From the NCBI GenBank assembly GCA_031292145.1, contig JARLHR010000042.1, forward strand, positions 1 through 64,000: a stretch of 64,000 nt of DNA, read 5' to 3'. Of the stretch, positions 1 to 64,000 are shown in pieces (position 1 is the stretch's first letter; each line of letters opens with the position of its first letter). The notes under the pieces are model-generated. The model ran no database searches. It had not been told where the DNA came from and saw nothing but the letters and a program-made list of their open reading frames with translations. Position numbers and translations under genes: made by a program. This DNA comes from Clostridium sp. GTDB lineage: Bacteria > Bacillota > Clostridia > Clostridiales > Clostridiaceae.

Positions 1-372
1 ATTTTAGTGTTATTTTTGTTTGTGAGAATTCAATTATAACAAGAAATTAGGGGGGCATTGTTTTTTTGTACAAAAAAACGTTCGAACCCTTGATATATAT
101 AGAAAATTTAAAAAGAAGTAGTGTAAATACTTTACACTAACTTGGTTTAAATCTGGGGCTTCTTATGAAGCTCCAATTTCATATGTGAGATTATAAAAGG
201 ATATGTAAATTCTGTAGAAATTGTATTATTTGGGGTGGTTTAAGTTTATTTGTAGAATTTATGGTATAATAAGGAATGAATGCTGTAGGGCTATTATGTC
301 TATAATCAGCAGTTCGAATTGTTATATTCAGTGCAATATAATTATGAAATATAGAAAAATTTCGGAGGAAAA
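1..372. other. Intergenic region with palindromes and a weak promoter
   Basis: No gene is visible. Three structures can be read. A 20-bp perfect palindrome lies at 60-79 (T7 then A7 around GTAC). A 21-bp inverted repeat lies at 119-139 with 9-bp arms TAGTGTAAA/TTTACACTA around TAC. A hairpin lies at 155-174 (GGGGCTTC/GAAGCTCC, loop TTAT) that is not followed by a T-run. A TATAAT box at 265-270 is the best -10 candidate for the nuclease-STAND gene; its -35 is poor. The inverted repeat could be an operator, but no regulator gene adjoins it. Confidence 0.5.
119..139. repeat. 21-bp inverted repeat (possible operator)
   Basis: Arms TAGTGTAAA and TTTACACTA are perfect complements around a 3-base centre. 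It sits about 235 bases upstream of the nuclease-STAND start. No T-run follows, so it is not a terminator. An operator role is inference only. Confidence 0.4.
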
Positions 373-3300
373 ATGAAGTTTAATGAGGAATTTATTAAAA
401 ATAATATAGTAATGCCATTTATAAGTAATATAGGCTTTAGTGAATATGAGTTAGAATTTGAAAACACTTTTAATATTCAATTAGGACGTGGTGTATATAA
501 TGTTAAAAGTGAGCAGGTGACTATAGCAAGTGGTAGACTCGATATATTGTGTAAAATAGATAACAAAAATTTATTTATTATTGAAATGAAGGCAGAGGAA
601 ATAGAGATATCTGATAAAGATAGAAGACAAGCTTTGTCTTATGCAAGATTAATCGAACCGATGGCAGCTTATGCAATAGTATCTAATGGGAGAAAAACTA
701 TTTTATATGATACAATAACGGGAAAAGAAGTGGATAAAGTTAATAGCAATGTATTTAATGGCGATTTTAGATTGGAATTAGATGAAGAAATATCAAGATT
801 AAGATTTGAAGGATTAAAGAATTTTATTGGATATTCACTTAATAATTTAGTTACTTTTTGTAAAATGAATAATGAAATAATTTTAGATATATTTTGTGCA
901 AAGGATTCAGATGAATTTAGCATAAAAACTGAATTTAAGTATATTCCAGAGTTATATGTTGAAAGGAAGGATATTGAAGATAAATTCATAGATTTTATAG
1001 AGCAAAGTAATAAGAAAGTATTTGCAGTTGTTGGAGAATCTGGAGCTGGCAAAACGAATATACTATGTCATCTTTCAAAGAAATACATAGATGAACCATT
1101 CTTATTTTTTTCAGGATCAATTATGGGAAAAGAATTTTTAGATGAAATACTAAATGATTTTAATATTATATTTTCTTCAGAAGAATCTAAAATAGGTCTT
1201 CTGAAAAAATTATCATCAATAGCGAATATTCATAACAAAGAAATTATTATAATTATTGATGCAATTGATGAATGGGGTGCAGAAGATAAAGTATATCAAC
1301 TAAATCAATTAGTCAAATATATAAATAATTTAAATATAAAGATTTGTATAAGTTGTAAAACATTAATGTGGGAAGAGTTTAAAATACAAAATGGAATCAA
1401 TACTTATGTAAAAGATAATGTATTTTTTGAAACTCCAATTTTAGAAGGATTTTCAGAAAAAGAATTTAATGAAGCTATTGATAAATATTGTAGCTTTTTC
1501 AAAACTAGTATTTCCGATAAATCAAATATAAGTAAGATTCAAAATCCATTCAATCTTAAGGTAGCTTGTGAAGTAGCTAGTATAGATAAACAACCATTAG
1601 ATAGTTGTATTGATTCTATAGAAACTATTAGAAAATATATATCACGCAAGTTAGATAAAATTAGTAATAAAAAATTAGCTAAAAGATATTTAAAAGGAAT
1701 AAGCGAGTATATGCTTAATGAAGATAACATATTAGTATCGGAAGATAGTATACGCAATTATTTAAAGTTAGGGATTAATGATGAAATACCAGAGGAACTC
1801 TTTGCATTCAATTTTTTATATAAGTATTTTGATGAAAGTGCAAATTTGAACATGGGATTTTACTTTTCAGGAGTTAGAGATTATTTAATATCAATTGAAA
1901 TTTTATCATTAAATATATTAAATAGTCAAAAGCGACAAGAAAAAATTATTTCTGTGATTTCAAATTATATTGGAGAAAATGCGATAATTTATTATTTTAA
2001 AACAGGAAATAATAAAGATAAAGAAGATTGCTTAAAAGCAATAATTCAATATGATGAAAAATATGAAAAAAATACATTGATTAAAATATTATTATTAAAA
2101 GAAATAACATTATATGATGATATTGAAGAGGGTTTAATGAAATCTATTCTAAATTACTTAAAATATAATTTTATTAAATTTAGAGAGAATAAAATTATTT
2201 CAACTAATATAGTGAATATAATGAAAAAATTTAATAATATAGAAAATGATTTAATAGAAATGATGTCTATATTATTGAAATATCCTAACAGTGAATTTCG
2301 AATAAGTGCCTATGATATAGCAGAATTATTACAACAATATAATAGTCAAAATGGAACTATTAAATTAACAGATATGGCTTTAAATAAAAATAATAATGAT
2401 TATATTAGACAGTTTATTGCATACAGTTTAGAAGATAGAAGGATAGATACTAAGAAAAAAACATTTATAAATTTAATAGTAGATGAGTATTCAGGTGTTC
2501 GTAACTTTGTAAGAGATTGGTATTATGAATTAGAAGATGTGTGTTTAAGAGATAAGCTTCTTGATATTAGTGATAATACAAGAAAAAAAGATGTAAATAT
2601 TGATATTTTTATGTGCTTAGCACGTTCAGAACTTTCAGATACAGGAGAAAAACTTTATTTTAAGCTTATAAATAAGAAATATGATGAAATGACTACGGCA
2701 TGGTTATGTAGAAGTATAGCTTTTCAAGGATACTCAAAAGCTATTCCAACATTCATTAAAATGTTTAGTGAAAATCCTAATGGTGATTTGGCAAATCACA
2801 TAGCCATATCTTTTAAAGAGCTTCAAGCAGAAGAAAGTGCACTAGTGTTATTGGATAAAATAAAAAAAGATTTAGATTTAGGTAAAGAGAGTATTTTTAT
2901 AGATATGGCTTTTGCAAGTCTTGCATCTGATGAACAGGTAGAAGAATTAGTTAGTTATCCTATAAAAAAAGTTACTAGTGAAAAACTATGTCACAGATTA
3001 AAAATATTAAGCAGATTTCAAAAACATAATTTTGAGAGTTTAATATTTGACATTGTTATGGATAATACTGTAAGCATTAAATTAAGAATTAATCTTTTAT
3101 CTGAATGGGCAACGAATGTGATTTATCATGACGTTAATATAATCAATAAAGATAAAATTTTGAAATATTTATATGAATTATTTAACGAAAATAGTGAAAT
3201 AGCAGTATTAGCTTTTAATGCATTAGTATCTTTAGAGGATGATATAAATAAACTTTATATGTATTTTATATCAGTATTACCTAAAATAAAGTATCTATTT

Positions 3301-3603
3301 AGATTTAATTGGGGGGCAACAGATTCAGAACATATATATTTATTTGGAAAGCATATTTTAAAATGGATAAACACAGAACTTATGAATGTTAGAGAACATA
3401 ATTTTGTTTACGTAATGAATTTGTTAAAGTTTTGTACTATAGTTGGAGATGAGAAGAGCATTGAAGCAATCTATAAAAATAAAGAAATTCTTATAGATAT
3501 AGCTAGTGAGAAGTATATTATGTATGTTGAATATTGTATTAGGGGAGATAATGATCATATATATGAGGATTATTATGATATTGAGGAACTATTATTAAAT
3601 TAA
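373..3603 (+). CDS. Nuclease-STAND-like NTPase with helical repeats, putative antiphage defence protein
   Basis: The 1076-residue protein has three parts. Residues about 30-130 look like a PD-(D/E)XK nuclease of the type I restriction HsdR N-terminal kind: D57, then E71-x-K73 (IEMK), then a helix with a Q-x3-Y pattern. Residues about 195-500 hold a P-loop NTPase: Walker A GESGAGKT at 221-228 and Walker B IIIIIDAIDEWG at 291-302, in the NACHT/STAND style. From about residue 560 to the end the chain is helical with HEAT-like repeats. Nuclease + STAND + repeat sensor is the plan of Avs-type antiviral proteins, where the repeats bind a phage protein and trigger the nuclease; that function is inferred. 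Start ATG has a GGAGG 5 bases upstream. It is monocistronic, with no methylase or partner beside it. Confidence 0.75.
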   Translation: MKFNEEFIKNNIVMPFISNIGFSEYELEFENTFNIQLGRGVYNVKSEQVTIASGRLDILCKIDNKNLFIIEMKAEEIEISDKDRRQALSYARLIEPMAAYAIVSNGRKTILYDTITGKEVDKVNSNVFNGDFRLELDEEISRLRFEGLKNFIGYSLNNLVTFCKMNNEIILDIFCAKDSDEFSIKTEFKYIPELYVERKDIEDKFIDFIEQSNKKVFAVVGESGAGKTNILCHLSKKYIDEPFLFFSGSIMGKEFLDEILNDFNIIFSSEESKIGLLKKLSSIANIHNKEIIIIIDAIDEWGAEDKVYQLNQLVKYINNLNIKICISCKTLMWEEFKIQNGINTYVKDNVFFETPILEGFSEKEFNEAIDKYCSFFKTSISDKSNISKIQNPFNLKVACEVASIDKQPLDSCIDSIETIRKYISRKLDKISNKKLAKRYLKGISEYMLNEDNILVSEDSIRNYLKLGINDEIPEELFAFNFLYKYFDESANLNMGFYFSGVRDYLISIEILSLNILNSQKRQEKIISVISNYIGENAIIYYFKTGNNKDKEDCLKAIIQYDEKYEKNTLIKILLLKEITLYDDIEEGLMKSILNYLKYNFIKFRENKIISTNIVNIMKKFNNIENDLIEMMSILLKYPNSEFRISAYDIAELLQQYNSQNGTIKLTDMALNKNNNDYIRQFIAYSLEDRRIDTKKKTFINLIVDEYSGVRNFVRDWYYELEDVCLRDKLLDISDNTRKKDVNIDIFMCLARSELSDTGEKLYFKLINKKYDEMTTAWLCRSIAFQGYSKAIPTFIKMFSENPNGDLANHIAISFKELQAEESALVLLDKIKKDLDLGKESIFIDMAFASLASDEQVEELVSYPIKKVTSEKLCHRLKILSRFQKHNFESLIFDIVMDNTVSIKLRINLLSEWATNVIYHDVNIINKDKILKYLYELFNENSEIAVLAFNALVSLEDDINKLYMYFISVLPKIKYLFRFNWGATDSEHIYLFGKHILKWINTELMNVREHNFVYVMNLLKFCTIVGDEKSIEAIYKNKEILIDIASEKYIMYVEYCIRGDNDHIYEDYYDIEELLLN

Positions 3604-3929
3604 GTATATATGAGAAATACGTAAAGCAATATTTAAAAATATATTGTATATTAATGTTATTAGTAATATATCAAAAAATATTGAATTAAACTTTAATTTT
3701 TAATTAGAATGTGAAAAATCAAAAGAAATTTATACTAAATATTGGTATAAGATTAGTTCATTCACTCATAAGGAAACTTCCTATTATTCCTATTAATCTA
3801 CATAACATGTAAATTTGATGTAGTAGTAATGAAAATAATGTTCTTCGAAAATAGAATAGTGCTGTATTAACAAAATGTGCTATAATATAATGCTCAATAC
3901 ATTTTTGTAAATAATAAGGGGGAAGTACT
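3604..3929. other. Intergenic region, promoter of the DUF975 gene
   Basis: No coding sequence is visible. A TATAAT box at 3881-3886 lies 44 bases before the next start and is the likely -10; the -35 is not convincing. The AT-rich palindromic stretch just after the STAND gene (about 3628-3650) is too weak to call a terminator. Confidence 0.4.
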
Positions 3930-4658
3930 ATGCAGTTTACATGTGAAACGATAAGGGAAAATGCACGAAGGAGTTTGAAAGGAAAGTGGACATTAATAGC
4001 TTTATGTACTTTATTATATTCCAATCTGAGAGATGTAATGGACCTTATGCCAAGCAAATTACATTTGGGTAGAGTTTCTCTAACATTAACACTAGTTTCT
4101 ACAGCTTTGTTTATATTTGGGTATAATGATATCATATTACAAATGACAAGAGGTAATAATGTCGAATTTCTAAAATTTTTCTCTGGATGTAAGAGGGCAT
4201 TAAGAGGATTTCGAATGTATATATCAGTAGGAGTTATTACATTATTATATTCAATCCTGCTAGTGATTCCAGGTGTTATAGCAATGATTAAGTATTCAAT
4301 GACATTTTTTATATGGGTTGATAATCCTAATATTAGCGTTAGCGAAGCAATAGATAAAAGTGTTGATATGACCTCTGGACATAAGTTGGAGATATTTAAA
4401 TTAATCTTAAGCTTTATTGGGTGGTTTTTATTGATTTTTGCATTGTTTCTAGGTGTAGAGTATATGAGTAGGAATTATATTACCAATAGTATTTGGTTAG
4501 CTCAAAATTGTGGTAAAATTATTCTATCGATTGGATTTATTTATTTAGAAACTTATATTAACGTATCCATGGGAGTTTTGTATAATAAGTTAATGGAAGT
4601 TAATGCTAGCGAGGAAAATAAGTTGGTATTAGATGAGCAAACAAGACAACTTAATTAA
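3930..4658 (+). CDS. DUF975 family membrane protein
   Basis: The 242-residue polytopic membrane protein has the N-terminal pattern of the DUF975 family, a short amphipathic stretch with R-x-x-A-R-x-x-L-K-G-K-W before the first membrane segment. About five hydrophobic segments can be seen, near residues 21-36, 49-68, 91-114, 151-172 and 185-208. Family members are widespread in Firmicutes and their function is not known. The start ATG has a GGGGGAAG element upstream. It is followed by an intrinsic terminator at 4753, so it is probably transcribed alone. Confidence 0.75.
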   Translation: MQFTCETIRENARRSLKGKWTLIALCTLLYSNLRDVMDLMPSKLHLGRVSLTLTLVSTALFIFGYNDIILQMTRGNNVEFLKFFSGCKRALRGFRMYISVGVITLLYSILLVIPGVIAMIKYSMTFFIWVDNPNISVSEAIDKSVDMTSGHKLEIFKLILSFIGWFLLIFALFLGVEYMSRNYITNSIWLAQNCGKIILSIGFIYLETYINVSMGVLYNKLMEVNASEENKLVLDEQTRQLN

Positions 4659-4752
4659 TTTTTAGGAAAGTATGTATAAAAGTCTAATTATATTGATAAT
4701 GAAAAATATTCTTTATTATGTAAATTAATATTTCAAATTAAATATCAAACTA

Positions 4753-4785
4753 AAATATCACATTATCAAAATTGTGATATTTTTA
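4753..4785 (+). terminator. Intrinsic terminator after the DUF975 gene
   Basis: Arms AATATCACA and TGTGATATT pair perfectly around a 10-base loop and run into TTTT. The same AATATCACA...TGTGATATT stem recurs in the terminator at 16964. Confidence 0.8.
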
Positions 4786-4852
4786 TTGTGTAATTCTAAT
4801 TAAGGACGTATTTATAATCAATGTAAGATGATTTGATTCATTACAAAGAAAC

Positions 4853-4887
4853 ATTCTAATTATTCATATAACCATTAGGCTAATAAT
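4853..4887. repeat. 35-bp repeat, copy A
   Basis: This stretch matches 13523-13557 at about 33 of 35 positions. Its core ATTAGGCTAATAAT also appears, degenerate, at 7270-7288. The copies flank the two MerR-EFR1 modules (see findings). No ORF covers it. Confidence 0.6.
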
Positions 4888-4962
4888 TGGTAATTGATGT
4901 ATATAAATATATTCTTGTTTTAAAATATATTGAAATTTAACAAGATAGAGGAGAATAAAATA

Positions 4963-5790
4963 TTGAGAAGTAAAGTTTTGTGCTCCACAGGAGCATTCAT
5001 AGGAAGAGTAAATGAAAGAAATTATAAGTTAATAATAGAAAATGCACAAAAAATTCATTGCGATGGATTTGAATTCATGTTGTATCCTTCATGGTATGAT
5101 GTGATGGATCAATTAGTATACGATTTGAAAGCTACAGATATTACGTTTCCTATAGTACATGTAGATAAGCACGTAGGTGAAATGATCAGCCGTAATGAAA
5201 AGGGTGATCTTGAATCTGCGTTAGAAATATTTGATAAGAATTGTAGAATAGCAAAGGTATTAGGATCAGAAAAGCTTGTTTTGCATTTATGGGGAGGGAT
5301 TCCGTCAGATAGAGATATAAATAACAATATTGAGCAATTTGAAAAACTTAATGCAATTTCAAAAAGCTATGATTTACTTCTTACGGTTGAAAATGTTGTT
5401 TGTAACCAACAAGATCCTATGACACATTTACAAGCATTACAACGAGCTTATCCTAATATTTCTTTTACATTTGATACTAAGATGGCTGCGTTTCATAGTC
5501 AGCTCCCATTAGTTTATGAAAATGAATGGGAGTGGCTGTGGGAAGGAAATCATATCAGACATTTGCACATTAATGATTATTGTGGTGGTCACATGGATTG
5601 GTCATGCTTAAAGGCATTACATATAGGAGAAGGCAGTATCGATTTTGATAAATTCTTCAAATTTTTAAAAAGCAAACGCTATACTGATACAATTACAGTA
5701 GAATCTACTTCTATGAGGAAAGATGGAAGTATAGAGATAGAAAAGTTAAATCACAGCCTTGATTATATTTATAAAAAATTGGAGGAGTGA
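4963..5790 (+). CDS. Sugar phosphate isomerase/epimerase family protein (TIM barrel)
   Basis: This is a protein of about 275 residues of the xylose-isomerase-like TIM-barrel superfamily (AP endonuclease family 2 fold). Expected metal-ligand segments occur in order: FEF near residue 32, VENV with E143, FDTK, HINDY and VEST with E247. The substrate cannot be told. I place the start at TTG 4963 because AGAGGAG at 4947-4953 sits 9 bases before it; the frame is open back to TTG 4930 but that codon has no ribosome site. The gene ends inside the remnant that precedes the first MerR gene and has no obvious partner. Confidence 0.75.
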   Translation: MRSKVLCSTGAFIGRVNERNYKLIIENAQKIHCDGFEFMLYPSWYDVMDQLVYDLKATDITFPIVHVDKHVGEMISRNEKGDLESALEIFDKNCRIAKVLGSEKLVLHLWGGIPSDRDINNNIEQFEKLNAISKSYDLLLTVENVVCNQQDPMTHLQALQRAYPNISFTFDTKMAAFHSQLPLVYENEWEWLWEGNHIRHLHINDYCGGHMDWSCLKALHIGEGSIDFDKFFKFLKSKRYTDTITVESTSMRKDGSIEIEKLNHSLDYIYKKLEE

Positions 5791-5902
5791 CGTAATTAGA
5801 GAAAAAGAATTTGATTCTAAATTTAGTAATGTAAAATATATTACTGATGATTACATAGCTCTAAAAAATTTAGCGTTAAAGGATGAAGTAGATTGGAAAT
5901 AA
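5788..5902 (+). pseudogene. Internally deleted remnant of the 136-residue protein gene
   Basis: The sequence matches the beginning of the intact gene at 11736 almost base for base (EKEFDSKFSNVKYITDD here, EKEFDSEFSNVKYMTDD there). It then jumps to KDEVDWK followed by a stop, which resembles the DEKDDVEW segment in the middle of the intact copy. Roughly 200 bases are missing internally and the C-terminal half is gone. It lies directly before the first MerR gene, exactly where the intact copy lies before the second, so the whole three-gene unit was duplicated and this member decayed. Confidence 0.7.
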
Positions 5903-5906
5903 GAAT

Positions 5907-6305
5907 ATGAAAACTGTTTATACTATTGGGGAATTGGTGAAACAATTAAATGTAAACAAAGAAACAATAAGATATTATGAAAGAATTGGATTGATTTCTG
6001 AAACTAAAAGAGATAGAAATGGATATAGGATATATACAAAAGAAGATATGGAAAAGATTAAATTTATACTTATTGTTAAAGAATTTGGATTCTCATTAAA
6101 GGAAATAAGCACATTAATACAGGATGAAATTTTATGTGGAGATATTGCAAGTATCAAAAAAATTGTTGAAAATAAAGTAAATGAAATTAATACTAAAATA
6201 AATAAATTGGATGCAACTAAAAAGTTGCTTGAAAAGGTAAAGAAAAATATATTGGATCAAAATATAAAGTGTTGTAATGACATAGAAAATTATCTAAAAA
6301 AATAG
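5907..6305 (+). CDS. MerR family transcriptional regulator (copy 1)
   Basis: The 132-residue MerR-type regulator has the winged HTH in residues 1-70 (YTIGELVKQLNV, ETIRYYERIGLI, NGYRIYT), then a dimerisation coiled coil at about 75-118 and a C-terminal pair of cysteines (C-C near residue 122) that could bind a metal or sense redox state. A paralogue with only scattered changes lies at 12167. It is followed after 125 bases by an EFR1 flavodoxin-ferredoxin gene whose promoter has the 20-bp spacer typical of MerR targets. The ligand is unknown. Confidence 0.88.
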   Translation: MKTVYTIGELVKQLNVNKETIRYYERIGLISETKRDRNGYRIYTKEDMEKIKFILIVKEFGFSLKEISTLIQDEILCGDIASIKKIVENKVNEINTKINKLDATKKLLEKVKKNILDQNIKCCNDIENYLKK

Positions 6306-6307
6306 TA

Positions 6308-6339
6308 TTGACTATGTAGTATAGTACATGAATTATAAT
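6308..6339 (+). promoter_or_regulatory. MerR-type promoter of EFR1 copy 1 (TTGACT-N20-TATAAT)
   Basis: TTGACT at 6308-6313 and TATAAT at 6334-6339 are 20 bases apart, longer than the usual 17. A dyad ATGTA...TACAT sits in the spacer (6314-6329). MerR activators untwist such over-long spacers. The same arrangement is conserved at 12568-12599. Regulation by the adjacent MerR is inferred. Confidence 0.7.
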
Positions 6340-6430
6340 TCCATTGAAGAGATTATATCTATTAACAAGGTAATTTTATACATAAAAATCAGTAAAATTA
6401 TTTGAAAGGATATAAAGAGGAGATGTTTTT

Positions 6431-7234
6431 ATGGTAATAGAAAATGATACAATATTGTATTTTTCAGGAACAGGTAACAGTTTGCAAGTTGCAAAGGATA
6501 TAAGTAATGAACTGGGAAAAGTTGAATTATGCAGTTTGACTTCTCTTGCAGATGAAAAAGAAATTAAAATAAAATCAAGAATACTTGGAATAGTTTTTCC
6601 GGTATATTATGCTCGCTTACCGCTAATAGTTGAGGAACTTGTTAGAAAATTAGAACTTAGCAAAGATACATATGTTTTTGCAGTAGCAACTTATGGTGGG
6701 GCAGCAGCTGATGTATTAATTAAGTTAAATAACATTTTACAAAATAGTGGGAGAATTCTTAATTCAGGATTTTTAATTCATATGCCAGCAAATAATATAT
6801 TTGCGTATAATCCAAGCCTGTGCAATGGAAAAAATAAGATTTTTAAGAAAGAAGAGAGAAAGGTCAAGGAATTATCAGATATAATTAAGAAAAGAAATGA
6901 TTATAAATGTGAACTGAGTAAATTAAAGATAGATATAGTAATCGATAGAATTCTTTTTAAAATTACAGATAATATAATGAAAAATCTTCATATAAGAGAT
7001 GAGAAGTTTTGGATTAATGATAAATGTACAAGTTGTAGATTATGTGAAAGGATTTGTCCAGTTAATAATATAGAATTTAATTCAGATAAACCAGTATGGA
7101 AGCATAAGTGCGAACAATGTACAGCTTGTATTCAATATTGCCCCAAAGAAGCTATTCAATGGGGAGATAAAACAATTAAAAGAAATAGGTATAGAAATCC
7201 TAATGTAAATGTAATTGAATTAGCAGGCCATTAA
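6431..7234 (+). CDS. EFR1 family flavodoxin-ferredoxin fusion (copy 1)
   Basis: The 267-residue cytoplasmic redox protein combines an N-terminal flavodoxin-like domain (FMN loop SGTGNS at residues 12-17; VFPVYYARLP) with a C-terminal bacterial ferredoxin domain. Its two 4Fe-4S motifs are C199-x2-C202-x2-C205-x3-C209 and C227-x2-C230-x2-C233-x3-C237. This is the EFR1 architecture common in anaerobes. Electron donor and acceptor are unknown. It is driven by a MerR-type promoter and is a near duplicate of 12693-13496. GGAGATG lies before the start. Confidence 0.85.
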   Translation: MVIENDTILYFSGTGNSLQVAKDISNELGKVELCSLTSLADEKEIKIKSRILGIVFPVYYARLPLIVEELVRKLELSKDTYVFAVATYGGAAADVLIKLNNILQNSGRILNSGFLIHMPANNIFAYNPSLCNGKNKIFKKEERKVKELSDIIKKRNDYKCELSKLKIDIVIDRILFKITDNIMKNLHIRDEKFWINDKCTSCRLCERICPVNNIEFNSDKPVWKHKCEQCTACIQYCPKEAIQWGDKTIKRNRYRNPNVNVIELAGH

Positions 7235-7268
7235 TATCTATTGAATGATATATATGTGTGTTTATGCT

Positions 7269-7288
7269 AATTAGGCTCATAATTGGTA
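7269..7288. repeat. Degenerate third copy of the flanking repeat
   Basis: ATTAGGCTCATAATTGGTA here matches ATTAGGCTAATAATTGGTA at 4874-4892 with one change. It follows EFR1 copy 1 just as copy B follows EFR1 copy 2. Confidence 0.45.
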
Positions 7289-7323
7289 GATAAAAATTAT
7301 TAAAGCTAAGGAGAATAATTTTT

Positions 7324-7455
7324 ATGGAGTTTTATAAGTTAACATTGAATGCAATGTATAAGCTATTAAATGATACAGGTGTTATGTTTTGGGCAAAGTG
7401 GATTTTAAAAGATATAGACGATTGGGATAATATAATAAAATCATACGTTGCCTGA
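7324..7455 (+). CDS. Small 43-residue protein, probably a truncated gene
   Basis: ATG 7324 is preceded by AAGGAG at 7308-7313 and opens a 43-residue frame ending just before a strong terminator. It contains a LLNDTGVMFWAKWILKDIDDW segment; I recall a family of small clostridial proteins with a D-T-G-x3-W-A-x-W-I-x3-D-I-x2-W signature that are roughly twice this length, so this looks like the N-terminal part only. No function can be given. Confidence 0.5.
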   Translation: MEFYKLTLNAMYKLLNDTGVMFWAKWILKDIDDWDNIIKSYVA

Positions 7456-7458
7456 ATA

Positions 7459-7502
7459 AAAAAAGAGACGATCTTATAAATTTTAGATTGTCTCTTTTTT
7501 TG
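7459..7502. terminator. Bidirectional intrinsic terminator
   Basis: A long stem built on AAAAAGAGACGATCT and AGATTGTCTCTTTTT serves the 43-residue gene on the plus strand and the convergent LysR gene on the minus strand. A-rich and T-rich tracts flank both sides. Confidence 0.85.
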
Positions 7503-7524
7503 TCATGTTGGTAAGAGAATACCT

Positions 7525-8412
7525 TTAAGTTTCCTTTCTTTGTAATACAAGATTTTTTAGAGCTGCCAATGGTGTAGACATCCATTTTTCTCGATGGTAT
7601 ATCATTCTAGCATTTATAAATATTCCATCAATTTTTACGGGTAGTATTACAAGTTCGCCTCTTTGAATTTCCTTATCAACTGCTATACTTGGTAGTAAAG
7701 TAATACCAAGCCCATTTTTAACGCACTGCTTTATTGCTTCTAGACTACTGAACTCCATAATAGTGTTTACTTTTATATTTTGATTTTGTAGGATTTTTTT
7801 TAACTCAAAGCTATAACCAATCTCTGCTTCGGTAATAATAAATGATTGGTTTTCAAGCTCATATGCAGTAATTTCTTTTAAAGCAGCCAACGGATGATCT
7901 GGTGCTGCAACAAAAATAGCAGAATCTTGGAAAAGATCTATTTGAGAAAGATGTTGTTGTCCAGATTCATCATGAAAACCAAATGCAACGTCAATAATAT
8001 TTTTTTCTAGCATTTCAGGAAAATCGGGGCAGTCTGCCATTTTAAGTATTATTTGAACATCGGGATAAATTTTACTATATTCTTTAAGTAGTGGTGGTAG
8101 CCAAAATACGCATAGAGTTTCTGCAGCTCCTATTTTCAGCGAACCTTTAACTTTTTCATCATTATCAAATAGTTTACGAATCTCTTCAGCGTCTTTAATC
8201 ATTCTTTCAGCTGAAGAAATTAGTTTTTTCCCTTGCTCGTTTAAGAATACCTTTCGCCCAAGTCGTTCAAAGAGTTTAACATCAAGTTCTTGCTCAAGAT
8301 TACGTATATGATCAGATACAGTAGATTGGGAATAATTAAGTTCCTCAGCAGCTGCTCTAAAATTTAATAATCTTGCAACAACAATAAATGTTTGAAGTTG
8401 TTTAATGTCCAA
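7525..8412 (-). CDS. LysR family transcriptional regulator
   Basis: This is a 295-residue LysR-type regulator. The winged HTH is at residues 1-60 (MDIKQLQTFIVVARLLNF, then YSQSTVSDHIRNLEQELDVKLFERLGR), and the periplasmic-binding-like effector domain at about 90-290. The start is TTG 8412, which gives the canonical MDIKQL beginning; GGATGTG lies just upstream. It is divergent from a permease gene with a 10-bp inverted dyad between them, so it most likely controls that permease and itself. The effector is unknown. Confidence 0.88.
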   Translation of the reverse strand: MDIKQLQTFIVVARLLNFRAAAEELNYSQSTVSDHIRNLEQELDVKLFERLGRKVFLNEQGKKLISSAERMIKDAEEIRKLFDNDEKVKGSLKIGAAETLCVFWLPPLLKEYSKIYPDVQIILKMADCPDFPEMLEKNIIDVAFGFHDESGQQHLSQIDLFQDSAIFVAAPDHPLAALKEITAYELENQSFIITEAEIGYSFELKKILQNQNIKVNTIMEFSSLEAIKQCVKNGLGITLLPSIAVDKEIQRGELVILPVKIDGIFINARMIYHREKWMSTPLAALKNLVLQRKET

Positions 8413-8432
8413 TAAATCACATCCGATCGTAA

Positions 8433-8464
8433 AAGTCGATTAAATTAATTAAAATAATCGACTT
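8433..8464. promoter_or_regulatory. Interrupted dyad in the LysR-permease divergent region
   Basis: AAGTCGATTA (8433-8442) and TAATCGACTT (8455-8464) are perfect 10-bp arms separated by 12 AT-only bases, about 20 bases from the LysR start. This position suits an autoregulatory LysR recognition site that also serves the permease. Confidence 0.65.
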
Positions 8465-8533
8465 ATCAATATGTTTCTTTTATGATACACTAACAAAAAA
8501 TATATTTCAAATGAATTCTTTGGAGGTTAAAGT

Positions 8534-9796
8534 ATGAAACAACAAATTGAATTAAGAAAAAGTATTACTTGGGTTAAAGGTTCTGCTCTTACTATAGGAG
8601 CAGTATTAGGTTCTGGAATTCTTGCATTGCCAGCAATTGCTGCGGAAATGGCAGGACCAGCATCCATACTAAGCTGGATTCTTATGAGTTTATTTACTGC
8701 TCCCATGGTAATAGCTATTGGTATGATGTCTTCTCAATTTCCTAACTCAGGTGGAATGGCAGCATATGCACGGCAGGCCTTTGGTCCATTTTGGGGGCGT
8801 CTTACTGGATGTCTTATACTAAGTGCAATGCCTTTGGGAATGCCTATAACTTCGCTCATCGGTGCTCAATATCTTGGTAGTGCTTTTTCATGGTCTTCTT
8901 CTTCAATTCATTTAGCAGCTGCACTGCTTCTTATAGTTGCAGTAATCTTAAATTACATGGGTGTTGAATTATCAGGTCGAGTGCAGGTAGTTGTGATTTC
9001 TATAATATTAATAATATTAATTTTTACTGTTGGAACATCCATACCACAGACTAGACTCTCAGCCTTTTATCCATTTGCCAGCAATGGTTGGATTCCAGTA
9101 GGCCAAGCTATGAATCTTTTGTTCTTTGCATTCATGGGCTGGGAAATGATTGGTCACTTGTCAGAAGAATTCTATAATCCTCATAAAGATATACCATTAA
9201 GCCTTTGTGTTGGTTTTTTGTTGATTAATTTATTATATTTTTCAGTAGCTTTTGTTACTATAGGCAGCAGTATATATAAAAAAGGCAATCCTACAACAGC
9301 TATGATTGATCTGATTGCTTATAGATGGGGTACGAATGCAGGCATAATAATAGCTTTTTTAGGATTTATCATTTGCTATTGCACTGCACATACTTATATT
9401 GCAGGATTTTCTCGACTTGTTTATGCTGAGGCTAAAGAAGGAAATTTTCCAGCTTCATTTGGCAAACTTCATTTTCGATATCAGTCACCTTATGTGGCAT
9501 TGTTTTCTTTTATTCCATTATTTGTAATTATGATATTTATTAGTTGGAGATTTTCATGGGAATTAAAAGCACTTGTTAGTATTCCAAGTACTACATTTCT
9601 TATGGTTTATATTATCAGTATGGTGGCTGCGGCAAAAGTTTTATGTAATAAAATTGGGAAGATTTCTGCTTATATAAGTGCTTTTTTATCTTCTATAGTT
9701 TTTTTGTTCGCTGGATGGTTTGTCATATATCCATTAATGGTAATAGCTATAGGATTTTACTTTAAAAAAGGAAAGATGAAATATGTATGTGATTAG
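8534..9796 (+). CDS. APC family amino acid permease
   Basis: The 420-residue integral membrane protein has about 12 hydrophobic segments. The first carries the APC superfamily signature GAVLGSGILALPAIAAE; segment 2 is followed by SSQFPNSGGMAAYARQAFG. Length and N-terminus resemble the YjeH-like amino acid exporters and neutral amino acid permeases; direction and substrate cannot be read. GGAGG lies 9 bases before ATG. It is divergent from the LysR gene, its probable regulator. Confidence 0.85.
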   Translation: MKQQIELRKSITWVKGSALTIGAVLGSGILALPAIAAEMAGPASILSWILMSLFTAPMVIAIGMMSSQFPNSGGMAAYARQAFGPFWGRLTGCLILSAMPLGMPITSLIGAQYLGSAFSWSSSSIHLAAALLLIVAVILNYMGVELSGRVQVVVISIILIILIFTVGTSIPQTRLSAFYPFASNGWIPVGQAMNLLFFAFMGWEMIGHLSEEFYNPHKDIPLSLCVGFLLINLLYFSVAFVTIGSSIYKKGNPTTAMIDLIAYRWGTNAGIIIAFLGFIICYCTAHTYIAGFSRLVYAEAKEGNFPASFGKLHFRYQSPYVALFSFIPLFVIMIFISWRFSWELKALVSIPSTTFLMVYIISMVAAAKVLCNKIGKISAYISAFLSSIVFLFAGWFVIYPLMVIAIGFYFKKGKMKYVCD

Positions 9797-10102
9797 AAAT
9801 AATTTTGGTTGATACAACAAATGGTTGAGATATTGAAAGAATAGATAATGTATACTTTGTTATTGCAGCAGCTAAAGGTATTAATAATGATACTGTATTT
9901 TAATTTTTAAATTAACCATATTATAAATGAAATACAACTTCCCATTATTCATACAATGAGAAGTTGGTGTGACTAGAGAAAAGTACTTAATAAATTAGGT
10001 ATTACTGATAAATTTATTTTAATTTAAGTATTTTAGAGAAGGAAGGAGATTCCTCCATGATAGGAACTCCTTCTTTTTATATGTGTTTACTATAAAAATT
10101 AT
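9797..10102 (+). other. Intergenic region with a gene remnant and two hairpins
   Basis: Codons from about 9807 read as VDTTNG, a stop, then DIERIDNVYFVIAAAKGINN and a stop at 9901. This looks like the tail of a decayed gene that I cannot identify. A hairpin at 9935-9966 (CAACTTC/GAAGTTG with inner CATT/AATG) has no T-run. The real terminator is at 10043-10078. Confidence 0.4.
10043..10078. terminator. Bidirectional terminator between permease and flavoprotein genes
   Basis: AAGGAG-A-TTCCT and AGGAA-CTCCTT pair with one bulged A around CCATGAT, followed by TCTTTTT on the plus strand. It lies between convergent genes. Confidence 0.8.
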
Positions 10103-10684
10103 TTATGTTTGTAGATTTATTCCAAGTGTTTTCGCCTGTTCTTGAATTTCAGAAGGAATTTTATTTTTGGAAGCAGCTCCATCTAAAGTTATACTTCCAA
10201 GAATATTATATCCGCCAGCTTTAAGAACTATTTCGATGGCTTGTAGAGCACCCTTGCTTTGAGTTGGAAGTTGACTGATTGGAAAGGGGGCATTACATGC
10301 TGTAACCATAATAGCCTTTTTTCCTTTGTGCAGAGGAATTGGCATTTCTAAGCCACTAGCTGCGATTTCTTCAAAGGCAGTGAGGTTTCTATCAATAAGA
10401 ATTTTTAATGATCCAGAAATATTTCCAAAATAAGTAGGACTACCAATAACTATGGCATCAGCAGAACGAATTTTATTCCATACATTATGTCCATCATCTT
10501 TAGGGAGAATGCAGTTTTTATTAGGCCTACACTGTAAACAACTTAGACAGGGCTTTATACTCAAATCATATGAGTTTATCCACTCAACGGTATGCTTTGA
10601 ATCAATTTCCTTTTCAATACATTTCATTACACCAACAGTATATCCATTTTTTCTAGGTGATCCATTTAAAAAGAGTATTTTCAT
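10103..10684 (-). CDS. Iron-sulfur flavoprotein / NADPH-dependent FMN reductase family
   Basis: The 193-residue flavodoxin-fold protein begins MKILFLNGSPRKNGYT with the phosphate-binding loop, and carries GSPTYFGN near residue 80. Between them is C46-x2-C49-x2-C52-x5-C58. This compact cysteine motif is characteristic of iron-sulfur flavoproteins (Isf) that carry a 4Fe-4S cluster and FMN, so it is probably an Isf-type electron carrier rather than a plain FMN reductase. It is divergent from an MmyB-type regulator gene with a palindrome between them. Confidence 0.82.
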   Translation of the reverse strand: MKILFLNGSPRKNGYTVGVMKCIEKEIDSKHTVEWINSYDLSIKPCLSCLQCRPNKNCILPKDDGHNVWNKIRSADAIVIGSPTYFGNISGSLKILIDRNLTAFEEIAASGLEMPIPLHKGKKAIMVTACNAPFPISQLPTQSKGALQAIEIVLKAGGYNILGSITLDGAASKNKIPSEIQEQAKTLGINLQT

Positions 10685-10771
10685 ACATAAATTTCCTCCG
10701 TTTCTATATTATAAAAAGTTAGGATATGTTATAAATATTATATAAAGTTTTATGATATTAATAGGAGTTTA

Positions 10772-10794
10772 TTTATACTGGTATAAATTATAAT
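10772..10794 (+). promoter_or_regulatory. Palindrome and -10 box upstream of the MmyB-type regulator
   Basis: TTTATAC-TG-GTATAAA (10772-10787) is a perfect palindrome that abuts TATAAT at 10789-10794, about 24 bases before the regulator's ATG. It lies in the divergent region and is a good candidate operator for the regulator and the flavoprotein gene. Confidence 0.55.
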
Positions 10795-10817
10795 AGGATA
10801 GAAATGGAATTTTAAAT

Positions 10818-11654
10818 ATGGAGAAACAGCGATATAAAGAGCTAGGAGATTTTTTAAAAACCAGAAGAGCCAAAATTTCACCATCTCAAGTAGGAATTTC
10901 AGAAGGTTTGAGACGTCGTACACCAGGTCTTAGACGGGAAGAGGTTGCGAATATAGCAGGGATAGGATTAACTTGGTACACTTGGCTTGAACAAGGACGT
11001 CCTATACAAGTATCAGCAGAGGTACTAGAAAGTCTTTCCAGGGTACTAATGCTTAATGGACAAGAACGAATTCATCTATACACTTTGGCAAGACAAGTGC
11101 TTCCAGCAGAGATTCCTTCATACCAAGAAAATGTTAGTCCAATACTGCAACATGCGCTAGATAATTTAATATTAAGTCCGTCTTTTATTATGGATACAAG
11201 GTGGAATATTATTGCATGGAATAAAGCAGCAAGCGCTGTGTTTATTGATTTTAATAAAATACATGTAAGTGAGAGAAATATGATTTCCATGATGTTTACC
11301 TATGATGAGTATAAAAAATTATTTATAGACTGGGAATCTCATGCAAAAGGAATGCTGGCACGATTTCGCTCAACTTCTGGAGAATACATTGAAGATCCTT
11401 GGCTTGTTAAATTTATTGAAGATCTTAAGAGAAAAAGTGAGGAATTCAATTTATGGTGGTCTCAACATGATGTGCAGAGGAATGGTGAAACTTATAAGAA
11501 GCTCAAGCATCCAATTGTAGGTGAATTGTTTTTTGAATTTATTAGTTTTGATGTTTCAGATGGTTCTAACTTGAGATTGATTGTGAATACTCCTTTTTCG
11601 AAATCAGATACTGATATAAAAGTAAAATCATTGCTAGATAAACGAGGTATATAG
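10818..11654 (+). CDS. XRE-type regulator with MmyB ligand-binding domain
   Basis: The 278-residue protein follows the MmyB family plan. Residues 1-90 are an HTH with the typical RRRTPGLRREEVANIAGIGLTWYTWLEQGR-type sequence; residues about 110-270 are the PAS-like MmyB ligand domain (PSFIMDTRWNIIAWNKAA; GELFFEFISFDV; LIVNTPFS near the end). In actinomycetes such regulators often sit beside reductase genes, and here the divergent neighbour is an iron-sulfur flavoprotein, a probable target. No strong ribosome site lies before ATG 10818 (TATAGAAATGGAATTT). Confidence 0.85.
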   Translation: MEKQRYKELGDFLKTRRAKISPSQVGISEGLRRRTPGLRREEVANIAGIGLTWYTWLEQGRPIQVSAEVLESLSRVLMLNGQERIHLYTLARQVLPAEIPSYQENVSPILQHALDNLILSPSFIMDTRWNIIAWNKAASAVFIDFNKIHVSERNMISMMFTYDEYKKLFIDWESHAKGMLARFRSTSGEYIEDPWLVKFIEDLKRKSEEFNLWWSQHDVQRNGETYKKLKHPIVGELFFEFISFDVSDGSNLRLIVNTPFSKSDTDIKVKSLLDKRGI

Positions 11655-11735
11655 GTTTAATATGTTACATATTAAGTGTTTAAAAAAATGCAACTTCATA
11701 TTCATATAATATGATGATTTGAAAGGAAAAAATTT

Positions 11736-12146
11736 ATGAGCGAAGTAATTATAGAAAAAGAATTTGATTCTGAGTTTAGTAATGTAAAATATATGACTGA
11801 TGATAATATAGTTCTTCTTACATGGAAAAAATTCTGCTGCTATGATGACTATAGAAATCCAACAACATTTGCTTTGGAATTGCTTAAGAAATATCCTAAT
11901 AGCAATTTTGTTGTAGATGCAAGAAATGGATTTGAAGATGAAAAGGATGATGTTGAATGGGGATTTTCAGTATTATTACCAGCTATGTCAAGTGCAGATT
12001 GTAAGAATGTTGTATTTATTATGAATGAAGTAAATGAAATAGAAGAAGAGATGGACATGTGGACAAAAGAATTTATGAAATATTTTACGGTCAAAAAAGT
12101 TACAAGCTATGAAGAGGCTGTTAATCAAATTACAATGTTAAAATGA
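11736..12146 (+). CDS. Conserved hypothetical protein, 136 residues, first gene of MerR-EFR1 module
   Basis: I do not recognise a named family with certainty. The acidic protein alternates predicted strands and helices (IVLLTWKKF, FALELLKKYPNSNFVVDARNGF, CKNVVFIMNEV, MKYFTVKKVTSYEEAVNQI) in a way that resembles the STAS/SpoIIAA-like alpha/beta fold. A deleted copy lies at 5788. It is 20 bases upstream of a MerR gene and probably cotranscribed. GAAAGGAAAAA before ATG is the ribosome site. Confidence 0.65.
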   Translation: MSEVIIEKEFDSEFSNVKYMTDDNIVLLTWKKFCCYDDYRNPTTFALELLKKYPNSNFVVDARNGFEDEKDDVEWGFSVLLPAMSSADCKNVVFIMNEVNEIEEEMDMWTKEFMKYFTVKKVTSYEEAVNQITMLK

Positions 12147-12166
12147 AACAGATTGGAAATATGTAG

Positions 12167-12565
12167 ATGAAAGATATTTATAGCATCGGAGAATTGGTGA
12201 AACAATTAAATATAAACAAAGAAACTATAAGATATTATGAAAGAATTGGATTGATTTCTGAAACTACAAGAGATAAAAATGGGTATAGGATATATACAAA
12301 AGAAGATATAGAAAAGATTAAATTTATACTTATTGTTAAAAATTTTGGATTTTCATTAAAGGAAATAAGCACGTTAATACATGATGAAATTATATGCGGA
12401 GATATTAAAAGTATCAAAAAAATTGTTGAAGATAAAGTAAATGAAATTAATAATAAAATAAATCAATTGGATGCAACAAAAAGGTTACTTGAAAAGGTAA
12501 AGAAAAATATATTGGATGAGAATATAAAGTGTTGTGATGACATAGAAAATTATTTAAAAAAATAG
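12167..12565 (+). CDS. MerR family transcriptional regulator (copy 2)
   Basis: This 132-residue paralogue of the regulator at 5907 is nearly identical through the HTH (ETIRYYERIGLISET) and differs mainly in the recognition-distal and coiled-coil residues. It keeps the C-terminal cysteine pair. It is 20 bases after the intact 136-residue gene and 127 bases before EFR1 copy 2. Because both HTHs and both EFR1 promoters are so alike, the two regulators may cross-regulate. Confidence 0.88.
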   Translation: MKDIYSIGELVKQLNINKETIRYYERIGLISETTRDKNGYRIYTKEDIEKIKFILIVKNFGFSLKEISTLIHDEIICGDIKSIKKIVEDKVNEINNKINQLDATKRLLEKVKKNILDENIKCCDDIENYLKK

Positions 12566-12567
12566 TA

Positions 12568-12599
12568 TTGACTGTGTAGTATAGTACATGAATTAAAAT
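12568..12599 (+). promoter_or_regulatory. MerR-type promoter of EFR1 copy 2 (TTGACT-N20-TAAAAT)
   Basis: TTGACT at 12568-12573 and TAAAAT at 12594-12599 keep the 20-base spacer and the core GTAGTATAGTACAT of the first copy. Two substitutions are visible: ATG to GTG at the dyad edge and T to A in the -10, so the strength may differ. Confidence 0.68.
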
Positions 12600-12692
12600 T
12601 CCATTAAAGACATTATATCTATTTAAAAGGTAATTTTATAAATAGAAGTCAGTAAAATTACTTAAGGGTGTATATAAAAAGGAGATGTTTTT

Positions 12693-13496
12693 ATGGTAAT
12701 AAAAAATGACACAATATTATATTTTTCAGGAACAGGTAACAGTTTTCAAGTTGCAAAGGATATAAGTAATGAACTAGAAAAAGTTGAATTATGTAGACTA
12801 ACTTCACTTGCAGGTCAAGAAGAAATCAAAGTAAAATCAAGGATACTTGGAATAGTTTTTCCCGTATATTATGCCCGATTACCGTTAATAGTGGAAGAGC
12901 TTGTTAGAAAATTAGAGCTTAGCAAAGATACATATGTTTTTGCAGTAGCGACTTATGGTGGGGCAGCTGCTGAGGTATTAGTTAAGCTGAATAGCATATT
13001 ACAAAATGGTGGCAGAAATCTTAATTCAGGGTTTTTACTTCATATGCCAGCAAATAATATATTTGCTTATAATCCAAGCTCCGGGAAGAAGAAAAATAAG
13101 ATTTTTAAGAGAGAAAAAAGAAAGGTTAAGGAAATATCAGATATAATTAAAGAAAGAAAAGATTATAAATGTGAACTCAGTAAGTTAATGATAGATATAG
13201 TAATCGATAGAATTCTAGTTAAAGTTACAGATAAGATAATGGAAAATTTTCATATAAGAGATGAGAAGTTTTGGATTAATGCTAAATGTAATAGTTGCAG
13301 ATTATGTGAAAGGATTTGTCCAGTTAATAATATAGAATTTAATTCAAATAAACCAGTATGGAAGCATAAGTGTGAACAATGTACAGCTTGTATTCAATAT
13401 TGCCCCAAAGAAGCTATCCAGTGGGGAAATAAAACAATCAAAAGAAACAGGTATAGAAATCCTAATGTAAATATAATTGAATTGGCAGGGGATTAG
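12693..13496 (+). CDS. EFR1 family flavodoxin-ferredoxin fusion (copy 2)
   Basis: The 267-residue paralogue of 6431-7234 has the same layout: FMN loop SGTGNS, and two 4Fe-4S motifs (CNSCRLCERICP and CEQCTACIQYCP). All eight cluster cysteines are kept. Substitutions concentrate in the middle linker (about residues 135-180). The upstream promoter, ribosome site and 3' end are also duplicated. It is likely a redox partner protein under MerR control; its reaction is unknown. Confidence 0.85.
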   Translation: MVIKNDTILYFSGTGNSFQVAKDISNELEKVELCRLTSLAGQEEIKVKSRILGIVFPVYYARLPLIVEELVRKLELSKDTYVFAVATYGGAAAEVLVKLNSILQNGGRNLNSGFLLHMPANNIFAYNPSSGKKKNKIFKREKRKVKEISDIIKERKDYKCELSKLMIDIVIDRILVKVTDKIMENFHIRDEKFWINAKCNSCRLCERICPVNNIEFNSNKPVWKHKCEQCTACIQYCPKEAIQWGNKTIKRNRYRNPNVNIIELAGD

Positions 13497-13522
13497 TAGT
13501 AGTTTAAGATAAAGACAGTGAA

Positions 13523-13557
13523 TTTCTAATTATTCATATATCCATTAGGCTAATAAT
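13523..13557. repeat. 35-bp repeat, copy B
   Basis: It matches copy A at 4853-4887 with about two differences. It lies 27 bases after EFR1 copy 2 and may mark one end of the duplicated or inserted segment. Confidence 0.6.
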
Positions 13558-13717
13558 ACAAAGCTGATATTTTAGGATGATAAATAAAACTTATTTTTTG
13601 AGAATTAAACAGTATGTTATTTATAAAATATGCAATCATTAGCTTGAAAATAAATGGTAATTTGTTGTAGTGATGAATATACATTTTGAAAAATTGGTAA
13701 ATCGTGAGGGGGAAAAT

Positions 13718-14779
13718 ATGAGAAAATATTATATTGATAATATTAGAATTTTATGTATATTAATGCTGTTTCCGTTTCATACAGCTATGATATTTAATGG
13801 ATTTGGTGAAAACTGGTATGTGCATAGTAAAGATTTATTTGGAGCAACTATGCTGATTATTGGAGTATATCCATGGTGGATGTCAGTACTCTTTGCACTT
13901 GCTGGAATGTCTACAATGTATGCATTGAAGAAAAGAACAACAAAGCAATATATAGAGGAACGTTTTTTCAAATTGTTTGTTCCATTAACATCAGCAATTC
14001 TATTATTGATACCTGTTCAAACATATATAGCAGATAAGTATTTTAATAATTATATAGGAAGTTATATAGAACATTTATCAGTCTATTTTTCATTAACAGA
14101 TTTGAGTGGTTATGATGGGCATTTCACACCTGGACAAACTTGGTTTATATTATATCTTTTTGCAATATCAATAATTACTTTGCCTCTCATCATATGGTAT
14201 AAAAATAAAAAGAACAAAATTAATGGAAACTCTATGGCTATAATGAGAATTCTGCCAATGTTTTTGATAGTTCTTATAGCTGTCCCAATATTGAATGTAG
14301 GGGGCAAAAGCGTTGGAGAATATACAGCTGATTTTTTACTAGGATTTTTTATTTTAAGTATGGAAGAAGTGCAAGAAAGATTACAGCAGCATCGTTTTCC
14401 TTTGGGGATTGCATGGGTGGTACTCATTATAATGCGATGTACTATGTATCAAATGGGTATCTCACATGGCTTCCTATGGGATATACAGCAGCAATTTTTA
14501 AGTTGGATTGGAATTCTGGCAATTATCGGACTAGGTAGAAGAGTTTTGGAGTTTAATAATAGGTTTACACAATATTTTACAGCATCAGTATTTCCTATAT
14601 ATATCTTTCATCAATCTATTATTGTAATTGTAGGCTTTTTAATAGTACGTACTGTAAGAGAACCAGTGATGCAGTATTTTATAATTATGGGAACGTCATT
14701 TGTATTAACGATTATGATGTATGAGATATTCAGAAGATTAGGAGTTACAAGATTTCTGTTTGGAATTAAGAAAATATAA
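13718..14779 (+). CDS. Acyltransferase family 3 membrane protein
   Basis: The protein of about 353 residues has roughly ten membrane segments. Its N-terminal YYIDNIRILCILMLFPFHT motif is typical of the acyltransferase-3 family (OafA/WecH/OpgC-like), which moves acyl groups from the cytoplasm onto exported glycans or lipids; the family histidine (FPFH) is present. I choose ATG 13718, with GAGGGGG at 13706-13712 just upstream, over ATG 13670, which has no ribosome site. The 3' end runs into a truncated carboxypeptidase frame. Confidence 0.8.
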   Translation: MRKYYIDNIRILCILMLFPFHTAMIFNGFGENWYVHSKDLFGATMLIIGVYPWWMSVLFALAGMSTMYALKKRTTKQYIEERFFKLFVPLTSAILLLIPVQTYIADKYFNNYIGSYIEHLSVYFSLTDLSGYDGHFTPGQTWFILYLFAISIITLPLIIWYKNKKNKINGNSMAIMRILPMFLIVLIAVPILNVGGKSVGEYTADFLLGFFILSMEEVQERLQQHRFPLGIAWVVLIIMRCTMYQMGISHGFLWDIQQQFLSWIGILAIIGLGRRVLEFNNRFTQYFTASVFPIYIFHQSIIVIVGFLIVRTVREPVMQYFIIMGTSFVLTIMMYEIFRRLGVTRFLFGIKKI

Positions 14780-15272
14780 GGGACTAACTTTGGAAAGAAA
14801 AATAGATGAGATTATAATCCAGTTTTATAATACACGATACGACGATGAAAAAGCTATATGTGAGAAGTATGAAATATTTCCAAAATTAAATGAATGGAAA
14901 AATAAAATATTGTTTCTTGAAACGTGTGAGCTAAAATCAAAACCAGAAGAATTTGAAAAGGAATTACTTGCTTTAAAAAATACAGGTATATTTGATGTCA
15001 TAAGTGGAATTATGGTTGGGAAGCCTCAAGATGAGCAATATTACGAGGAATATAAAGAAATTTACTGTAAGACTATAGAAAATAAGGATTTACCAATAAT
15101 ATATAATGTAAATTTTGGACATGCACAGCCTAGATGTATCATTCAATATGGAATTGAAACAGAGATTGATTGGGGTAAAAAGGTAATTACATTAAATAAA
15201 CTATACGAAGGAGAATCTTTAGGTGATGGAGATTCTCCTTCATATAGTTTATTTACTATTAATGATAATTGA
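14760..15272 (+). pseudogene. C-terminal fragment of an LD-carboxypeptidase (peptidase S66, MccF-like)
   Basis: The 170-codon frame matches only the C-terminal half of S66 LD-carboxypeptidase/MccF proteins: FLETCE with the catalytic Glu region, GIFDVISGIMVGKP, and PIIYNVNFGHAQP with the catalytic His region. The N-terminal half with the nucleophile Ser is absent; full-length members have about 300-340 residues. The frame opens only at TTG 14760 inside the end of the acyltransferase gene, without a ribosome site. A deletion or recombination has joined the two genes. Confidence 0.75.
15201..15250 (+). terminator. Strong hairpin overlapping the end of the MccF-like fragment
   Basis: CTATACGAAGGAGAATCT and AGATTCTCCTTCATATAG pair along about 17 bp around an 11-base loop, followed by TTTATTT. 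The structure is inside the last codons of the fragment (coding for LYEGES...DSPSYS), an unusual placement. Confidence 0.7.
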
Positions 15273-15421
15273 ATTAAATTTTATCTATTTACCTAACATT
15301 GCTACGAGTTTTTTGAAAAATATCTAAAGTTTTCCTTAAATTTAGATATTTAAATCATGGAATGGAATGTTTAAATTTGTGGTAAAATATAGAATATATT
15401 TAAAAAGGAGGAGTTAGATAA

Positions 15422-16453
15422 ATGGTAAGAAAAAAAACATTTCTAAGGTTATTAAGTTTATTAGTTGTTTTAGGTAACTTTTCATTTGTGGAAGTTAGTG
15501 CAAGTGCAGAAACAGTAAATCAAAATACAGTTAATAATAAAAAAGCATATGTGTATAATCCGGAGCTTCAAATTGATTTAAAAGTAAGAACAACTCCTAA
15601 TCTAAATGGAGAGGTAGATGGGTATTTATACAACTATGAAAATGTTAAAATTTTAGACACTATAGAGAGTAATGGTACTGTATGGGATAAAATCGCATAT
15701 AGAAATTCTGTAGCATATGTAAGCGATGCATATATTAAGCATTATACTTCTGCAACAGATGATGTGGTTAATATTGCAAAAAATATTAGTAAGCAATTCG
15801 AAGTTGGAAATTCTAATCAAGTTGCAGGAAATTTTGATGGACAAGGGTTATCTTTAGGATACCTTCAATGGTGCTTAGGTCAAGGTACGTTGCAGCCACT
15901 GCTTAATAGAATGGATAGAGAATATAATGCTGAAATGAAAAGCATTTTTGCAACTAACTATGATAGTATTCACAATATGATACTTGATACTAAAGAGAAT
16001 CAACTTGCATGGGCAAAATTTATTAATAATTCAACAAATACAATTACTGAACCTTGGTATTCACAATTTATTAGGTTATGCAATAATAAAAACTTTATAA
16101 ATATTGAATTAGATGCTGAAGCATATAAAGTTGGACAGGCAATGATTATCTCTGATAAGTACAATTTAAAAACAGTAAGAGGCTTTGCTCTTGCTTTTGA
16201 CATAGCAGTGCAGAATGGAACCATAAGCCTAGAGGCTGCTAAAATTATTGATACTGCACTTGTGAAAAATCCTAATATGATTGAAAAAGATCTACTTAAG
16301 GTTATTGCAAATGCTGTAGCGGATACTTCAACCAGTAATAGTGAAGACATTCGCTTACGAAAAATGGCTATAGTTAATGGAGCAGGAAGTGTTCACGGAT
16401 TTGTGCTTGATTTGGATAAAAATTATGGATTAAGTGATAGCTGCTGGAGATAA
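15422..16453 (+). CDS. Secreted protein with SH3b domain and lysozyme-like domain
   Basis: The 343-residue exported protein has a signal peptide (MVRKKTFLRLLSLLVVLGNF..., cleavage near ASA at about residue 30). A bacterial SH3b-type wall-binding domain follows at about 38-105 (LKVRTTPNLNGEV... VAYVSDAYIKHY). The C-terminal domain at about 115-340 contains FEVGN...FDGQGLSLGYLQWCLGQGTLQPLL. This is the lysozyme/chitosanase-superfamily active-site style, with a Glu (FE) preceding a DGQG-x-S-x-G-x-LQW segment. It probably cuts peptidoglycan or chitosan-like polymers; the substrate is uncertain. AAAGGAGGAG precedes the ATG. Confidence 0.7.
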   Translation: MVRKKTFLRLLSLLVVLGNFSFVEVSASAETVNQNTVNNKKAYVYNPELQIDLKVRTTPNLNGEVDGYLYNYENVKILDTIESNGTVWDKIAYRNSVAYVSDAYIKHYTSATDDVVNIAKNISKQFEVGNSNQVAGNFDGQGLSLGYLQWCLGQGTLQPLLNRMDREYNAEMKSIFATNYDSIHNMILDTKENQLAWAKFINNSTNTITEPWYSQFIRLCNNKNFINIELDAEAYKVGQAMIISDKYNLKTVRGFALAFDIAVQNGTISLEAAKIIDTALVKNPNMIEKDLLKVIANAVADTSTSNSEDIRLRKMAIVNGAGSVHGFVLDLDKNYGLSDSCWR

Positions 16454-16564
16454 AAAGAGTAGCCAGCACAAACAGAATAGAGATATAATATGTAGATATA
16501 AATTTACTGTTGATTGGATGTGCCACTAATATAGTTAATTACTAAAACTAAAGAGGGAATAAAG

Positions 16565-16929
16565 ATGAAAAATTTTTGGTTACAATTGTGAAAAAAGGGA
16601 GTTCTAAACATCAATTATATATGCCAATGGACGAACTGTTAGAATATATGCATTTCAAAGTTGAATGGAATACCAAAGATAATGCTGTATATTTTATTAT
16701 GAATGGTCAGAAAAATCAAGAAAACACAGAGATTAAACCAAATAATTCAGATAATGAAACTGATAAGGAAGCTATAGAAGTCATGCAGAAAACAGGAAAT
16801 TGGGGATATATTGAAAAATATCTTCCATGTATGTCTGTTGACGGCATTCAAAATGTTGTAGACATATATAACTCAAAGCATCCGAAGGAATCTCAACATA
16901 AAAATGCATCAGACTATATAAAAAATTAA
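16565..16929 (+). pseudogene. Frameshifted small protein with copper-amine-oxidase-N-like stalk segment
   Basis: AGAGGGAATAAAG precedes ATG 16565, but that frame stops after 8 codons. The long frame continues one base out of register from TTG 16576. One extra T in the run at 16573-16577 would join them as MKNFLVTIVKKG.... The body contains LYMPMDELLEYMHFKVEWN...NAVYF, the second half of a copper amine oxidase N-terminal (stalk) domain, then an acidic linker and a helical tail. It is either a frameshifted or N-terminally truncated gene, or a sequencing error. Confidence 0.5.
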
Positions 16930-16963
16930 ATTTCCTATTTAATGTGAAAAATAATCAATTAAG

Positions 16964-17003
16964 AATATCACATTATTCAGAAATGAAAGTGTGATATTTT
17001 TTG
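16964..17003 (+). terminator. Intrinsic terminator
   Basis: AATATCACA (16964-16972) and TGTGATATT (16990-16998) pair and run into TTTTTTGTT. The stem is the same as in the terminator at 4753. Confidence 0.8.
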
Positions 17004-17114
17004 TTACGCCATGCTATTTAAGCGTGTAGGTTTAGGATATTCAGATTATTTTATTTATTAAAAAGAAAATTTTTGCACAATTAAGATATAATTGCTGTTA
17101 GAGAGGTAAGTAAT

Positions 17115-17819
17115 ATGAGTTTGTTAGAAAGAATAAAAGAATTAGGTGATATCCACGGTATTGATTTTATTGGTGTAGCAGGAATTAGTGAGGTTGAAAA
17201 TGAAATTAAAGAAATTGGTGGTTCTTTAATTTCTGATTTCCCAAGGGCACTATCTATTGGAATAATATTACCAAAGAGCATTGTAAACCTTCTAGACGAT
17301 AGAGATACATATGAAAATGTACTTCAATACAAAACACATGCTTACGATTTAATAAATAATCGGCTAGATAATTTTGCTTCGGTTGTCAGTTCTGTAATAC
17401 AGCGTAATGGTTATAAAGTAATGCCACTACCAGCAGCAGAGCGTATAGATAGTAATAGAGTTTGTGCGTCAATATCACATAAACTTACCGCAAGACTAGC
17501 TGGCTTTGGGTGGATAGGGAAGAACTGTCTTCTAATAAACCCTAATTACGGTCCTCGCATAAGGTGGACTACAGTACTAACTGATGCTCCCTTTGAAGAG
17601 AATAAAGAAACATTAGAAAGTCAATGTGGTAACTGCGATAAGTGTGCTAAAATATGTCCTGCTCAAGCGATATTTGGCAGAAATTATGTAGAACATGAAC
17701 CACGTGAGTCAAGGTTTGATGTAAAAAAATGTGAAGAGTATTTTTATAAACTTAAGGAAGAAGGAAAACTTGAGATATGTGGTATGTGCCTCTATGTCTG
17801 TCCGTATGGTAAAATATGA
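17115..17819 (+). CDS. 4Fe-4S double-cluster protein (QueG-related)
   Basis: The 234-residue protein is related to epoxyqueuosine reductase QueG but shorter. The N-terminal part (about 1-160) includes LPAAERID...ISHKLTARLAGFGWIGKN, the QueG-like cofactor-domain signature. The C-terminal part holds two clusters: C171-x2-C174-x2-C177-x3-C181 and C222-x2-C225-x3-C229. QueG proper also has HEAT-like repeats at the end that are missing here, so a different reductase role is likely. GAGAGG lies before ATG. It appears monocistronic. Confidence 0.75.
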   Translation: MSLLERIKELGDIHGIDFIGVAGISEVENEIKEIGGSLISDFPRALSIGIILPKSIVNLLDDRDTYENVLQYKTHAYDLINNRLDNFASVVSSVIQRNGYKVMPLPAAERIDSNRVCASISHKLTARLAGFGWIGKNCLLINPNYGPRIRWTTVLTDAPFEENKETLESQCGNCDKCAKICPAQAIFGRNYVEHEPRESRFDVKKCEEYFYKLKEEGKLEICGMCLYVCPYGKI

Positions 17820-18008
17820 CGATATCTATTAGTTTTATTTTGTAAGAGTATCTTTTTTATTATTCTAAAAATTATTAAAAAATTTTTTCGTATTTAAATG
17901 AAATTTTCTCCATTAGACCATATATCTAAATTAGAAGACACGTAAATAGCAATAAGTTAAGTGTGAAAACGTGATATTAAAAATAAAATGGTTAGGAGAA
18001 TGATAAAT

Positions 18009-18758
18009 ATGAGAGAAAGAAGATATGTAAAATTTAAGGTGGATATGTATGACGATACTAAATTTAAAATAATAGATATGAAACCTGAAAGAGATTTTAT
18101 CCACTATGTTTGGACTAGACTTGTAACTCTGGCTGGAAAAGTTAATTTAGATGGAGAGTTATATATGTCCAAAAACATTCCATATACAATAGAAACTTTA
18201 GGAATAGAGTTTAACCGAGGCATAGATCAAATTAAATTAGCATTAGATGTATTTATTGAATTTGAAATGATTGAACTTACTAAATATGGTGTTTATAGAG
18301 TGAAAAATTTTGTGAAGCATCAAAATATTAAAGTTAAGGAAAAAAATAAATCTGAAGATGCGGAAGAAGCTATAAATAAAATTGAAGTTCAAGGAAATGA
18401 AGCTTTAAAGGATGATATAGTTGATGATAAGGAATCATATAATAAAAAAAGTGAAAAAGTAATGGAAAATTCAAAAGACGCTGATAGAGATAATTTAAAA
18501 ATTACTTCTAAAGATATAAGTAACGTTACTGATAGCATCAATGATGAAAAGAGTAGTAATAATTCAAAGGATAATGTTCCAATAATATTAGAGACTAAAA
18601 AAAGTAGGAAGACTAATAGAAAGAAAAAAGAGGATAAGATAATAGATATTAATGTTATGGATGAAGAAGTAGAAGATAATTCAATCTGTTGTATTACTGA
18701 TGGCGTGAGACCTTTAAGGGAGGGTGAAAGTACTGTTGCAGAATTTTCATTTGGTTGA
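18009..18758 (+). CDS. Phage replisome organiser N-terminal domain protein
   Basis: The protein of about 249 residues has residues 1-110 matching the phage replisome organiser N-terminal domain (RYVKFKVDMYDDTKFKIID, then LDGELYMSKNIPYTIETLG, FIEFEMIE, VYRVKNFVKHQNI), a winged-helix DNA-binding domain found in prophage replication initiators. The remainder is a long, charged, probably disordered Lys/Asp/Ser-rich region. No other phage gene is nearby. AGGAG at 17994-17998 favours ATG 18009 over ATG 17988 or 18000. It may be a domesticated phage gene or a regulator built on that domain. Confidence 0.72.
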   Translation: MRERRYVKFKVDMYDDTKFKIIDMKPERDFIHYVWTRLVTLAGKVNLDGELYMSKNIPYTIETLGIEFNRGIDQIKLALDVFIEFEMIELTKYGVYRVKNFVKHQNIKVKEKNKSEDAEEAINKIEVQGNEALKDDIVDDKESYNKKSEKVMENSKDADRDNLKITSKDISNVTDSINDEKSSNNSKDNVPIILETKKSRKTNRKKKEDKIIDINVMDEEVEDNSICCITDGVRPLREGESTVAEFSFG

Positions 18759-18803
18759 ATAGGATTATAAAATGTTGCAGTATAGTTTTTAAAGGAGAAT
18801 CAT

Positions 18804-19772
18804 ATGAAAGGATTAGAAAAAGGTACAAGTAAAAGAAAATTAAGAATAAAACAAATTATCGTCTATATTATAATAATGCTTTTAATTGGGGCAGTCTGGC
18901 AAAGAATAATGGTTGAAAAAGAAACAAATATGTTATTACCTAAGGGAGAAGTATTTGATATTAACAATCACAATATGTATATACATTCTGCAGGAAGTGG
19001 AAGAAATACTGTTGTTTTTGTTACAGGATCTGGAACACCAAGTTCCTTTACGGATTTTTACAGAATGCAAATGGAACTGCAGCCGTATGCAAGAACAGTA
19101 AGTTTTGATAAGGCGGGATTTGGATGGAGTGAAAAAACTGATATACCTAGAACCATAGATGTATTATCCGAAGAGTTACATGAACTACTTGAAAAATCAG
19201 GACAATCATCGTCTTATATATTAGTGGGACATTCATTAGCTTCTTTGGAAGTAATCCGTTTTGCACAAAAATACCCTACTGAAGTTAAAGGAATTGTTTT
19301 GTTAGATGGGGGGAGTCCAGAATTTTATGCTAATGACTCTGAGATAAAATCATATATATTAAATCGTTTTAGTGCCGGATTAAGAGTAACAGGAATTGCA
19401 AGAGCACTTGGAAATTTAGGGATTAAACTTCCCTTGCTTGGTGAAAATTTACGTTATAACGCACTACCAGATGATATACAGAAGATAGATGTGGCCATGT
19501 ATTATAAATATCTTGGGAATACAAGCAATTTAGAGTATATTAAAAACATAAATGAAAATGCTAGGGAAGTAGTAAAGAATGGGCATCTTAATAATATTCC
19601 TTTAGTTATTGTATCCTCTGATAGTGGGGAAGGTTGGGAAAAAACTCAGCAAGAATTATTAAATTGGTCAAATTGTAGTTCTCAGGAAACACTTTATAAT
19701 TCTAGCCACTATATCCATTGGACTAATATTGATTATATAGTTGATAAAATAAAGGGACTTGTAGCTAAATAA
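18804..19772 (+). CDS. Membrane-anchored alpha/beta hydrolase
   Basis: The 322-residue protein has a basic N-terminus, one membrane segment at about 17-33, then an alpha/beta hydrolase fold. The nucleophile elbow is VGHSLAS with S144. The oxyanion region is VTGSGTPSS; an Asp and His appear late (SSDSGEGW, YNSSHYIHW). The hydrolase domain should lie outside the membrane. Substrate is unknown. AAAGGAG precedes ATG. It stands between a phage-like gene and a wall-binding protein. Confidence 0.8.
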   Translation: MKGLEKGTSKRKLRIKQIIVYIIIMLLIGAVWQRIMVEKETNMLLPKGEVFDINNHNMYIHSAGSGRNTVVFVTGSGTPSSFTDFYRMQMELQPYARTVSFDKAGFGWSEKTDIPRTIDVLSEELHELLEKSGQSSSYILVGHSLASLEVIRFAQKYPTEVKGIVLLDGGSPEFYANDSEIKSYILNRFSAGLRVTGIARALGNLGIKLPLLGENLRYNALPDDIQKIDVAMYYKYLGNTSNLEYIKNINENAREVVKNGHLNNIPLVIVSSDSGEGWEKTQQELLNWSNCSSQETLYNSSHYIHWTNIDYIVDKIKGLVAK

Positions 19773-19780
19773 TGCGATGT

Positions 19781-19810
19781 TTACAGCTTATGTTATAATT
19801 GATTTATAAT
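19781..19810 (+). promoter_or_regulatory. Promoter of the wall-binding protein gene, shared with 24829
   Basis: TTACAG at 19781-19786, an 18-base spacer and TATAAT at 19805-19810. The 24 bases at 19795-19818 are identical to 24843-24866, upstream of the polysaccharide deacetylase gene. Confidence 0.6.
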
Positions 19811-19855
19811 AGTAAATAATTATGTGGAAATAAAAAGAGAATTTGGGAGAGTAAA

Positions 19856-21100
19856 ATGAAAATGTTAAAATTAACAAAAGTAATAGTGAATTCATTAGTG
19901 GTAGTTTCAGCATTAGCATTAAATCCAACAGGAGCAAGTGCAGAATGGAAACAAGATTCAAATGGCTGGTGGAATGCAGAAGGAAATTCATGGTCAGTAG
20001 GTTGGAAAGAGATGGATGGAAAGTGGTATTATTTTGATAACACTGGATATATGAAAACAGGTTGGATACAAGAAGGAGATAAATGGTATTATTTGGATAG
20101 TGATGGTGCTATGGTTAAAAATACTGCCATTAATGGTTATAAATTAGATTCTGATGGAGTCTGGATTCAATCATCACAAAATAGTTTATCAAATATTAAT
20201 TCTGAGTCTAAAAATATAAGTGATGAAACTGAAGCAATCAATAGAAAATCAATAGTTAAAGATGGTAATTATCTATATGAATCTGGTAAGTTATCAAAAG
20301 TTAATATTAATGGAACAAATAAAACCTATATTGGGCAGGTATATGGAAGTATTATCGGTGTTGCTGATGGTTGGGTTTATTATGTAGATGGAGATATTGG
20401 ATACCCAGGTAGCAGCGGAGGTATATACAAAATAAGGGATAATGAAAAAATCAAGCTAACAAATGAGGATTATATTATAGATGCTGTCCTTTATAAAGGG
20501 TCAATATATTATGCATTAGGGCCTAAAGCCTATGATAATAATGTGATTAAGGGAGGATTATATAAAGTTGATATTGATGGAAGAAACAAAGTCCAGCTTT
20601 CTGACCAAGTGGTTGAGAATATAAATATATATAAAGATTTCATATACTACAGTGGAAATCAACAGATTTTTAAAATGAATACTGATGGTACTAACAGAAC
20701 AAAAATCTGCAATCATTATGTAAAATCCTTAAAAGTAAGTGGTGATAATGTTTATTTTAGCAACTTTGATGATAACTATAAATTATATAAGATTAGTATT
20801 GACGGTACAAATGAAAAAAAATTAAATGATGATATCAGCTGGGATATTCAAGTGAGTGGAAATTGGATATACTACAGTAATAATCCTTATGACGGACATA
20901 CTGCCATGATACTACCTCTTGACCAGACAAGAGGAAATATTTATAAAATCACTACTGATGGAACTGATAGAACTAAGATAAATAGTGAGGTCAGCAGGTT
21001 GCCTGAAGTAGTAGATGGATGGATATATTATAATAATTTGTCTGATAGCCAATGCTATAAAATGAAATTAGATGGTAGTAATAAATTAGTTGTGGAATAA
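19856..21100 (+). CDS. Secreted cell-wall-binding-repeat protein with DUF5050 domain
   Basis: The 414-residue protein has a signal peptide (residues 1-29, ending ASAEW). Cell-wall/choline-binding-type repeats follow at about 30-105 (GWWNAEGNSWSVGW, GKWYYFDNTGYMKTGW, DKWYYLDSDGAMVKN). After a linker, residues about 140-414 form a DUF5050-type beta-propeller-like domain with a repeated [IY]YKI..DGTN motif (LSKVNINGTN, LYKVDIDGRN, IFKMNTDGTN, LYKISIDGTN, IYKITTDGTD, CYKMKLDGSN). It is a surface protein of unknown ligand. GGGAG precedes the ATG. Confidence 0.85.
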   Translation: MKMLKLTKVIVNSLVVVSALALNPTGASAEWKQDSNGWWNAEGNSWSVGWKEMDGKWYYFDNTGYMKTGWIQEGDKWYYLDSDGAMVKNTAINGYKLDSDGVWIQSSQNSLSNINSESKNISDETEAINRKSIVKDGNYLYESGKLSKVNINGTNKTYIGQVYGSIIGVADGWVYYVDGDIGYPGSSGGIYKIRDNEKIKLTNEDYIIDAVLYKGSIYYALGPKAYDNNVIKGGLYKVDIDGRNKVQLSDQVVENINIYKDFIYYSGNQQIFKMNTDGTNRTKICNHYVKSLKVSGDNVYFSNFDDNYKLYKISIDGTNEKKLNDDISWDIQVSGNWIYYSNNPYDGHTAMILPLDQTRGNIYKITTDGTDRTKINSEVSRLPEVVDGWIYYNNLSDSQCYKMKLDGSNKLVVE

Positions 21101-21149
21101 CTAGTATTGTTATTATAAGCCACACTTAAAATTTCTATGAAACTAGAAA

Positions 21150-21190
21150 AAGGCTAATTACTTAATTTTGTTTTGTAATTAGCTCTTTCT
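21150..21190 (+). terminator. Intrinsic terminator after the wall-binding protein
   Basis: GCTAATTAC (21153-21161) and GTAATTAGC (21175-21183), extended by flanking AAAAAG/CTCTTT pairing, with a T-rich tail. Confidence 0.65.
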
Positions 21191-21256
21191 CATTTGTCTC
21201 TAATAATTATTAAATGTGCCTTAATTAAATCTTGGCTATAACAATTCTTGGAACAC

Positions 21257-22965
21257 CTAACCTAATTTAATAATGCAATCCTTCCTATAAAAAGAAATTC
21301 CATATTTTATTATATTCTCATAACCTTCCTGTCTAAGCTCCTCGTCATATTTGTTAGTTTCTATTTGCTCTAAGGCTTCATCGCACATTTTATAAATTTC
21401 TTTTGGTTCTTTGCATATCTTAAGCTCCATTATTACTGCTGGGTCAAATATTGATGGAGATTTTATATAAATATCACTTCGACCATTTCCAGATTCTCTG
21501 TTAGATTTTAGTATATGATCATGCATATTTGCGAGTACTCCAACCACAAAACCATGATAGAAATTTTCATAGGCATCATTAAAGCTTATGGTTTCTCTTA
21601 AGAGCTTATTAAGTTCTTTTTGAAAAGTTGCACTATCTTTATTAAGGATTGAATTATATAAAACACTTAAATCCTTAGCTTTTATCTTTTCCTCAAACCA
21701 CTTTAGAATTTTAGTTCTAAAAATGTATTTAACTTCTCGATTTGGTATACTTAATTCTAAATACCTATTATCTTCACTATCCATTCTTTCATTTACTTTT
21801 TTAAAATATCCAGTAAAAAACATGAAATTCCATAAATTATCCATTGTATCGTAAATTTCATCATAAGTTATATCTTCATGAACGGGCTTTTCTATAGTTT
21901 TTCCTTCAATTAATAGTTCAATTTCTTTTTTAGTTGCCGTATCTGATTTTTCTATGAGACTTCTTACTATACTGTTTGAACTTGTATTTGCCCAATAAGA
22001 AGTTGGAAATGTATTGAAGTCTGTTACTAAATCTTCACAAATCTTACTACGCTCCATGGATTATACACTTCAGTATTTCCAAAAGTATATCCATTGTACC
22101 AATTTTTAATTAGTTCTTCTTTTTCTACTAACTCATAATCATTAGGTAGTACCTTTAAATTGTCTTGTGTAAACCCAAAGTATTCTGAGTAGGATTTACT
22201 CAATATTGAGATTATTTCTAGATTATTTAAGCCTGTAAATATACTTTCACGTGAAATACGCAAGCATCCTGTAATTACTGCAAATTCTAAAGAAGAATTA
22301 GTTTTTAATGCTGATTCAAAAAGAGATCTTATAAAAGCGATCATTCTATCATAAAATCCTTCAAAGAAAGCATTTTCAAGTGGAACATCGTATTCATCAA
22401 TAAGTATTATTACCTTCTTATTATGATGCTTTTCTAAACATTCACATAGGAAATATAAGGAATCAGTATAATCTCCTTCTTCACCCTGTTCCTTTAAAAT
22501 TTTTAAATATCTTTCTTTTTTATGTTTCAATTCTTCATTTTCTAATATATATTCATGTCTTTCAAATTCTTCTGCTATCCTTCTTCTAATAGAAATATAA
22601 GCTAATTCAAAATTGGGTTGCTTAGCTGATTTTAAAGATAAATTAATCACAGGATATTGTCCCATATGTGATATATACTTTTGTCCAGCTTTCATTATAT
22701 TTAAGTTTTCAAAAATGTATGAATTATCCTTGCTGCTGTTCTCAAAAAAGTATTGAAGCATACTCATGTTTAATGTCTTCCCAAACCTTCGCGGTCTTGT
22801 AATTAAATTAACAGCTCCCTTATTGTCTAATAAATCTTTTATAAGCAAGGTCTTATCGACGAAATAATATCCTCTAGTTATTAGCATTTCAAAATTATCT
22901 ATACCTATTGGCAGTGGTTTAAATTTAATTTCATCACTTCCATTTCCTTTTCGTTTCTTTCTCAT
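21257..22965 (-). pseudogene. AAA-ATPase / PD-(D/E)XK nuclease protein, split by a frameshift
   Basis: Two overlapping frames on the minus strand are halves of one family protein. The upstream half (22965-22027, 312 aa) is an AAA-ATPase-like domain: start LPIGIDNFEMLITRGYYFVDKTLLI, P-loop RPRRFGKTLNMSML, VIILIDEYDVP. The downstream half (22057-21257, 266 aa) is the linker plus PD-(D/E)XK nuclease domain (AVIMELKI; IIKYGISFYRKDC). Near 22032 the first frame reads NPWSVVRFVKI-stop and the second DLVTDFNTFPTSYW. Adding one G restores NPWSVV..FVKDLVTDF. An intact member would have about 560 residues. Members of this family are often multicopy and of unknown role. Confidence 0.8.
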
Positions 22966-23329
22966 TCTTTGCTATAGTATATTATACCCCATATTATACT
23001 TACTTGAAATAAGATTTTAGCAGCTGTTGCCTTGACCGAAACCTAAATAAAATCTTCACTAATGAATTATTGAAACATAACTATAGGCATTTGTCTTTTG
23101 CCGAGGTTATTTCAATCACAAAGGAATGCAACTATAACCACTATATGTATAATATGTATAATATATTATAAAACATGTTATAATTGAAATTGTAAAATCA
23201 GCAGGATATTCAATGGCTTTGGCTAATTCTAAAAGATTAGCCAAAGCCATTAAAAAAAGTATTCTTTATGTACAGGAAACATAAGATTTGGAAAGTAAAT
23301 TATAAATTTTAATTTGTGGAGATACTAAT
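22966..23329. other. Intergenic region with a 16-bp perfect inverted repeat
   Basis: Apart from the hairpin at 23212-23251, only AT-rich promoter-like sequence is visible, including a TATAAT near 23179. No coding sequence can be supported. Confidence 0.5.
23212..23251. repeat. Perfect 16-bp inverted repeat hairpin
   Basis: AATGGCTTTGGCTAAT (23212-23227) and ATTAGCCAAAGCCATT (23236-23251) are exact complements around TCTAAAAG. A7 rather than T follows on the plus strand, so it is not a standard plus-strand terminator. Confidence 0.75.
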
Positions 23330-23443
23330 ATGATAAGAAGAGCAGAAATAAAAGATGCATCGATGTTGGCAGAAATTTTAATATTTGCAAAAAGAACTGC
23401 TTACAGGCAGATATTTAACAATGATAATGTTTCATTATTGTAA
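23330..23443 (+). pseudogene. N-terminal fragment of a GNAT acetyltransferase
   Basis: A 37-codon frame starting MIRRAEIKDASMLAEI resembles the first strand and helix of GNAT acetyltransferases (IRxAxxxDA...), then ends at TAA. GTGGAG lies before the ATG. The acetyl-CoA-binding body is absent, so this is a remnant. Confidence 0.55.
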
Positions 23444-23470
23444 ATAGTAATTTGAAATGGAGTTGGCTTT

Positions 23471-23818
23471 ATGAATTGCAATATTAAATCATTATATTTA
23501 TGCGTCACTGACATGGAAAGAGCAATTTTATTTTATGAATCATTTTTTGAACAAAAAGTTACTGTGAAAGACAGTTTATATAGTGTTTTTGATATTAATG
23601 GGTTTCGATTGGGATTATTTGCATTTGAGAAAGTGCAGGAAGTACATATATTTGGAAGTAATTGCTTACCAAGTGTTTCAGTAGAAAATATAGATATATT
23701 CAATAAAAAATTGGAAGGGCTAAAGATTATTTTTCCTGCCACTAAGATAGGAAATAACTGGGTAGCGGAATTTGAGGATAGCGAAGGAAATCATATAGAA
23801 CTAACGACTCCAATTTGA
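23471..23818 (+). CDS. VOC family (glyoxalase/bleomycin-resistance fold) protein
   Basis: The 115-residue protein has the paired beta-alpha-beta-beta-beta modules of vicinal-oxygen-chelate proteins. It starts with IKSLYLCVTDMERAILFYESFF and ends with WVAEFEDSEGNHIELTTP, which holds the last metal-ligand Glu position. Most such small clostridial proteins have no known substrate. It follows the GNAT fragment by 27 bases. Confidence 0.78.
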   Translation: MNCNIKSLYLCVTDMERAILFYESFFEQKVTVKDSLYSVFDINGFRLGLFAFEKVQEVHIFGSNCLPSVSVENIDIFNKKLEGLKIIFPATKIGNNWVAEFEDSEGNHIELTTPI

Positions 23819-23966
23819 TAAATTCAAATTTTTCTAAGACTTGTTCTTTTGTTATAATTAAAGCATCTTAATTAAATTTAGAATTATCTATATATTAAAG
23901 GATTTATAGAAAAAATAAACTGGTATAATTAAAAAATATAGATAGTTATATGATGGGTTGGTTTGC

Positions 23967-24041
23967 ATGAAAATCGATAGATTATTTGAAAATCCAAAGG
24001 TAGAGGAAACTCTTAAAAAAGTAAAATCAGTTAAAGAATAG
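23967..24041 (+). CDS. Very short ORF, 24 residues (possible remnant)
   Basis: ATG 23967 to TAG 24041 encodes a charged 24-residue peptide (MKIDRLFENPKVEETLKKVK...). The GAAGGAG that follows its stop serves the next gene. It could be a leader peptide or the remains of a gene; I have no family match. Confidence 0.25.
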   Translation: MKIDRLFENPKVEETLKKVKSVKE

Positions 24042-24056
24042 AAGGAGAGTTTAATT

Positions 24057-24608
24057 ATGAATAAAAATGTTTATGAAGAGTGTCCAATATATAAAAATGA
24101 GTTAATTACATTAAGGAAAACTAATGAAGAAGATTTAGAAGAATTGCTTAAATGTTATTCAGATGAAAAAGCAGTACAATTATTCAATTCTGATAATTGT
24201 CACGGTGATAATTTTTATTACACAACACCTGAAAAAATGAGACAAGCAATAGAGTTTTGGGAATATTCATATAAAAATAAATATTTTGTAAGATGGACAG
24301 TAATTTTAAATGATACTAATGAAAAAATTGGTACTATAGAAATGTTTCATAGATTAGCAGAAGATGAATTTAATCATTATGGTGTTTTAAGAATAGACCT
24401 TCAAAGCAAATATGAAAGACAGGATATAATAGAATCCATATTAACTATTTCAAATAAATTCTTCTATAGTGATTTTGATGTTAAGGCTATACTTACAAAA
24501 GCAGTTCCAATAGCTAATGAACGCATTAAGGCATTAAATAAGATGGGATATAGGTCTGTCAATAAAAAATTTATGACATATGACGGCTATTATTGCAGAG
24601 AAATTTAA
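24057..24608 (+). CDS. GNAT family N-acetyltransferase
   Basis: The 183-residue protein of the RimJ/RimL-like GNAT type starts with ELITLRKTNEEDLEELLKCYSD. The middle contains WTVILNDTNEKIGTIEM, and the acetyl-CoA region has LRIDLQSKYERQDIIESIL, although the usual Q/RxxGxG/A loop is poorly kept (SKYERQD). The end holds NERIKALNKMGYR. Substrate is unknown. GAAGGAG precedes the ATG. Confidence 0.78.
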   Translation: MNKNVYEECPIYKNELITLRKTNEEDLEELLKCYSDEKAVQLFNSDNCHGDNFYYTTPEKMRQAIEFWEYSYKNKYFVRWTVILNDTNEKIGTIEMFHRLAEDEFNHYGVLRIDLQSKYERQDIIESILTISNKFFYSDFDVKAILTKAVPIANERIKALNKMGYRSVNKKFMTYDGYYCREI

Positions 24609-24828
24609 TAATATTTTATTCTGATTATATAAGCAAATTTCATCTTCTAAAGGTGAATCCGTTTTAACATCTAGATTAGTTACGATGGTGCTATACCTTC
24701 CACAGCATCCAGCCTTAGTTATAAGCATATTATTAATTTCCAATACACATTTTTTCCATATCATACTTGTTGAGTATTTTATCAGGTATATCTAGAACTT
24801 GTTATTTGTAAGCTGAACAATGTAATAT

Positions 24829-24858
24829 TTGTAGCTTGTACCATAATTGATTTATAAT
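24829..24858 (+). promoter_or_regulatory. Promoter of the deacetylase gene, shared with 19781
   Basis: TTGTAG at 24829-24834, an 18-base spacer and TATAAT at 24853-24858. Positions 24843-24866 are identical to 19795-19818. Confidence 0.6.
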
Positions 24859-24905
24859 AGTAAATAGTGATAAAGTAAAATTTATTTATATAGCAGGAGG
24901 CTAAT

Positions 24906-25613
24906 ATGAGCAAAGCATATTTAACAATAGATGATGGACCAACTAAAAATACAAAAGCATTGATGGATTTTCTTATTAGTAAAAATATAACACCCATTAT
25001 GTTTTTTTGTGGAGAACAGATTAGTAAAGAGAGAGAAAACGGAATATATGCAATTCAAAATGGTGCTATCATAGGTAATCACAGTTATACGCACCCAAGT
25101 TTCTCTGAACTTGATTTAGATAAATGCATTGCTGAAATTGAACGTCAAGAAGAGCAAATTGATTTGTTGTACAAAGATGCAGGTGTGTTAAGAAAATACA
25201 AGTTGATTCGTTTCCCATATGGTGATAAGGGTGGTAAAAACAAAAATGCTTTACAAGAATATTTTAGCAAGAATGGATTTAGTAGAATTGATGCTACTGA
25301 AATTAACTACGACTGGTATTATGAGAAGGGATTAAATACGGATTATGATGTTCTTTGGACATTTGATTTTACAGAATATAAATTAGAATATGGTAATGGG
25401 TTTACTTATAATAATATTCTAAATCTAATTGATGATGATAAACCGGAGACAGGAGGATCACTTCTTGCACCCAATACACACAATATTGTATTAATTCATG
25501 ACCATGAAAAGACAGAAGAGATTTGTCCAAATTATTTTTATAATATCATAAATTATGTTTTAGACAAAGGCGTTGAATTTATTAAACCGAAGTTTATAAT
25601 TCCTGAAAATTAG
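24906..25613 (+). CDS. Polysaccharide deacetylase (NodB) family protein
   Basis: The 235-residue carbohydrate esterase-4 protein has motif 1 TIDDGPT (residues 7-13, metal Asp and base Asp), motif 2 NHSYTHP (metal His pair) and motif 3 RFPYGDKGG. It removes acetyl groups from amino-sugar polymers such as peptidoglycan GlcNAc/MurNAc or chito-oligomers. No signal peptide or membrane segment is visible, which is odd for a wall enzyme and suggests non-classical export or an intracellular substrate. AGCAGGAGG precedes ATG. The promoter is shared in sequence with the wall-binding protein at 19856. Confidence 0.85.
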   Translation: MSKAYLTIDDGPTKNTKALMDFLISKNITPIMFFCGEQISKERENGIYAIQNGAIIGNHSYTHPSFSELDLDKCIAEIERQEEQIDLLYKDAGVLRKYKLIRFPYGDKGGKNKNALQEYFSKNGFSRIDATEINYDWYYEKGLNTDYDVLWTFDFTEYKLEYGNGFTYNNILNLIDDDKPETGGSLLAPNTHNIVLIHDHEKTEEICPNYFYNIINYVLDKGVEFIKPKFIIPEN

Positions 25614-25668
25614 GTTGTGAGCATAATTTTCTTATATCATGTATCAATAAAAATAAATAACAAATTGT

Positions 25669-25707
25669 AAAATCGCATTATTTCAAGAGATTGAATTTGC
25701 GATTTTT
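25669..25707 (+). terminator. Intrinsic terminator after the deacetylase gene
   Basis: AAAATCGCA (25669-25677) pairs with TGCGATTTT (25698-25706), with an inner TTTCAA/TTGAA stem, then T-rich sequence. The surrounding spacer resembles that at 26467-26528. Confidence 0.8.
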
Positions 25708-25732
25708 AAATTGAGAAATGGAGGTTCAATTA

Positions 25733-26401
25733 ATGGCAACATGGAATGAATTGTTTTTGGATGAAAAATTCATTGCTGCTTTACCACAGCCAGAAGTATA
25801 TAAATTTGTAAAGGTTCTTGAGGGCATATTTCCTGATAGCCCCCTATCAATATGGGACTTTTGCTGTGGTGCAGGAAGGCATACTGTATTAATATCTCAA
25901 ATGGGGCACAATGCATATGGAAGTGATATTTCTGAAAATGGGATTAATCATACACAGAAATGGCTGGAAAGCAATGGTTTAAGGGCAAACCTTAAATTAG
26001 CAGACATGACTGATAGCTTATTTGCAGGCATGAATTTTCATGGTGCTGTATCTTGGGATGCCTTACACCATAATACTATTGATAATATAAATAAAGCTGT
26101 AGAAAACATATATGAAAGCCTTTGTGAAGGTGGTATGTTTATGGTATCATTGCTTTCTACAAAATCAGGTAGAAAAGGCCTTAGGGGAAAAGAAATAGAA
26201 AAAAATACCTTTGTCAGGGAAAATGGTCCTGAAGCAGGAGTATCTCACCACTATTTTGATGAACAGGGAATAAGGGAGTTATTCAAAAAATGGCAAATTA
26301 TAAGTTTGGCTGATATTGATGTTACCTATATAGAGGAGAATATTCATTATTTATCTAATCCATTTCCATATACAAAGTGGAATGTTATTGTAAAAAAGTA
26401 G
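25733..26401 (+). CDS. Class I SAM-dependent methyltransferase
   Basis: The protein of about 222 residues has the class I methyltransferase fold. The SAM-binding motif I is WDFCCGAGRHT at about residue 38, the acidic residue after strand 2 is GSDIS, and motif IV is VSWDALHHN followed by a helix. The acceptor is unknown. ATG 25733 has GGAGG 9 bases upstream; ATG 25718 overlaps that ribosome site and is rejected. Confidence 0.82.
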   Translation: MATWNELFLDEKFIAALPQPEVYKFVKVLEGIFPDSPLSIWDFCCGAGRHTVLISQMGHNAYGSDISENGINHTQKWLESNGLRANLKLADMTDSLFAGMNFHGAVSWDALHHNTIDNINKAVENIYESLCEGGMFMVSLLSTKSGRKGLRGKEIEKNTFVRENGPEAGVSHHYFDEQGIRELFKKWQIISLADIDVTYIEENIHYLSNPFPYTKWNVIVKK

Positions 26402-26495
26402 TATGTTTAAAACTATAAGCATTTATAGAGAATTTTTACATTGGTTAAGACATAATATTCATATCACGAATCAATAAAAATAAATTGTAAATTGT

Positions 26496-26528
26496 AAAAT
26501 CACATTTTCAAGTGAATGTGATTTTTTT
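26496..26528 (+). terminator. Intrinsic terminator after the methyltransferase gene
   Basis: AAAATCACATT (26496-26506) and AATGTGATTTT (26515-26525) pair perfectly over 11 bp, followed by TTT. Confidence 0.85.
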
Positions 26529-26542
26529 ACTAAAGAATATAT

Positions 26543-26571
26543 TTGACTTTATCCAATGTTGGATGTATTAT
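26543..26571 (+). promoter_or_regulatory. PadR promoter with operator in the spacer
   Basis: TTGACT (26543-26548), 17-base spacer, TATTAT (26566-26571). The spacer is filled by the palindrome ATCCAATGTTGGAT (26551-26564), repeated upstream of the flavoprotein gene at 27355-27368. Placement between -35 and -10 suits autorepression by PadR. Confidence 0.75.
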
Positions 26572-26588
26572 ATGAAATATAGTTAAGA

Positions 26589-27308
26589 TTGGATAAAGAG
26601 GTGAGAAATATAATTAAAGTATTAATTCTATATTATTTAAGTATAAAACCTACTCATGGATATGAAATTCAAAAATTTATACAAATAAATCAGATGGATA
26701 TGTGGACTAAGATTCAATCAGGATCAATATATTATGCTTTAAATAAGCTTGAGAAAGAGGGACTTATTGTATTAAAAGAAGAAATTGGTTCTGGTTCTAA
26801 GGCAAGAAAAATTTATACAATAACTGATAAAGGTAGGGAGGAATTAAAGGAATTTGTAAAAAATGAGTTGGATAATGAAATATTTCCGAGTGGTTCTGAT
26901 AAATTTATTATTTACCCATTGTTAAACACACTTGATAAGCAAAGTATGATTTCTAAGATAAATAATCATATTGATCAATTAAGTGATAAAATAGCATACT
27001 TAAAAAAATGGCAGAAGATCAAAATTAATAAGCAAAGTTTAGCAGTTGAAAGAATTTCTTTTGATATGATGATTGTTAACCTTGAATACCAAATAAAATG
27101 GCATGAAGCACTTATTCAAGAAATGGATAAATGCATTGCTGTAAGTAATAAAATTTCAAATCTTATTTCAAGCTTTGATTTTTCAAATGCTGAAACAATT
27201 GAAGCTTCAACTGATGATTCAATTGAAAGTTTAAAGAAAGAAATATTAAACAATCCTGAAAGAGCGGAAGAAAAATTAGAGGAATTAATTAAAAAATTGA
27301 GTAAATAA
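26589..27308 (+). CDS. PadR family transcriptional regulator
   Basis: The protein of about 230-239 residues has an N-terminal PadR winged helix (LILYYLSIKPTHGYEIQKFI, SGSIYYALNKLEKEGLI, ARKIYTITDKGREEL) and a long C-terminal coiled-coil region with a Vir-type dimerisation helix. The start is uncertain: TTG 26589 and GTG 26601 lack spaced ribosome sites, while GAGGTGA at 26598-26604 is correctly spaced only for ATA 26610 or ATT 26613. Two identical palindromes mark its own promoter and that of the downstream iron-sulfur flavoprotein, its likely target. Confidence 0.82.
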   Translation: MDKEVRNIIKVLILYYLSIKPTHGYEIQKFIQINQMDMWTKIQSGSIYYALNKLEKEGLIVLKEEIGSGSKARKIYTITDKGREELKEFVKNELDNEIFPSGSDKFIIYPLLNTLDKQSMISKINNHIDQLSDKIAYLKKWQKIKINKQSLAVERISFDMMIVNLEYQIKWHEALIQEMDKCIAVSNKISNLISSFDFSNAETIEASTDDSIESLKKEILNNPERAEEKLEELIKKLSK

Positions 27309-27312
27309 TGTA

Positions 27313-27339
27313 TTATCCTATCTTTATTAGATAGGATAA
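27313..27339. repeat. Perfect 11-bp hairpin between padR-type gene and flavoprotein gene
   Basis: TTATCCTATCT and AGATAGGATAA pair exactly around TTATT. A-rich rather than T-rich sequence follows. It may attenuate readthrough or be an extra regulator site, as it also contains ATCC/GGAT half-elements. Confidence 0.5.
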
Positions 27340-27352
27340 ATTAATAAGATTC

Positions 27353-27370
27353 ATATCCAATGTTGGATAT
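27353..27370 (+). promoter_or_regulatory. PadR-type operator upstream of the iron-sulfur flavoprotein gene
   Basis: ATATCCAATGTTGGATAT is a near-perfect palindrome with the same 14-base core as the operator in the PadR promoter. It ends 18 bases before the flavoprotein ATG. Confidence 0.72.
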
Positions 27371-27388
27371 GAAAAGTGGAGGGTATAT

Positions 27389-28189
27389 ATGAAAATAGTT
27401 ATATTAATGGGAAGTCCAAGAAAACAAGATAGTTACAATGTGTGCAAAGAAATAGAAACAAGATTAGATAGTATGAATACTTCTTTTGAGTATATTTTCT
27501 TAAAGGATTATAAAATTAAGGATTGTAGAGGATGTGGGATATGCTTTCAGAAGAATGAGAATCTTTGCCCTTGCAATGATGATTTATTTAAAATACGACA
27601 AAAGCTAATTGATGCAGATGGGATTATTCTTGCTACTCCTGTATATGCATATCAGATTCCAGCACCATTAAAAAGAATTATTGATAGATTAGCATTTTTA
27701 TTTCATCGTCAAGAATTAGTAGGAAAGCCTACATTAATTGTTGTCACTAGTGATGGTGGTGGACATAGACAGGTAAGTAAATATATGAAAATGACTGTTA
27801 GTGGCTGGGCATGCAATTTGATTGGGATAATTAGTATTATTTCTCCTATGTATTTTAAGGACAGGAAAGATAATTCTGCGTGGGGGTATAATGAAAGATA
27901 TCATAATAAGATATCTTTAAGGAGCAAAAAGCTTACACATAAATTTAAGGAAACGATTGAAAATGAAGTTGCAAAAACTCCTTCTTTTTATGAAATATTT
28001 ATGTTTAATTGTTTAAGGACTAAGACTTTTACATCTCAAGTAGATTATGATTTTTGGAAAGAAAATAATTGGCTAAGCTCATATTATTTTTATGATACAA
28101 GGCTTAATCCGCTAAAAAAAATATTCGGAATTATATTAAGGAAAAGTGTTAATTTATTAGGTAGAAGGTTAAAAAATAAGATATCATAA
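27389..28189 (+). CDS. Iron-sulfur flavoprotein-like flavodoxin-fold oxidoreductase
   Basis: The 266-residue protein begins MKIVILMGSPRKQDSYN (FMN loop), with C46-x2-C49-x2-C52-x7-C60 (an Isf-type compact cysteine motif) and a GILATPVYAYQ-like segment near residue 88. The C-terminal 80 residues are an extension with aromatic and basic residues not found in the shorter paralogue at 10103. It is likely a redox or detoxification flavoprotein, controlled by PadR through the operator at 27353. GTGGAGGG precedes ATG. Confidence 0.8.
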   Translation: MKIVILMGSPRKQDSYNVCKEIETRLDSMNTSFEYIFLKDYKIKDCRGCGICFQKNENLCPCNDDLFKIRQKLIDADGIILATPVYAYQIPAPLKRIIDRLAFLFHRQELVGKPTLIVVTSDGGGHRQVSKYMKMTVSGWACNLIGIISIISPMYFKDRKDNSAWGYNERYHNKISLRSKKLTHKFKETIENEVAKTPSFYEIFMFNCLRTKTFTSQVDYDFWKENNWLSSYYFYDTRLNPLKKIFGIILRKSVNLLGRRLKNKIS

Positions 28190-28202
28190 AGTTGAAACAA
28201 AG

Positions 28203-28382
28203 CAGATTTCCAATTGTATAAGTTCACTTTTTGATAGTTTCTATAGAGCAAGCAATACAAAGGATAAACCAGGAAATGGTTTAGGATTTTACATGTGTAA
28301 ATATATAATGGAAAAGATGGATGGAGAAATTTTTGCAGCATGTGAAAAGCAAGGTTTGAGCTTTACGTTAGTATTAAGATAG
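28203..28382 (+). pseudogene. C-terminal fragment of a sensor histidine kinase
   Basis: A 59-codon open stretch without a start reads LFDSFYRASNTKDKPGNGLGFYMCKYIMEKMDGEIFA, the F-box and G2 box of an HATPase domain, then FTLVLR and a stop. The rest of the kinase is missing. FtsX-type ABC transporters such as the one next door are frequently paired with two-component systems, so this may be what is left of its sensor. Confidence 0.7.
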
Positions 28383-28427
28383 GCTATTTATATATCAAGA
28401 ATTTGATGAATTTAAGCATGCTGTATA

Positions 28428-28460
28428 AAGCCAATCTCTAATTTTTAAAGGGATTGGCTT
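28428..28460. terminator. Hairpin between convergent kinase fragment and permease gene
   Basis: AAGCCAATC (28428-28436) pairs with GATTGGCTT (28452-28460). It lies just past the permease stop. The T-tract on the minus strand is weak. Confidence 0.5.
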
Positions 28461-28472
28461 AAATAACGGTTT

Positions 28473-30716
28473 TTATTCTATTCTGGATTTTAATGATTCA
28501 GTCATGGATATTCTATTTATCTTTCTTCTACTTAACAGCTTTGATAGTTCAAAGGTAAAGTATATTATGACGAAACCAATTAGAATATAGATATAATCTA
28601 TAGTTACAGGGAAAGATATACTCATATCTTTTGTCATTGATTTAAACAACGCAGTTAAGGAAGCAAGTAGGAGAGGTACTCCTAGTATATAGCCAAGCAC
28701 TACTATAAAGTTGGAACTGTTTAAAATTAGGGAATAAACTTCTTTCTCTCTGTAGCCTAGAACCTTCAAAAGAGAAATATTCTCTTTATTCTCCTCTATA
28801 GTAAGAGACGTAACAACATATATCACAATAAGTCCAATTATAAAGGACATAAAAGCTATGCCAGCAATTGCTACTTGGAGTGGCTTTGTCATTGCATCAA
28901 AGGCTTTTTTCATGTCATCCACTGTTACAGCTGCTAAGATCTTATTTTCTGGAATATCTATTTTTTCTGTGCTCCATAATCCAATGTAGCTGCCAGAAGG
29001 GAAACCGAGCATATTGTTAAGGGTATCAAGTGGTATATAAATATATTGCCCTACAAAAGTTTCTGCAATACTGTCAACTGTTATGCTGTATTCTTTGGAG
29101 TCCAGCCTATTAATAAGTGTTACAGTATCCTTTGGTTTTATATTAAATTTATCAGCCAAAGGTCTTGTAATAATGATTTTGTCAGACTTTAATATATTAC
29201 CTGATTTATCCTTAAAGGAAATATACTGAGAATCAGAATTTACACCATACACTGTAAAAGTAGTTTTATCATCTGATTTCATTGAAAAGGGTATTTCCAT
29301 GAAAGCTTCTCCTTTTTCAGGCTTACCATTTTGAATGGAGTTGAACACATAATGATAATTATATTTAAATGCTTCATTAAAAGAGTCTTTAAGCAAGGCA
29401 TCCATTGAACTCTTTGATGCAAAGCCCATTAGTAGCAGCATGGTTGCCATAATTATGCCAAGTAAAAGAAATGCGCTTCTTGGTATGTTTCTAAGCTGCT
29501 CTCTAATTTTATATTTAGTATTAAAACTGAATCTTTCAAGCTTTATGTTTTTTTCTAAGAAACCAACCTTATTATTTTCTCTTCCACCTCTCATTAGCTG
29601 TATAGGTGAACTTTTAAGTGATTTATTAACTACAAAATAACTGCAGACTACTAAAAAGAATATTGGAAGCAGAATACTTATTATAATATAGTTTATATCA
29701 TAGCTTAAAGAACCTATAGGAATATTAAAGAATGACACATAGTAGTTCATCATAGGCCTTAAAGTTAGCATTCCAAGTATAGTTCCTAAAATACCGCCTA
29801 AAAGTGAAATGAGCAAAGGATAGAGAAGATAATGCGTCATAATCTCTCTTTTTCTATAGCCTAGTGCATAAAGCGCTCCTATAATAACAGCTTCTCTCTT
29901 TAACATTCTAAACATAACTATGCCAGTTAATATGCAGGTTAGAAGAAGCACAGCTATAGGCATAGATGAACTCATCTCATCAATACCAGAAAGCTTTGCT
30001 GTAAAGTATGTAACTCTTGGGTTGTCACTTACGTTCATCCAGCTGAGAAGAATAATATTCTCACTTCTTAGATAATTCTTAAACTCAGATATTTTGTTAT
30101 TTATATTACTCCTATCATCGTTAAATCTTATGGCATAAGAAATATTGCCTCTATTTAAACTATTAAAATCATCTTTACTTACAACCGCTACCCCAAAACT
30201 GTTTGGATCATTCATTATATCGGATTCTTCTTTTAGCGGATAAATATAGTTTGGAAGGGACATAAAACCTGATATAATAAAATTCTTATCATAAATTTTT
30301 ATGCTATCCCCAATATTTAATTTATTAGCTTTTCCATAGGACGGATCTATAAGAATCTCACCGATGCTTAAAGCTTTTCCCTCAATTATGGCTGGTATAT
30401 TAACTTTTTTATTTTCACTGAATATTCTTAGGATTTTATCTTTTGATACTGAGTAATCAATTACCTTTGATTCCTCTATATTCATATTAAATTTTGTTTC
30501 TAAGGCTTCAATATTATTTATTTGGGAGCTGGCCATAAAATTTGCATCTTCTTGCTTATAATCTTTTTCGAAAGAAGAGGATAGTTCTGTAAGGTTCCTT
30601 GAAACCAAGTTAAACATTGTAAAAAGCAGGCAGCTAAAAACAATAAGGACTAAAGAACCAAAGTATTGGGATTTGCTTTCTATCATGGTTCGTTTGATTT
30701 TTTTATTAATAATCAT
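28473..30716 (-). CDS. ABC transporter permease, FtsX/MacB type
   Basis: The protein of about 747 residues has two FtsX-like permease halves. A first membrane segment near residue 20 is followed by an extracellular MacB-PCD-like domain, three segments at about 255-365, a fifth segment near 415, a second extracellular domain, and three final segments at about 620-735. The stop of the ATPase gene overlaps its ATG (TAATG), so translation is coupled; an upstream in-frame GTG at 30722 is an alternative start. With the ATPase it probably exports lipids or peptides or acts in antimicrobial peptide resistance. Confidence 0.85.
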   Translation of the reverse strand: MIINKKIKRTMIESKSQYFGSLVLIVFSCLLFTMFNLVSRNLTELSSSFEKDYKQEDANFMASSQINNIEALETKFNMNIEESKVIDYSVSKDKILRIFSENKKVNIPAIIEGKALSIGEILIDPSYGKANKLNIGDSIKIYDKNFIISGFMSLPNYIYPLKEESDIMNDPNSFGVAVVSKDDFNSLNRGNISYAIRFNDDRSNINNKISEFKNYLRSENIILLSWMNVSDNPRVTYFTAKLSGIDEMSSSMPIAVLLLTCILTGIVMFRMLKREAVIIGALYALGYRKREIMTHYLLYPLLISLLGGILGTILGMLTLRPMMNYYVSFFNIPIGSLSYDINYIIISILLPIFFLVVCSYFVVNKSLKSSPIQLMRGGRENNKVGFLEKNIKLERFSFNTKYKIREQLRNIPRSAFLLLGIIMATMLLLMGFASKSSMDALLKDSFNEAFKYNYHYVFNSIQNGKPEKGEAFMEIPFSMKSDDKTTFTVYGVNSDSQYISFKDKSGNILKSDKIIITRPLADKFNIKPKDTVTLINRLDSKEYSITVDSIAETFVGQYIYIPLDTLNNMLGFPSGSYIGLWSTEKIDIPENKILAAVTVDDMKKAFDAMTKPLQVAIAGIAFMSFIIGLIVIYVVTSLTIEENKENISLLKVLGYREKEVYSLILNSSNFIVVLGYILGVPLLLASLTALFKSMTKDMSISFPVTIDYIYILIGFVIIYFTFELSKLLSRRKINRISMTESLKSRIE

Positions 30717-31414
30717 TACCACTCAATCCTTTCTGCAGGCATGGTTGTGTTATTAACTATGCTCTCTACGATTTCTCCACTTCTAACCCTATAAACCTTA
30801 TTGGCCATAGCACTAATTGCAGTGTTATGGGTTATCATAAGTATAGTTGCACCAAACTCATTGTTTATCTTCTGAAGAAGCTTTAATATTTCTCTTGAAG
30901 TTGAAAAGTCAAGGGCACCTGTTGGCTCGTCACACAATAAAAGCTTTGGATTTTTAACTATAGCCCTTGCAATAGATATTCTTTGCTGCTCGCCGCCACT
31001 CAGTTCTCTTGGAAATCTATGCTTTTTATCAAGCATATCTACGGCTTTTAAGACATCATTAGTGTTCAGGGGTGATTTGCTTATATTTGAAACAACCTCT
31101 ATATTTTCTCCTACAGTAAGATTAGGTATTAAGTTGTAAAACTGAAATATAAAGCCTATATTTTCTCTTCTATAATCTGTAAGCTTATTATCGTTTAACT
31201 TAGTAATGTCTATATTATCAAAGGAAATCATACCTGAGTCGCATCTGTCAATCCCGCCAATAATGTTAAGAAGTGTTGATTTTCCAGAGCCAGAAGGCCC
31301 AAGTATTACTCCTATCTCACCTTTTTCTAAACTTATATCTGCACCTTTTAGAACCGTTGTGATTACATCACCTGTATTGTAACTTTTCTTTAAATTTTCT
31401 ACTTTCAAAAACAT
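30716..31414 (-). CDS. ABC transporter ATP-binding protein (LolD/MacB-like)
   Basis: The 232-residue ATPase has Walker A GPSGSGKST at about residue 39, Q-loop IFQFYNLIP, signature LSGGEQQR, Walker B LLLCDEPTGALD and a switch His (ITHN). The LolD/MacB/FtsE-type signature with NLIPNLTV matches the FtsX-type permease downstream. GGAGG lies before the start on the minus strand. Confidence 0.9.
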   Translation of the reverse strand: MFLKVENLKKSYNTGDVITTVLKGADISLEKGEIGVILGPSGSGKSTLLNIIGGIDRCDSGMISFDNIDITKLNDNKLTDYRRENIGFIFQFYNLIPNLTVGENIEVVSNISKSPLNTNDVLKAVDMLDKKHRFPRELSGGEQQRISIARAIVKNPKLLLCDEPTGALDFSTSREILKLLQKINNEFGATILMITHNTAISAMANKVYRVRSGEIVESIVNNTTMPAERIEW

Positions 31415-31849
31415 TACTTACCTCCACCTATCAATTCATTTTTCATTGTTGAGAGTATTTTGTTTTCAATGCTTCAAAAGGCTCTTCTAATAGTCTTCAC
31501 CCAAGGCCACTGACTTATTCAATGTATATTCCTTAATGTTATAGGATACTACTGTGGCAAAAATACAAAGACGCTTATCATCCTTCTTCTTTTGTTTTAA
31601 GAAGAATGTTGATGATAAAGCATGTGCATATAAAATATCGATATAATTTAATTAGAGAAAAAATGATTATATTGCAGAACTAAATTTTATAAAATAAAAA
31701 ATAGACAATACATTGACTATGCTAATTCGTGTTGATATAATGATATAGTCAATATATTGTCAAAGTTCTAATGAACTTGGTAAGTTACTTAATGAAATAG
31801 ATTTTTTACTCAAAATATAAGAAAATAATATTGCAAGGAGAATGTAATT
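31415..31849. other. Long divergent intergenic region with MarR-type promoter
   Basis: It separates the ABC operon (minus) from the BAAT-type gene (plus). An imperfect hairpin built on GCTTATCATC and GATGATAAAGC lies at 31573-31622. The clear signal is the promoter and twin palindromes at 31702-31763. No ORF of note is seen. Confidence 0.55.
31702..31763 (+). promoter_or_regulatory. Promoter with two MarR-type palindromes, upstream of the BAAT-type gene
   Basis: TTGACT (31713-31718), 17-base spacer and TATAAT (31736-31741) form a near-consensus promoter. The palindromic element TAGACAATACATTGACTA overlaps the -35 (31702-31719), and a second copy ATAGTCAATATATTGTCA (31744-31761) follows the -10. 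The same element occurs at 33212-33248 before the MarR gene. Confidence 0.78.
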
Positions 31850-33145
31850 ATGAAAATAGACATATCTGATATGGAATCACTTGTAACTGAAAAAATAAAA
31901 ATAAAAGTGTTAGAGCTAAGCCCCAATAGTAAATTAAGAATTAGTATTAAAACAGAATTACCATGGTGTTCAGGAGAGGAATATTCATCTTATGGAATAT
32001 TCATTTCTAATGAACAAGGAGAAGTGGATTTAGATTTAGTTAAGCCTGTGGAAGGTACTTATGAAGCTAATGATAGTATGGGATTAATTTATTCGTTGAA
32101 AAAATCTAGAACTGAAGGAAAAAACATTGCAGAAAATATATCTATTGATAAACCAATGATTATGAATATGGTATTTGAATCGTCTAATGAAAGAAAGGAA
32201 ATTAATTTAAAAAGATTATTTAAAACAGAAGATGTTATTGTAAAGCATATATGTGAAGAAGGGTTTAGTGGAGAACTATTTTATAAAGAAAAATCTAATA
32301 ATAAAATAATTTTGATGCTAGGAGGATCAGATGGAAATATGAGTGCAATAACTCTTATGGCAGCTCCACTTGCATCCAAAGGTGTTAATGTTCTAATGGT
32401 TCCATACTTTGCTTCAGAAGGATTACCAGAGAAATTAGAAAAAGTTCCACTAGAATACTTTGAAAAAATATTTAAATGGATTGAGAATAATGAAATTATA
32501 AGTTCTAAAGAAATATTTCTACATGGAACATCTAAGGGTGGAGAACTAGCTCTTTTGCTTGCTTCAAGGTACAAACAAATTAAAAAAGTGGTTGCAGTAG
32601 AACCCCACGCTTATTGCTTTCAAGCACTTAATGGAATGAATTGTGGAAAGAACGTTTCATCATGGTCACATAAAGGAGAATCAATTCCATTTATAGGAAT
32701 TGACAATAATATTTTTATTGAAGATCAAAAGAAGGCTATAGAAAATGGAATTCCATTTGGATTTGCTAGTACTTATAAAAAAAGTATTGAAAGAGTAACA
32801 AATAAAGAAGAAGCAAGAATAAAAGTAGAGAATTCTGAAGCAGATATTCTTATGTTTGCAGGAAAAGAAGATAATATATGGAATAGCTATGATGGCTGTT
32901 TAGTAATACTAGATAATCTAAAAAAGAGTGACTACAAGCACAAAGTAGAACTCTTAACATATGATAGAATGGGCCATCCAATGCCAGTACCATATATTAT
33001 TCCGATAAGTGATACCTTATCCATAAAGATGATGGGAGGAGTATTTTCTTCGGGAGGAACTATAGAAGGCAATGCAGAAGGACAGTTTAAATCTTGGCAA
33101 ATAACAATCGAATTTTTTATGGAGCCTTTATCAGAAAAACTTTAA
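31850..33145 (+). CDS. Acyl-CoA thioester hydrolase/BAAT C-terminal family protein
   Basis: The 431-residue protein has an N-terminal beta-sandwich of about 130 residues, as in BAAT/acyl-CoA thioesterases, then an alpha/beta hydrolase. The hydrolase domain contains MLGGSDGNMS near residue 158, nucleophile elbow HGTSKGGE with S228, and a late GHPMPVPYI with the catalytic His. It could hydrolyse or transfer acyl groups. AAGGAG precedes ATG. Both its promoter and that of the MarR gene downstream bear the same palindrome, so the pair forms one regulon. Confidence 0.82.
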   Translation: MKIDISDMESLVTEKIKIKVLELSPNSKLRISIKTELPWCSGEEYSSYGIFISNEQGEVDLDLVKPVEGTYEANDSMGLIYSLKKSRTEGKNIAENISIDKPMIMNMVFESSNERKEINLKRLFKTEDVIVKHICEEGFSGELFYKEKSNNKIILMLGGSDGNMSAITLMAAPLASKGVNVLMVPYFASEGLPEKLEKVPLEYFEKIFKWIENNEIISSKEIFLHGTSKGGELALLLASRYKQIKKVVAVEPHAYCFQALNGMNCGKNVSSWSHKGESIPFIGIDNNIFIEDQKKAIENGIPFGFASTYKKSIERVTNKEEARIKVENSEADILMFAGKEDNIWNSYDGCLVILDNLKKSDYKHKVELLTYDRMGHPMPVPYIIPISDTLSIKMMGGVFSSGGTIEGNAEGQFKSWQITIEFFMEPLSEKL

Positions 33146-33211
33146 GAATATGAATGAATATATTACAAGAATTTTAGCATTATTGATATTTCCACAGTAA
33201 AGTTATATAAT

Positions 33212-33248
33212 CTATAGACAATGTATTGACTAAATACATTGTCTATAG
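33212..33248 (+). promoter_or_regulatory. Overlapping MarR-type palindromes upstream of the MarR gene
   Basis: CTATAGACAATGTATT (33212-33227) and AATACATTGTCTATAG (33233-33248) form a 37-base palindrome around GACTA. It includes the same TAGACAAT..ATTGACTA element found at 31702. It lies 36 bases before the ATG and probably gives autoregulation. Confidence 0.78.
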
Positions 33249-33283
33249 ATTTTAATTTAAATTTTACAGAGGAGATTTTTAGC

Positions 33284-33838
33284 ATGGATTATGATAAAGA
33301 ATTTTATTTATTACATATAATGCAACAAGCATTTTCAAGTCTTTTTTTAGTTTCAAATAAACTTCAAATTACTGGGGATCAATATTGTGCACCATTAACA
33401 TCTAGGCAATATATGACAATGCTTGCAGTACTTCATTTGCCTAAAGATGAAACTACTTTTATTAATATTTCTAAAAAGCTCGGAACAACTAAACAAAATG
33501 TAACTCAATTAGTTAAAAGTCTTGAAAAGAAGGGATTTGTAGCTATCATCCCAAGCAAAAAGGATAAAAGAGCTGTAAATGTAGGCTTAACTGAACACGG
33601 GATGGATGCTGTGATTAAATGTGGAAAAGATTCTGGAATTAATTTTATGGCTGATGTTTTTAAAGATTTTACTAAAGAAGAAATAGAAACGCTTTGGAAA
33701 CTATTGATTAAACTATATCGTTTTGATGGTGTGGAAATGGATGGATTTGAGGAGAATGTTCAAATTCCCAATATTGATTTAGAAGAGGAAGTAAGATTGG
33801 GATTAGAAAAGTTTTCTAAGAGAAGAAATGCTAAATAA
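33284..33838 (+). CDS. MarR family transcriptional regulator
   Basis: The protein of about 184 residues has a MarR winged helix: LTSRQYMTMLAVLHL, then TTFINISKKLGTTKQNVTQLVKSLEKKGFV and the wing IPSKKDKRAVNVGLTEHG. I choose ATG 33284, preceded by GAGGAG, over a GTG/ATT-side extension that would run through the operator. It most likely represses itself and the BAAT-type gene. Confidence 0.85.
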   Translation: MDYDKEFYLLHIMQQAFSSLFLVSNKLQITGDQYCAPLTSRQYMTMLAVLHLPKDETTFINISKKLGTTKQNVTQLVKSLEKKGFVAIIPSKKDKRAVNVGLTEHGMDAVIKCGKDSGINFMADVFKDFTKEEIETLWKLLIKLYRFDGVEMDGFEENVQIPNIDLEEEVRLGLEKFSKRRNAK

Positions 33839-34085
33839 TTATAATTAATAATCTTTATGAGAAAATGGGTTTTGTTAAGATAGAATAGTATAGACATTCA
33901 GATGTTATTATAATGTTTAGGTAAAAAAAGCAATTTGGCTAATCCAAAGAAGAACGCATAATAACACCTTTTATATTAAATAATATTAGATAGTATTACA
34001 AATTATCATATTGTTATTATAAAGTATTTGATGGTCACTTTATAATGTTACAAATATTGCTATGAGTGAAAAAAGAGGTGTTCCT

Positions 34086-35078
34086 GTGATTAAAGCTATT
34101 AGAAATCCCGATATTTACCACGGAAATAATAAGAAGTCAAATTTTTTTGAAGGTTGGTACTTTAAGATTGTACAGCCACGTACAGGTCATACATATTGCT
34201 TTATACCGGGTGTATTTATTTCAAGTGAGGAAGGATATTCACATAGCTTTATTCAGGTACTTAAAGGAAATGAGAACAACTTTAAATATTTAAGGTTTAA
34301 AAAAGACCAGTTTAAAGCAAGTACATTCGAATTTAATTTAAAGGTGGAAGAAAGTTCTTTCTCGCTTAATCAAATGACTTTAAATATTAATCAACAGTAT
34401 GAAAAAATATCTGGTACATTATATTTTGACAATATCATAAGATGGCCAGATAGTATTATTAATCCGGGGAGTATGGGATTCTATAATTATTTAGGTTTTA
34501 TGCAGTGCTATAGTCAAGTTTGTGCTGTTGATGGCATTATAAGAGGAAAACTTTCTATTAATGATGAAACAGTTGATTTTACTGGAGGAAAGTTATATAT
34601 TGAAAAAAACTGGGGTAGATCATTTCCGTATTCTTACATTTGGGTGCAGGGAAATTCTTTTGAAAAAGGAGATGGATCAGTTACATGCTCCATAGGTCAT
34701 ATTCCACTTCCATTTAGGAGTTTTATTGGATTTTTGATAGGAATATATGCAAAGGGCAGATTTTATAAGTTTACGACCATAAATAAAAGTACCCTATCAA
34801 TTAACTGTGAAAATGAAAAAATTGTTTTAGAAACTTATAATAAGGATTATTCTCTTAAAATTGAAGCCTTCTATAAACAAGAAACTTTTATGGATTTATA
34901 CGCACCGTATGATGGAAATATGATACCTATAGCAAGTGAAACCCTTCATGGAAATTTAAAGGTCACTCTTTATGATAAGAAAAGAAGTTGTTTAATTTTT
35001 AATGATAACTGCTCTTCTGCCGGTATTGAGCTATCAGAGAATTATATAAATTTAATTAATAAAATCGAAAGAAGATAA
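34086..35078 (+). CDS. Tocopherol cyclase-like family protein
   Basis: The protein of about 330 residues matches the tocopherol cyclase-like family (lipocalin-type two-barrel fold). It starts RNPDIYHGNNKKSNFFEGWYFKIV with the family's H-G...FFEGWYFK signature, then FIPGVFIS...SHSFIQV, SMGFYNYLGFMQCYSQV and YIEKNWGRSFPYSYIWVQGN. In clostridia these proteins have no demonstrated cyclase role. GTG 34086 sits 5 bases after AGAGGTG (34074-34080) and is preferred to ATG 34062. Confidence 0.8.
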   Translation: MIKAIRNPDIYHGNNKKSNFFEGWYFKIVQPRTGHTYCFIPGVFISSEEGYSHSFIQVLKGNENNFKYLRFKKDQFKASTFEFNLKVEESSFSLNQMTLNINQQYEKISGTLYFDNIIRWPDSIINPGSMGFYNYLGFMQCYSQVCAVDGIIRGKLSINDETVDFTGGKLYIEKNWGRSFPYSYIWVQGNSFEKGDGSVTCSIGHIPLPFRSFIGFLIGIYAKGRFYKFTTINKSTLSINCENEKIVLETYNKDYSLKIEAFYKQETFMDLYAPYDGNMIPIASETLHGNLKVTLYDKKRSCLIFNDNCSSAGIELSENYINLINKIERR

Positions 35079-35444
35079 TACAAATATTAATTGTACAAAC
35101 GAAATTGCTAATATACATTTAGTGAATGGTATGATTAAAATCATAAAGTTTATTTGACAAAATTAATTTGAAGAAAAGGTGCTACTCTTTATCGGATGGA
35201 GCATCTTTTTTCTCTTTGAAGATTGAGTGTCATATCAGACACAATTACATTTTTGTATGTTGCCATTTTATGGATAAATTTCTATAATTTATATTGAGGA
35301 TATTATACGTATTAGACATAAAGTTGATTACAATACATTTATGCATCCTTTAAAACAAGAATATATGTACAAAAAAGTATATATATAGTTAAAATTGAAT
35401 AAAAAGCAAAACAAATTTTAAGTTGATATGGAGGTAGGAATAAT
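35079..35444. other. Intergenic region before hypB
   Basis: It contains the terminator at 35174-35212 and AT-rich sequence. No ORF is supported. No clear metal- or hydrogen-responsive site is visible. Confidence 0.45.
35174..35212 (+). terminator. Intrinsic terminator after the tocopherol-cyclase-like gene
   Basis: AAAAGGTGCT and AGCATCTTTT pair (one G-U) around TATCGG-containing loop, followed by TTTTTCTC. Confidence 0.72.
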
Positions 35445-36113
35445 ATGGATAAATATAAAGTTCTGAAGATTAAACAAAGTGTTTTTTCAGATAATGATAG
35501 ACAAGCCGATTTGCTTAGAGATGAATTGAAGAAAGAGAAGACATTTTTATTGAATTTGATGTCATCACCAGGGTCTGGTAAAACTACAACTATTTTAAGA
35601 ACAATTGAAGCTTTAAAAGATGAAATGAGCATTGGGGTTTTAGAGGCTGATATTGATTCAGAGGTGGATGCTCAGACTGTTTCTAAGACAGGTGCAAAGG
35701 TAATCCAACTACACACAGGTGGGATGTGTCATTTGGATGCAGATATGACTAAGCAAGGTTTATTAGGTTTGGGAACAAAAGAAATTGATTTTGCGGTATT
35801 AGAAAATGTAGGTAACTTGGTATGCCCAGCAGAATTTGATACTGGTGCATCAAAAAATGCTATGATCCTAAGCGTGCCAGAGGGAGATGATAAACCTTTA
35901 AAATATCCTTTAATGTTTTCTATTGTTGATGTGCTGTTAATTAACAAGATAGATTCAATAGCTTATTTTGATTTTGATTTCCAAGCTGTTAAAGAGAGAG
36001 TTAAAAAATTGAATCCCAATATCAAGGTTATTCCAATCTCTGCAAAAAAAGGTGAGGGAATAGATGAGTGGACTGACTGGATACGTACCGAAGTAAAAGC
36101 TTGGAATCAATAA
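35445..36113 (+). CDS. hypB: Hydrogenase nickel incorporation GTPase HypB
   Basis: The 222-residue SIMIBI GTPase has P-loop SSPGSGKTTT at about residues 37-46, then VLEADIDSEVDA, LHTGGMCHLDADM (Cys-His metal region), ENVGNLVCPAEFDTG and the guanine motif NKID. HypB works with HypA to load nickel into [NiFe] hydrogenase or other nickel enzymes. There is no His-rich N-terminal tail. GGAGG precedes ATG. The next gene follows by 35 bases and hypA lies after that, so the three form one operon. Confidence 0.93.
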   Translation: MDKYKVLKIKQSVFSDNDRQADLLRDELKKEKTFLLNLMSSPGSGKTTTILRTIEALKDEMSIGVLEADIDSEVDAQTVSKTGAKVIQLHTGGMCHLDADMTKQGLLGLGTKEIDFAVLENVGNLVCPAEFDTGASKNAMILSVPEGDDKPLKYPLMFSIVDVLLINKIDSIAYFDFDFQAVKERVKKLNPNIKVIPISAKKGEGIDEWTDWIRTEVKAWNQ

Positions 36114-36148
36114 TAGAACCATAGTGAATTTTTGAAAGGGGAGTATAT

Positions 36149-38848
36149 ATGGTAAAAGAAAGGGTATTGGATCTTGCTAATCATATTAATAGATCAAAAC
36201 GTGGTTCAAAATCAGGAATTAAAGTAGAAGATCCTGAATACATGATTTTGGAACCTGTTGTTTCAGAGAAAATGGCAGAAGCAGGCTTATGCCTGGAATT
36301 ACGTAATCCAAAGAGTGCAGAAGAAGTTGCTCCTTTGTGTGGTAAATCTGTAGAGGAAGCATCAAAGCTCTTATGGGATTTAGCAGTTGCTGGTGTTTGT
36401 TTTGTTAATAAAGTTGATGGAGTTGATAAATACTGGCTTGACACTTGGATTCCAGGTGTTATGGAAATGATGGTTAATAACAAGGAGAATGTTAAAAAGT
36501 ACCCACAAATTGCGGAGGCCTTTGAAGCTTATGGACGAGTAAGAGGTCCAAAGACAGCAGGTAATTTTCCAGTAGGCAAGGGATTAATGCGTGTTATACC
36601 TATTGAACAGGCAATTAAAGGAGAAACAAGAAGGGCATCTTATGAGGAGGTTTCTAAATATCTAAATGAAAACGAACTTTTTTCTGTAGCTGATTGTTCT
36701 TGTCGTACAGCAAGAGAAATCATGGGAGAAGGATGCGGTCACTTAAAGGAAGATATGTGTATTCAAATGGGACATGCTGCAGAATACTATATTCGTACAG
36801 GTAGAGGGAGAGAAATTACTCGTGAAGAAGCATTTGAAATTATTAAAAAAGCTGAAGCAAATGGTTTAGTGCATCAGATACCAAATACAGATGGTTCTGG
36901 AAAAACTCATGCCATTTGTAACTGCTGCGGATGTTCCTGTCTGTCACTTAGAACTGCTGAAATGTTTTTAAATACTGATATGGTACGTTCAAATTATGTT
37001 TCACAAGTAGATAAAGATAAATGTGTTGCCTGCGGAGAATGTGTTGAAAACTGTCAAGTTAATGCCTTGAAATTAGGGCAAAAAATCTGTACAAAAACAG
37101 CAATCCCAGAGAAGAAACGACCTCTTCCATATGATACGGAATGGGGTTCAGACAAATGGAATCCTGATTATCGTATTAATAGAAAAGTTGTTGTTGATAC
37201 AGGAACTAGCCCTTGTAAAGCAGAATGTCCTGCGCATATTGGAATCCAGGGGTATATCAAGCTGGCGTCTCAAGGAAAATACACTGAAGCACTTGAACTC
37301 ATAAAACATGAAAATCCATTTCCAGCAGTATGTGGACGTATTTGTCCAAGAAAATGTGAATCAGCTTGTACCAGAGGCGATGTTGATGATCCAATTGCTA
37401 TAGATGATATTAAAAAATTCATTGCACAGCAAGATTTGAACAAAATTAACCGTTATATACCTGAAGTAAAACATCAATATGGAAATAAAATTGCCGTTGT
37501 TGGTGCAGGGCCTTCTGGACTTTCATGCGCGTTCTACTTAGCTATTGATGGTTATAAGGTAACAGTGTTTGAAAAACAAAAAGCACTTGGAGGGATGTTG
37601 ACGCTAGGAATCCCATCCTTTAGATTGGAAAAAGATGTAGTTAATGCAGAAATTAATATATTAAAAGAACTAGGTATTGAATTTAAGACTGGTGTTGAAG
37701 TTGGTAAAGATGTAAGTCTTAATGAACTAAGATGTCAGGGTTTTGAAGGATTTTATCTTGCAATTGGTGCTCAAGCAGGCAGAAGGCTTGGTATTGAGGG
37801 GGAAAATGCTAAAGGTGTAATCACAGGTGTAGAATTTTTACGAAAAGTAAATCTAGGTGAAGATTTGAAACTTGAAGGAGGAACCATTGTAATTGGTGGA
37901 GGAAACGTTGCTATTGATGTTGCACGAACTGCTATACGTATAGGAGCATCAAAAGTTCATATGTACTGTTTAGAAAACAGACAAGAAATGCCAGCTCTTA
38001 ATGAAGAAATAGAAGAAGCCTCATTAGAGGGAATTAGTATTAATAATTCTTGGGGGCCAGAACAAATTCTTGTGGAAAATGGACATGTTGTCGGTATAAA
38101 ATTCAAAAAATGTACCTCTGTCTTAGATGAAAATAATAGATTCAATCCTAAATTTGATGAAAACAAAACGAAGACAGTTAAGGCAAAGAATATCTTGATT
38201 TCGGCAGGGCAGGATATTGAATGGGGAGAATTATTAAAAGACTCCAAAATGGAATTGAATCCGAATAAGACAATAAAAGCTGATCCACTCACTTTACAGA
38301 CAGGGGAGCCAGATATATTTGTAGGTGGAGATTCATTAACAGGTCCAAGGTTTGCTATTGATGCTATAGCTCTAGGTAAGGAGGGGGCCATTTCAATTCA
38401 TCGTTATGTTCATCCAGGACAAAGTTTAACTATCGGCCGTATTAAAAGAGAGTATCGTGGTTTTGATAAATCTAACCTTGATCTTGAAGGATATGATTCT
38501 TTACCAAGGCAAAAAGTAACCAATATTGATGGAAATAAATCAAAAGAAACCTTCAAGGATTTACGAGGTATATTTACTGAAGAGCAAATGAAAAAAGAAA
38601 CAGAGCGTTGCCTTGGTTGTGGTGCTACAGTTGTAGATCAATACCTTTGTGTCGGATGTGGTGTTTGTACAACAAAATGTAAATATGATGCAATTAAATT
38701 AGTAAGAAGATATGACAGCTCAGGTGTAGAACTTCGTGAGCTGAGACCTGCTATTATGAAACACGCCTTAAAACGCAAAGTTAGAATAGCTGTAAAAAAG
38801 CCAATAAGATTATTGCAATCAATTTTATCAGGCGGAGAATATAAATAG
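36149..38848 (+). CDS. Multi-cluster Fe-S / FAD-NAD(P) oxidoreductase between hypB and hypA
   Basis: The 899-residue protein has an N-terminal cysteine-rich region at about 1-330, with CSCRTAREIMGEGCGHL near 181, NCCGCSC near 258-264 and a ferredoxin motif CVACGECVENC near 292. A GltD-type dihydropyrimidine-dehydrogenase N-domain follows (CKAECPAHIGIQGYI; CGRICPRKCESAC). An FAD/NAD(P) two-dinucleotide-fold domain has GAGPSGLSCAFYLA near 450 and GGGNVAIDVART near 583. The C-terminal clusters are CLGCG near 821 and CVGCGVCTTKC near 834. It resembles the small subunit of glutamate synthase fused to ferredoxins, probably an NAD(P)H-ferredoxin-type electron transfer enzyme. Its place inside a hyp operon suggests a hydrogenase link. 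Confidence 0.82.
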   Translation: MVKERVLDLANHINRSKRGSKSGIKVEDPEYMILEPVVSEKMAEAGLCLELRNPKSAEEVAPLCGKSVEEASKLLWDLAVAGVCFVNKVDGVDKYWLDTWIPGVMEMMVNNKENVKKYPQIAEAFEAYGRVRGPKTAGNFPVGKGLMRVIPIEQAIKGETRRASYEEVSKYLNENELFSVADCSCRTAREIMGEGCGHLKEDMCIQMGHAAEYYIRTGRGREITREEAFEIIKKAEANGLVHQIPNTDGSGKTHAICNCCGCSCLSLRTAEMFLNTDMVRSNYVSQVDKDKCVACGECVENCQVNALKLGQKICTKTAIPEKKRPLPYDTEWGSDKWNPDYRINRKVVVDTGTSPCKAECPAHIGIQGYIKLASQGKYTEALELIKHENPFPAVCGRICPRKCESACTRGDVDDPIAIDDIKKFIAQQDLNKINRYIPEVKHQYGNKIAVVGAGPSGLSCAFYLAIDGYKVTVFEKQKALGGMLTLGIPSFRLEKDVVNAEINILKELGIEFKTGVEVGKDVSLNELRCQGFEGFYLAIGAQAGRRLGIEGENAKGVITGVEFLRKVNLGEDLKLEGGTIVIGGGNVAIDVARTAIRIGASKVHMYCLENRQEMPALNEEIEEASLEGISINNSWGPEQILVENGHVVGIKFKKCTSVLDENNRFNPKFDENKTKTVKAKNILISAGQDIEWGELLKDSKMELNPNKTIKADPLTLQTGEPDIFVGGDSLTGPRFAIDAIALGKEGAISIHRYVHPGQSLTIGRIKREYRGFDKSNLDLEGYDSLPRQKVTNIDGNKSKETFKDLRGIFTEEQMKKETERCLGCGATVVDQYLCVGCGVCTTKCKYDAIKLVRRYDSSGVELRELRPAIMKHALKRKVRIAVKKPIRLLQSILSGGEYK

Positions 38849-38922
38849 AATAAATTGTATAAAATGAAAGCTATGGTCTAAAAAGTCTTAAGTATAAACT
38901 TTTACAAGAGAGGTGAGTTCAT

Positions 38923-39264
38923 TTGCATGAACTGGGAGTTGTGATTGAAGTAGTAAAGACGGTTGAAAATTTCGCGAAAAAAAATGAATTGATAAAAATT
39001 GATACATTAGTTCTCCAAATTGGTGAGCTTTCGTCTATGATGCCAAGATATATTGAAGCCTGTTACCCAGTAGCAGTAGACGGCACAGTATTACAAGATA
39101 CAAAATTAGAAATTGAGGTATTACCAGCTAATGCTATTTGCAAAAAGTGTAATAAAGTTTTTAATCTCATCGAAAATAAGGGTAAGTGTCCAAATTGCGA
39201 AAGTAACGACTTGGAAATATTATGCGGAAAAGAGTTTATGATAAAGGAAATCGTTGCATACTAA
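38923..39264 (+). CDS. hypA: Hydrogenase maturation nickel metallochaperone HypA
   Basis: The 113-residue protein starts at TTG 38923, which yields Met-His-Glu-Leu and thereby the essential nickel ligand His2. An ATG four bases on is out of frame. AGAGAGGTGAG provides the ribosome site. The zinc ribbon is CKKCNKVF...KCPNCES (two CxxC pairs at about residues 74-77 and 88-91). It delivers nickel with HypB. No hypCDEF or hydrogenase structural gene lies in the window. Confidence 0.93.
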   Translation: MHELGVVIEVVKTVENFAKKNELIKIDTLVLQIGELSSMMPRYIEACYPVAVDGTVLQDTKLEIEVLPANAICKKCNKVFNLIENKGKCPNCESNDLEILCGKEFMIKEIVAY

Positions 39265-39331
39265 AATAATCAAAAATAAAATATACCAATTTATAGATTC
39301 ATATAGTAGAATTAGGCATATGAAAGAAAAT

Positions 39332-39377
39332 AATAAGTTAGTAAGTATATTAGTTAATATACTTACTTATTATTTTT
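39332..39377 (+). terminator. Intrinsic terminator after hypA
   Basis: GTAAGTATATT and AATATACTTAC pair around AGTT, extended by AATAA/TTATT, then TTTTTTT. Confidence 0.85.
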
Positions 39378-39402
39378 TTGAGATTAGAATAAGGAGATTA
39401 AA

Positions 39403-40197
39403 ATGGAAAATACATTAATTAAAGAATATTATAATTGGTTTAATTCTTATGTGAAAAAGTTTTATGGAGAAGACAGTATAGTAAATCAAAATATTGAGCT
39501 TAAGGAAAAGCATACTTTAAATGTTGCAAGGCATGCTGTAAATATTGCAAAATCTTTAAATTTGACAGAGGATGAAATTATTACTGCAGAGATAATAGGA
39601 TTGTTTCATGATATAGGAAGATTTGAACAATTTAGAACATATAAGACATTTAAAGATTTTATCTCAATAAATCATGCTACTCTAGGCATTAAAATACTGG
39701 AAGAAAATAAAATATTAAAAGATTTAGATGATCACAGACAAAAAATTATTGTTAAGGCTATAAGTCTCCATAATACAAAAGACCTTCCAAATAATTTAAA
39801 TGAAGAAGAAACATTGTTTTGTAAATTAATCAGAGATGCGGATAAACTTGATATTTTTAGAGTTATAATGGAATATGAAAATGAACGTAAGGATAATCCC
39901 AACCCAGCTATAGATAATTTACCATTTACGCCAGGCTACAATAAGGAATTGCTTAATGATATTATTTTTAACAGAAAAATTAGTAATAATTCATTGAAAA
40001 ATTATAATGATAGAAAGTTATATGAGTTAAGTTGGATAATTGATTTGAATTTCCCTTTTTCTTTTAATTATATTAAGGAGAAAAATGTTTTGGAAATGCT
40101 TATTAATTGCTTACCCGAAAATGAGGAGATTAATCAAATTTCTAAGTATCTGGAGCAATACATAGAAAATTATATATTAAAAAGAATTATCAGATAA
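39403..40197 (+). CDS. HD domain phosphohydrolase
   Basis: The 264-residue HD-superfamily protein has metal ligands H (ARHAVNIA), HD (GLFHDIGRFEQF), a further H pair (SINHATLG; ISLHNTKDLP) and D (IRDADKLDIFRVI). It is likely a nucleotide phosphohydrolase or phosphodiesterase; the substrate is unknown. AAGGAG precedes ATG directly after the hypA terminator, so it is its own transcription unit. Confidence 0.82.
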   Translation: MENTLIKEYYNWFNSYVKKFYGEDSIVNQNIELKEKHTLNVARHAVNIAKSLNLTEDEIITAEIIGLFHDIGRFEQFRTYKTFKDFISINHATLGIKILEENKILKDLDDHRQKIIVKAISLHNTKDLPNNLNEEETLFCKLIRDADKLDIFRVIMEYENERKDNPNPAIDNLPFTPGYNKELLNDIIFNRKISNNSLKNYNDRKLYELSWIIDLNFPFSFNYIKEKNVLEMLINCLPENEEINQISKYLEQYIENYILKRIIR

Positions 40198-40332
40198 GTA
40201 CTAAATATATATATATTTCTAATACAAACTATCAATACTATTTTTGTTAAGATTTTATTAGATTATAATTTGTAATAGTGGTTAATATATTACTGCCAAA
40301 CAAAATTTATTTTATTTAGGGAGGTAGATATT

Positions 40333-40542
40333 ATGACTTCAAACAATAGTGGAAGAAACAGAACATTAGTACCAGAAGCAAAACAAGGATTAAACAGATT
40401 AAAAACTGAGGTTGCTTCAGAAGTAGGATTAAATGACTATGAAAATCAAGATAAAGGAAACCTTTCTTCAAGACAAAATGGTAGCGTTGGCGGTTACATG
40501 GTAAAACACATGATAGAAAGCTACGAACAAGGTTTAAAATAG
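40333..40542 (+). CDS. Alpha/beta-type small acid-soluble spore protein
   Basis: This 69-residue protein coats spore DNA and protects it from UV. It has the germination-protease recognition region (LKTEVASEVGL, cut within the T-E-x-A-x-E motif) and the C-terminal signature GSVGGYMVKHMIESYEQ. GGGAGG precedes ATG. Expression should be forespore-specific under sigma-G, though I cannot define the -35/-10 with confidence. It demonstrates a spore-forming host. Confidence 0.95.
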   Translation: MTSNNSGRNRTLVPEAKQGLNRLKTEVASEVGLNDYENQDKGNLSSRQNGSVGGYMVKHMIESYEQGLK

Positions 40543-40601
40543 TCAGAAAGCTAAAAAGTAGCAAACAATTTCACTATATACTCTTTATCCTAACGGTTAA
40601 T

Positions 40602-40643
40602 AAAGGCTAGTAGAGCATTTACATTGTGCTCTACTGGCTTTTT
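40602..40643 (+). terminator. Intrinsic terminator after the spore protein gene
   Basis: AAAGGCTAGTAGAGCA and TGCTCTACTGGCTTT pair around a short loop, then TTTAT. It is strong and GC-rich for this window. Confidence 0.88.
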
Positions 40644-40694
40644 ATAATGATAAATATATCATAAGATTTGAATGCAAGAGCCTTAAAAGCCTAA

Positions 40695-40726
40695 AGACCT
40701 CGCGTAAAATTTATGCGAAGTCTTCA
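40695..40726. terminator. Hairpin downstream of the convergent minus-strand gene
   Basis: GACCTCGCGTAAA and TTTATGCGAAGTC pair with few mismatches. It lies 90 bases past the end of the 40813-41445 gene, with a T-rich stretch following on the minus strand. Confidence 0.5.
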
Positions 40727-40812
40727 TCTGATATATTTTGAATGCTACAGATTAGGCCTGTGATTCTAAGAACTTGTAACTTCGATATAGAAAAATAAAA
40801 CCTCTATTTTCT

Positions 40813-41445
40813 CTATCTCACATTGTCATTATTACAAGTATATTGAAATTCAGGTTGTGTCTGAATATAAAATCCATTTCTTACTTGAGATATCCAATTT
40901 TGAAAAATTTCTAACCAAGCATTACTTGTAAAGAACTTTTCTAATGACTCATCAGGGTTCCATTCTAAAATCAAAAATGGTCCAATTCCAAAGGACCAAA
41001 TTCCGCTCTGTTCTACTCCCGTTTCCCTTATAAGCAGAATAGGAAGTCCATATTGATAAGCCATAGCTGGCTCGATTTGGGCAAAAGGGCTACCTTCCCA
41101 AGTTAATATATTCTGAGGCTCACCAAGGTTGTTTTGGATTACTCTTACTTGTCGCTGATTAAGATTAAGAGCCATAAATCCGTAGCTGGATAACATCATT
41201 CTTCGTATATTTGTTAGTGGGGTCTCGGGATATTGTTCCGTAACAGGTAAAGTACGTGGAAATAATAAAGCCGTTCTTATTTTCCTAATTATAACATCAA
41301 CAAATTCTTGTTGAATAGAATTGAGTCTACTTGGATGACTTAAAAATACTGGAACTCGAAATAAGAGTTTCGATGATTCTTGCATTAATTGAGTTGGTTT
41401 TGCAGCTTCATATTTTTTAGCTTCTTCGTTTGATGCCATAGTCAT
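40813..41445 (-). CDS. TIR/nucleoside deoxyribosyltransferase-like protein
   Basis: I cannot name this 210-residue protein with certainty. The core reads VPVFLSHPSRLNSIQQEFVDVIIRK, then TPLTNIRRMMLSSYGFMALN, then SPFAQIEPAMAYQYGLPILLIRETG. That order (strand with S-H-P, helix, xxxI..M..S.G strand, then a conserved Glu, E125, before an A-x-x-x-G-L-P strand) is how TIR-like and nucleoside 2-deoxyribosyltransferase-like folds are built, with the Glu as the nucleophile. An NAD- or nucleotide-cleaving role is inference. GGAGG 7 bases before ATG 41445 fixes the start. It is single and convergent to the spore gene. Confidence 0.5.
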   Translation of the reverse strand: MTMASNEEAKKYEAAKPTQLMQESSKLLFRVPVFLSHPSRLNSIQQEFVDVIIRKIRTALLFPRTLPVTEQYPETPLTNIRRMMLSSYGFMALNLNQRQVRVIQNNLGEPQNILTWEGSPFAQIEPAMAYQYGLPILLIRETGVEQSGIWSFGIGPFLILEWNPDESLEKFFTSNAWLEIFQNWISQVRNGFYIQTQPEFQYTCNNDNVR

Positions 41446-41831
41446 TTGTTTTCCTCCATAAATATATATATTATTTTTAGAAGTGCATACTTTTATATTC
41501 CCGCTATACATCATTATATGTTGGAAAAATTGATAATGTTACGTTGATGTGTTATGCAACATAGTATTTTATTCATCCTAATCGCTGCGATAATCTGAGA
41601 ATCATTGCTGACAATAAAAATAATACATGAACTAGAAAGTAGTGCCACAAAACAATACAGTAGTAATTTTCATAATTCTATAGAACAAATATGTATCAGA
41701 TTTCAGCTATTCCATATTGACAGAAAAAATTAATAAGAATATAATATATTTCGAAAGCGAAATATTCGGTGGTGAAATATTCCGATACGAAATGTTCGAA
41801 AGAGAAATAAATGTTTAGGTGGTGATTATAT
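41446..41831. other. Divergent intergenic region, MarR-ABC promoter
   Basis: The region holds the consensus promoter and palindrome at 41717-41765. Leftward it serves the TIR-like gene, whose own promoter is not clear. No ORF is supported. Confidence 0.5.
41717..41765 (+). promoter_or_regulatory. Consensus promoter and palindromic operator of the marR-ABC operon
   Basis: TTGACA (41717-41722), 17-base spacer and TATAAT (41740-41745) are perfect consensus. ATATTTCG-AAAG-CGAAATAT (41746-41765) is a perfect palindrome covering the start site. Further CGAAAT/GAAATATTC half-sites repeat at 41774-41808. A dimeric MarR bound here would block initiation. Confidence 0.82.
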
Positions 41832-42272
41832 ATGGAAAATATTAATGAAAGTGTAGAAGTTGCAAGGTTATTTCAAGATGTAATGAATTTATTCAGACAT
41901 AATATGAAAAAAATAATTGAAGAGACTGGTATGTCAGCACCACAAGGTATGCTCATGGGACTTTTGGGTAAAAATAAAAAAATGAAAGTTACAGAATTAA
42001 GCAAGCATCTTCATTTATCAAATAGTACAGTATCGGGACTTATAGATAAACTTGAGGAGAAGGAAATGGTTGTAAGGGAACGAAGTAAAGAGGATAAAAG
42101 AGTTGTCTATGTAAGCATATCTCCTAAATTTGAAGAGATGCACAAAAACTTTCATAAAAAAATTGAAAAGAATATTGAAAACATATTAAGCAGGGGGAAT
42201 GCTGAAGAGCTTAATAAAATTTTTGAAGGATTATATATTCTTAGAAAGCTTTTAAATGAGCAAGAAAAATAA
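41832..42272 (+). CDS. MarR family transcriptional regulator of an ABC exporter operon
   Basis: The 146-residue regulator has HTH MKVTELSKHLHLSNSTVSGLIDKLEEKEMVVR and wing RSKEDKRVVYVSISPKFEE. GGTGGTGATT precedes the ATG. It is 24 bases upstream of two ABC half-exporter genes and downstream of a consensus promoter carrying a matching palindrome, so it is probably the repressor of this efflux operon and released by an inducer drug. Confidence 0.88.
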   Translation: MENINESVEVARLFQDVMNLFRHNMKKIIEETGMSAPQGMLMGLLGKNKKMKVTELSKHLHLSNSTVSGLIDKLEEKEMVVRERSKEDKRVVYVSISPKFEEMHKNFHKKIEKNIENILSRGNAEELNKIFEGLYILRKLLNEQEK

Positions 42273-42296
42273 TAATAATTAAAGGAGAAAAAGTAA

Positions 42297-44072
42297 ATGA
42301 TTAAATTGTTTAGATTTCTAAAACAATACACTGTACATATTATAGCAATAGTTTTATTAATTTTTACTCAAGTACTTGCAAATTTGTATTTGCCTACATT
42401 GATGGCTGATATAGTTGATAAAGGAATTGTTCAAAAGGATGTAGTTCAAACTATTTCATTTTGGGGTTATTCCGGAGAATATAAAGGAGTAGATTATATT
42501 TTAAGGATAGGAGCCATTATGCTGCTTGTTTCTTTAGGTGGTGCAATTTGTTCTATTATTTCTTCATTCCTATCATCAAGAACAGCAATAGGGTTTGCAA
42601 GAATAATTCGTAATAAATTATTTACAAAGGTTGAAGGTTTTTCGCTACATGAATTTGATAAGCTTGGAACAGCAACTTTAATAACAAGAACTACAAATGA
42701 TGTTACTCAAGTTCAATCAGTAATGGTAATGATGTTTTCAATTATGCTTTTTGCACCATTAACAGCTTTAGGCGGAGTTGTTATGGCTTTAAGAGAAGAT
42801 AGAACGTTAACTTGGATTTTTGCAGTAGTAATTCCGCTGCTTGCAATTATTATTGGAGTTACCTTAAAATTTGCCATGCCTTTATTTAAATTGATGCAAG
42901 TTAAAATCGATAAATTAAATTTAGTATTACGTGAAGGTCTCACAGGTATAAGAGTTGTACGTGCTTTTAACCGTATAAATACTGAAAAAATAAGATTTGA
43001 TGATGCTAATAAAGATTTAATGAATAATGCAGTAAAAGTTAATAAAATAATGTCAATTTTAATGCCGTTAATGATGTTTATGATGAATGTAACAACTGTT
43101 GCAGTAATTTGGTTTGGAAGTATAAGAATAGATTCAGGTAATATGGAAGTTGGCTCATTAATAGCATTCATGCAATATGGAATGCAGATCTTATTTGGAT
43201 TTTTAATGCTTAGTATGGTATTTATAATGATTCCAAGAGCACAGGCTTCAGCTGTTAGAATAAATGAAGTATTAGAGATGGAATCAGAAATTTTAGATCC
43301 AGAAAAACCATTAATAAATCAAAATGAAGGCGGTTATGTTGAATTCAAAGATGTAAGCTTTAGCTATCCAGGAGCAGAGCAAGAAGCTATAAGTAATATA
43401 ACGTTTAGTGCGAGTCCTGGAGAGGTAACAGCTATAATAGGTGGTACCGGTTCAGGAAAATCAACATTGATAAATATGATACCACGTTTTTATGATGTTA
43501 CTAATGGTTCAGTTCTTGTAGATGGTGTTGATGTACGAGAAATGAGTCAAGAAAGTATAAGAGCAAAAATAGGATTTGTTCCTCAAAAAACTGTGCTTTT
43601 CTCTGGAACTATTGCGGAAAATATCAGATATGGTAAGGATGATGCTACCATGGAAGAAATAAAACATGCAGCAGCTGTAGCACAAGCTGAAGATTTCATA
43701 AATGGAATGGAAGATGGTTATGAGCATTTAATTGCTCAAGGAGGAACTAACGTATCGGGAGGACAAAAACAACGTTTATCTATAGCACGTGCTCTTGTTA
43801 GAAAACCAGAGATATATATTTTTGATGATAGTTTCTCAGCACTTGATTTTAAAACTGATGCAAGACTTCGTGCAGCACTAAAAAAAGAAACTGTAAAATC
43901 TACTGTAATTCTTGTTGCTCAAAGAGTTGCAACTGTTATGGATGCGGATAGAATTATAGTTTTAGATGAAGGTAGAATTACTGGTATGGGAACTCATAAA
44001 GAACTATTAAGTAGTTGTAAGGTATATTCTGAGATTGTATCATCACAACTTTCAGAGGAGGAATTATCATGA
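42297..44072 (+). CDS. ABC exporter half-transporter (permease-ATPase), subunit 1
   Basis: The 591-residue type IV ABC half-exporter has six membrane segments in residues 15-310, then a nucleotide-binding domain: Walker A GGTGSGKST near residue 380, signature NVSGGQKQR, and Walker B IYIFDDSFSALD (D-D instead of D-E at the end of Walker B). The degenerate catalytic residue suggests this is the non-hydrolysing partner in a heterodimer with the next gene, as in BmrC/BmrD-like pairs. The last four bases (ATGA) overlap the next start. Confidence 0.9.
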   Translation: MIKLFRFLKQYTVHIIAIVLLIFTQVLANLYLPTLMADIVDKGIVQKDVVQTISFWGYSGEYKGVDYILRIGAIMLLVSLGGAICSIISSFLSSRTAIGFARIIRNKLFTKVEGFSLHEFDKLGTATLITRTTNDVTQVQSVMVMMFSIMLFAPLTALGGVVMALREDRTLTWIFAVVIPLLAIIIGVTLKFAMPLFKLMQVKIDKLNLVLREGLTGIRVVRAFNRINTEKIRFDDANKDLMNNAVKVNKIMSILMPLMMFMMNVTTVAVIWFGSIRIDSGNMEVGSLIAFMQYGMQILFGFLMLSMVFIMIPRAQASAVRINEVLEMESEILDPEKPLINQNEGGYVEFKDVSFSYPGAEQEAISNITFSASPGEVTAIIGGTGSGKSTLINMIPRFYDVTNGSVLVDGVDVREMSQESIRAKIGFVPQKTVLFSGTIAENIRYGKDDATMEEIKHAAAVAQAEDFINGMEDGYEHLIAQGGTNVSGGQKQRLSIARALVRKPEIYIFDDSFSALDFKTDARLRAALKKETVKSTVILVAQRVATVMDADRIIVLDEGRITGMGTHKELLSSCKVYSEIVSSQLSEEELS

Positions 44073-45994
44073 GCGAAAATCGTAATAAAGTAAATGGAAG
44101 ACCGGGCGGTTTCGGTGGCGGACCAATGGGATCTTTTGCTGGTCCAAAAGTAAAAGCAAAAGATTTTAAAGGGACATTAAAAAGATTATTAAATTATTTG
44201 AAACCACAAAGAGTTAAATTTATATTAGTTTTTATATTTGCTATAGCGAGTACTATATTTAATATAGTAGGTCCTAAAATTTCAGGAAAGGCAATAACTA
44301 GATTAGTCGAAGGATTAGTAGCTAAATTTACTGCAATTGCACAAAATGCAGCATTAGTTAAAGCAGGAAAATCAGGTAATATTCCAGTACCAGGCATTGA
44401 TTTTCAGTATATAGGTGATATTCTTTTATTACTACTTGGATTATATATTATAAGTACACTTTTTGGGTTCCTTCAACAATATATTATGGCAGGGGTTGCT
44501 CAAAAGACAGTATATAATTTAAGAAAAGAAGTTGAAGATAAAATTTCACGTTTACCACTTAAATTCTTTGATTCAAGAACTCATGGTGAAATTTTAAGTC
44601 GTGTAACAAATGATGTTGATAATATTTCAACAACTCTTCAACAAAGTTTGACTCAGCTTATTACTTCTTTAGTAACTATTATTGGAGTTATTATTATGAT
44701 GTTAACTATAAGTCCAATAATGACATTAGTTGTAATTTTAACATTACCATTATATATAGGTATAACAGCTTTTGTTGCTAAACATTCTCAAAAATACTTT
44801 GCTGCTCAACAAAAAGAAATTGGAGCTCTTAATGGTCATGTAGAAGAAATGTATACAGGGCATAAAATTGTTAAAGTTTTTGGACATGAAAAAGATTCAA
44901 TAAAAGAGTTTGAAAATATTAATGATAAACTTTATAAGGCTGGATGGAAAGCTCAGTTTATATCGGGAATAATAATGCCAATGATGAGATTTGTAAGTAA
45001 TATCGGTTACGTAATAGTTTGTGTTGTTGGTGGATACCTTGCAACGTTAGGTAAAATTAGTATTGGTGATATTCAAGCTTTCATACAATACTCAAATCAA
45101 TTTACTCAACCAATAGTTCAAACTGCTAATATTGCTAATATAATTCAATCAACAGTTGCATCTGCTGAAAGAGTTTTTGAGCTTTTAGATGAAATAGAGG
45201 AATTACCAGATGCTGATGATGCTAAGGTTATACAATTCCCTAAAGGTGAAGTTAAATTTGATAATGTTGATTTTAGCTATAAACCAGATGAATCCCTTAT
45301 TGAGGATATGAACATTGATGTAAAACAAGGCCATACAATTGCAATTGTTGGGCCAACTGGAGCAGGTAAAACTACACTCGTTAATTTACTTATGCGTTTT
45401 TATGAAATAAATTCTGGTAAAATTACAATAGATGGCGTAGATATCAGGGATATAAAACGAGGTGCCTTACATAATATGTTTGGTATGGTTCTTCAAGATA
45501 CATGGTTATTTAATGGAACTATAATGGATAATATAGCTTATGGTAAAGAAGGTGCTACTGAGGAAGAAGTTATTCAAGCTGCAAAAGCAGCTCATGCACA
45601 TCACTTTATTAAAACTCTTCCTGATGGATATAACACAATATTAAATGAAGAAGCTTCAAATATATCTCAAGGACAAAAACAGCTTCTTACAATAGCAAGA
45701 GCAATACTTGCAAATCCAACCATAATGATACTTGATGAAGCTACAAGCAGTGTTGATTCAAGAACAGAGGTTTATATACAAAAGGCTATGACGGAACTTA
45801 TGAAGGATAGAACAAGTTTTGTAATTGCACATAGACTTTCTACAATTAGGGATGCTGAATTAATACTTGTAATGAATAAGGGAAGTATTATAGAAGTGGG
45901 AAATCATAACGAATTACTTGCTAAGAAAGGTTTCTATGCTGACCTATATAATAGTCAGTTTACTGGAGCTAATTTAGATGATGAAGTAGTATAA
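44069..45994 (+). CDS. ABC exporter half-transporter (permease-ATPase), subunit 2
   Basis: The 641-residue half-exporter has an N-terminal Gly-rich lead-in, six membrane segments at about 45-345 with a longer loop after the first, and a complete ATPase: Walker A GPTGAGKTT near residue 430, Walker B MILDEATSSVD with catalytic Glu. The signature is NISQGQKQL, with Q in place of the usual second G. With subunit 1 it forms an MsbA/BmrCD-like multidrug or lipid exporter. ATGA overlap means coupled translation. Confidence 0.9.
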   Translation: MSENRNKVNGRPGGFGGGPMGSFAGPKVKAKDFKGTLKRLLNYLKPQRVKFILVFIFAIASTIFNIVGPKISGKAITRLVEGLVAKFTAIAQNAALVKAGKSGNIPVPGIDFQYIGDILLLLLGLYIISTLFGFLQQYIMAGVAQKTVYNLRKEVEDKISRLPLKFFDSRTHGEILSRVTNDVDNISTTLQQSLTQLITSLVTIIGVIIMMLTISPIMTLVVILTLPLYIGITAFVAKHSQKYFAAQQKEIGALNGHVEEMYTGHKIVKVFGHEKDSIKEFENINDKLYKAGWKAQFISGIIMPMMRFVSNIGYVIVCVVGGYLATLGKISIGDIQAFIQYSNQFTQPIVQTANIANIIQSTVASAERVFELLDEIEELPDADDAKVIQFPKGEVKFDNVDFSYKPDESLIEDMNIDVKQGHTIAIVGPTGAGKTTLVNLLMRFYEINSGKITIDGVDIRDIKRGALHNMFGMVLQDTWLFNGTIMDNIAYGKEGATEEEVIQAAKAAHAHHFIKTLPDGYNTILNEEASNISQGQKQLLTIARAILANPTIMILDEATSSVDSRTEVYIQKAMTELMKDRTSFVIAHRLSTIRDAELILVMNKGSIIEVGNHNELLAKKGFYADLYNSQFTGANLDDEVV

Positions 45995-46003
45995 ATTTAA
46001 ATG

Positions 46004-46043
46004 AAGAGTTTATGTTCAGTTAATTTGAGCATAAGCTCTTTTA
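46004..46043 (+). terminator. Intrinsic terminator of the marR-ABC operon
   Basis: AAGAGTTTATG and CATAAGCTCTT pair (one G-U) around a 15-base loop followed by TTTAT. Confidence 0.78.
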
Positions 46044-46132
46044 TAATGCCTAAAAAATAATAAATTAAAAGTACTATATAACCTAAGAATTAAATGCTAA
46101 AATATAGTTAGAAAATTGCATGGAGGAAAGAA

Positions 46133-46615
46133 ATGAAAGATATAGCTAATTATGAAATTCAAAGCATAGAAAAAATGAGAAAAGCAACAGTTGATGATTT
46201 AGAAACTATAGTTAAATTTAATTATAACTTAGCTAAAGAAACAGAAGATAAAGAACTAGATTTAGAAATCCTTACTAAAGGAGTAGAATCAATATTAATA
46301 GATGGATCTAAGGGACAATATTATGTTTATGTAATTGATAATAAAGTAGTTGGACAAATTATGCATACATATGAATGGAGCGATTGGAGGAATGGAATGT
46401 TCCTTTGGGTTCAAAGTGTGTATGTTGATGCTGCTTATAGAAGACAAGGTATATATAAAAAGTTATACAATCATATTAAAAACATATGTGATAATGATGA
46501 GGGGATAACTGGCATAAGATTATATGTAGAAAAGGAAAATTTAAATGCTAAAGCTACATATAAATCTTTGGGAATGTATGAATGTGATTACCATATGTAT
46601 GAGTATGAAAAATAG
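46133..46615 (+). CDS. GNAT family N-acetyltransferase
   Basis: The 160-residue GNAT protein has RKATVDDLETIVKFNYNLA at the start, WVQSVYVDAAYRRQGIYKKLY as the acetyl-CoA loop (R-R-Q-G-I-Y), and LYVEKENLNAKATYKSLGM near the end. This order is typical of small-molecule or protein acetyltransferases. Substrate is unknown. GGAGG precedes ATG. Confidence 0.88.
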   Translation: MKDIANYEIQSIEKMRKATVDDLETIVKFNYNLAKETEDKELDLEILTKGVESILIDGSKGQYYVYVIDNKVVGQIMHTYEWSDWRNGMFLWVQSVYVDAAYRRQGIYKKLYNHIKNICDNDEGITGIRLYVEKENLNAKATYKSLGMYECDYHMYEYEK

Positions 46616-46772
46616 ATTAAATTTATAAGTTATGAAATTATTCAGAGTTAAAGAATATATATATTGAGAATAGAAGAGTGAAGCTAAAGTTAAATATAAA
46701 TATAAATTTAAATGGAAAGGATGTGAAGGTTTAAAGGGGGATGGGAAAATAATCTCTCTTTGAAAGAACGTT

Positions 46773-47576
46773 ATGGAAAATAATAAGATAGTAAGGGATG
46801 GGCATATTCATTCGCCATATTGCCCTCATGGAACTAAAGATAGTTTTGAAATGTATATAGAAAAGGCACTTATGGAAGGATTAGAGGAAATGACTTTTAC
46901 TGAACATATGCCTTTTCCTGCCTATTTTGATGATAACGTAAAGTTCTTAGATGAATGTGCACCAACAAAAGAAGTTATAGAAAAGTACTTTGAAGATCTA
47001 GAAGAATTAAAGCTTAAATATAACGATAAAATAAAGATAAACAAAGGCTTAGAGGTAGATTTTGTTGAAGGCTATGAAGATGAAACAAGGGGACTTCTTG
47101 ATGTTTATGGCTCTAAATTAGAGGATGGAATTTTATCAGTTCATTTTATAAAAATAGATGATAAATATATCGCAATTGATTGGATACCTGGATTTGAAGA
47201 AGCCTTAAAGAGGTTAGGGACAATTGAAGAAATATATGATAGGTATTATGAAACTGTGCTAAAAGCTATTAAAGCTGATTTGGGTGAATTTAAGCCTAAA
47301 CGTATAGGACATCCTAATTTAATTAGAATTTTTAATAGGCTATACCCTATAGAATACAAAAATATAGAGCTTCTAGAGAAAATAGTAAAAGAAATAAAGA
47401 AAAGAGATTATGAAGTAGATGTGAATACAGCAGGGCTTAGAAAACCGCATTGTGGCGAAATATATGTATCTGATATATTTAAAGAATTAGTGGAAAAACA
47501 TAATGTGAAAAAAGTATATGGCTCTGATTCACATACTGCAAGCGATGTAGGAAGGGATTTTAATAAGGCACATTAA
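46773..47576 (+). CDS. Histidinol-phosphatase (PHP domain, HisJ/HisK family)
   Basis: The 267-residue PHP-fold metallophosphatase has DGHIHSPYCPHG near residue 9 (metal His pair), MTFTEHMPFP near 40, GLEVDFVEG near 90, LSVHFIKI near 121 and GSDSHTASDVG near the end. Members hydrolyse histidinol phosphate in histidine synthesis. The other his genes are not beside it. No good ribosome site is adjacent to ATG 46773; the GGGGGATGGG tract 30 bases upstream is too far. Confidence 0.85.
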   Translation: MENNKIVRDGHIHSPYCPHGTKDSFEMYIEKALMEGLEEMTFTEHMPFPAYFDDNVKFLDECAPTKEVIEKYFEDLEELKLKYNDKIKINKGLEVDFVEGYEDETRGLLDVYGSKLEDGILSVHFIKIDDKYIAIDWIPGFEEALKRLGTIEEIYDRYYETVLKAIKADLGEFKPKRIGHPNLIRIFNRLYPIEYKNIELLEKIVKEIKKRDYEVDVNTAGLRKPHCGEIYVSDIFKELVEKHNVKKVYGSDSHTASDVGRDFNKAH

Positions 47577-47678
47577 GAAATTAATGTTGTGGAGGACAAT
47601 TAAAGAGTAAATTATTGAGACATATAAAAGAAAATATAATATAATAGAACGAAGATGCTTAGTTAAGGAGGCAAAAAT

Positions 47679-47816
47679 ATGAATGAGAAAAATATAGAAC
47701 TTATGAAGAAGTTGATCGAAGAAAAGAAACAAAAAGGAAATAATACTAAAAATACAGAAAAACCTAAAAAGGTGATTGGCAGAATGTTATTACATAGTGG
47801 AAGAACATCATTGTAA
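47679..47816 (+). CDS. Small basic protein, 45 residues
   Basis: ATG 47679 follows AAGGAGGCAAAA, an ideal ribosome site. The peptide is Lys/Glu-rich in the first half (MNEKNIELMKKLIEEKKQKG) and ends VIGRMLLHSGRTSL. I do not recognise a family, but the ribosome site and the terminator downstream support a real gene. Confidence 0.6.
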   Translation: MNEKNIELMKKLIEEKKQKGNNTKNTEKPKKVIGRMLLHSGRTSL

Positions 47817-48289
47817 AATAATTTGTTGTTGAATTAATTATGACTATTAAGGATACTGGACACGAATTTATTTTAAAGTTAAGCATACACTATCTCTGTT
47901 AATGTTGAATTTTTAAGCTGTGGAAGTATCCATGGCTTTTTTGTCATTAATATGTGTTAATAAATTATGTTTGTTTAAGAAAAGAAATTGCTGCAATTCA
48001 GATAAAAACGCTTATAAAAAGCTACAATTATGAAAATAATAAAAAGTAGCCAGGATTATAATATAAATACGTTTTCAAGCATATATCAGTATTTTGGAGT
48101 ACTTTTTTATGGCAGAGAATAGTGGTATAATATAAAAAAAGTTTTTAATGGAATTATTATAAGTGTAAAAAATTACTGCTATTAGTAGGATTAAAGATAG
48201 TGTTTTTTATAAAAAACTTATAAGAATGAGAGGGAATATTCTTTTCAAGATATAGATATTGGTAATACATATATGATAGGAGATTTTAA
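47817..48289. other. Intergenic region with terminator, upstream of the HD-GYP gene
   Basis: It contains the terminator at 47915-47942. A weak stem (GCTAC...GTAGC at about 48021-48054) follows. No riboswitch consensus (including c-di-GMP type) or coding frame is apparent. Confidence 0.5.
47915..47942 (+). terminator. Intrinsic terminator after the 45-residue gene
   Basis: AAGCTGTGG and CCATGGCTT pair (two G-U) around AAGTAT, followed by TTTTTTG. Confidence 0.75.
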
Positions 48290-49543
48290 ATGAAAAAACA
48301 TTTTAATGTTACAATAAAACAGCTTTTACGCGTTATTAATAGAGCTATTAGTTTTGCAGATAAAAAACTTTTAAACCATGGAGAAGAAGTAGCATATATA
48401 ATGCTAAACTTATTAAAAGCGGATGGAAGCTATAGCGAGGAAGAAATATTAAAAATTTGTGTGCTATCTACATTTCATGATATTGGTGCTTATAAGGTTA
48501 CAGAAAGTGATAATCTTTTGGATAGTGATATAGTATCACCATATAACCATGCTATTTATGGTTCATTGTTTATAAAATATTTTTCGCCATTGTCTGATTT
48601 ATACAACTTAGTGTTAGGGCATCATTTTACGGTTAAATATTTTAAGGACAAGCAAATGGAGGTGTTATCTAAAGAAGGATTATTATTAAATTTTGCCGAT
48701 TATATAGATAGAGTATATTTAAATAAAAATGCTTTGGAAAAAATTTATACTCAAGATAGTGATAAATATTATTTAAAAGAGCATATAGACTTATTTGTAA
48801 AAGCAGATAAAGAATTCAATTTTTTGAATAAGTTATTCGATGGATCTTATGTAACTGAGTTATATGATTTTTTTGAAGCTAAAATTGTAACTAGGGAAGA
48901 AATAATATCTTATAGTAAAATGTTAGCATATTCTATTGATTTTAGAAGTGAAGCAACAGTTAGACATACAATAACTGTTGAAGCTATAAGTTATCAAATT
49001 GCAAAATTATATGGATTTGATGAAGAAACTTTAACCGATATTGGTGTTGCAGCAGTACTTCATGATATAGGAAAAATAGCAGTTCCGGTAGACATCTTGG
49101 AGAAGCCTGGAAGTCTTACTGATGAGGAATTTGAAATTATGAAAAGTCATGCTCTGCTTGGATATAATATTTTAAGTGATTTGAATATTGATGATATAAG
49201 AGATATAGGAACACTTCATCATGAAAAATTAGATGGAACTGGATATCCTTTTGGTCTAAAGGAATCACAAATTACACCAGAGATGAGAATATTAGCAATA
49301 GGGGATATTGTTAGTGCTTTGTTAGGTGTACGGAGTTATAAAAAAGAATTTAGTAAAGAAGAAATAATAAAAATATTAAAAAATATGTCTGATTATAATA
49401 AAATTGATTTAAATATAACAGAGCTTTTCATAGAAAATTATGATTATATAATTGAAAAGGCAACAAATGATTCTAAAGATTTAATGGATAAATATTTAAA
49501 TTTAAATACTGAATATGAAGAATTATTAAAATATTATTCTTAA
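48290..49543 (+). CDS. HD-GYP domain protein with two HD domains
   Basis: The 417-residue protein has an N-terminal HD-like domain at about 15-190 (FHDIGAYKV; LGHHFTVKYF; NFADYIDRVY) and a complete C-terminal HD-GYP domain at about 220-400. The latter has H-D at 258-259 (LHDIGKIAVP), HHEKLDGTGYP with G318-Y319-P320, and GDIVSALLGVR. HD-GYP proteins hydrolyse cyclic di-GMP. With no membrane segment it is a cytosolic enzyme, whose first HD domain may be a sensor. TAGGAGAT precedes ATG. Confidence 0.88.
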   Translation: MKKHFNVTIKQLLRVINRAISFADKKLLNHGEEVAYIMLNLLKADGSYSEEEILKICVLSTFHDIGAYKVTESDNLLDSDIVSPYNHAIYGSLFIKYFSPLSDLYNLVLGHHFTVKYFKDKQMEVLSKEGLLLNFADYIDRVYLNKNALEKIYTQDSDKYYLKEHIDLFVKADKEFNFLNKLFDGSYVTELYDFFEAKIVTREEIISYSKMLAYSIDFRSEATVRHTITVEAISYQIAKLYGFDEETLTDIGVAAVLHDIGKIAVPVDILEKPGSLTDEEFEIMKSHALLGYNILSDLNIDDIRDIGTLHHEKLDGTGYPFGLKESQITPEMRILAIGDIVSALLGVRSYKKEFSKEEIIKILKNMSDYNKIDLNITELFIENYDYIIEKATNDSKDLMDKYLNLNTEYEELLKYYS

Positions 49544-49630
49544 TAATAATTATTAAAAAGTATTTATACTTTAACAATATTATGTTAATATATAAATAAC
49601 CCTAAAACACTTTAAAGATAATTCTCATTA

Positions 49631-49660
49631 AATGCAGTCATTAATTTGGCTGTATTTTTT
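49631..49660 (+). terminator. Intrinsic terminator after the HD-GYP gene
   Basis: ATGCAGTC and GGCTGTAT pair with G-U wobbles around ATTAATTT, then TTTTTT. Confidence 0.7.
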
Positions 49661-49784
49661 ATATAGAAATAGAGAGTTAAGGGTGATTATTTTAATCTAA
49701 TTTTTATTTAGTGTTATTTACAGCTATATATTGACAAAGTTTTCTATTCATATAAACTTATTAGTGAGAGAAAGGGGGAGCTAA

Positions 49785-50207
49785 ATGAAAAAAATAATTA
49801 CTGGCGTATTATTTGGATTAATATTATTTTCATTAGTTGGATATAGTAGTTTTACAGAAAGAGTTAAAACTGAGTATAATAATAGAACTAAATATGAAGG
49901 AATAAATATAAAACAAATAAAAGAAGAGAAAGCTATTGATGCATCTGGGGAAGAAATAGGTAAAAGAGCAACAGTAACATATAATCCAGATAAAATAACA
50001 AATGAATCTTTAAGTAATTTTTATAAAGATAAAATTAAGGGGACTGGATATAGATATTATACTTTGATAAATGAAAAGGATAATACACAAGGAATAGTAT
50101 CAGTCGCATGTATAAATGTATTAACATATGGTGAAATAGATGATGCCGGAGCTATAGTTAAAGCAAATAAAAATTTTGAAGTTAAGATAGATGAGGTGGA
50201 AAGCTAG
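49785..50207 (+). CDS. Predicted exported protein of unknown function
   Basis: The 140-residue protein has an N-terminal signal or anchor segment (KKIITGVLFGLILFSLVGYSS, no lipobox Cys, residues 2-22). A small alpha/beta domain follows with RATVTYNPDKITNESLSNFYKDKI and VSVACINVLTYG. I cannot assign a family. AAAGGGGGAG precedes ATG. It ends 59 bases before leuA, with no terminator evident between them. Confidence 0.65.
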   Translation: MKKIITGVLFGLILFSLVGYSSFTERVKTEYNNRTKYEGINIKQIKEEKAIDASGEEIGKRATVTYNPDKITNESLSNFYKDKIKGTGYRYYTLINEKDNTQGIVSVACINVLTYGEIDDAGAIVKANKNFEVKIDEVES

Positions 50208-50266
50208 AAAAAAAGAGATGTATAATTCAATTTTATAATAAATATATATTCGGGGGGCTTATATAA

Positions 50267-51937
50267 ATGTTAAATTATAAGAAGTATAAAAGATTTGAAA
50301 CAATAAAATTAAAGGATAGAACATGGCCAGATAATGAAATAACAAAGGCGCCAATTTGGTGTAGTGTTGATTTAAGAGATGGAAATCAAGCGCTTATAAA
50401 TCCAATGACAGTAGATGAAAAAATAGAATTTTTTAAACTACTTGTCAAGCTTGGATTTAAGCAAATTGAAGTAGGGTTTCCTTCAGCATCACAAATTGAA
50501 TATGACTTTTTAAGAAGATTAGTAGAAGAAAATCATATTCCAGAGGATGTTGTAGTGCAGGTGTTAACGCAAGCTAGACCGCACCTAATTAAAAGAACCT
50601 TTGAATCATTAAAAGGTTTAAAAAAAGCTATTGTTCATATATATAATTCAACTTCAGTCCTTCAAAGAGATGTTGTATTTAATATGAGTAAAGAAGAAAT
50701 TAAAGAAATAGCTATTGAAGGAACTAAATTAGTAAAAGAATATACTCAAAGCTTTGATGGAGAAATTTTACTTGAATACTCTCCTGAAAGTTTTACAGGG
50801 ACAGAGGTTGAATATGCATTAGAAATTTGTGATGCAGTATTAGATACATGGGGAGCAACTAAAGAAAATAAGGTTATAATAAATCTCCCTTCAACAGTTC
50901 AAATGGGTACTCCAAATGTTTATGCTGACCAAATTGAATGGATGTGCAAAAACTTTAAAGATAGAGAAAGAGTAATAGTAAGTGTTCACCCTCATAATGA
51001 TAGAGGCACTGGAGTGGGGGATGCAGAACTTGCATTACTTGCAGGAGCAGACAGAGTTGAAGGAACTTTATTTGGAAATGGTGAAAGAACAGGTAATGTA
51101 GATATACTTACTATAGCTTATAATATGTTTTCCCATGGAGTTAATCCAGAGTTAAACCTTGAAAATGTCAATGAAATAATAGAAGTGTATGAAAGATGTG
51201 TTAAAATACCAGTACATGTAAGGCATCCATATGCAGGAAACCTTGTATTTACAGCATTCTCAGGTTCGCATCAAGATGCTATTAATAAGGGCATGAAGAG
51301 ATATCAGGAAAGAGAAGATAAAATATGGCAAGTTCCTTATTTGCCGATTGATCCAAGTGATTTAGGAAGAGAATACGAAGCATTAGTTAGAATTAACAGC
51401 CAGTCAGGTAAAGGTGGAATTGCCTTTGTTATGGATCATTGCTATGGCTTTAAGCTTCCAAAAACTATGCAAAAAGAGTTTGCGGATGTAATTCAAAAGA
51501 TTTCAGAAGGAAAAGGAGAAGTTTCTCCAGCAGAAGTTATGGATGCATTTGAAAAGGAATATTTAAATTTGGAAGAACCATTTAAATTAGTTAAATGTAC
51601 AATTTCTGATATTTCAGATGATACTGGTGAAGAAGATACTAAGGAAAATATAACAATAGTCTATAATGGACAATCAAAAGAAATTGAAGGAATAGGAAAT
51701 GGTCCTATAGATGCATTTAAAAATGCATTAGCTGAAAGTAGCTTAATCAATGTTAAAATTATTGATTACATAGAACATGCTTTAAGTACAGGTTCTGAAG
51801 CAAAAGCAGCAACTTATGTATATATGGAAAGAAATGATACAGGAAAGAAGACCTTTGGTGTTGGCGTTGATAGCAATACTACAAAAGCATCAATAAAGTC
51901 TATGATAAGTGCAATAAATAGATTATATTCTAAATAA
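50267..51937 (+). CDS. leuA: 2-isopropylmalate synthase
   Basis: The 556-residue protein of the longer leuA type joins acetyl-CoA to 2-ketoisovalerate, the first step of leucine synthesis. Residues about 28-300 form the TIM barrel with IWCSVDLRDGNQAL (metal Asp and catalytic Arg) and VSVHPHNDRGTGVGDAEL (metal His pair), and residues about 430-556 form the regulatory dimer domain (SLINVKIIDYIEHALSTGSEAKA). CGGGGGGC lies before ATG. I looked for a leucine T-box upstream and found none. It is followed by a perfect bidirectional terminator. Confidence 0.95.
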   Translation: MLNYKKYKRFETIKLKDRTWPDNEITKAPIWCSVDLRDGNQALINPMTVDEKIEFFKLLVKLGFKQIEVGFPSASQIEYDFLRRLVEENHIPEDVVVQVLTQARPHLIKRTFESLKGLKKAIVHIYNSTSVLQRDVVFNMSKEEIKEIAIEGTKLVKEYTQSFDGEILLEYSPESFTGTEVEYALEICDAVLDTWGATKENKVIINLPSTVQMGTPNVYADQIEWMCKNFKDRERVIVSVHPHNDRGTGVGDAELALLAGADRVEGTLFGNGERTGNVDILTIAYNMFSHGVNPELNLENVNEIIEVYERCVKIPVHVRHPYAGNLVFTAFSGSHQDAINKGMKRYQEREDKIWQVPYLPIDPSDLGREYEALVRINSQSGKGGIAFVMDHCYGFKLPKTMQKEFADVIQKISEGKGEVSPAEVMDAFEKEYLNLEEPFKLVKCTISDISDDTGEEDTKENITIVYNGQSKEIEGIGNGPIDAFKNALAESSLINVKIIDYIEHALSTGSEAKAATYVYMERNDTGKKTFGVGVDSNTTKASIKSMISAINRLYSK

Positions 51938-51956
51938 TTATCAAGGCACAATAAAA

Positions 51957-51999
51957 AATATAGCTAATATTATTTTAAATAATATTAGCTATATTTTTT
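51957..51999. terminator. Bidirectional terminator between leuA and the TVP38 gene
   Basis: ATATAGCTAATATTATT and AATAATATTAGCTATAT pair perfectly over 17 bp, flanked by AAAA and TTTTTT, and serve two convergent genes. Confidence 0.9.
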
Positions 52000-52636
52000 A
52001 TTCAACAACTTCATTATTCCATTTTTTGAAATTAATAAAATTAACTAACATCACAATAATTAACATAATTACAAATACATAAATAGAATATTTCATACTA
52101 ATTCCCAAAAATGTGTATAAAAGAATAACTGGAGTATCAGCTACAAATATGGTTAAAACATATTTAAGTAAAGTAATTTCTGCTAATGCAGAAAAGAAAC
52201 AAATTATATCACTGGGTACAATAGGTGAAGAAACACCTAAAGCTAAAATTTGTACATTATTCTTTTTTATCATGTTATATATTTTGGGATACTTTTCTAT
52301 TATTCTATTTTGATAACTCATACCAAATGTGAGCTTTGCAAAGAAAAATAATAAAATTTCACTAATTAAATTTGCAACAGCAGTTAATAGAAAAGCTTCT
52401 ATTGGATTAAATATAACCCCTCCAATAAGTATAAAAACAGTGCATGGAATTAAAGTGAAAATTCTTAATGACGCAATTATGAGAAATAATAATGCACTAT
52501 ATTCTTTATATGTATTTAAAAACTTTATAATTTTATCAGGCCCATTATTATATAATTCATACTTAAAAAATATTAATAAAATTGTTATCCAAAATAAAAA
52601 CACTATGAGTTTAAATAATTTATCTATTACATTCAA
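51998..52636 (-). CDS. TVP38/TMEM64 (DedA-like) family membrane protein
   Basis: The 212-residue protein has about five membrane segments and the VTT/SNARE-associated domain pattern: IPCTVFILIGGVIFNPIEAFLLTAVANLISEILLF-type region with the re-entrant G-G-x-x-F segment, then ALGVSSPIVPSDIICFFSALAEITLLKYV. Related proteins act as lipid scramblases or transporters. The start is unclear: TTG 52636 touches AAAGGAG directly, so a codon a few positions inside may be used. It is convergent with leuA. Confidence 0.82.
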   Translation of the reverse strand: MNVIDKLFKLIVFLFWITILLIFFKYELYNNGPDKIIKFLNTYKEYSALLFLIIASLRIFTLIPCTVFILIGGVIFNPIEAFLLTAVANLISEILLFFFAKLTFGMSYQNRIIEKYPKIYNMIKKNNVQILALGVSSPIVPSDIICFFSALAEITLLKYVLTIFVADTPVILLYTFLGISMKYSIYVFVIMLIIVMLVNFINFKKWNNEVVE

Positions 52637-53010
52637 CTCCTTTCTTTATATGTCTTATTTGTTCTATACATGAGTAATTTACCTTTATCTTTTTTCTTTA
52701 AAAATATTATACCAATAAAATTCAAAATATGTATTAAAATACAGGAAAATTAAGTTTTTTTTAATTATTAGTATTTTAATATCAATTATATTAATTTAAA
52801 TAGATTGCCTTTTGTATAATTAAAAATTCAAAAGGGGTGGACTAATAAAGCAATTTATTATTAATAACAGATGATTAGATTTACATGTATTAGTATCGCT
52901 GTAAGAATAGCCCTTATTAAACATATTGCATAGTGAATTTTTTTAGAAAAGAACAATAACTGAAAATAATCATATCGTATAATATGAATATGACTTTTAG
53001 GAGAAGGTTT
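52637..53010. other. Intergenic region at the left edge of the glycosylation island
   Basis: AT-rich, no gene or strong terminator is seen. AGGAGAAGG at 52999-53007 is the ribosome site of the DUF2920 gene. No sigma-28 (flagellar) promoter is convincing. Confidence 0.4.
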
Positions 53011-54129
53011 ATGTCAAAAAATTTTGGGGTCATATATTATGGGCATAATAGTGTTTATACAGATGAATATTTACAAAATAATTATAAGAAAAGAAAATTT
53101 CATGTTAAGTATAGTATTCCAAATAGCGGAGTTAATGAAGAGACAGGAATTTTACTTCTTATAGCAGGATATGGTGCACATTGTAATTCAAAAATATATA
53201 AAAAGATGAGAAGTGAATTTGCTGATAATTATAATCTGGTAACTATTCAATGTGATTATTTTGGATATGAATTTATGCAAGAATGTTTAGAAGAAGTAAC
53301 TATTGAATATATGGATCTAACAAAATTATACATTAGTACAACAAATAAAAAAATTTATTCAAATAATCGTCTTAATATAAATAAATTTTTAAATGCTAAT
53401 TTAAAATATAGAAATGAAATTGTAATAAAGAGTAATTTTAATGAAACTATAAAAAATTTCAATGACATGGGAGTAATGCAAGCATTGGATAACATCGTCG
53501 CTACTCTTAAGGTAATAAAGTATTTACAAAGGAAGAAGCTAAAATTTAATACTAATAAGATAATCATTATGGGGAATTCTCATGGTAGTTACTTGGGATA
53601 TTTATGTAATGTAGTGTGTAAAGGCTTATATACACATATATTAGATAATTCTGCTTGGATATATCCAGTTTATTATAATAAGGATAGATACCTAGTAAAA
53701 ACTAAAGGGAATTCTATAGTAGTAGTGAGATATGAGTATAAAATAAAAAATATTAATTCCTCTTTAAAAGGATTAAATATTAAAAATCTATACGGAAAAG
53801 TTAAAAATAAGTGTAAAATAGTGGTTTATCATGGTGAGGATGATACATTGATAACTGCAAAAGATAAATGCGAAACAGTAAAGAATATAAATAATAGTAT
53901 ATTTAACCTAATAAAAAAAGAGAATATTGATAATGTAATTTTCAAATCTGCTAATCATGGATTAGATGCTGATTTTCTAAAATTATTTGAAAAATTCTAT
54001 GCAGATTACTGTAATGATATTTCCTTAAATAATAAATTAAATATTAGTGCAAAGGTTGACGTGTTAGATGGGTTTATATTAGATTATAGTTCAGGTTTGC
54101 CACAGTTAATAAAAAATGAATGTCCATAA
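53011..54129 (+). CDS. DUF2920 family protein (alpha/beta hydrolase-like, flagellar-island associated)
   Basis: The protein of about 372 residues resembles the DUF2920 proteins known as motility paralogues in Campylobacter and found in clostridial flagellar glycosylation islands. It contains LLLIAGYGAHCNSKIY near residue 47, a nucleophile-elbow-like MGNSHGSYLG with S190, and VVYHGEDDTLIT and SANHGLDADF late, so an alpha/beta hydrolase fold is likely. Function is not established. ATG 53011 is 3 bases after AGGAGAAGG; ATG 52984 lies ahead of it without a ribosome site. Confidence 0.75.
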   Translation: MSKNFGVIYYGHNSVYTDEYLQNNYKKRKFHVKYSIPNSGVNEETGILLLIAGYGAHCNSKIYKKMRSEFADNYNLVTIQCDYFGYEFMQECLEEVTIEYMDLTKLYISTTNKKIYSNNRLNINKFLNANLKYRNEIVIKSNFNETIKNFNDMGVMQALDNIVATLKVIKYLQRKKLKFNTNKIIIMGNSHGSYLGYLCNVVCKGLYTHILDNSAWIYPVYYNKDRYLVKTKGNSIVVVRYEYKIKNINSSLKGLNIKNLYGKVKNKCKIVVYHGEDDTLITAKDKCETVKNINNSIFNLIKKENIDNVIFKSANHGLDADFLKLFEKFYADYCNDISLNNKLNISAKVDVLDGFILDYSSGLPQLIKNECP

Positions 54130-54257
54130 CGTTTTAAGGAGCCTTAATTAAGAGTTTATCTATATTATCACCTTAACGATAGTAGTTAAAATATTATATA
54201 AACATAAATCCAAATTTTGCAAAACTATAAATAATAAAGGAGAAGAAAAAATTTTTA

Positions 54258-54557
54258 ATGTGTGCTGTAGTTAGAAAAATAATATCGGGAAAAGAATTGC
54301 GTTGCAAAGAAGTAATAACTATAAATGCTATTTTGCCAAATGATAAATATGTATTACTAAAAGGAATAGTTTATAGTCCAGATGGAAAACCGTTACCTAA
54401 TTCAGCTATAGAGATTATTCAAATAAATAAAAATATAAACCCAGAAGTAAGAAAAAGTATAGGAGTTACTTTTTCTTTAGAAAATGGTTCTTATGGTGTA
54501 CCACTTCTATGGGGAAAAGGATATTTTTATAAATTGATTGCGTATTCTCCAATTTAA
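54258..54557 (+). CDS. Small beta-sandwich protein (carboxypeptidase-regulatory-like), member 1
   Basis: The 99-residue protein has an N-terminal segment (IISGKELRCKEVITINAIL) followed by a predicted 7-strand domain: YVLLKGIVYSPDGKPLPNSAIEIIQI, then ENGSYGVPLLWGKGYFYKLIAYSP. The G-x-V-x3-G-K-P-x3-A-I-E-I pattern is that of carboxypeptidase regulatory-like/DUF4198-type beta-sandwiches. It lacks a signal peptide. It is one of at least four paralogues in this island (57026, 57349, 57695). AAAGGAG lies 17 bases before ATG. Confidence 0.7.
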   Translation: MCAVVRKIISGKELRCKEVITINAILPNDKYVLLKGIVYSPDGKPLPNSAIEIIQINKNINPEVRKSIGVTFSLENGSYGVPLLWGKGYFYKLIAYSPI

Positions 54558-54648
54558 TCTAATATAGTGAAAGTAACTTTTTGGGCAAAATCTCATATAA
54601 TAAGAATATAGATAAAAATCAAAAGATATTTAGAAAGGAGATAATGTT

Positions 54649-54936
54649 ATGACTAATTGGAGGCCTAAAGGAACTACAATTGCAGCAGCTGCAAATGATT
54701 CAGGGACAATAGTTGCGCAAAATGTTAGTACAACAACTTGGGGGTTAGCATTATTAAAAGGAACAGCTCATGGTGCTGGAGGAACTGCATTAGGAAGTGC
54801 TACAGTTTTAGTTTGGGAAAGTGGTACTGCAACAACTGCAACAGCAAATCATACTACTTTTTCAGATGTAAATGGTAGATATGGTGTTACTGTTAGAGCT
54901 GGTTATGGATTAACAATTAAGGCATATGCTAAGTAA
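54649..54936 (+). CDS. Small Thr/Ala/Gly-rich beta-sandwich protein
   Basis: The 95-residue protein has about 18 Thr, 5 Ser and 16 Ala, quite unlike its AT-rich, Lys/Ile-rich neighbours. The middle and end (GTAHGAGGTALGSATVLVW; TTFSDVNGRYGVTVRAGYGLTIKAYAK) fit the same G-x(n)-A-x-V ... D-x-x-G-x-Y-x-V plan as the paralogous small proteins here. No signal peptide is seen. AAAGGAG precedes ATG, and a dedicated terminator follows, suggesting strong separate expression. It could be a structural or glycan-acceptor protein; that is inference. Confidence 0.62.
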   Translation: MTNWRPKGTTIAAAANDSGTIVAQNVSTTTWGLALLKGTAHGAGGTALGSATVLVWESGTATTATANHTTFSDVNGRYGVTVRAGYGLTIKAYAK

Positions 54937-54959
54937 TATTATTCTGATTTAAAATTTTG

Positions 54960-55004
54960 AACTGTCCTAAAATACTTTAATAATTATTTGGGGACAGTTT
55001 TTTA
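54960..55004 (+). terminator. Intrinsic terminator after the Thr-rich small protein gene
   Basis: AACTGTCC (54960-54967) and GGACAGTT (54992-54999) pair around an AT-rich loop, followed by TTTTTAT. Confidence 0.85.
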
Positions 55005-55091
55005 TAAATTAGAAATATATGTAACAAATAATTTTATGTTCTATATTATGATAGTAAAGAAAAATAGTCAAATATATAATAAGGAGAGATT

Positions 55092-56810
55092 ATGCAAAAG
55101 TTTAAAACTTTAGATGATCATTATGTTTTCAATATAGAAAAAGATAAAAAGCATTATTATTTGGCTGATAAAAATAATTATAAAAAAGATATCGAAAGCC
55201 TATTAAATAATGTCGATGATATAAAATTTGATTCATTAATTATTATTTTTGGAATTGACACAGGCGAGTATTTAGATGAGTTATTCAATGCATTATGCAG
55301 AAGAAATAGAATACTAATTTTTGAGCCCAATGAAGAAATATTTAATTATAATAAAGATAGGATAAACAAGGAAAATTTAAAATTATTTTTATATGATAAA
55401 AATAATATAAAAAGGATTTTATATAGTGTAGTAGATAGTACAAATTTTAATAACTTATATGTTCATGCCTTTGGAAATTATGCTGAAGTATACAAAGAAG
55501 AATATGAAGTTTTTATAGAAAATTTGAATATAATCTATTTTACAGCAAGTTCTCCTATAAACATTGGCTACAGATTTAGGGATGTATTTTTAAAGAATTT
55601 AATAGGTAATTTGAAAGCAGTAAAAGATGTAACTCCACTTCATGCACTTGAAAATTTAAATAAAGGTATTCCAGCAATAATAGTATCTGCCGGACCTTCT
55701 TTAGATAAAAATTTAGCTGAAATGGTAAAGTATAAGGATGAAATAGAGAAATATTTCATAATAGCCGGAAGCAGGACACTAAAGGCATTGATGAAAAATG
55801 GAATAAAACCAGATATGATTGTATCAATAGATCCTATAGATGACAACTATGATATGATGAAAGACTATTTAGGAGAAGATATACCTTTTGGATTTTATGA
55901 ATATAGTAATAGATATTTAATAAGGGATTATAAGGGCGACAAAATATTTTTATCAACAGTATTATTGAAAACAATAAAGGAATTAAATACTTTTAAAGAG
56001 CCATATTTAGGAGGTTCTGTAGCTCATCCAAGCATAGATATTGCAAATATTATGGGATGTTCTCCAATAATATTAGTAGGACAAGATTTAGCTTTCACCT
56101 ATGATAAAGTTCATTCAGATTCTGCAATATTTGAAGCTGATGAAAAAAATAACTATGAAGCTAATTTGATTATAAAAAACGTATTTGGAGATATAATAAA
56201 AACCACTCCAACACTTAATCAATTTAGAGCAAAATTAGAAGAATATATATATTATCATAATAAAATTAATAATGTAGAATTTATAAATGTATCTTATGGG
56301 GCAAATATTGAAGGTGCACCTCATGAAGAATTGAGTGATGTGATTAAAAGATATAAGATTAGCAACACAAAGAAAAATTGTATTATAAATAATTCTATTA
56401 AAATAGATGCAGAGACTATAGCTAATGAAGTATTAACTTATGTAGAAGAGTGTATAACTAAAGCCAATAACGGGGAAGAAGTATGTAAAGAATTATTATT
56501 AGGAAAAGAAGATAAATCCTTAATTGATATAGAAGAGGACGATGAGGAACTTCAAAAGTTTCTATATATTATGGAAACAGTAAATATTTTTGAATCATCA
56601 TCAAAAAGTCTATATTTAGGAGGATATCTTTATAAGTTTTTATTTGATATAAAAGAAGAATTTTTTAATATGTATGCTAAAGATTACGACTCCTTGACTT
56701 CAAATTTAAGATATCAAAGTAAGTGTTTTTTAGGTTACTTTGAGAAGATGAAAATTTTTCTTGAAGAAGTTAAATCTATATTATTAGAAACCCTAGCAGA
56801 ATTTTATTAG
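55092..56810 (+). CDS. Motility-associated factor glycosyltransferase (DUF115, Maf-like)
   Basis: The 572-residue protein matches the Maf/DUF115 family that attaches nonulosonic acids such as pseudaminic or legionaminic acid to flagellin. The N-terminal Rossmann-like part (residues about 1-170) precedes the central DUF115 domain: IPAIIVSAGPSLDKN near residue 195, FIIAGSRTLKALMKNGIKPDMIVSIDP, AHPSIDIANIMGCSPIILVGQDLAFT. The C-terminal third is helical. AAGGAG precedes ATG. The neighbouring legB/legC-like genes would supply the donor sugar. Confidence 0.88.
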   Translation: MQKFKTLDDHYVFNIEKDKKHYYLADKNNYKKDIESLLNNVDDIKFDSLIIIFGIDTGEYLDELFNALCRRNRILIFEPNEEIFNYNKDRINKENLKLFLYDKNNIKRILYSVVDSTNFNNLYVHAFGNYAEVYKEEYEVFIENLNIIYFTASSPINIGYRFRDVFLKNLIGNLKAVKDVTPLHALENLNKGIPAIIVSAGPSLDKNLAEMVKYKDEIEKYFIIAGSRTLKALMKNGIKPDMIVSIDPIDDNYDMMKDYLGEDIPFGFYEYSNRYLIRDYKGDKIFLSTVLLKTIKELNTFKEPYLGGSVAHPSIDIANIMGCSPIILVGQDLAFTYDKVHSDSAIFEADEKNNYEANLIIKNVFGDIIKTTPTLNQFRAKLEEYIYYHNKINNVEFINVSYGANIEGAPHEELSDVIKRYKISNTKKNCIINNSIKIDAETIANEVLTYVEECITKANNGEEVCKELLLGKEDKSLIDIEEDDEELQKFLYIMETVNIFESSSKSLYLGGYLYKFLFDIKEEFFNMYAKDYDSLTSNLRYQSKCFLGYFEKMKIFLEEVKSILLETLAEFY

Positions 56811-56851
56811 ATTATTGCAAAAATATATATTAGATTAATGGAGGGAATATT

Positions 56852-57016
56852 ATGGAAAAAGTAATAAATGGACAAGTGTATAAGGAAGTGAAAATAGATA
56901 AATTGATAATCAATGGAAAAGAAAAAAGTGGATGTATAATATCAGCGGAAGAAAACAATGGAGAAGACGAATTAATAGTAACTATAGTTACAGAAAGCTC
57001 TGCGAAAAGTGAATAA
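56852..57016 (+). CDS. Small protein of 54 residues in the glycosylation island
   Basis: ATG 56852 follows TGGAGGGAATATT. The peptide reads MEKVINGQVYKEVKIDKLIIN, then GKEKSGCIISAEE, an acidic Asn/Glu stretch and ELIVTIVTESSAKSE. It is short, probably all-beta, and lies 9 bases before a beta-sandwich protein gene. I do not recognise a family. Ribosome site, tight spacing and an intact frame support it. Confidence 0.65.
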   Translation: MEKVINGQVYKEVKIDKLIINGKEKSGCIISAEENNGEDELIVTIVTESSAKSE

Positions 57017-57025
57017 AAGGTTGTT

Positions 57026-57331
57026 ATGAAATCATGCAAAGAACCTAATATAATAATAAATACAAATGATTTAAATTGTAGAACAAAATATAATTTAGAT
57101 ATAATTTTAATGTCAAAGAGAAGAGTAATTATTAGAGGAACTGTATATAATGCAAAAAAACAACCTAGTATTGGGGCTGCAATAGAAGTAATACAAATTG
57201 AGCCCAAAAGTAATGCTAGAGAGATATTAGGATATTCATATACTGATAATAAAGGAGAATATTTATTTTCCATGGAAGTTTTACCTTATATGATTTATGA
57301 ACTTAAAATATATTCTCCTTTAGTTACTTAA
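57026..57331 (+). CDS. Small beta-sandwich protein (carboxypeptidase-regulatory-like), member 2
   Basis: The 101-residue paralogue of 54258 and 57349 begins MKSCKEPNIIINTNDLNCRTKYNLDIIL, followed by RRVIIRGTVYNAKKQPSIGAAIEVIQIEP and a YTDNKGEYLFSMEV...YELKIYSPL ending. The alignment to its neighbours is clear in G-[TRI]-V, A-x-[IV]-x-[IV]-[IK] and G-E-Y. It ends one base into the next ribosome-site region (overlapping ATGATAGGAGG). Confidence 0.7.
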   Translation: MKSCKEPNIIINTNDLNCRTKYNLDIILMSKRRVIIRGTVYNAKKQPSIGAAIEVIQIEPKSNAREILGYSYTDNKGEYLFSMEVLPYMIYELKIYSPLVT

Positions 57332-57348
57332 TGATAGGAGGTGAAGAA

Positions 57349-57657
57349 TTGAAATCAGATGCGGAAATTATTATAGCTCCACAGGAATTACGATCATGCA
57401 AAATATTAAATAAAACAATTGTACTGCAAAAAATAGAAAATATATTAATAGAAGGAAGAGTTTTAGATCGAAAATTAAATCCAGTGGAAGGAGCAGTAAT
57501 TGTTATTAAAAGCATAGATTGCAACTATGATCCTCCTAAAATAAATGAATTTGGCTACGTGATTACTAATGAGTATGGAGCATATGCCATAAGTCTAAAA
57601 AAAATCTATAATGTTAACTATGAGCTATATATATATGAGCCAATGATTAAAGCATAG
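57349..57657 (+). CDS. Small beta-sandwich protein (carboxypeptidase-regulatory-like), member 3
   Basis: The 102-residue paralogue starts at TTG 57349: AGGAGGTG at 57336-57343 sits just upstream, and the resulting MKSDAEIIIAPQELRSCKI aligns with the start of member 2. ATG 57331 overlaps the ribosome site and is not used. The body has NILIEGRVLDRKLNPVEGAVIVIKSID and FGYVITNEYGAYAISLKK...YELYIYEPM. The family's GYxxTxxxGxY pattern is kept. Confidence 0.7.
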   Translation: MKSDAEIIIAPQELRSCKILNKTIVLQKIENILIEGRVLDRKLNPVEGAVIVIKSIDCNYDPPKINEFGYVITNEYGAYAISLKKIYNVNYELYIYEPMIKA

Positions 57658-57694
57658 AATATGTTAAAAGCTATTAAGTAGAAGGAATGCTAAA

Positions 57695-58003
57695 ATGAAA
57701 AATTACAATTATAGATCTTATTTAAAAAGAGTATTAGTTAATGGAAAGGTATGTTATGAAAATGGAAGTCCTATTGAAAATGCTATAGTATTTTTGGAGG
57801 CATTTTTTCCATATATATATCATGATAAATACTATAGATTTTCAATAAAATATGATAAAAAATATTGTGGCTATGCAATAACAAATCGTAAGGGAGAGTT
57901 TTGTTTTCTAATTCATGATACAAGATACTATTACAAGATAAAGGTTTTTAATAATACATGCACTAATATGAATAGCGTAAATTGTTGCGTAAACTTTGAT
58001 TAA
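57695..58003 (+). CDS. Small beta-sandwich protein (carboxypeptidase-regulatory-like), member 4
   Basis: The 102-residue member, most divergent, has RVLVNGKVCYENGSPIENAIVFLEAF, a Tyr/Lys-rich insert, then CGYAITNRKGEFCFLIHDTRYYYKIKVF. It keeps G-x-V...SPIENA and GYAITNRKGEF. Several extra Cys and Tyr residues are present. GAAGGAATGC precedes ATG. It is 17 bases before the legB-like gene, so it is likely cotranscribed with the sugar pathway. Confidence 0.66.
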   Translation: MKNYNYRSYLKRVLVNGKVCYENGSPIENAIVFLEAFFPYIYHDKYYRFSIKYDKKYCGYAITNRKGEFCFLIHDTRYYYKIKVFNNTCTNMNSVNCCVNFD

Positions 58004-58020
58004 TATATAGGCGGTGATTT

Positions 58021-59007
58021 ATGGAAAAGGTTTTGGTAACAGGAGGAGATGGATTTATAGGTAGCCATCTAGTTGAAAGGCTTTTAAACTTAGGGTATGA
58101 TGTTAAAGCTTTCGTACATTATAATTCATTTAATTCATGGGGATGGTTAGATACAATACCAAAAGATATATTAAGAGAAATAGAAATATTTAATGGAGAT
58201 ATAAGAGATCCAAATGGAGTAAGGCAAGCCATGAAAAATATAGATCATGTGTATCATCTTGCTGCACTTATAGCAATTCCTTTTAGTTATTATTCACCAG
58301 ATTCATATGTGGATACTAATATAAAGGGAACATTAAATGTTTTGCAGGCAGCTAAAGAGTTAAATACAAAAAAAATTATGATAACTTCTACTTCGGAAGT
58401 TTATGGGAGCGCAAGGTTTGTTCCTATTACTGAAGATCACCCCTATCAAGGCCAATCTCCATATTCAGCTACTAAAATAGGTGCGGATAGATTAGCAGAA
58501 TCATTTTATAGAAGCTTCTCTTTACCTGTAGCTATAGTTAGACCTTTTAATACCTATGGACCGAGACAATCAGCAAGAGCAATAATACCAACGATAATAA
58601 CTCAATTATTATCAGGAATAGAGGAAATAAAATTAGGATCATTAACACCAACAAGAGATTTTAATTATGTTAAGGATACTGTAAATGGCTTTGTTGAAAT
58701 TGCAAAAAGTTCAAAAACAATTGGAGAAGAAATAAATATAGCAACTCAAAAAGAAATATCTATAAAAGACCTGGCCGAAGAACTCATAAGACAAGTAAAT
58801 CCAAAAGCTAAAATTATATGTGAAGAAGAAAGAATCAGACCTAAAAAAAGTGAAGTAAATAGATTATTAGGATGTAATGAAAAACTTAAAAGGTTAACTA
58901 ACTGGTCTCAAAAATTTAACTTTGAGGAGGGTATTAAAGAAACCATTGAATGGTTTAAGATAAAGGAAAATTTAGAAAGATATAAAACAGATATATATAA
59001 TATTTAA
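58021..59007 (+). CDS. legB: NAD-dependent sugar 4,6-dehydratase, LegB-like (SDR family)
   Basis: The 328-residue extended SDR has GGDGFIGSHL at about residue 8 (NAD-binding G-x-x-G-x-x-G), HLAALIAIPFSYYSPDSYVDTN, the active-site TSTSEVYG and Y148-S-A-T-K152, then RPFNTYGPRQSARAIIPTIITQ. The FNSWGWLD and ALIAIPFSY segments are typical of LegB, the 4,6-dehydratase that starts legionaminic acid synthesis from UDP/GDP-GlcNAc. GCGGTGATTT precedes ATG. A LegC-like aminotransferase follows. Confidence 0.82.
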   Translation: MEKVLVTGGDGFIGSHLVERLLNLGYDVKAFVHYNSFNSWGWLDTIPKDILREIEIFNGDIRDPNGVRQAMKNIDHVYHLAALIAIPFSYYSPDSYVDTNIKGTLNVLQAAKELNTKKIMITSTSEVYGSARFVPITEDHPYQGQSPYSATKIGADRLAESFYRSFSLPVAIVRPFNTYGPRQSARAIIPTIITQLLSGIEEIKLGSLTPTRDFNYVKDTVNGFVEIAKSSKTIGEEINIATQKEISIKDLAEELIRQVNPKAKIICEEERIRPKKSEVNRLLGCNEKLKRLTNWSQKFNFEEGIKETIEWFKIKENLERYKTDIYNI

Positions 59008-59121
59008 CAACAGCTTTTTCGATATATGAACCTTAATTAGCAATTATTTTTCTAGAATTATATGATTTTAAGTAATAATTTAAATTGGTTGGAATTAGAT
59101 GCAACTAATTAGGAGGGAATT

Positions 59122-59763
59122 ATGGAAAAAATAATACTAGTAGGCGGAGGTGGTCATTGTAGGAGCATTATTGATTCTATAAATAATTTAAAGCAGTTTG
59201 ATATTGTAGGAATCGTCGATAAAAAACCTAATGAGTGTATTGGATTGGGCGTAGATATAATAGGCTCAGACGAGCAACTTAATTGGTTATATAAATCTGG
59301 CATTAAAAATGCATTTATTGGAGTTGGCTCTGTTGGAAATCCTAGTATTAGAATAAAACTTTATAGAATGTTGAAAAATCTAGGATATAGTTTTCCTAAA
59401 ATAATAGATAAAACAGCTATAGTATCACCTATTGCAATAATTGATGAAGGTGTTTTTGTTGGAAAAGGAGCAATTGTTAATGCTAAAGCTGTAATAGCAA
59501 AACAATGCATTATAAATTCAGGTGCTATAGTTGAACATGATTGCAATATAGGTGAATTTGTTCATTTAGCACCTGGTGCAACATTAAGCGGAGGCGTTAA
59601 TATCGGAAAAAGGACTCATATAGGAACCAATTCCACAATCATTCAAAATATTAATATAGGAAATGACGTAATTGTAGGAGCAGGCTCTGTTATTGTAAAA
59701 AATATTAGGGCGAATGCTAAAGTATATGGTAATCCAGGACGAGAGATAAACGATAATGAATAA
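59122..59763 (+). CDS. NeuD-type sugar acetyltransferase
   Basis: The 213-residue protein has an N-terminal pyruvyl/Rossmann-like sugar-binding half (LVGGGGHCRSIIDSI; GVDIIGSDEQL) and a C-terminal left-handed beta-helix of hexapeptide repeats (VFVGKGAIVNAKAVIAKQCIINSGAIVEHDCNIGEF...). The conserved EHDC His is the general base. NeuD/PglD-type enzymes N- or O-acetylate sialic-acid-like sugars, here probably a legionaminic-type intermediate. GGAGG precedes ATG. Confidence 0.85.
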   Translation: MEKIILVGGGGHCRSIIDSINNLKQFDIVGIVDKKPNECIGLGVDIIGSDEQLNWLYKSGIKNAFIGVGSVGNPSIRIKLYRMLKNLGYSFPKIIDKTAIVSPIAIIDEGVFVGKGAIVNAKAVIAKQCIINSGAIVEHDCNIGEFVHLAPGATLSGGVNIGKRTHIGTNSTIIQNINIGNDVIVGAGSVIVKNIRANAKVYGNPGREINDNE

Positions 59764-59891
59764 TATTTAGGCACATGAAAGGAAATAATAGACCAAATTA
59801 ATGCATATTTCGTATCAGGCAATGAGGCAAATTCTGGTCATAGCGGGCCTATTATTTAGATATTTAATATAGTTAGCATATGGAGGTAATT
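59764..59891. other. Short spacer with inverted repeat and possible gene tail
   Basis: AAATAATAG (about 59783) and CTATTATTT (about 59850) are inverted. The interval can be read as IDQINAYFVSGNEANSGHSGPII then a stop, possibly the tail of a lost gene. Nothing firmer can be said. Confidence 0.3.
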
Positions 59892-61040
59892 ATGATACCA
59901 CTATCTGTTCCAAATTTAAAAGGAAATGAAGAAAAATATGTACTAAATGCTATAAGAAATGAATGGATCTCAACAGCAGGCAGTTATGTAAATGAGTTTG
60001 AAAATGACTTGAAAAAATATTTAAATATAGATAATGTTGCTGCATGCCAAAGTGGTACAGCCGCAATTCATTTAGCATTGAGATTATCAGGTGTTACTGC
60101 TAATAGTGAGGTTATAGTTCCAACGTTGACATTTATAGCAGCAGTAAATCCAGTTAAATATTTAGGTGCGGAACCTATATTTATGGATTGTGATGATGGC
60201 TTAAATATGGATTGTAATAAACTTGAGGAATTCTTAAAAAATGAATGCATATTTACAAACGATGGATTGATGAATAAAAGTACTAATAGAAATATTAAAG
60301 CATTGGTTATAGTTCATATATTTGGAAATATGGCTAATGTTGAAAAAATAAAAGAATTGACAGATAAATATAATATAAAATTAATTGAAGATGCTACTGA
60401 AGCGTTAGGAACTTATTATACTAATGGAAAATACAATGGAAAGTTTGCAGGTACAATAGGTGACTTTGGCGCATATTCATTTAATGGAAATAAAATCATA
60501 ACAACTGGGGGAGGTGGAGTTTTAGTAGGACACTCCTCAGAAGACATAAAAAGAGCCAAATATTTATCAACTCAAGCTAAAGACGATGAGTTGTATTATG
60601 TTCATGATTATATAGGATATAATTATAGAATGACCAATCTGCAAGCTGCGCTTGGAGTGGCCCAACTTGAAAAAATAGAGGAATTTATAAAAATTAAAGT
60701 TAAAAATTATGAATTATATAAATCGAATATAAATAATATAAATGGATTAAAACTCCTAGAGTATAATAATAAAGCAAGAAATAATTATTGGTTTTATTCT
60801 CTATTAATAAATGATTATAAGTTAGATAGAGATAACTTGTTGAAATATTTACTAGAAAATAATATTCAGACAAGACCTATTTGGAAATTAATACACACCC
60901 AAAAGCCTTATAGAAATAATCAAGCATATAAAATAGAAAAAGCAATTAATTATTACAATAAAATATTGAATATACCATGTAGTACCAATTTAAAGCAAGA
61001 AAGCATAGAATATATCATAGACACACTGAAGAAAGTGTAA
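59892..61040 (+). CDS. legC: LegC-type PLP-dependent aminotransferase
   Basis: The protein of about 382 residues is a DegT/DnrJ/EryC1 aminotransferase of the LegC subgroup. It starts IPLSVPNLKGNEEKYVLNAI, with WISTAGSYVNEFE, the cofactor segment QSGTAAIHLALRL, a Asp (EDATEALGT) and Schiff-base lysine K201 in YSFNGNKIITTGGGG. It would aminate the 4-keto sugar made by LegB. ATG 59892 lies 4 bases beyond GGAGG; ATG 59880 overlaps that site. Confidence 0.85.
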   Translation: MIPLSVPNLKGNEEKYVLNAIRNEWISTAGSYVNEFENDLKKYLNIDNVAACQSGTAAIHLALRLSGVTANSEVIVPTLTFIAAVNPVKYLGAEPIFMDCDDGLNMDCNKLEEFLKNECIFTNDGLMNKSTNRNIKALVIVHIFGNMANVEKIKELTDKYNIKLIEDATEALGTYYTNGKYNGKFAGTIGDFGAYSFNGNKIITTGGGGVLVGHSSEDIKRAKYLSTQAKDDELYYVHDYIGYNYRMTNLQAALGVAQLEKIEEFIKIKVKNYELYKSNINNINGLKLLEYNNKARNNYWFYSLLINDYKLDRDNLLKYLLENNIQTRPIWKLIHTQKPYRNNQAYKIEKAINYYNKILNIPCSTNLKQESIEYIIDTLKKV

Positions 61041-61060
61041 GAAATTGAAGGAGTGTTTTT

Positions 61061-62104
61061 GTGGATATTCAAACGCTTTTTATAAATAAAGATACATCAA
61101 TACGACAAGCAATTGAAAAGTTAGACAAAACTGCAAAAAAGATTCTTATTGTAGTAGAAGATAACAAATTAATTGGTGTAATTACAGATGGAGATATAAG
61201 AAGATGGATTTTAAAAAGTGGAGATCTTTCATCTTCAGTAAATATGATAATGAATATAAATCCTATATATTTAAGGGAAAGTAATAAATTTAAAGCAAAT
61301 GAAATGATGAAAAGATATCGTATTGAAGCTATACCGTTGGTAAATGAATACAATAAAGTTATAGACATAATATTTTGGAATGATTTATATGACAATGAGT
61401 TTAATTATTCAAGCACTAAGAATATACCAATAGTTATAATGGCTGGCGGAAAAGGTACAAGATTATATCCATATACAAAGATTATTCCTAAAGCACTTAT
61501 TCCAATTGGGGATGTACCAATAATAGAAAGAATAATAAATAAATTCTTAGAATTTAAATTTGATAATTTTTATATTACTATCAACGATAAAAAGGAAATA
61601 ATAAGAGCATATTTCAATCAAGAACTATCATATAAAGTATCATTTATTGAAGAGGAAAATCCTCTTGGGACTGCTGGAAGCCTAAGCTTAATAAAAGATA
61701 GAATAATTAATACTTTTTTTGTGAGTAATTGTGATATTTTAGTTGATGCTAACTATTCTAAAATTTTAGAATATCATAAAAGCCATAAAAATAGAATAAC
61801 AGTAATTACAGCTTTAAAGAATTATGTAATTCCATATGGAGTTTTTAGTTTGAATGAGAATGGAGATATAAAATCAATAGATGAAAAGCCAAATTGCGAA
61901 TTTTTAGTTAATACAGGGATGTATGTATTAGAAGCAGATGTATTAAAATACGTTCCTAAGAATGCATATTTTAATATGACTGATTTAATAAATGAATGTT
62001 TATTAAAAGATGAAAAAATAGGAATATACCCTATAACCGATAATAACTGGTTAGATATGGGGGAATTTAAAGAATTGAAAAATATGATAGAAAGATTAAC
62101 CTAA
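61061..62104 (+). CDS. ptmE: PtmE-like nucleotidyltransferase with CBS domains
   Basis: The 347-residue protein has a pair of CBS domains at about residues 1-118 (IRQAIEKLDKTAKKILIVVEDNKLIGVITDGDIRRWIL; IEAIPLVNEYNKVIDIIFW) fused to a sugar-1-phosphate nucleotidyltransferase at about 122-347 with AGGKGTRLYPYTKIIPKALIPIGD, SNCDILVDANY and WLDMGEF. This is the layout of PtmE, the GlcN-1-P guanylyltransferase feeding GDP-linked legionaminic acid synthesis. It starts at GTG, with AAGGAG 8 bases upstream, 20 bases after legC. Confidence 0.83.
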   Translation: MDIQTLFINKDTSIRQAIEKLDKTAKKILIVVEDNKLIGVITDGDIRRWILKSGDLSSSVNMIMNINPIYLRESNKFKANEMMKRYRIEAIPLVNEYNKVIDIIFWNDLYDNEFNYSSTKNIPIVIMAGGKGTRLYPYTKIIPKALIPIGDVPIIERIINKFLEFKFDNFYITINDKKEIIRAYFNQELSYKVSFIEEENPLGTAGSLSLIKDRIINTFFVSNCDILVDANYSKILEYHKSHKNRITVITALKNYVIPYGVFSLNENGDIKSIDEKPNCEFLVNTGMYVLEADVLKYVPKNAYFNMTDLINECLLKDEKIGIYPITDNNWLDMGEFKELKNMIERLT

Positions 62105-62465
62105 TGTTAGAATATGATAAACATAAAAAATAGAACTTTTTTAGGCTGCAACTCTAGCTATTAATCTACATTTGTAAGTAACTATGTAATTGATAGAAAA
62201 ATGCAGTCTTTTTCTAATGTACCAATTTCCAATATATTTAAAAATTGAAATATTAACTTTTGGTGGTATCTTGTATTCAGCATAACTATTTTTCCTATTG
62301 CATATAGGTATATAAGAAATAACTGCATTAAAGTTGTCTATGAGGATTAGTTTTACTGAATCGTTAAATTAATTGATTATTTTTGAATTTGAGAAATTTT
62401 GTTTTTTAAACACAATTAATATAATAATAGAAAATTTTATATAAATATTAATAAAGGAGTTAAAA
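62105..62465. other. Intergenic region separating leg-like genes from rfb genes
   Basis: GGCTGCA (62144-62150) could pair with TGCAGTC then TTTTT (near 62203-62214) as a long-loop terminator for the leg genes. On the minus strand an open stretch of about 75 codons ends at 62141 but has no start. I do not call it. AAGGAG at 62455 serves rfbF. Confidence 0.4.
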
Positions 62466-63239
62466 ATGAAAACTGTAATATTAGCGGGTGGATATGGAAC
62501 AAGAATTTCAGAGGAAAGTCATTTAAGACCAAAGCCAATGATTGAGATTGGAAATATGCCCATTCTGTGGCATATTATGAAGATATATTCGTATCATGGA
62601 TACAATGATTTTATAATTTGTTGTGGATATAAAGCCCATATGATTAAAGAATATTTCTCAAATTATTACTTATATGCAAATGATGCTACATTTGACTTTA
62701 GTAAAAAAAACAAGATGACTGTACACAGTAATTATTCAGAGCCTTGGAAAGTTACATTAGTTGATACAGGTCTTAATACCATGACAGGAGGACGTATTAA
62801 AAGAATACAAAAATACATCGATAATGACTCGTTTATGCTTACATATGGAGATGGAGTTAGTGATGTTAATATTGCTGAACTTATCAAGTTTCATAAATCT
62901 CATGGAAAGATAGCTACTATGACAGCAATAAATGTTGAGCAAAGATTTGGTGTTCTTGATATTGACAAGAATAATTCAATTAATTCTTTTAGTGAAAAAA
63001 ATGATAACTGTGGCAGCATGATTAATGGAGGATTTATGGTACTTAATTCTGAGATTTTTGATTATCTTGAAGGAGATAGTACGGTATTTGAAAAAGCTCC
63101 ACTAGAAACAGTTGCTAAGATTGGGGAGCTCATGGCATATAAGCATAAAGGATTTTGGAAGTGCATGGATACTCAAAGAGATAAGCAGCAACTTGAAGCA
63201 TTATGGCAAAGCGGGGAGGCGCCATGGAAAAAATGGTGA
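62466..63239 (+). CDS. rfbF: Glucose-1-phosphate cytidylyltransferase
   Basis: The 257-residue protein makes CDP-glucose from CTP and glucose-1-phosphate. It has ILAGGYGTRISEESHLRPKPMIEIG at the start (nucleotide loop and catalytic Arg/Lys), FMLTYGDGVSDV with the metal Asp, EQRFGVL, INGGFMVLN and WKCMDTQRDKQQL at the end. Length and sequence fit RfbF/DdhA. AAGGAG precedes ATG. The last 16 bases overlap the start of rfbG. It begins a CDP-deoxyhexose branch distinct from the leg-type genes. Confidence 0.93.
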   Translation: MKTVILAGGYGTRISEESHLRPKPMIEIGNMPILWHIMKIYSYHGYNDFIICCGYKAHMIKEYFSNYYLYANDATFDFSKKNKMTVHSNYSEPWKVTLVDTGLNTMTGGRIKRIQKYIDNDSFMLTYGDGVSDVNIAELIKFHKSHGKIATMTAINVEQRFGVLDIDKNNSINSFSEKNDNCGSMINGGFMVLNSEIFDYLEGDSTVFEKAPLETVAKIGELMAYKHKGFWKCMDTQRDKQQLEALWQSGEAPWKKW

Positions 63240-64000
63240 TAAACTTGCAATTCTATAAAGGAAAAAAAGTTTTAGTTACGGGCCATACTGGATTTAAAGG
63301 ATCTTGGCTCTGCAAGATACTTATCAAAGCGGGAGCTGAAGTTGTAGGATATTCTTTAAATCCTCCTGCAAAGCTAAATTTGTTTAGGATTTCTGGAATT
63401 GAAAAAGAAATGAACACTGTAATTGGTGATATCAGAGATTTAAAAAGATTAATGGATACAATTAATAAGCATAAACCAGAAATAGTCTTTCATCTTGCAG
63501 CTCAGCCTATTGTTCGTCATAGCTATAAAGAGCCTGTTTACACATATGAAACTAATGTTATGGGGACTGTAAATATACTTGAGTGTGTTAGAAAAAATTC
63601 GTGTGTGAAATCATTTTTAAATATTACAACAGATAAAGTTTATAAAAATAATGAGTGGGAATGGGGATATCGTGAAAATGAACAATTAGATGGATTTGAT
63701 CCATATTCAAATAGTAAATCCTGTTCAGAACTTGTTACTCATAGCTATAAGAACTCTTTCTTTAGAGAAGTACAAGTTGCTATTTCTACAGCTAGAGCTG
63801 GTAATGTAATAGGAGGAGGGGATTTTGCTCAGGATAGAATTATTCCAGACTGTATTAGGGCGGCAGAAAAAAAAGAAGCTATTATAGTAAGGAATCCTTA
63901 TTCTATCAGACCTTATCAACATGTTCTTGAACCTTTGAGTGCATATCTTATGATTGCTCAAAAACAATTTGAGGATATAAATTATGCAGGTTATTATAAT
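63224..64000 (+). CDS. rfbG: CDP-glucose 4,6-dehydratase (partial, runs off the window)
   Basis: The first 259 codons are visible; the frame is open at the window end. The protein is an extended SDR with VTGHTGFKGSWL as NAD-binding loop near residue 18, IVFHLAAQPIVRHSY, NITTDKVYKN and active-site YSNSKSCSELV. It converts CDP-glucose to CDP-4-keto-6-deoxyglucose, the next step after RfbF. GGGGAGG at 63212-63218 gives a start at ATG 63224 inside rfbF. Confidence 0.9.
   Translation, partial: MEKMVINLQFYKGKKVLVTGHTGFKGSWLCKILIKAGAEVVGYSLNPPAKLNLFRISGIEKEMNTVIGDIRDLKRLMDTINKHKPEIVFHLAAQPIVRHSYKEPVYTYETNVMGTVNILECVRKNSCVKSFLNITTDKVYKNNEWEWGYRENEQLDGFDPYSNSKSCSELVTHSYKNSFFREVQVAISTARAGNVIGGGDFAQDRIIPDCIRAAEKKEAIIVRNPYSIRPYQHVLEPLSAYLMIAQKQFEDINYAGYYN

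Follow-up and report, generated by a model that had tools for sequence, protein, structure and literature searches.

The 64,000-nucleotide stretch of Clostridium sp. DNA analysed here (the window) starts at the end of contig C199, where, with 372 bases upstream of it, lies a large gene that an earlier note had read as a nuclease, a STAND NTPase and a helical repeat region joined in one protein. The question was what such a protein does for the cell that carries it.

The gene and the anatomy of its protein

The features of the gene and its flank are as follows.

1..141, no strand assigned: end of a repeated, transposase-linked, IS-like element, with two more copies at 99-100% identity elsewhere in the genome
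373..3603, + strand: gene for an HsdR-N nuclease-STAND-helical tail protein, intact ORF with ATG start, 1,076 aa
373..717, + strand, residues 1-115: HsdR-type PD-(D/E)XK nuclease with D57, E71-x-K73 and Q86-x3-Y90 (from the HSDR_N_2 match, invariant residues and model)
718..939, + strand, residues 116-189: helical linker with invariant E146, L148, N158 and C163 (model helices 137-150 and 156-174)
940..1932, + strand, residues 190-520: STAND/NACHT NTPase (from the Avs2 9o4e profile match, NLR structural alignment, motif table and conserved columns)
1933..3600, + strand, residues 521-1076: all-helical C-terminal region, presumed sensor (no BLAST relative at 1e-3; low-confidence helices)

No stop interrupts the 1,076 codons of the reading frame, and GGAGG at 364-368 stands four bases 5' of the ATG. 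The promoter scan gave 24 hits, below the shuffle mean of 36.1, and thus no promoter signal; one terminator-like site lies before the gene at 154-175. The first 372 bases were matched in 31 of the 68 genus genomes, mostly within the 1-141 repeat; in L091 and L092, an ORF next to this repeat reads as transposase-like. We rejected an rRNA flank as the identity of this repeat, since Rfam at gathering scores was empty in the first 8 kb, L091 and L092 and the transposase-like ORF adjoins. Because the contig ends inside the repeat, the gene borders on an IS-like element, and what lies to its left is lost. The earlier placement of the gene, alone at the edge of an accessory region, therefore held in part: the edge is to some extent an effect of the assembly, and no known defence system was recognised beside the gene in ORF lists read by eye, with the left side lost.

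Residues D57, E71-x-K73, GESGAGKT and DAIDEW were all found at the positions given earlier, and they go beyond chance motifs, because HSDR_N_2 scored above its cut-off in the window protein and the catalytic and P-loop residues are invariant across the family. The Pfam HSDR_N_2 match spans residues 6-116 (26.5 bits versus a cut-off of 25); this model matched 13/13 aligned rows at E 0.01, and HSDR_N matched 8/13. Eight nuclease residues (E30, D57, E71, K73, Q86, Y90, N105 and G106) were invariant in all 13 rows, the window row included, and QxxxY is a mark of HsdR and RecB-like nucleases. The criteria of the HsdR-N subtype of PD-(D/E)XK nucleases, an HSDR_N profile with the D, ExK and QxxxY residues, were thus found. 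In the model of residues 5-113, a helix, five strands, a helix and two strands follow one another, and the last two of the five strands carry D57 and E71; set against the strand and helix order of the PD-(D/E)XK core, this predicted topology fits that core plus extra strands. The nuclease folded alone without an alignment reached a pLDDT of 34.5 and was set aside. Among solved structures, the family profile places this part closest to the N-terminus of RM.BsaXI (1.5e-4). The PADLOC type II methylase model also matched 11/13 rows (best 4.3e-8), perhaps through an RM.BsaXI-like N-terminus.

The NTPase carries Walker A GESGAGKT (221-228), Walker B DAIDEW (296-301, with DxxDE at 296-300), ISCK (326-329) and the conserved alignment columns F496, Y497 and D503. 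G221, K227 and T228 of the P-loop were invariant in 13/13 rows, the window row included, and D296 and E300 in 12/12, the shortened plasmid copy being left out. With the window protein alone, none of the NTPase families of Pfam reached its cut-off (best NPHP3_N, 23.7 versus 24.8; NACHT, 14.9 versus 26.7), and a sole chain among PDB sequences was matched, at E 0.037. The family profile matched the solved Avs2 structure 9o4e at 3.4e-13, and the predicted structure aligned with the NACHT modules of NLRP3, NLRC4, NOD2, Avs4 and Avs3; in this structural table, the absence of a family was not counted as evidence. Kinship with Avs/STAND profiles, a check named in the earlier note, was missing for the window protein alone and present for the family profile. 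A NACHT module with winged helix and helical domain, the criterion for bacterial NACHT and NLR-related proteins, was found, and ATP-dependent oligomerisation and antiphage activity are features of that group. The SF2 translocase that defines a type I subunit R was absent (ResIII, 16.5 versus 22.5 bits), the P-loop domain aligning with NACHT proteins instead. Similarly, Pfam gave neither a helicase motor nor a methylase domain in the window protein, and the STAND module stands in their place.

Residues ~500-1076 were predicted to be all-helical, with pLDDT mostly under 50 from residue ~600 on. Of the C-terminal helical repeats proposed earlier, "helical" is a fair description of the model, but the repeats are not demonstrated (HEAT_2 only at E 0.094). 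The overall order of nuclease, STAND module and tail was upheld by Pfam, the family profile, the structural alignment and the model.

A rare family with exchangeable tails

The same assembly carries a relative with another tail, out of sight for the earlier note. This paralogue, P0002 (810 aa), is 32% identical to the window protein over residues 1-445 and different beyond. It lies on contig C114 with Xre regulators, a primase, a RadC-like ORF and a large serine recombinase (all by reading); since the assembly is rated 4.63% contaminated, it is likely, but no more, that C114 comes from the same organism. The assembly also holds a trypsin-fused STAND gene with a related NTPase, in addition to the two HsdR-N-STAND genes with their different tails. 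On contig C252 (L053:7153-12640), an MBL-fold gene (PADLOC LmuA 8.6e-83, Avs1a 9.9e-74) overlaps the start of this Avs2-type gene (1,434 aa), and an SngB/BrxD-like gene lies ~4 kb further; the arrangement reads as a nuclease and a protease paired and coupled to one Avs2-type switch.

We found no family member in 39 relatives, 390 class genomes and 67 genus genomes other than the own genome, so that the carriers were 1/391 and 1/68, the own genome in each. The genus genomes were searched with P0002 and then with a family profile requiring the whole core. At E 0.001 the profile matched in 38 of 398 phylum genomes (three candidates scored in each) and in 15 of the 68 genus genomes. The whole core was present only in G000; G695, matched over positions 26-235, was retained as a distant member, and the other matches, partial and mostly NTPase-only, were left out. 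Among plasmid records, 13/14 matched only within residues 33-119 and were left out. On the Massilia plasmid NZ_CP103373.1, a shortened homologue adjoins an integrase; this copy (L003:7968-9328) loses similarity inside the NTPase, ends at 345 aa and looks truncated. A scan of GTDB-representative contigs with a three-sequence core added ten members, from Nitrospirales, Gillisia, Flavobacterium (four), Cloacimonadota (two), Pedobacter and Acinetobacter. The Nitrospirales copy (L006:3567-6495) ends prematurely, and the ORF that follows and overlaps it seems by reading to carry the tail onward, so that the gene looks broken. With the later members G695 (771 aa) and G986 (834 aa), the tree had 15 rows, the window's included. 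In two sampled families, prevalence at E 1e-20 was 2/249 and 1/249 genomes, the centre genome counted in each.

The family is therefore rare, patchy and spread across phyla. A phage-borne gene was rejected, as no relative was found in phage records or viral contigs. A housekeeping gene was ruled out by the 1/391 and 1/68 carriage and by the varied Flavobacterium contexts: the four copies there, with cores 73-95% identical to that of L008, stand in four different settings and not at the fixed chromosomal site by which the earlier note would have recognised a housekeeping gene.

The cores (residues 1-520) matched each other by BLAST across the 13 members compared (Massilia and G986 left out), while the tails fell apart at 1e-3 into a group of Gillisia, Flavobacterium, Cloacimonadota and Nitrospirales, a group of Pedobacter and Acinetobacter, and the window tail, P0002 and G695, each alone. 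Thus, the window tail had no match at this level among the 12 other tails compared, and against the PDB it gave a single hit at E 2.4 and no solved relative. Because the tails are unrelated while the nuclease-NTPase core is conserved, the tail is probably the sensor.

Defence neighbourhoods of the relatives

The earlier note had looked to homologues for a place in defence islands, and defence systems did adjoin several of them. PADLOC named such systems near 6 of the 14 other members, a raw count; the neighbour scan covered 11 of the 14, with the neighbours of L006, L012 and L052 outside it. Gabija (GajA 1.9e-107, GajB 2.2e-49) lies near L008, where a PifA-like ATPase gene ends 94 bases upstream, and a type IIG enzyme (2.1e-127) ends 105 bases upstream of L013. 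Phosphorothioate (Dnd/Ssp) clusters hold four of the 14: PADLOC matched DndC, DndD/PbeC and DndH at L014; DndB, C, D, E and H at L015; DndC, DndD/PbeC, DndE and PbeA at L086; and BrxP/SspD-like, SspB, SspC, SspA/DndA, PbeA and PbeC at L054. At L086:8346-14699 (G986), dndC-dndD-dndE is followed after 3 bp, on the same strand, by the HsdR-N-STAND gene. On the tree, Pedobacter, G986, Acinetobacter and Massilia formed one group (support 83/87), three of the four in Dnd loci; G695, on a long branch, is in the Ssp locus. Candidate PADLOC families occur near two more members (PDC-S54 as the next gene upstream of L009, PDC-S26 ~5 kb from L003), and a DNA cytosine methylase gene lies 6.6 kb from L011. 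Two other L011 genes, one L007 gene and two L010 genes gave no PADLOC match. Integrase-like genes were read near L008, L011 and L015, and an integrase is annotated near L003.

In the window's own genome (assembly 95.85% complete), DndC had no match at E 0.001, and a Dnd-linked function of the window copy was rejected for this reason. Further along the window, a LysR-transporter pair (7453-9900) is 92% identical in the sister genome G442, where a full-length Avs4 gene (L067:2958-7802, 2,274 bits) ends ~6 kb to the left of the pair. The genes between the pair and, on their side, the Avs4 or the window gene differ between the two genomes. The common flank may point to one site that receives STAND defence genes in both. 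Other observations in the window were a MerR regulator and flavodoxin/ferredoxin gene pair present twice (5907-7234 and 12167-13496, ~90% DNA identity), two overlapping minus-strand ORFs at 21257-22965 that resemble halves of an AAA-ATPase-like/PD-(D/E)XK gene, possibly broken, and a 233-aa ORF at 40813-41514 with text resembling a nucleotide-binding or TIR-like fold.

Relation to known systems and proposed role

The solved STAND module nearest to that of the family, among the structures searched, is Avs2, and both place effector, NTPase and tail in the same order. The PADLOC Avs2 model matched 8/13 rows and the NCBIfam one 4/13, the window row in neither; G695, with 14.5 bits to the NTPase profile, scored below the Avs2 proteins. 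A canonical Avs member was rejected, because the window protein matched no Avs model in PADLOC 2.0.0 or NCBIfam up to E 1. The nucleases differ as well: the family nuclease is HsdR-N, and its profile, with filters off, found nothing up to E 10 in L019, the only nuclease-bearing Avs2 protein compared (996 residues fetched, PADLOC Avs2 match over 10-994). Avs2 senses the phage large terminase subunit. The NACHT-domain antiphage protein EruA (NCBIfam NF058535) matched 3/13 rows, at best 4.9e-5, but the window protein only at E 0.15 (10.1 versus a cut-off of 1000 bits); no paper on antiphage EruA was among the literature matches listed, where EruA papers concern other matters. HsdR and BsaXI-like enzymes share the nuclease subtype (HSDR_N_2 in 13/13 rows, RM.BsaXI at 1.5e-4), but the window protein has a STAND module where they have a helicase motor or methylase.

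According to the parts of the papers available, Avs1-4 have nuclease effectors and sense DNA packaging machinery (PMC12931631), and PD-(D/E)XK or other nucleases are known as antiphage STAND effectors (PMC12931631, PMC12169576). The closest likeness in layout, by description and not by sequence, is to bNACHT25 and bNACHT32 of bacterial NACHT clade 6, which have an N-terminal PD-(D/E)XK DNase, a central NACHT and a C-terminal sensing part; as far as the available text goes, they degrade DNA upon infection in dependence on the nuclease site, and the D48A allele abolishes defence and DNA degradation (PMC12169576). Unlike these, the window protein falls below the Pfam NACHT cut-off. The effector, which the earlier note had thought unlike those of the named Avs types, is thus unusual, it seems, in its HsdR-N subtype, but not in being a nuclease, and the NTPase is nearest to Avs2 among the sequences searched. 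It is the HsdR-N subtype on a STAND protein that seems new, the nuclease-STAND antiphage architecture being already known. No HsdR-N-STAND fusion was described among the open-licence literature matches listed, in the text available, and the combination may be listed in the original Avs or bNACHT paper or their supplements.

Given this domain make-up and the several relatives among phage-defence genes, the protein probably acts by itself as an alarm against viruses and answers its trigger by destroying DNA. A role in defence, be it against phage or against mobile elements, is very likely, and the nuclease is likely to be the effector. We consider it probable that this one protein is a complete antiphage sensor of the NLR-like kind, armed with an HsdR-type DNase; it is related to Avs2 but is not classed with it. 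The roles of sensor, switch and nuclease are drawn by analogy with Avs1-4 and bNACHT25/32, as described in the parts of those reports available. The helical C-terminal region (~521-1076) would detect some sign of infection, most probably a phage protein; by Avs and NLR precedent, this would free the STAND NTPase for ATP binding and oligomerisation, which would gather the HsdR-type PD-(D/E)XK domains to cut DNA, host DNA included, and would halt the infected cell ahead of phage release. Such an abortive outcome seems reasonably likely.

The strongest alternative, an unlikely one, is a modification-dependent or modification-blocked restriction enzyme, in which the nuclease reads DNA marks directly and the NTPase is an ATP-driven switch, without a sensor of phage proteins. 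It would suit the HsdR type of the nuclease, the four members placed in phosphorothioate loci, of which one starts 3 bp after dndE, the member with a type IIG modification-restriction gene ending 105 bases before it and the one 6.6 kb from a cytosine methylase gene. However, the window genome is without a DndC match and the window gene, by reading, without an adjoining methylase; no modification gene was recognised beside the remaining members, among the neighbours scanned; and the NTPase aligns with NACHT proteins and not with a helicase translocase. Somewhat more doubtful is a defence gene of mobile elements aimed at rival elements or plasmids and not at phage. The recombinase and its companions on the paralogue contig, the integrases near L008, L011, L015 and L003 and the transposase-linked repeat at the window edge agree with it, but the Avs and bNACHT precedents, in the text available, respond to phage proteins; the lack of relatives in phage records and viral contigs also counts against it, though not decisively. 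A MalT-like STAND regulator without nuclease activity, whose N-terminal domain only binds DNA, is very improbable in view of the invariant D57, E71, K73, Q86 and Y90 (13/13 rows).

The members in Dnd/Ssp loci invite comparison with the diverse Dnd-locus nucleases that Rakesh et al. (2024) describe, in the part of the paper available, as restriction parts or back-up suicide effectors (PMC10853773). Those named there are HKD, HNH, NERD and other REase, URI, HEPN and PIN, not HsdR-N-STAND, and the main text, as available, has no occurrence of "HsdR"; the window's own copy differs further in its genome without a DndC match. We tentatively propose, as a possibility less favoured than not, a cross-phylum NLR-like family, unnamed by the defence models searched, that mounts an HsdR-type nuclease as a replaceable warhead on a STAND switch related to Avs2. 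One branch of it would be wired into phosphorothioate loci, in one case right behind dndC-D-E, and would serve there as a back-up suicide effector, fired once a phage has overcome modification-restriction. With the proposed sensor role of the window protein, the HsdR-N restriction nuclease would join the effectors fired by STAND immune switches. Modular exchange is visible within one assembly, where the two HsdR-N-STAND proteins differ in their tails and a trypsin-STAND protein shares a related NTPase. Additionally, the analysis describes a protein left unnamed by the PADLOC 2.0.0 and NCBIfam models searched, and the members in Dnd/Ssp loci raise the testable idea that NLR-like sensing is linked to restriction based on DNA modification.
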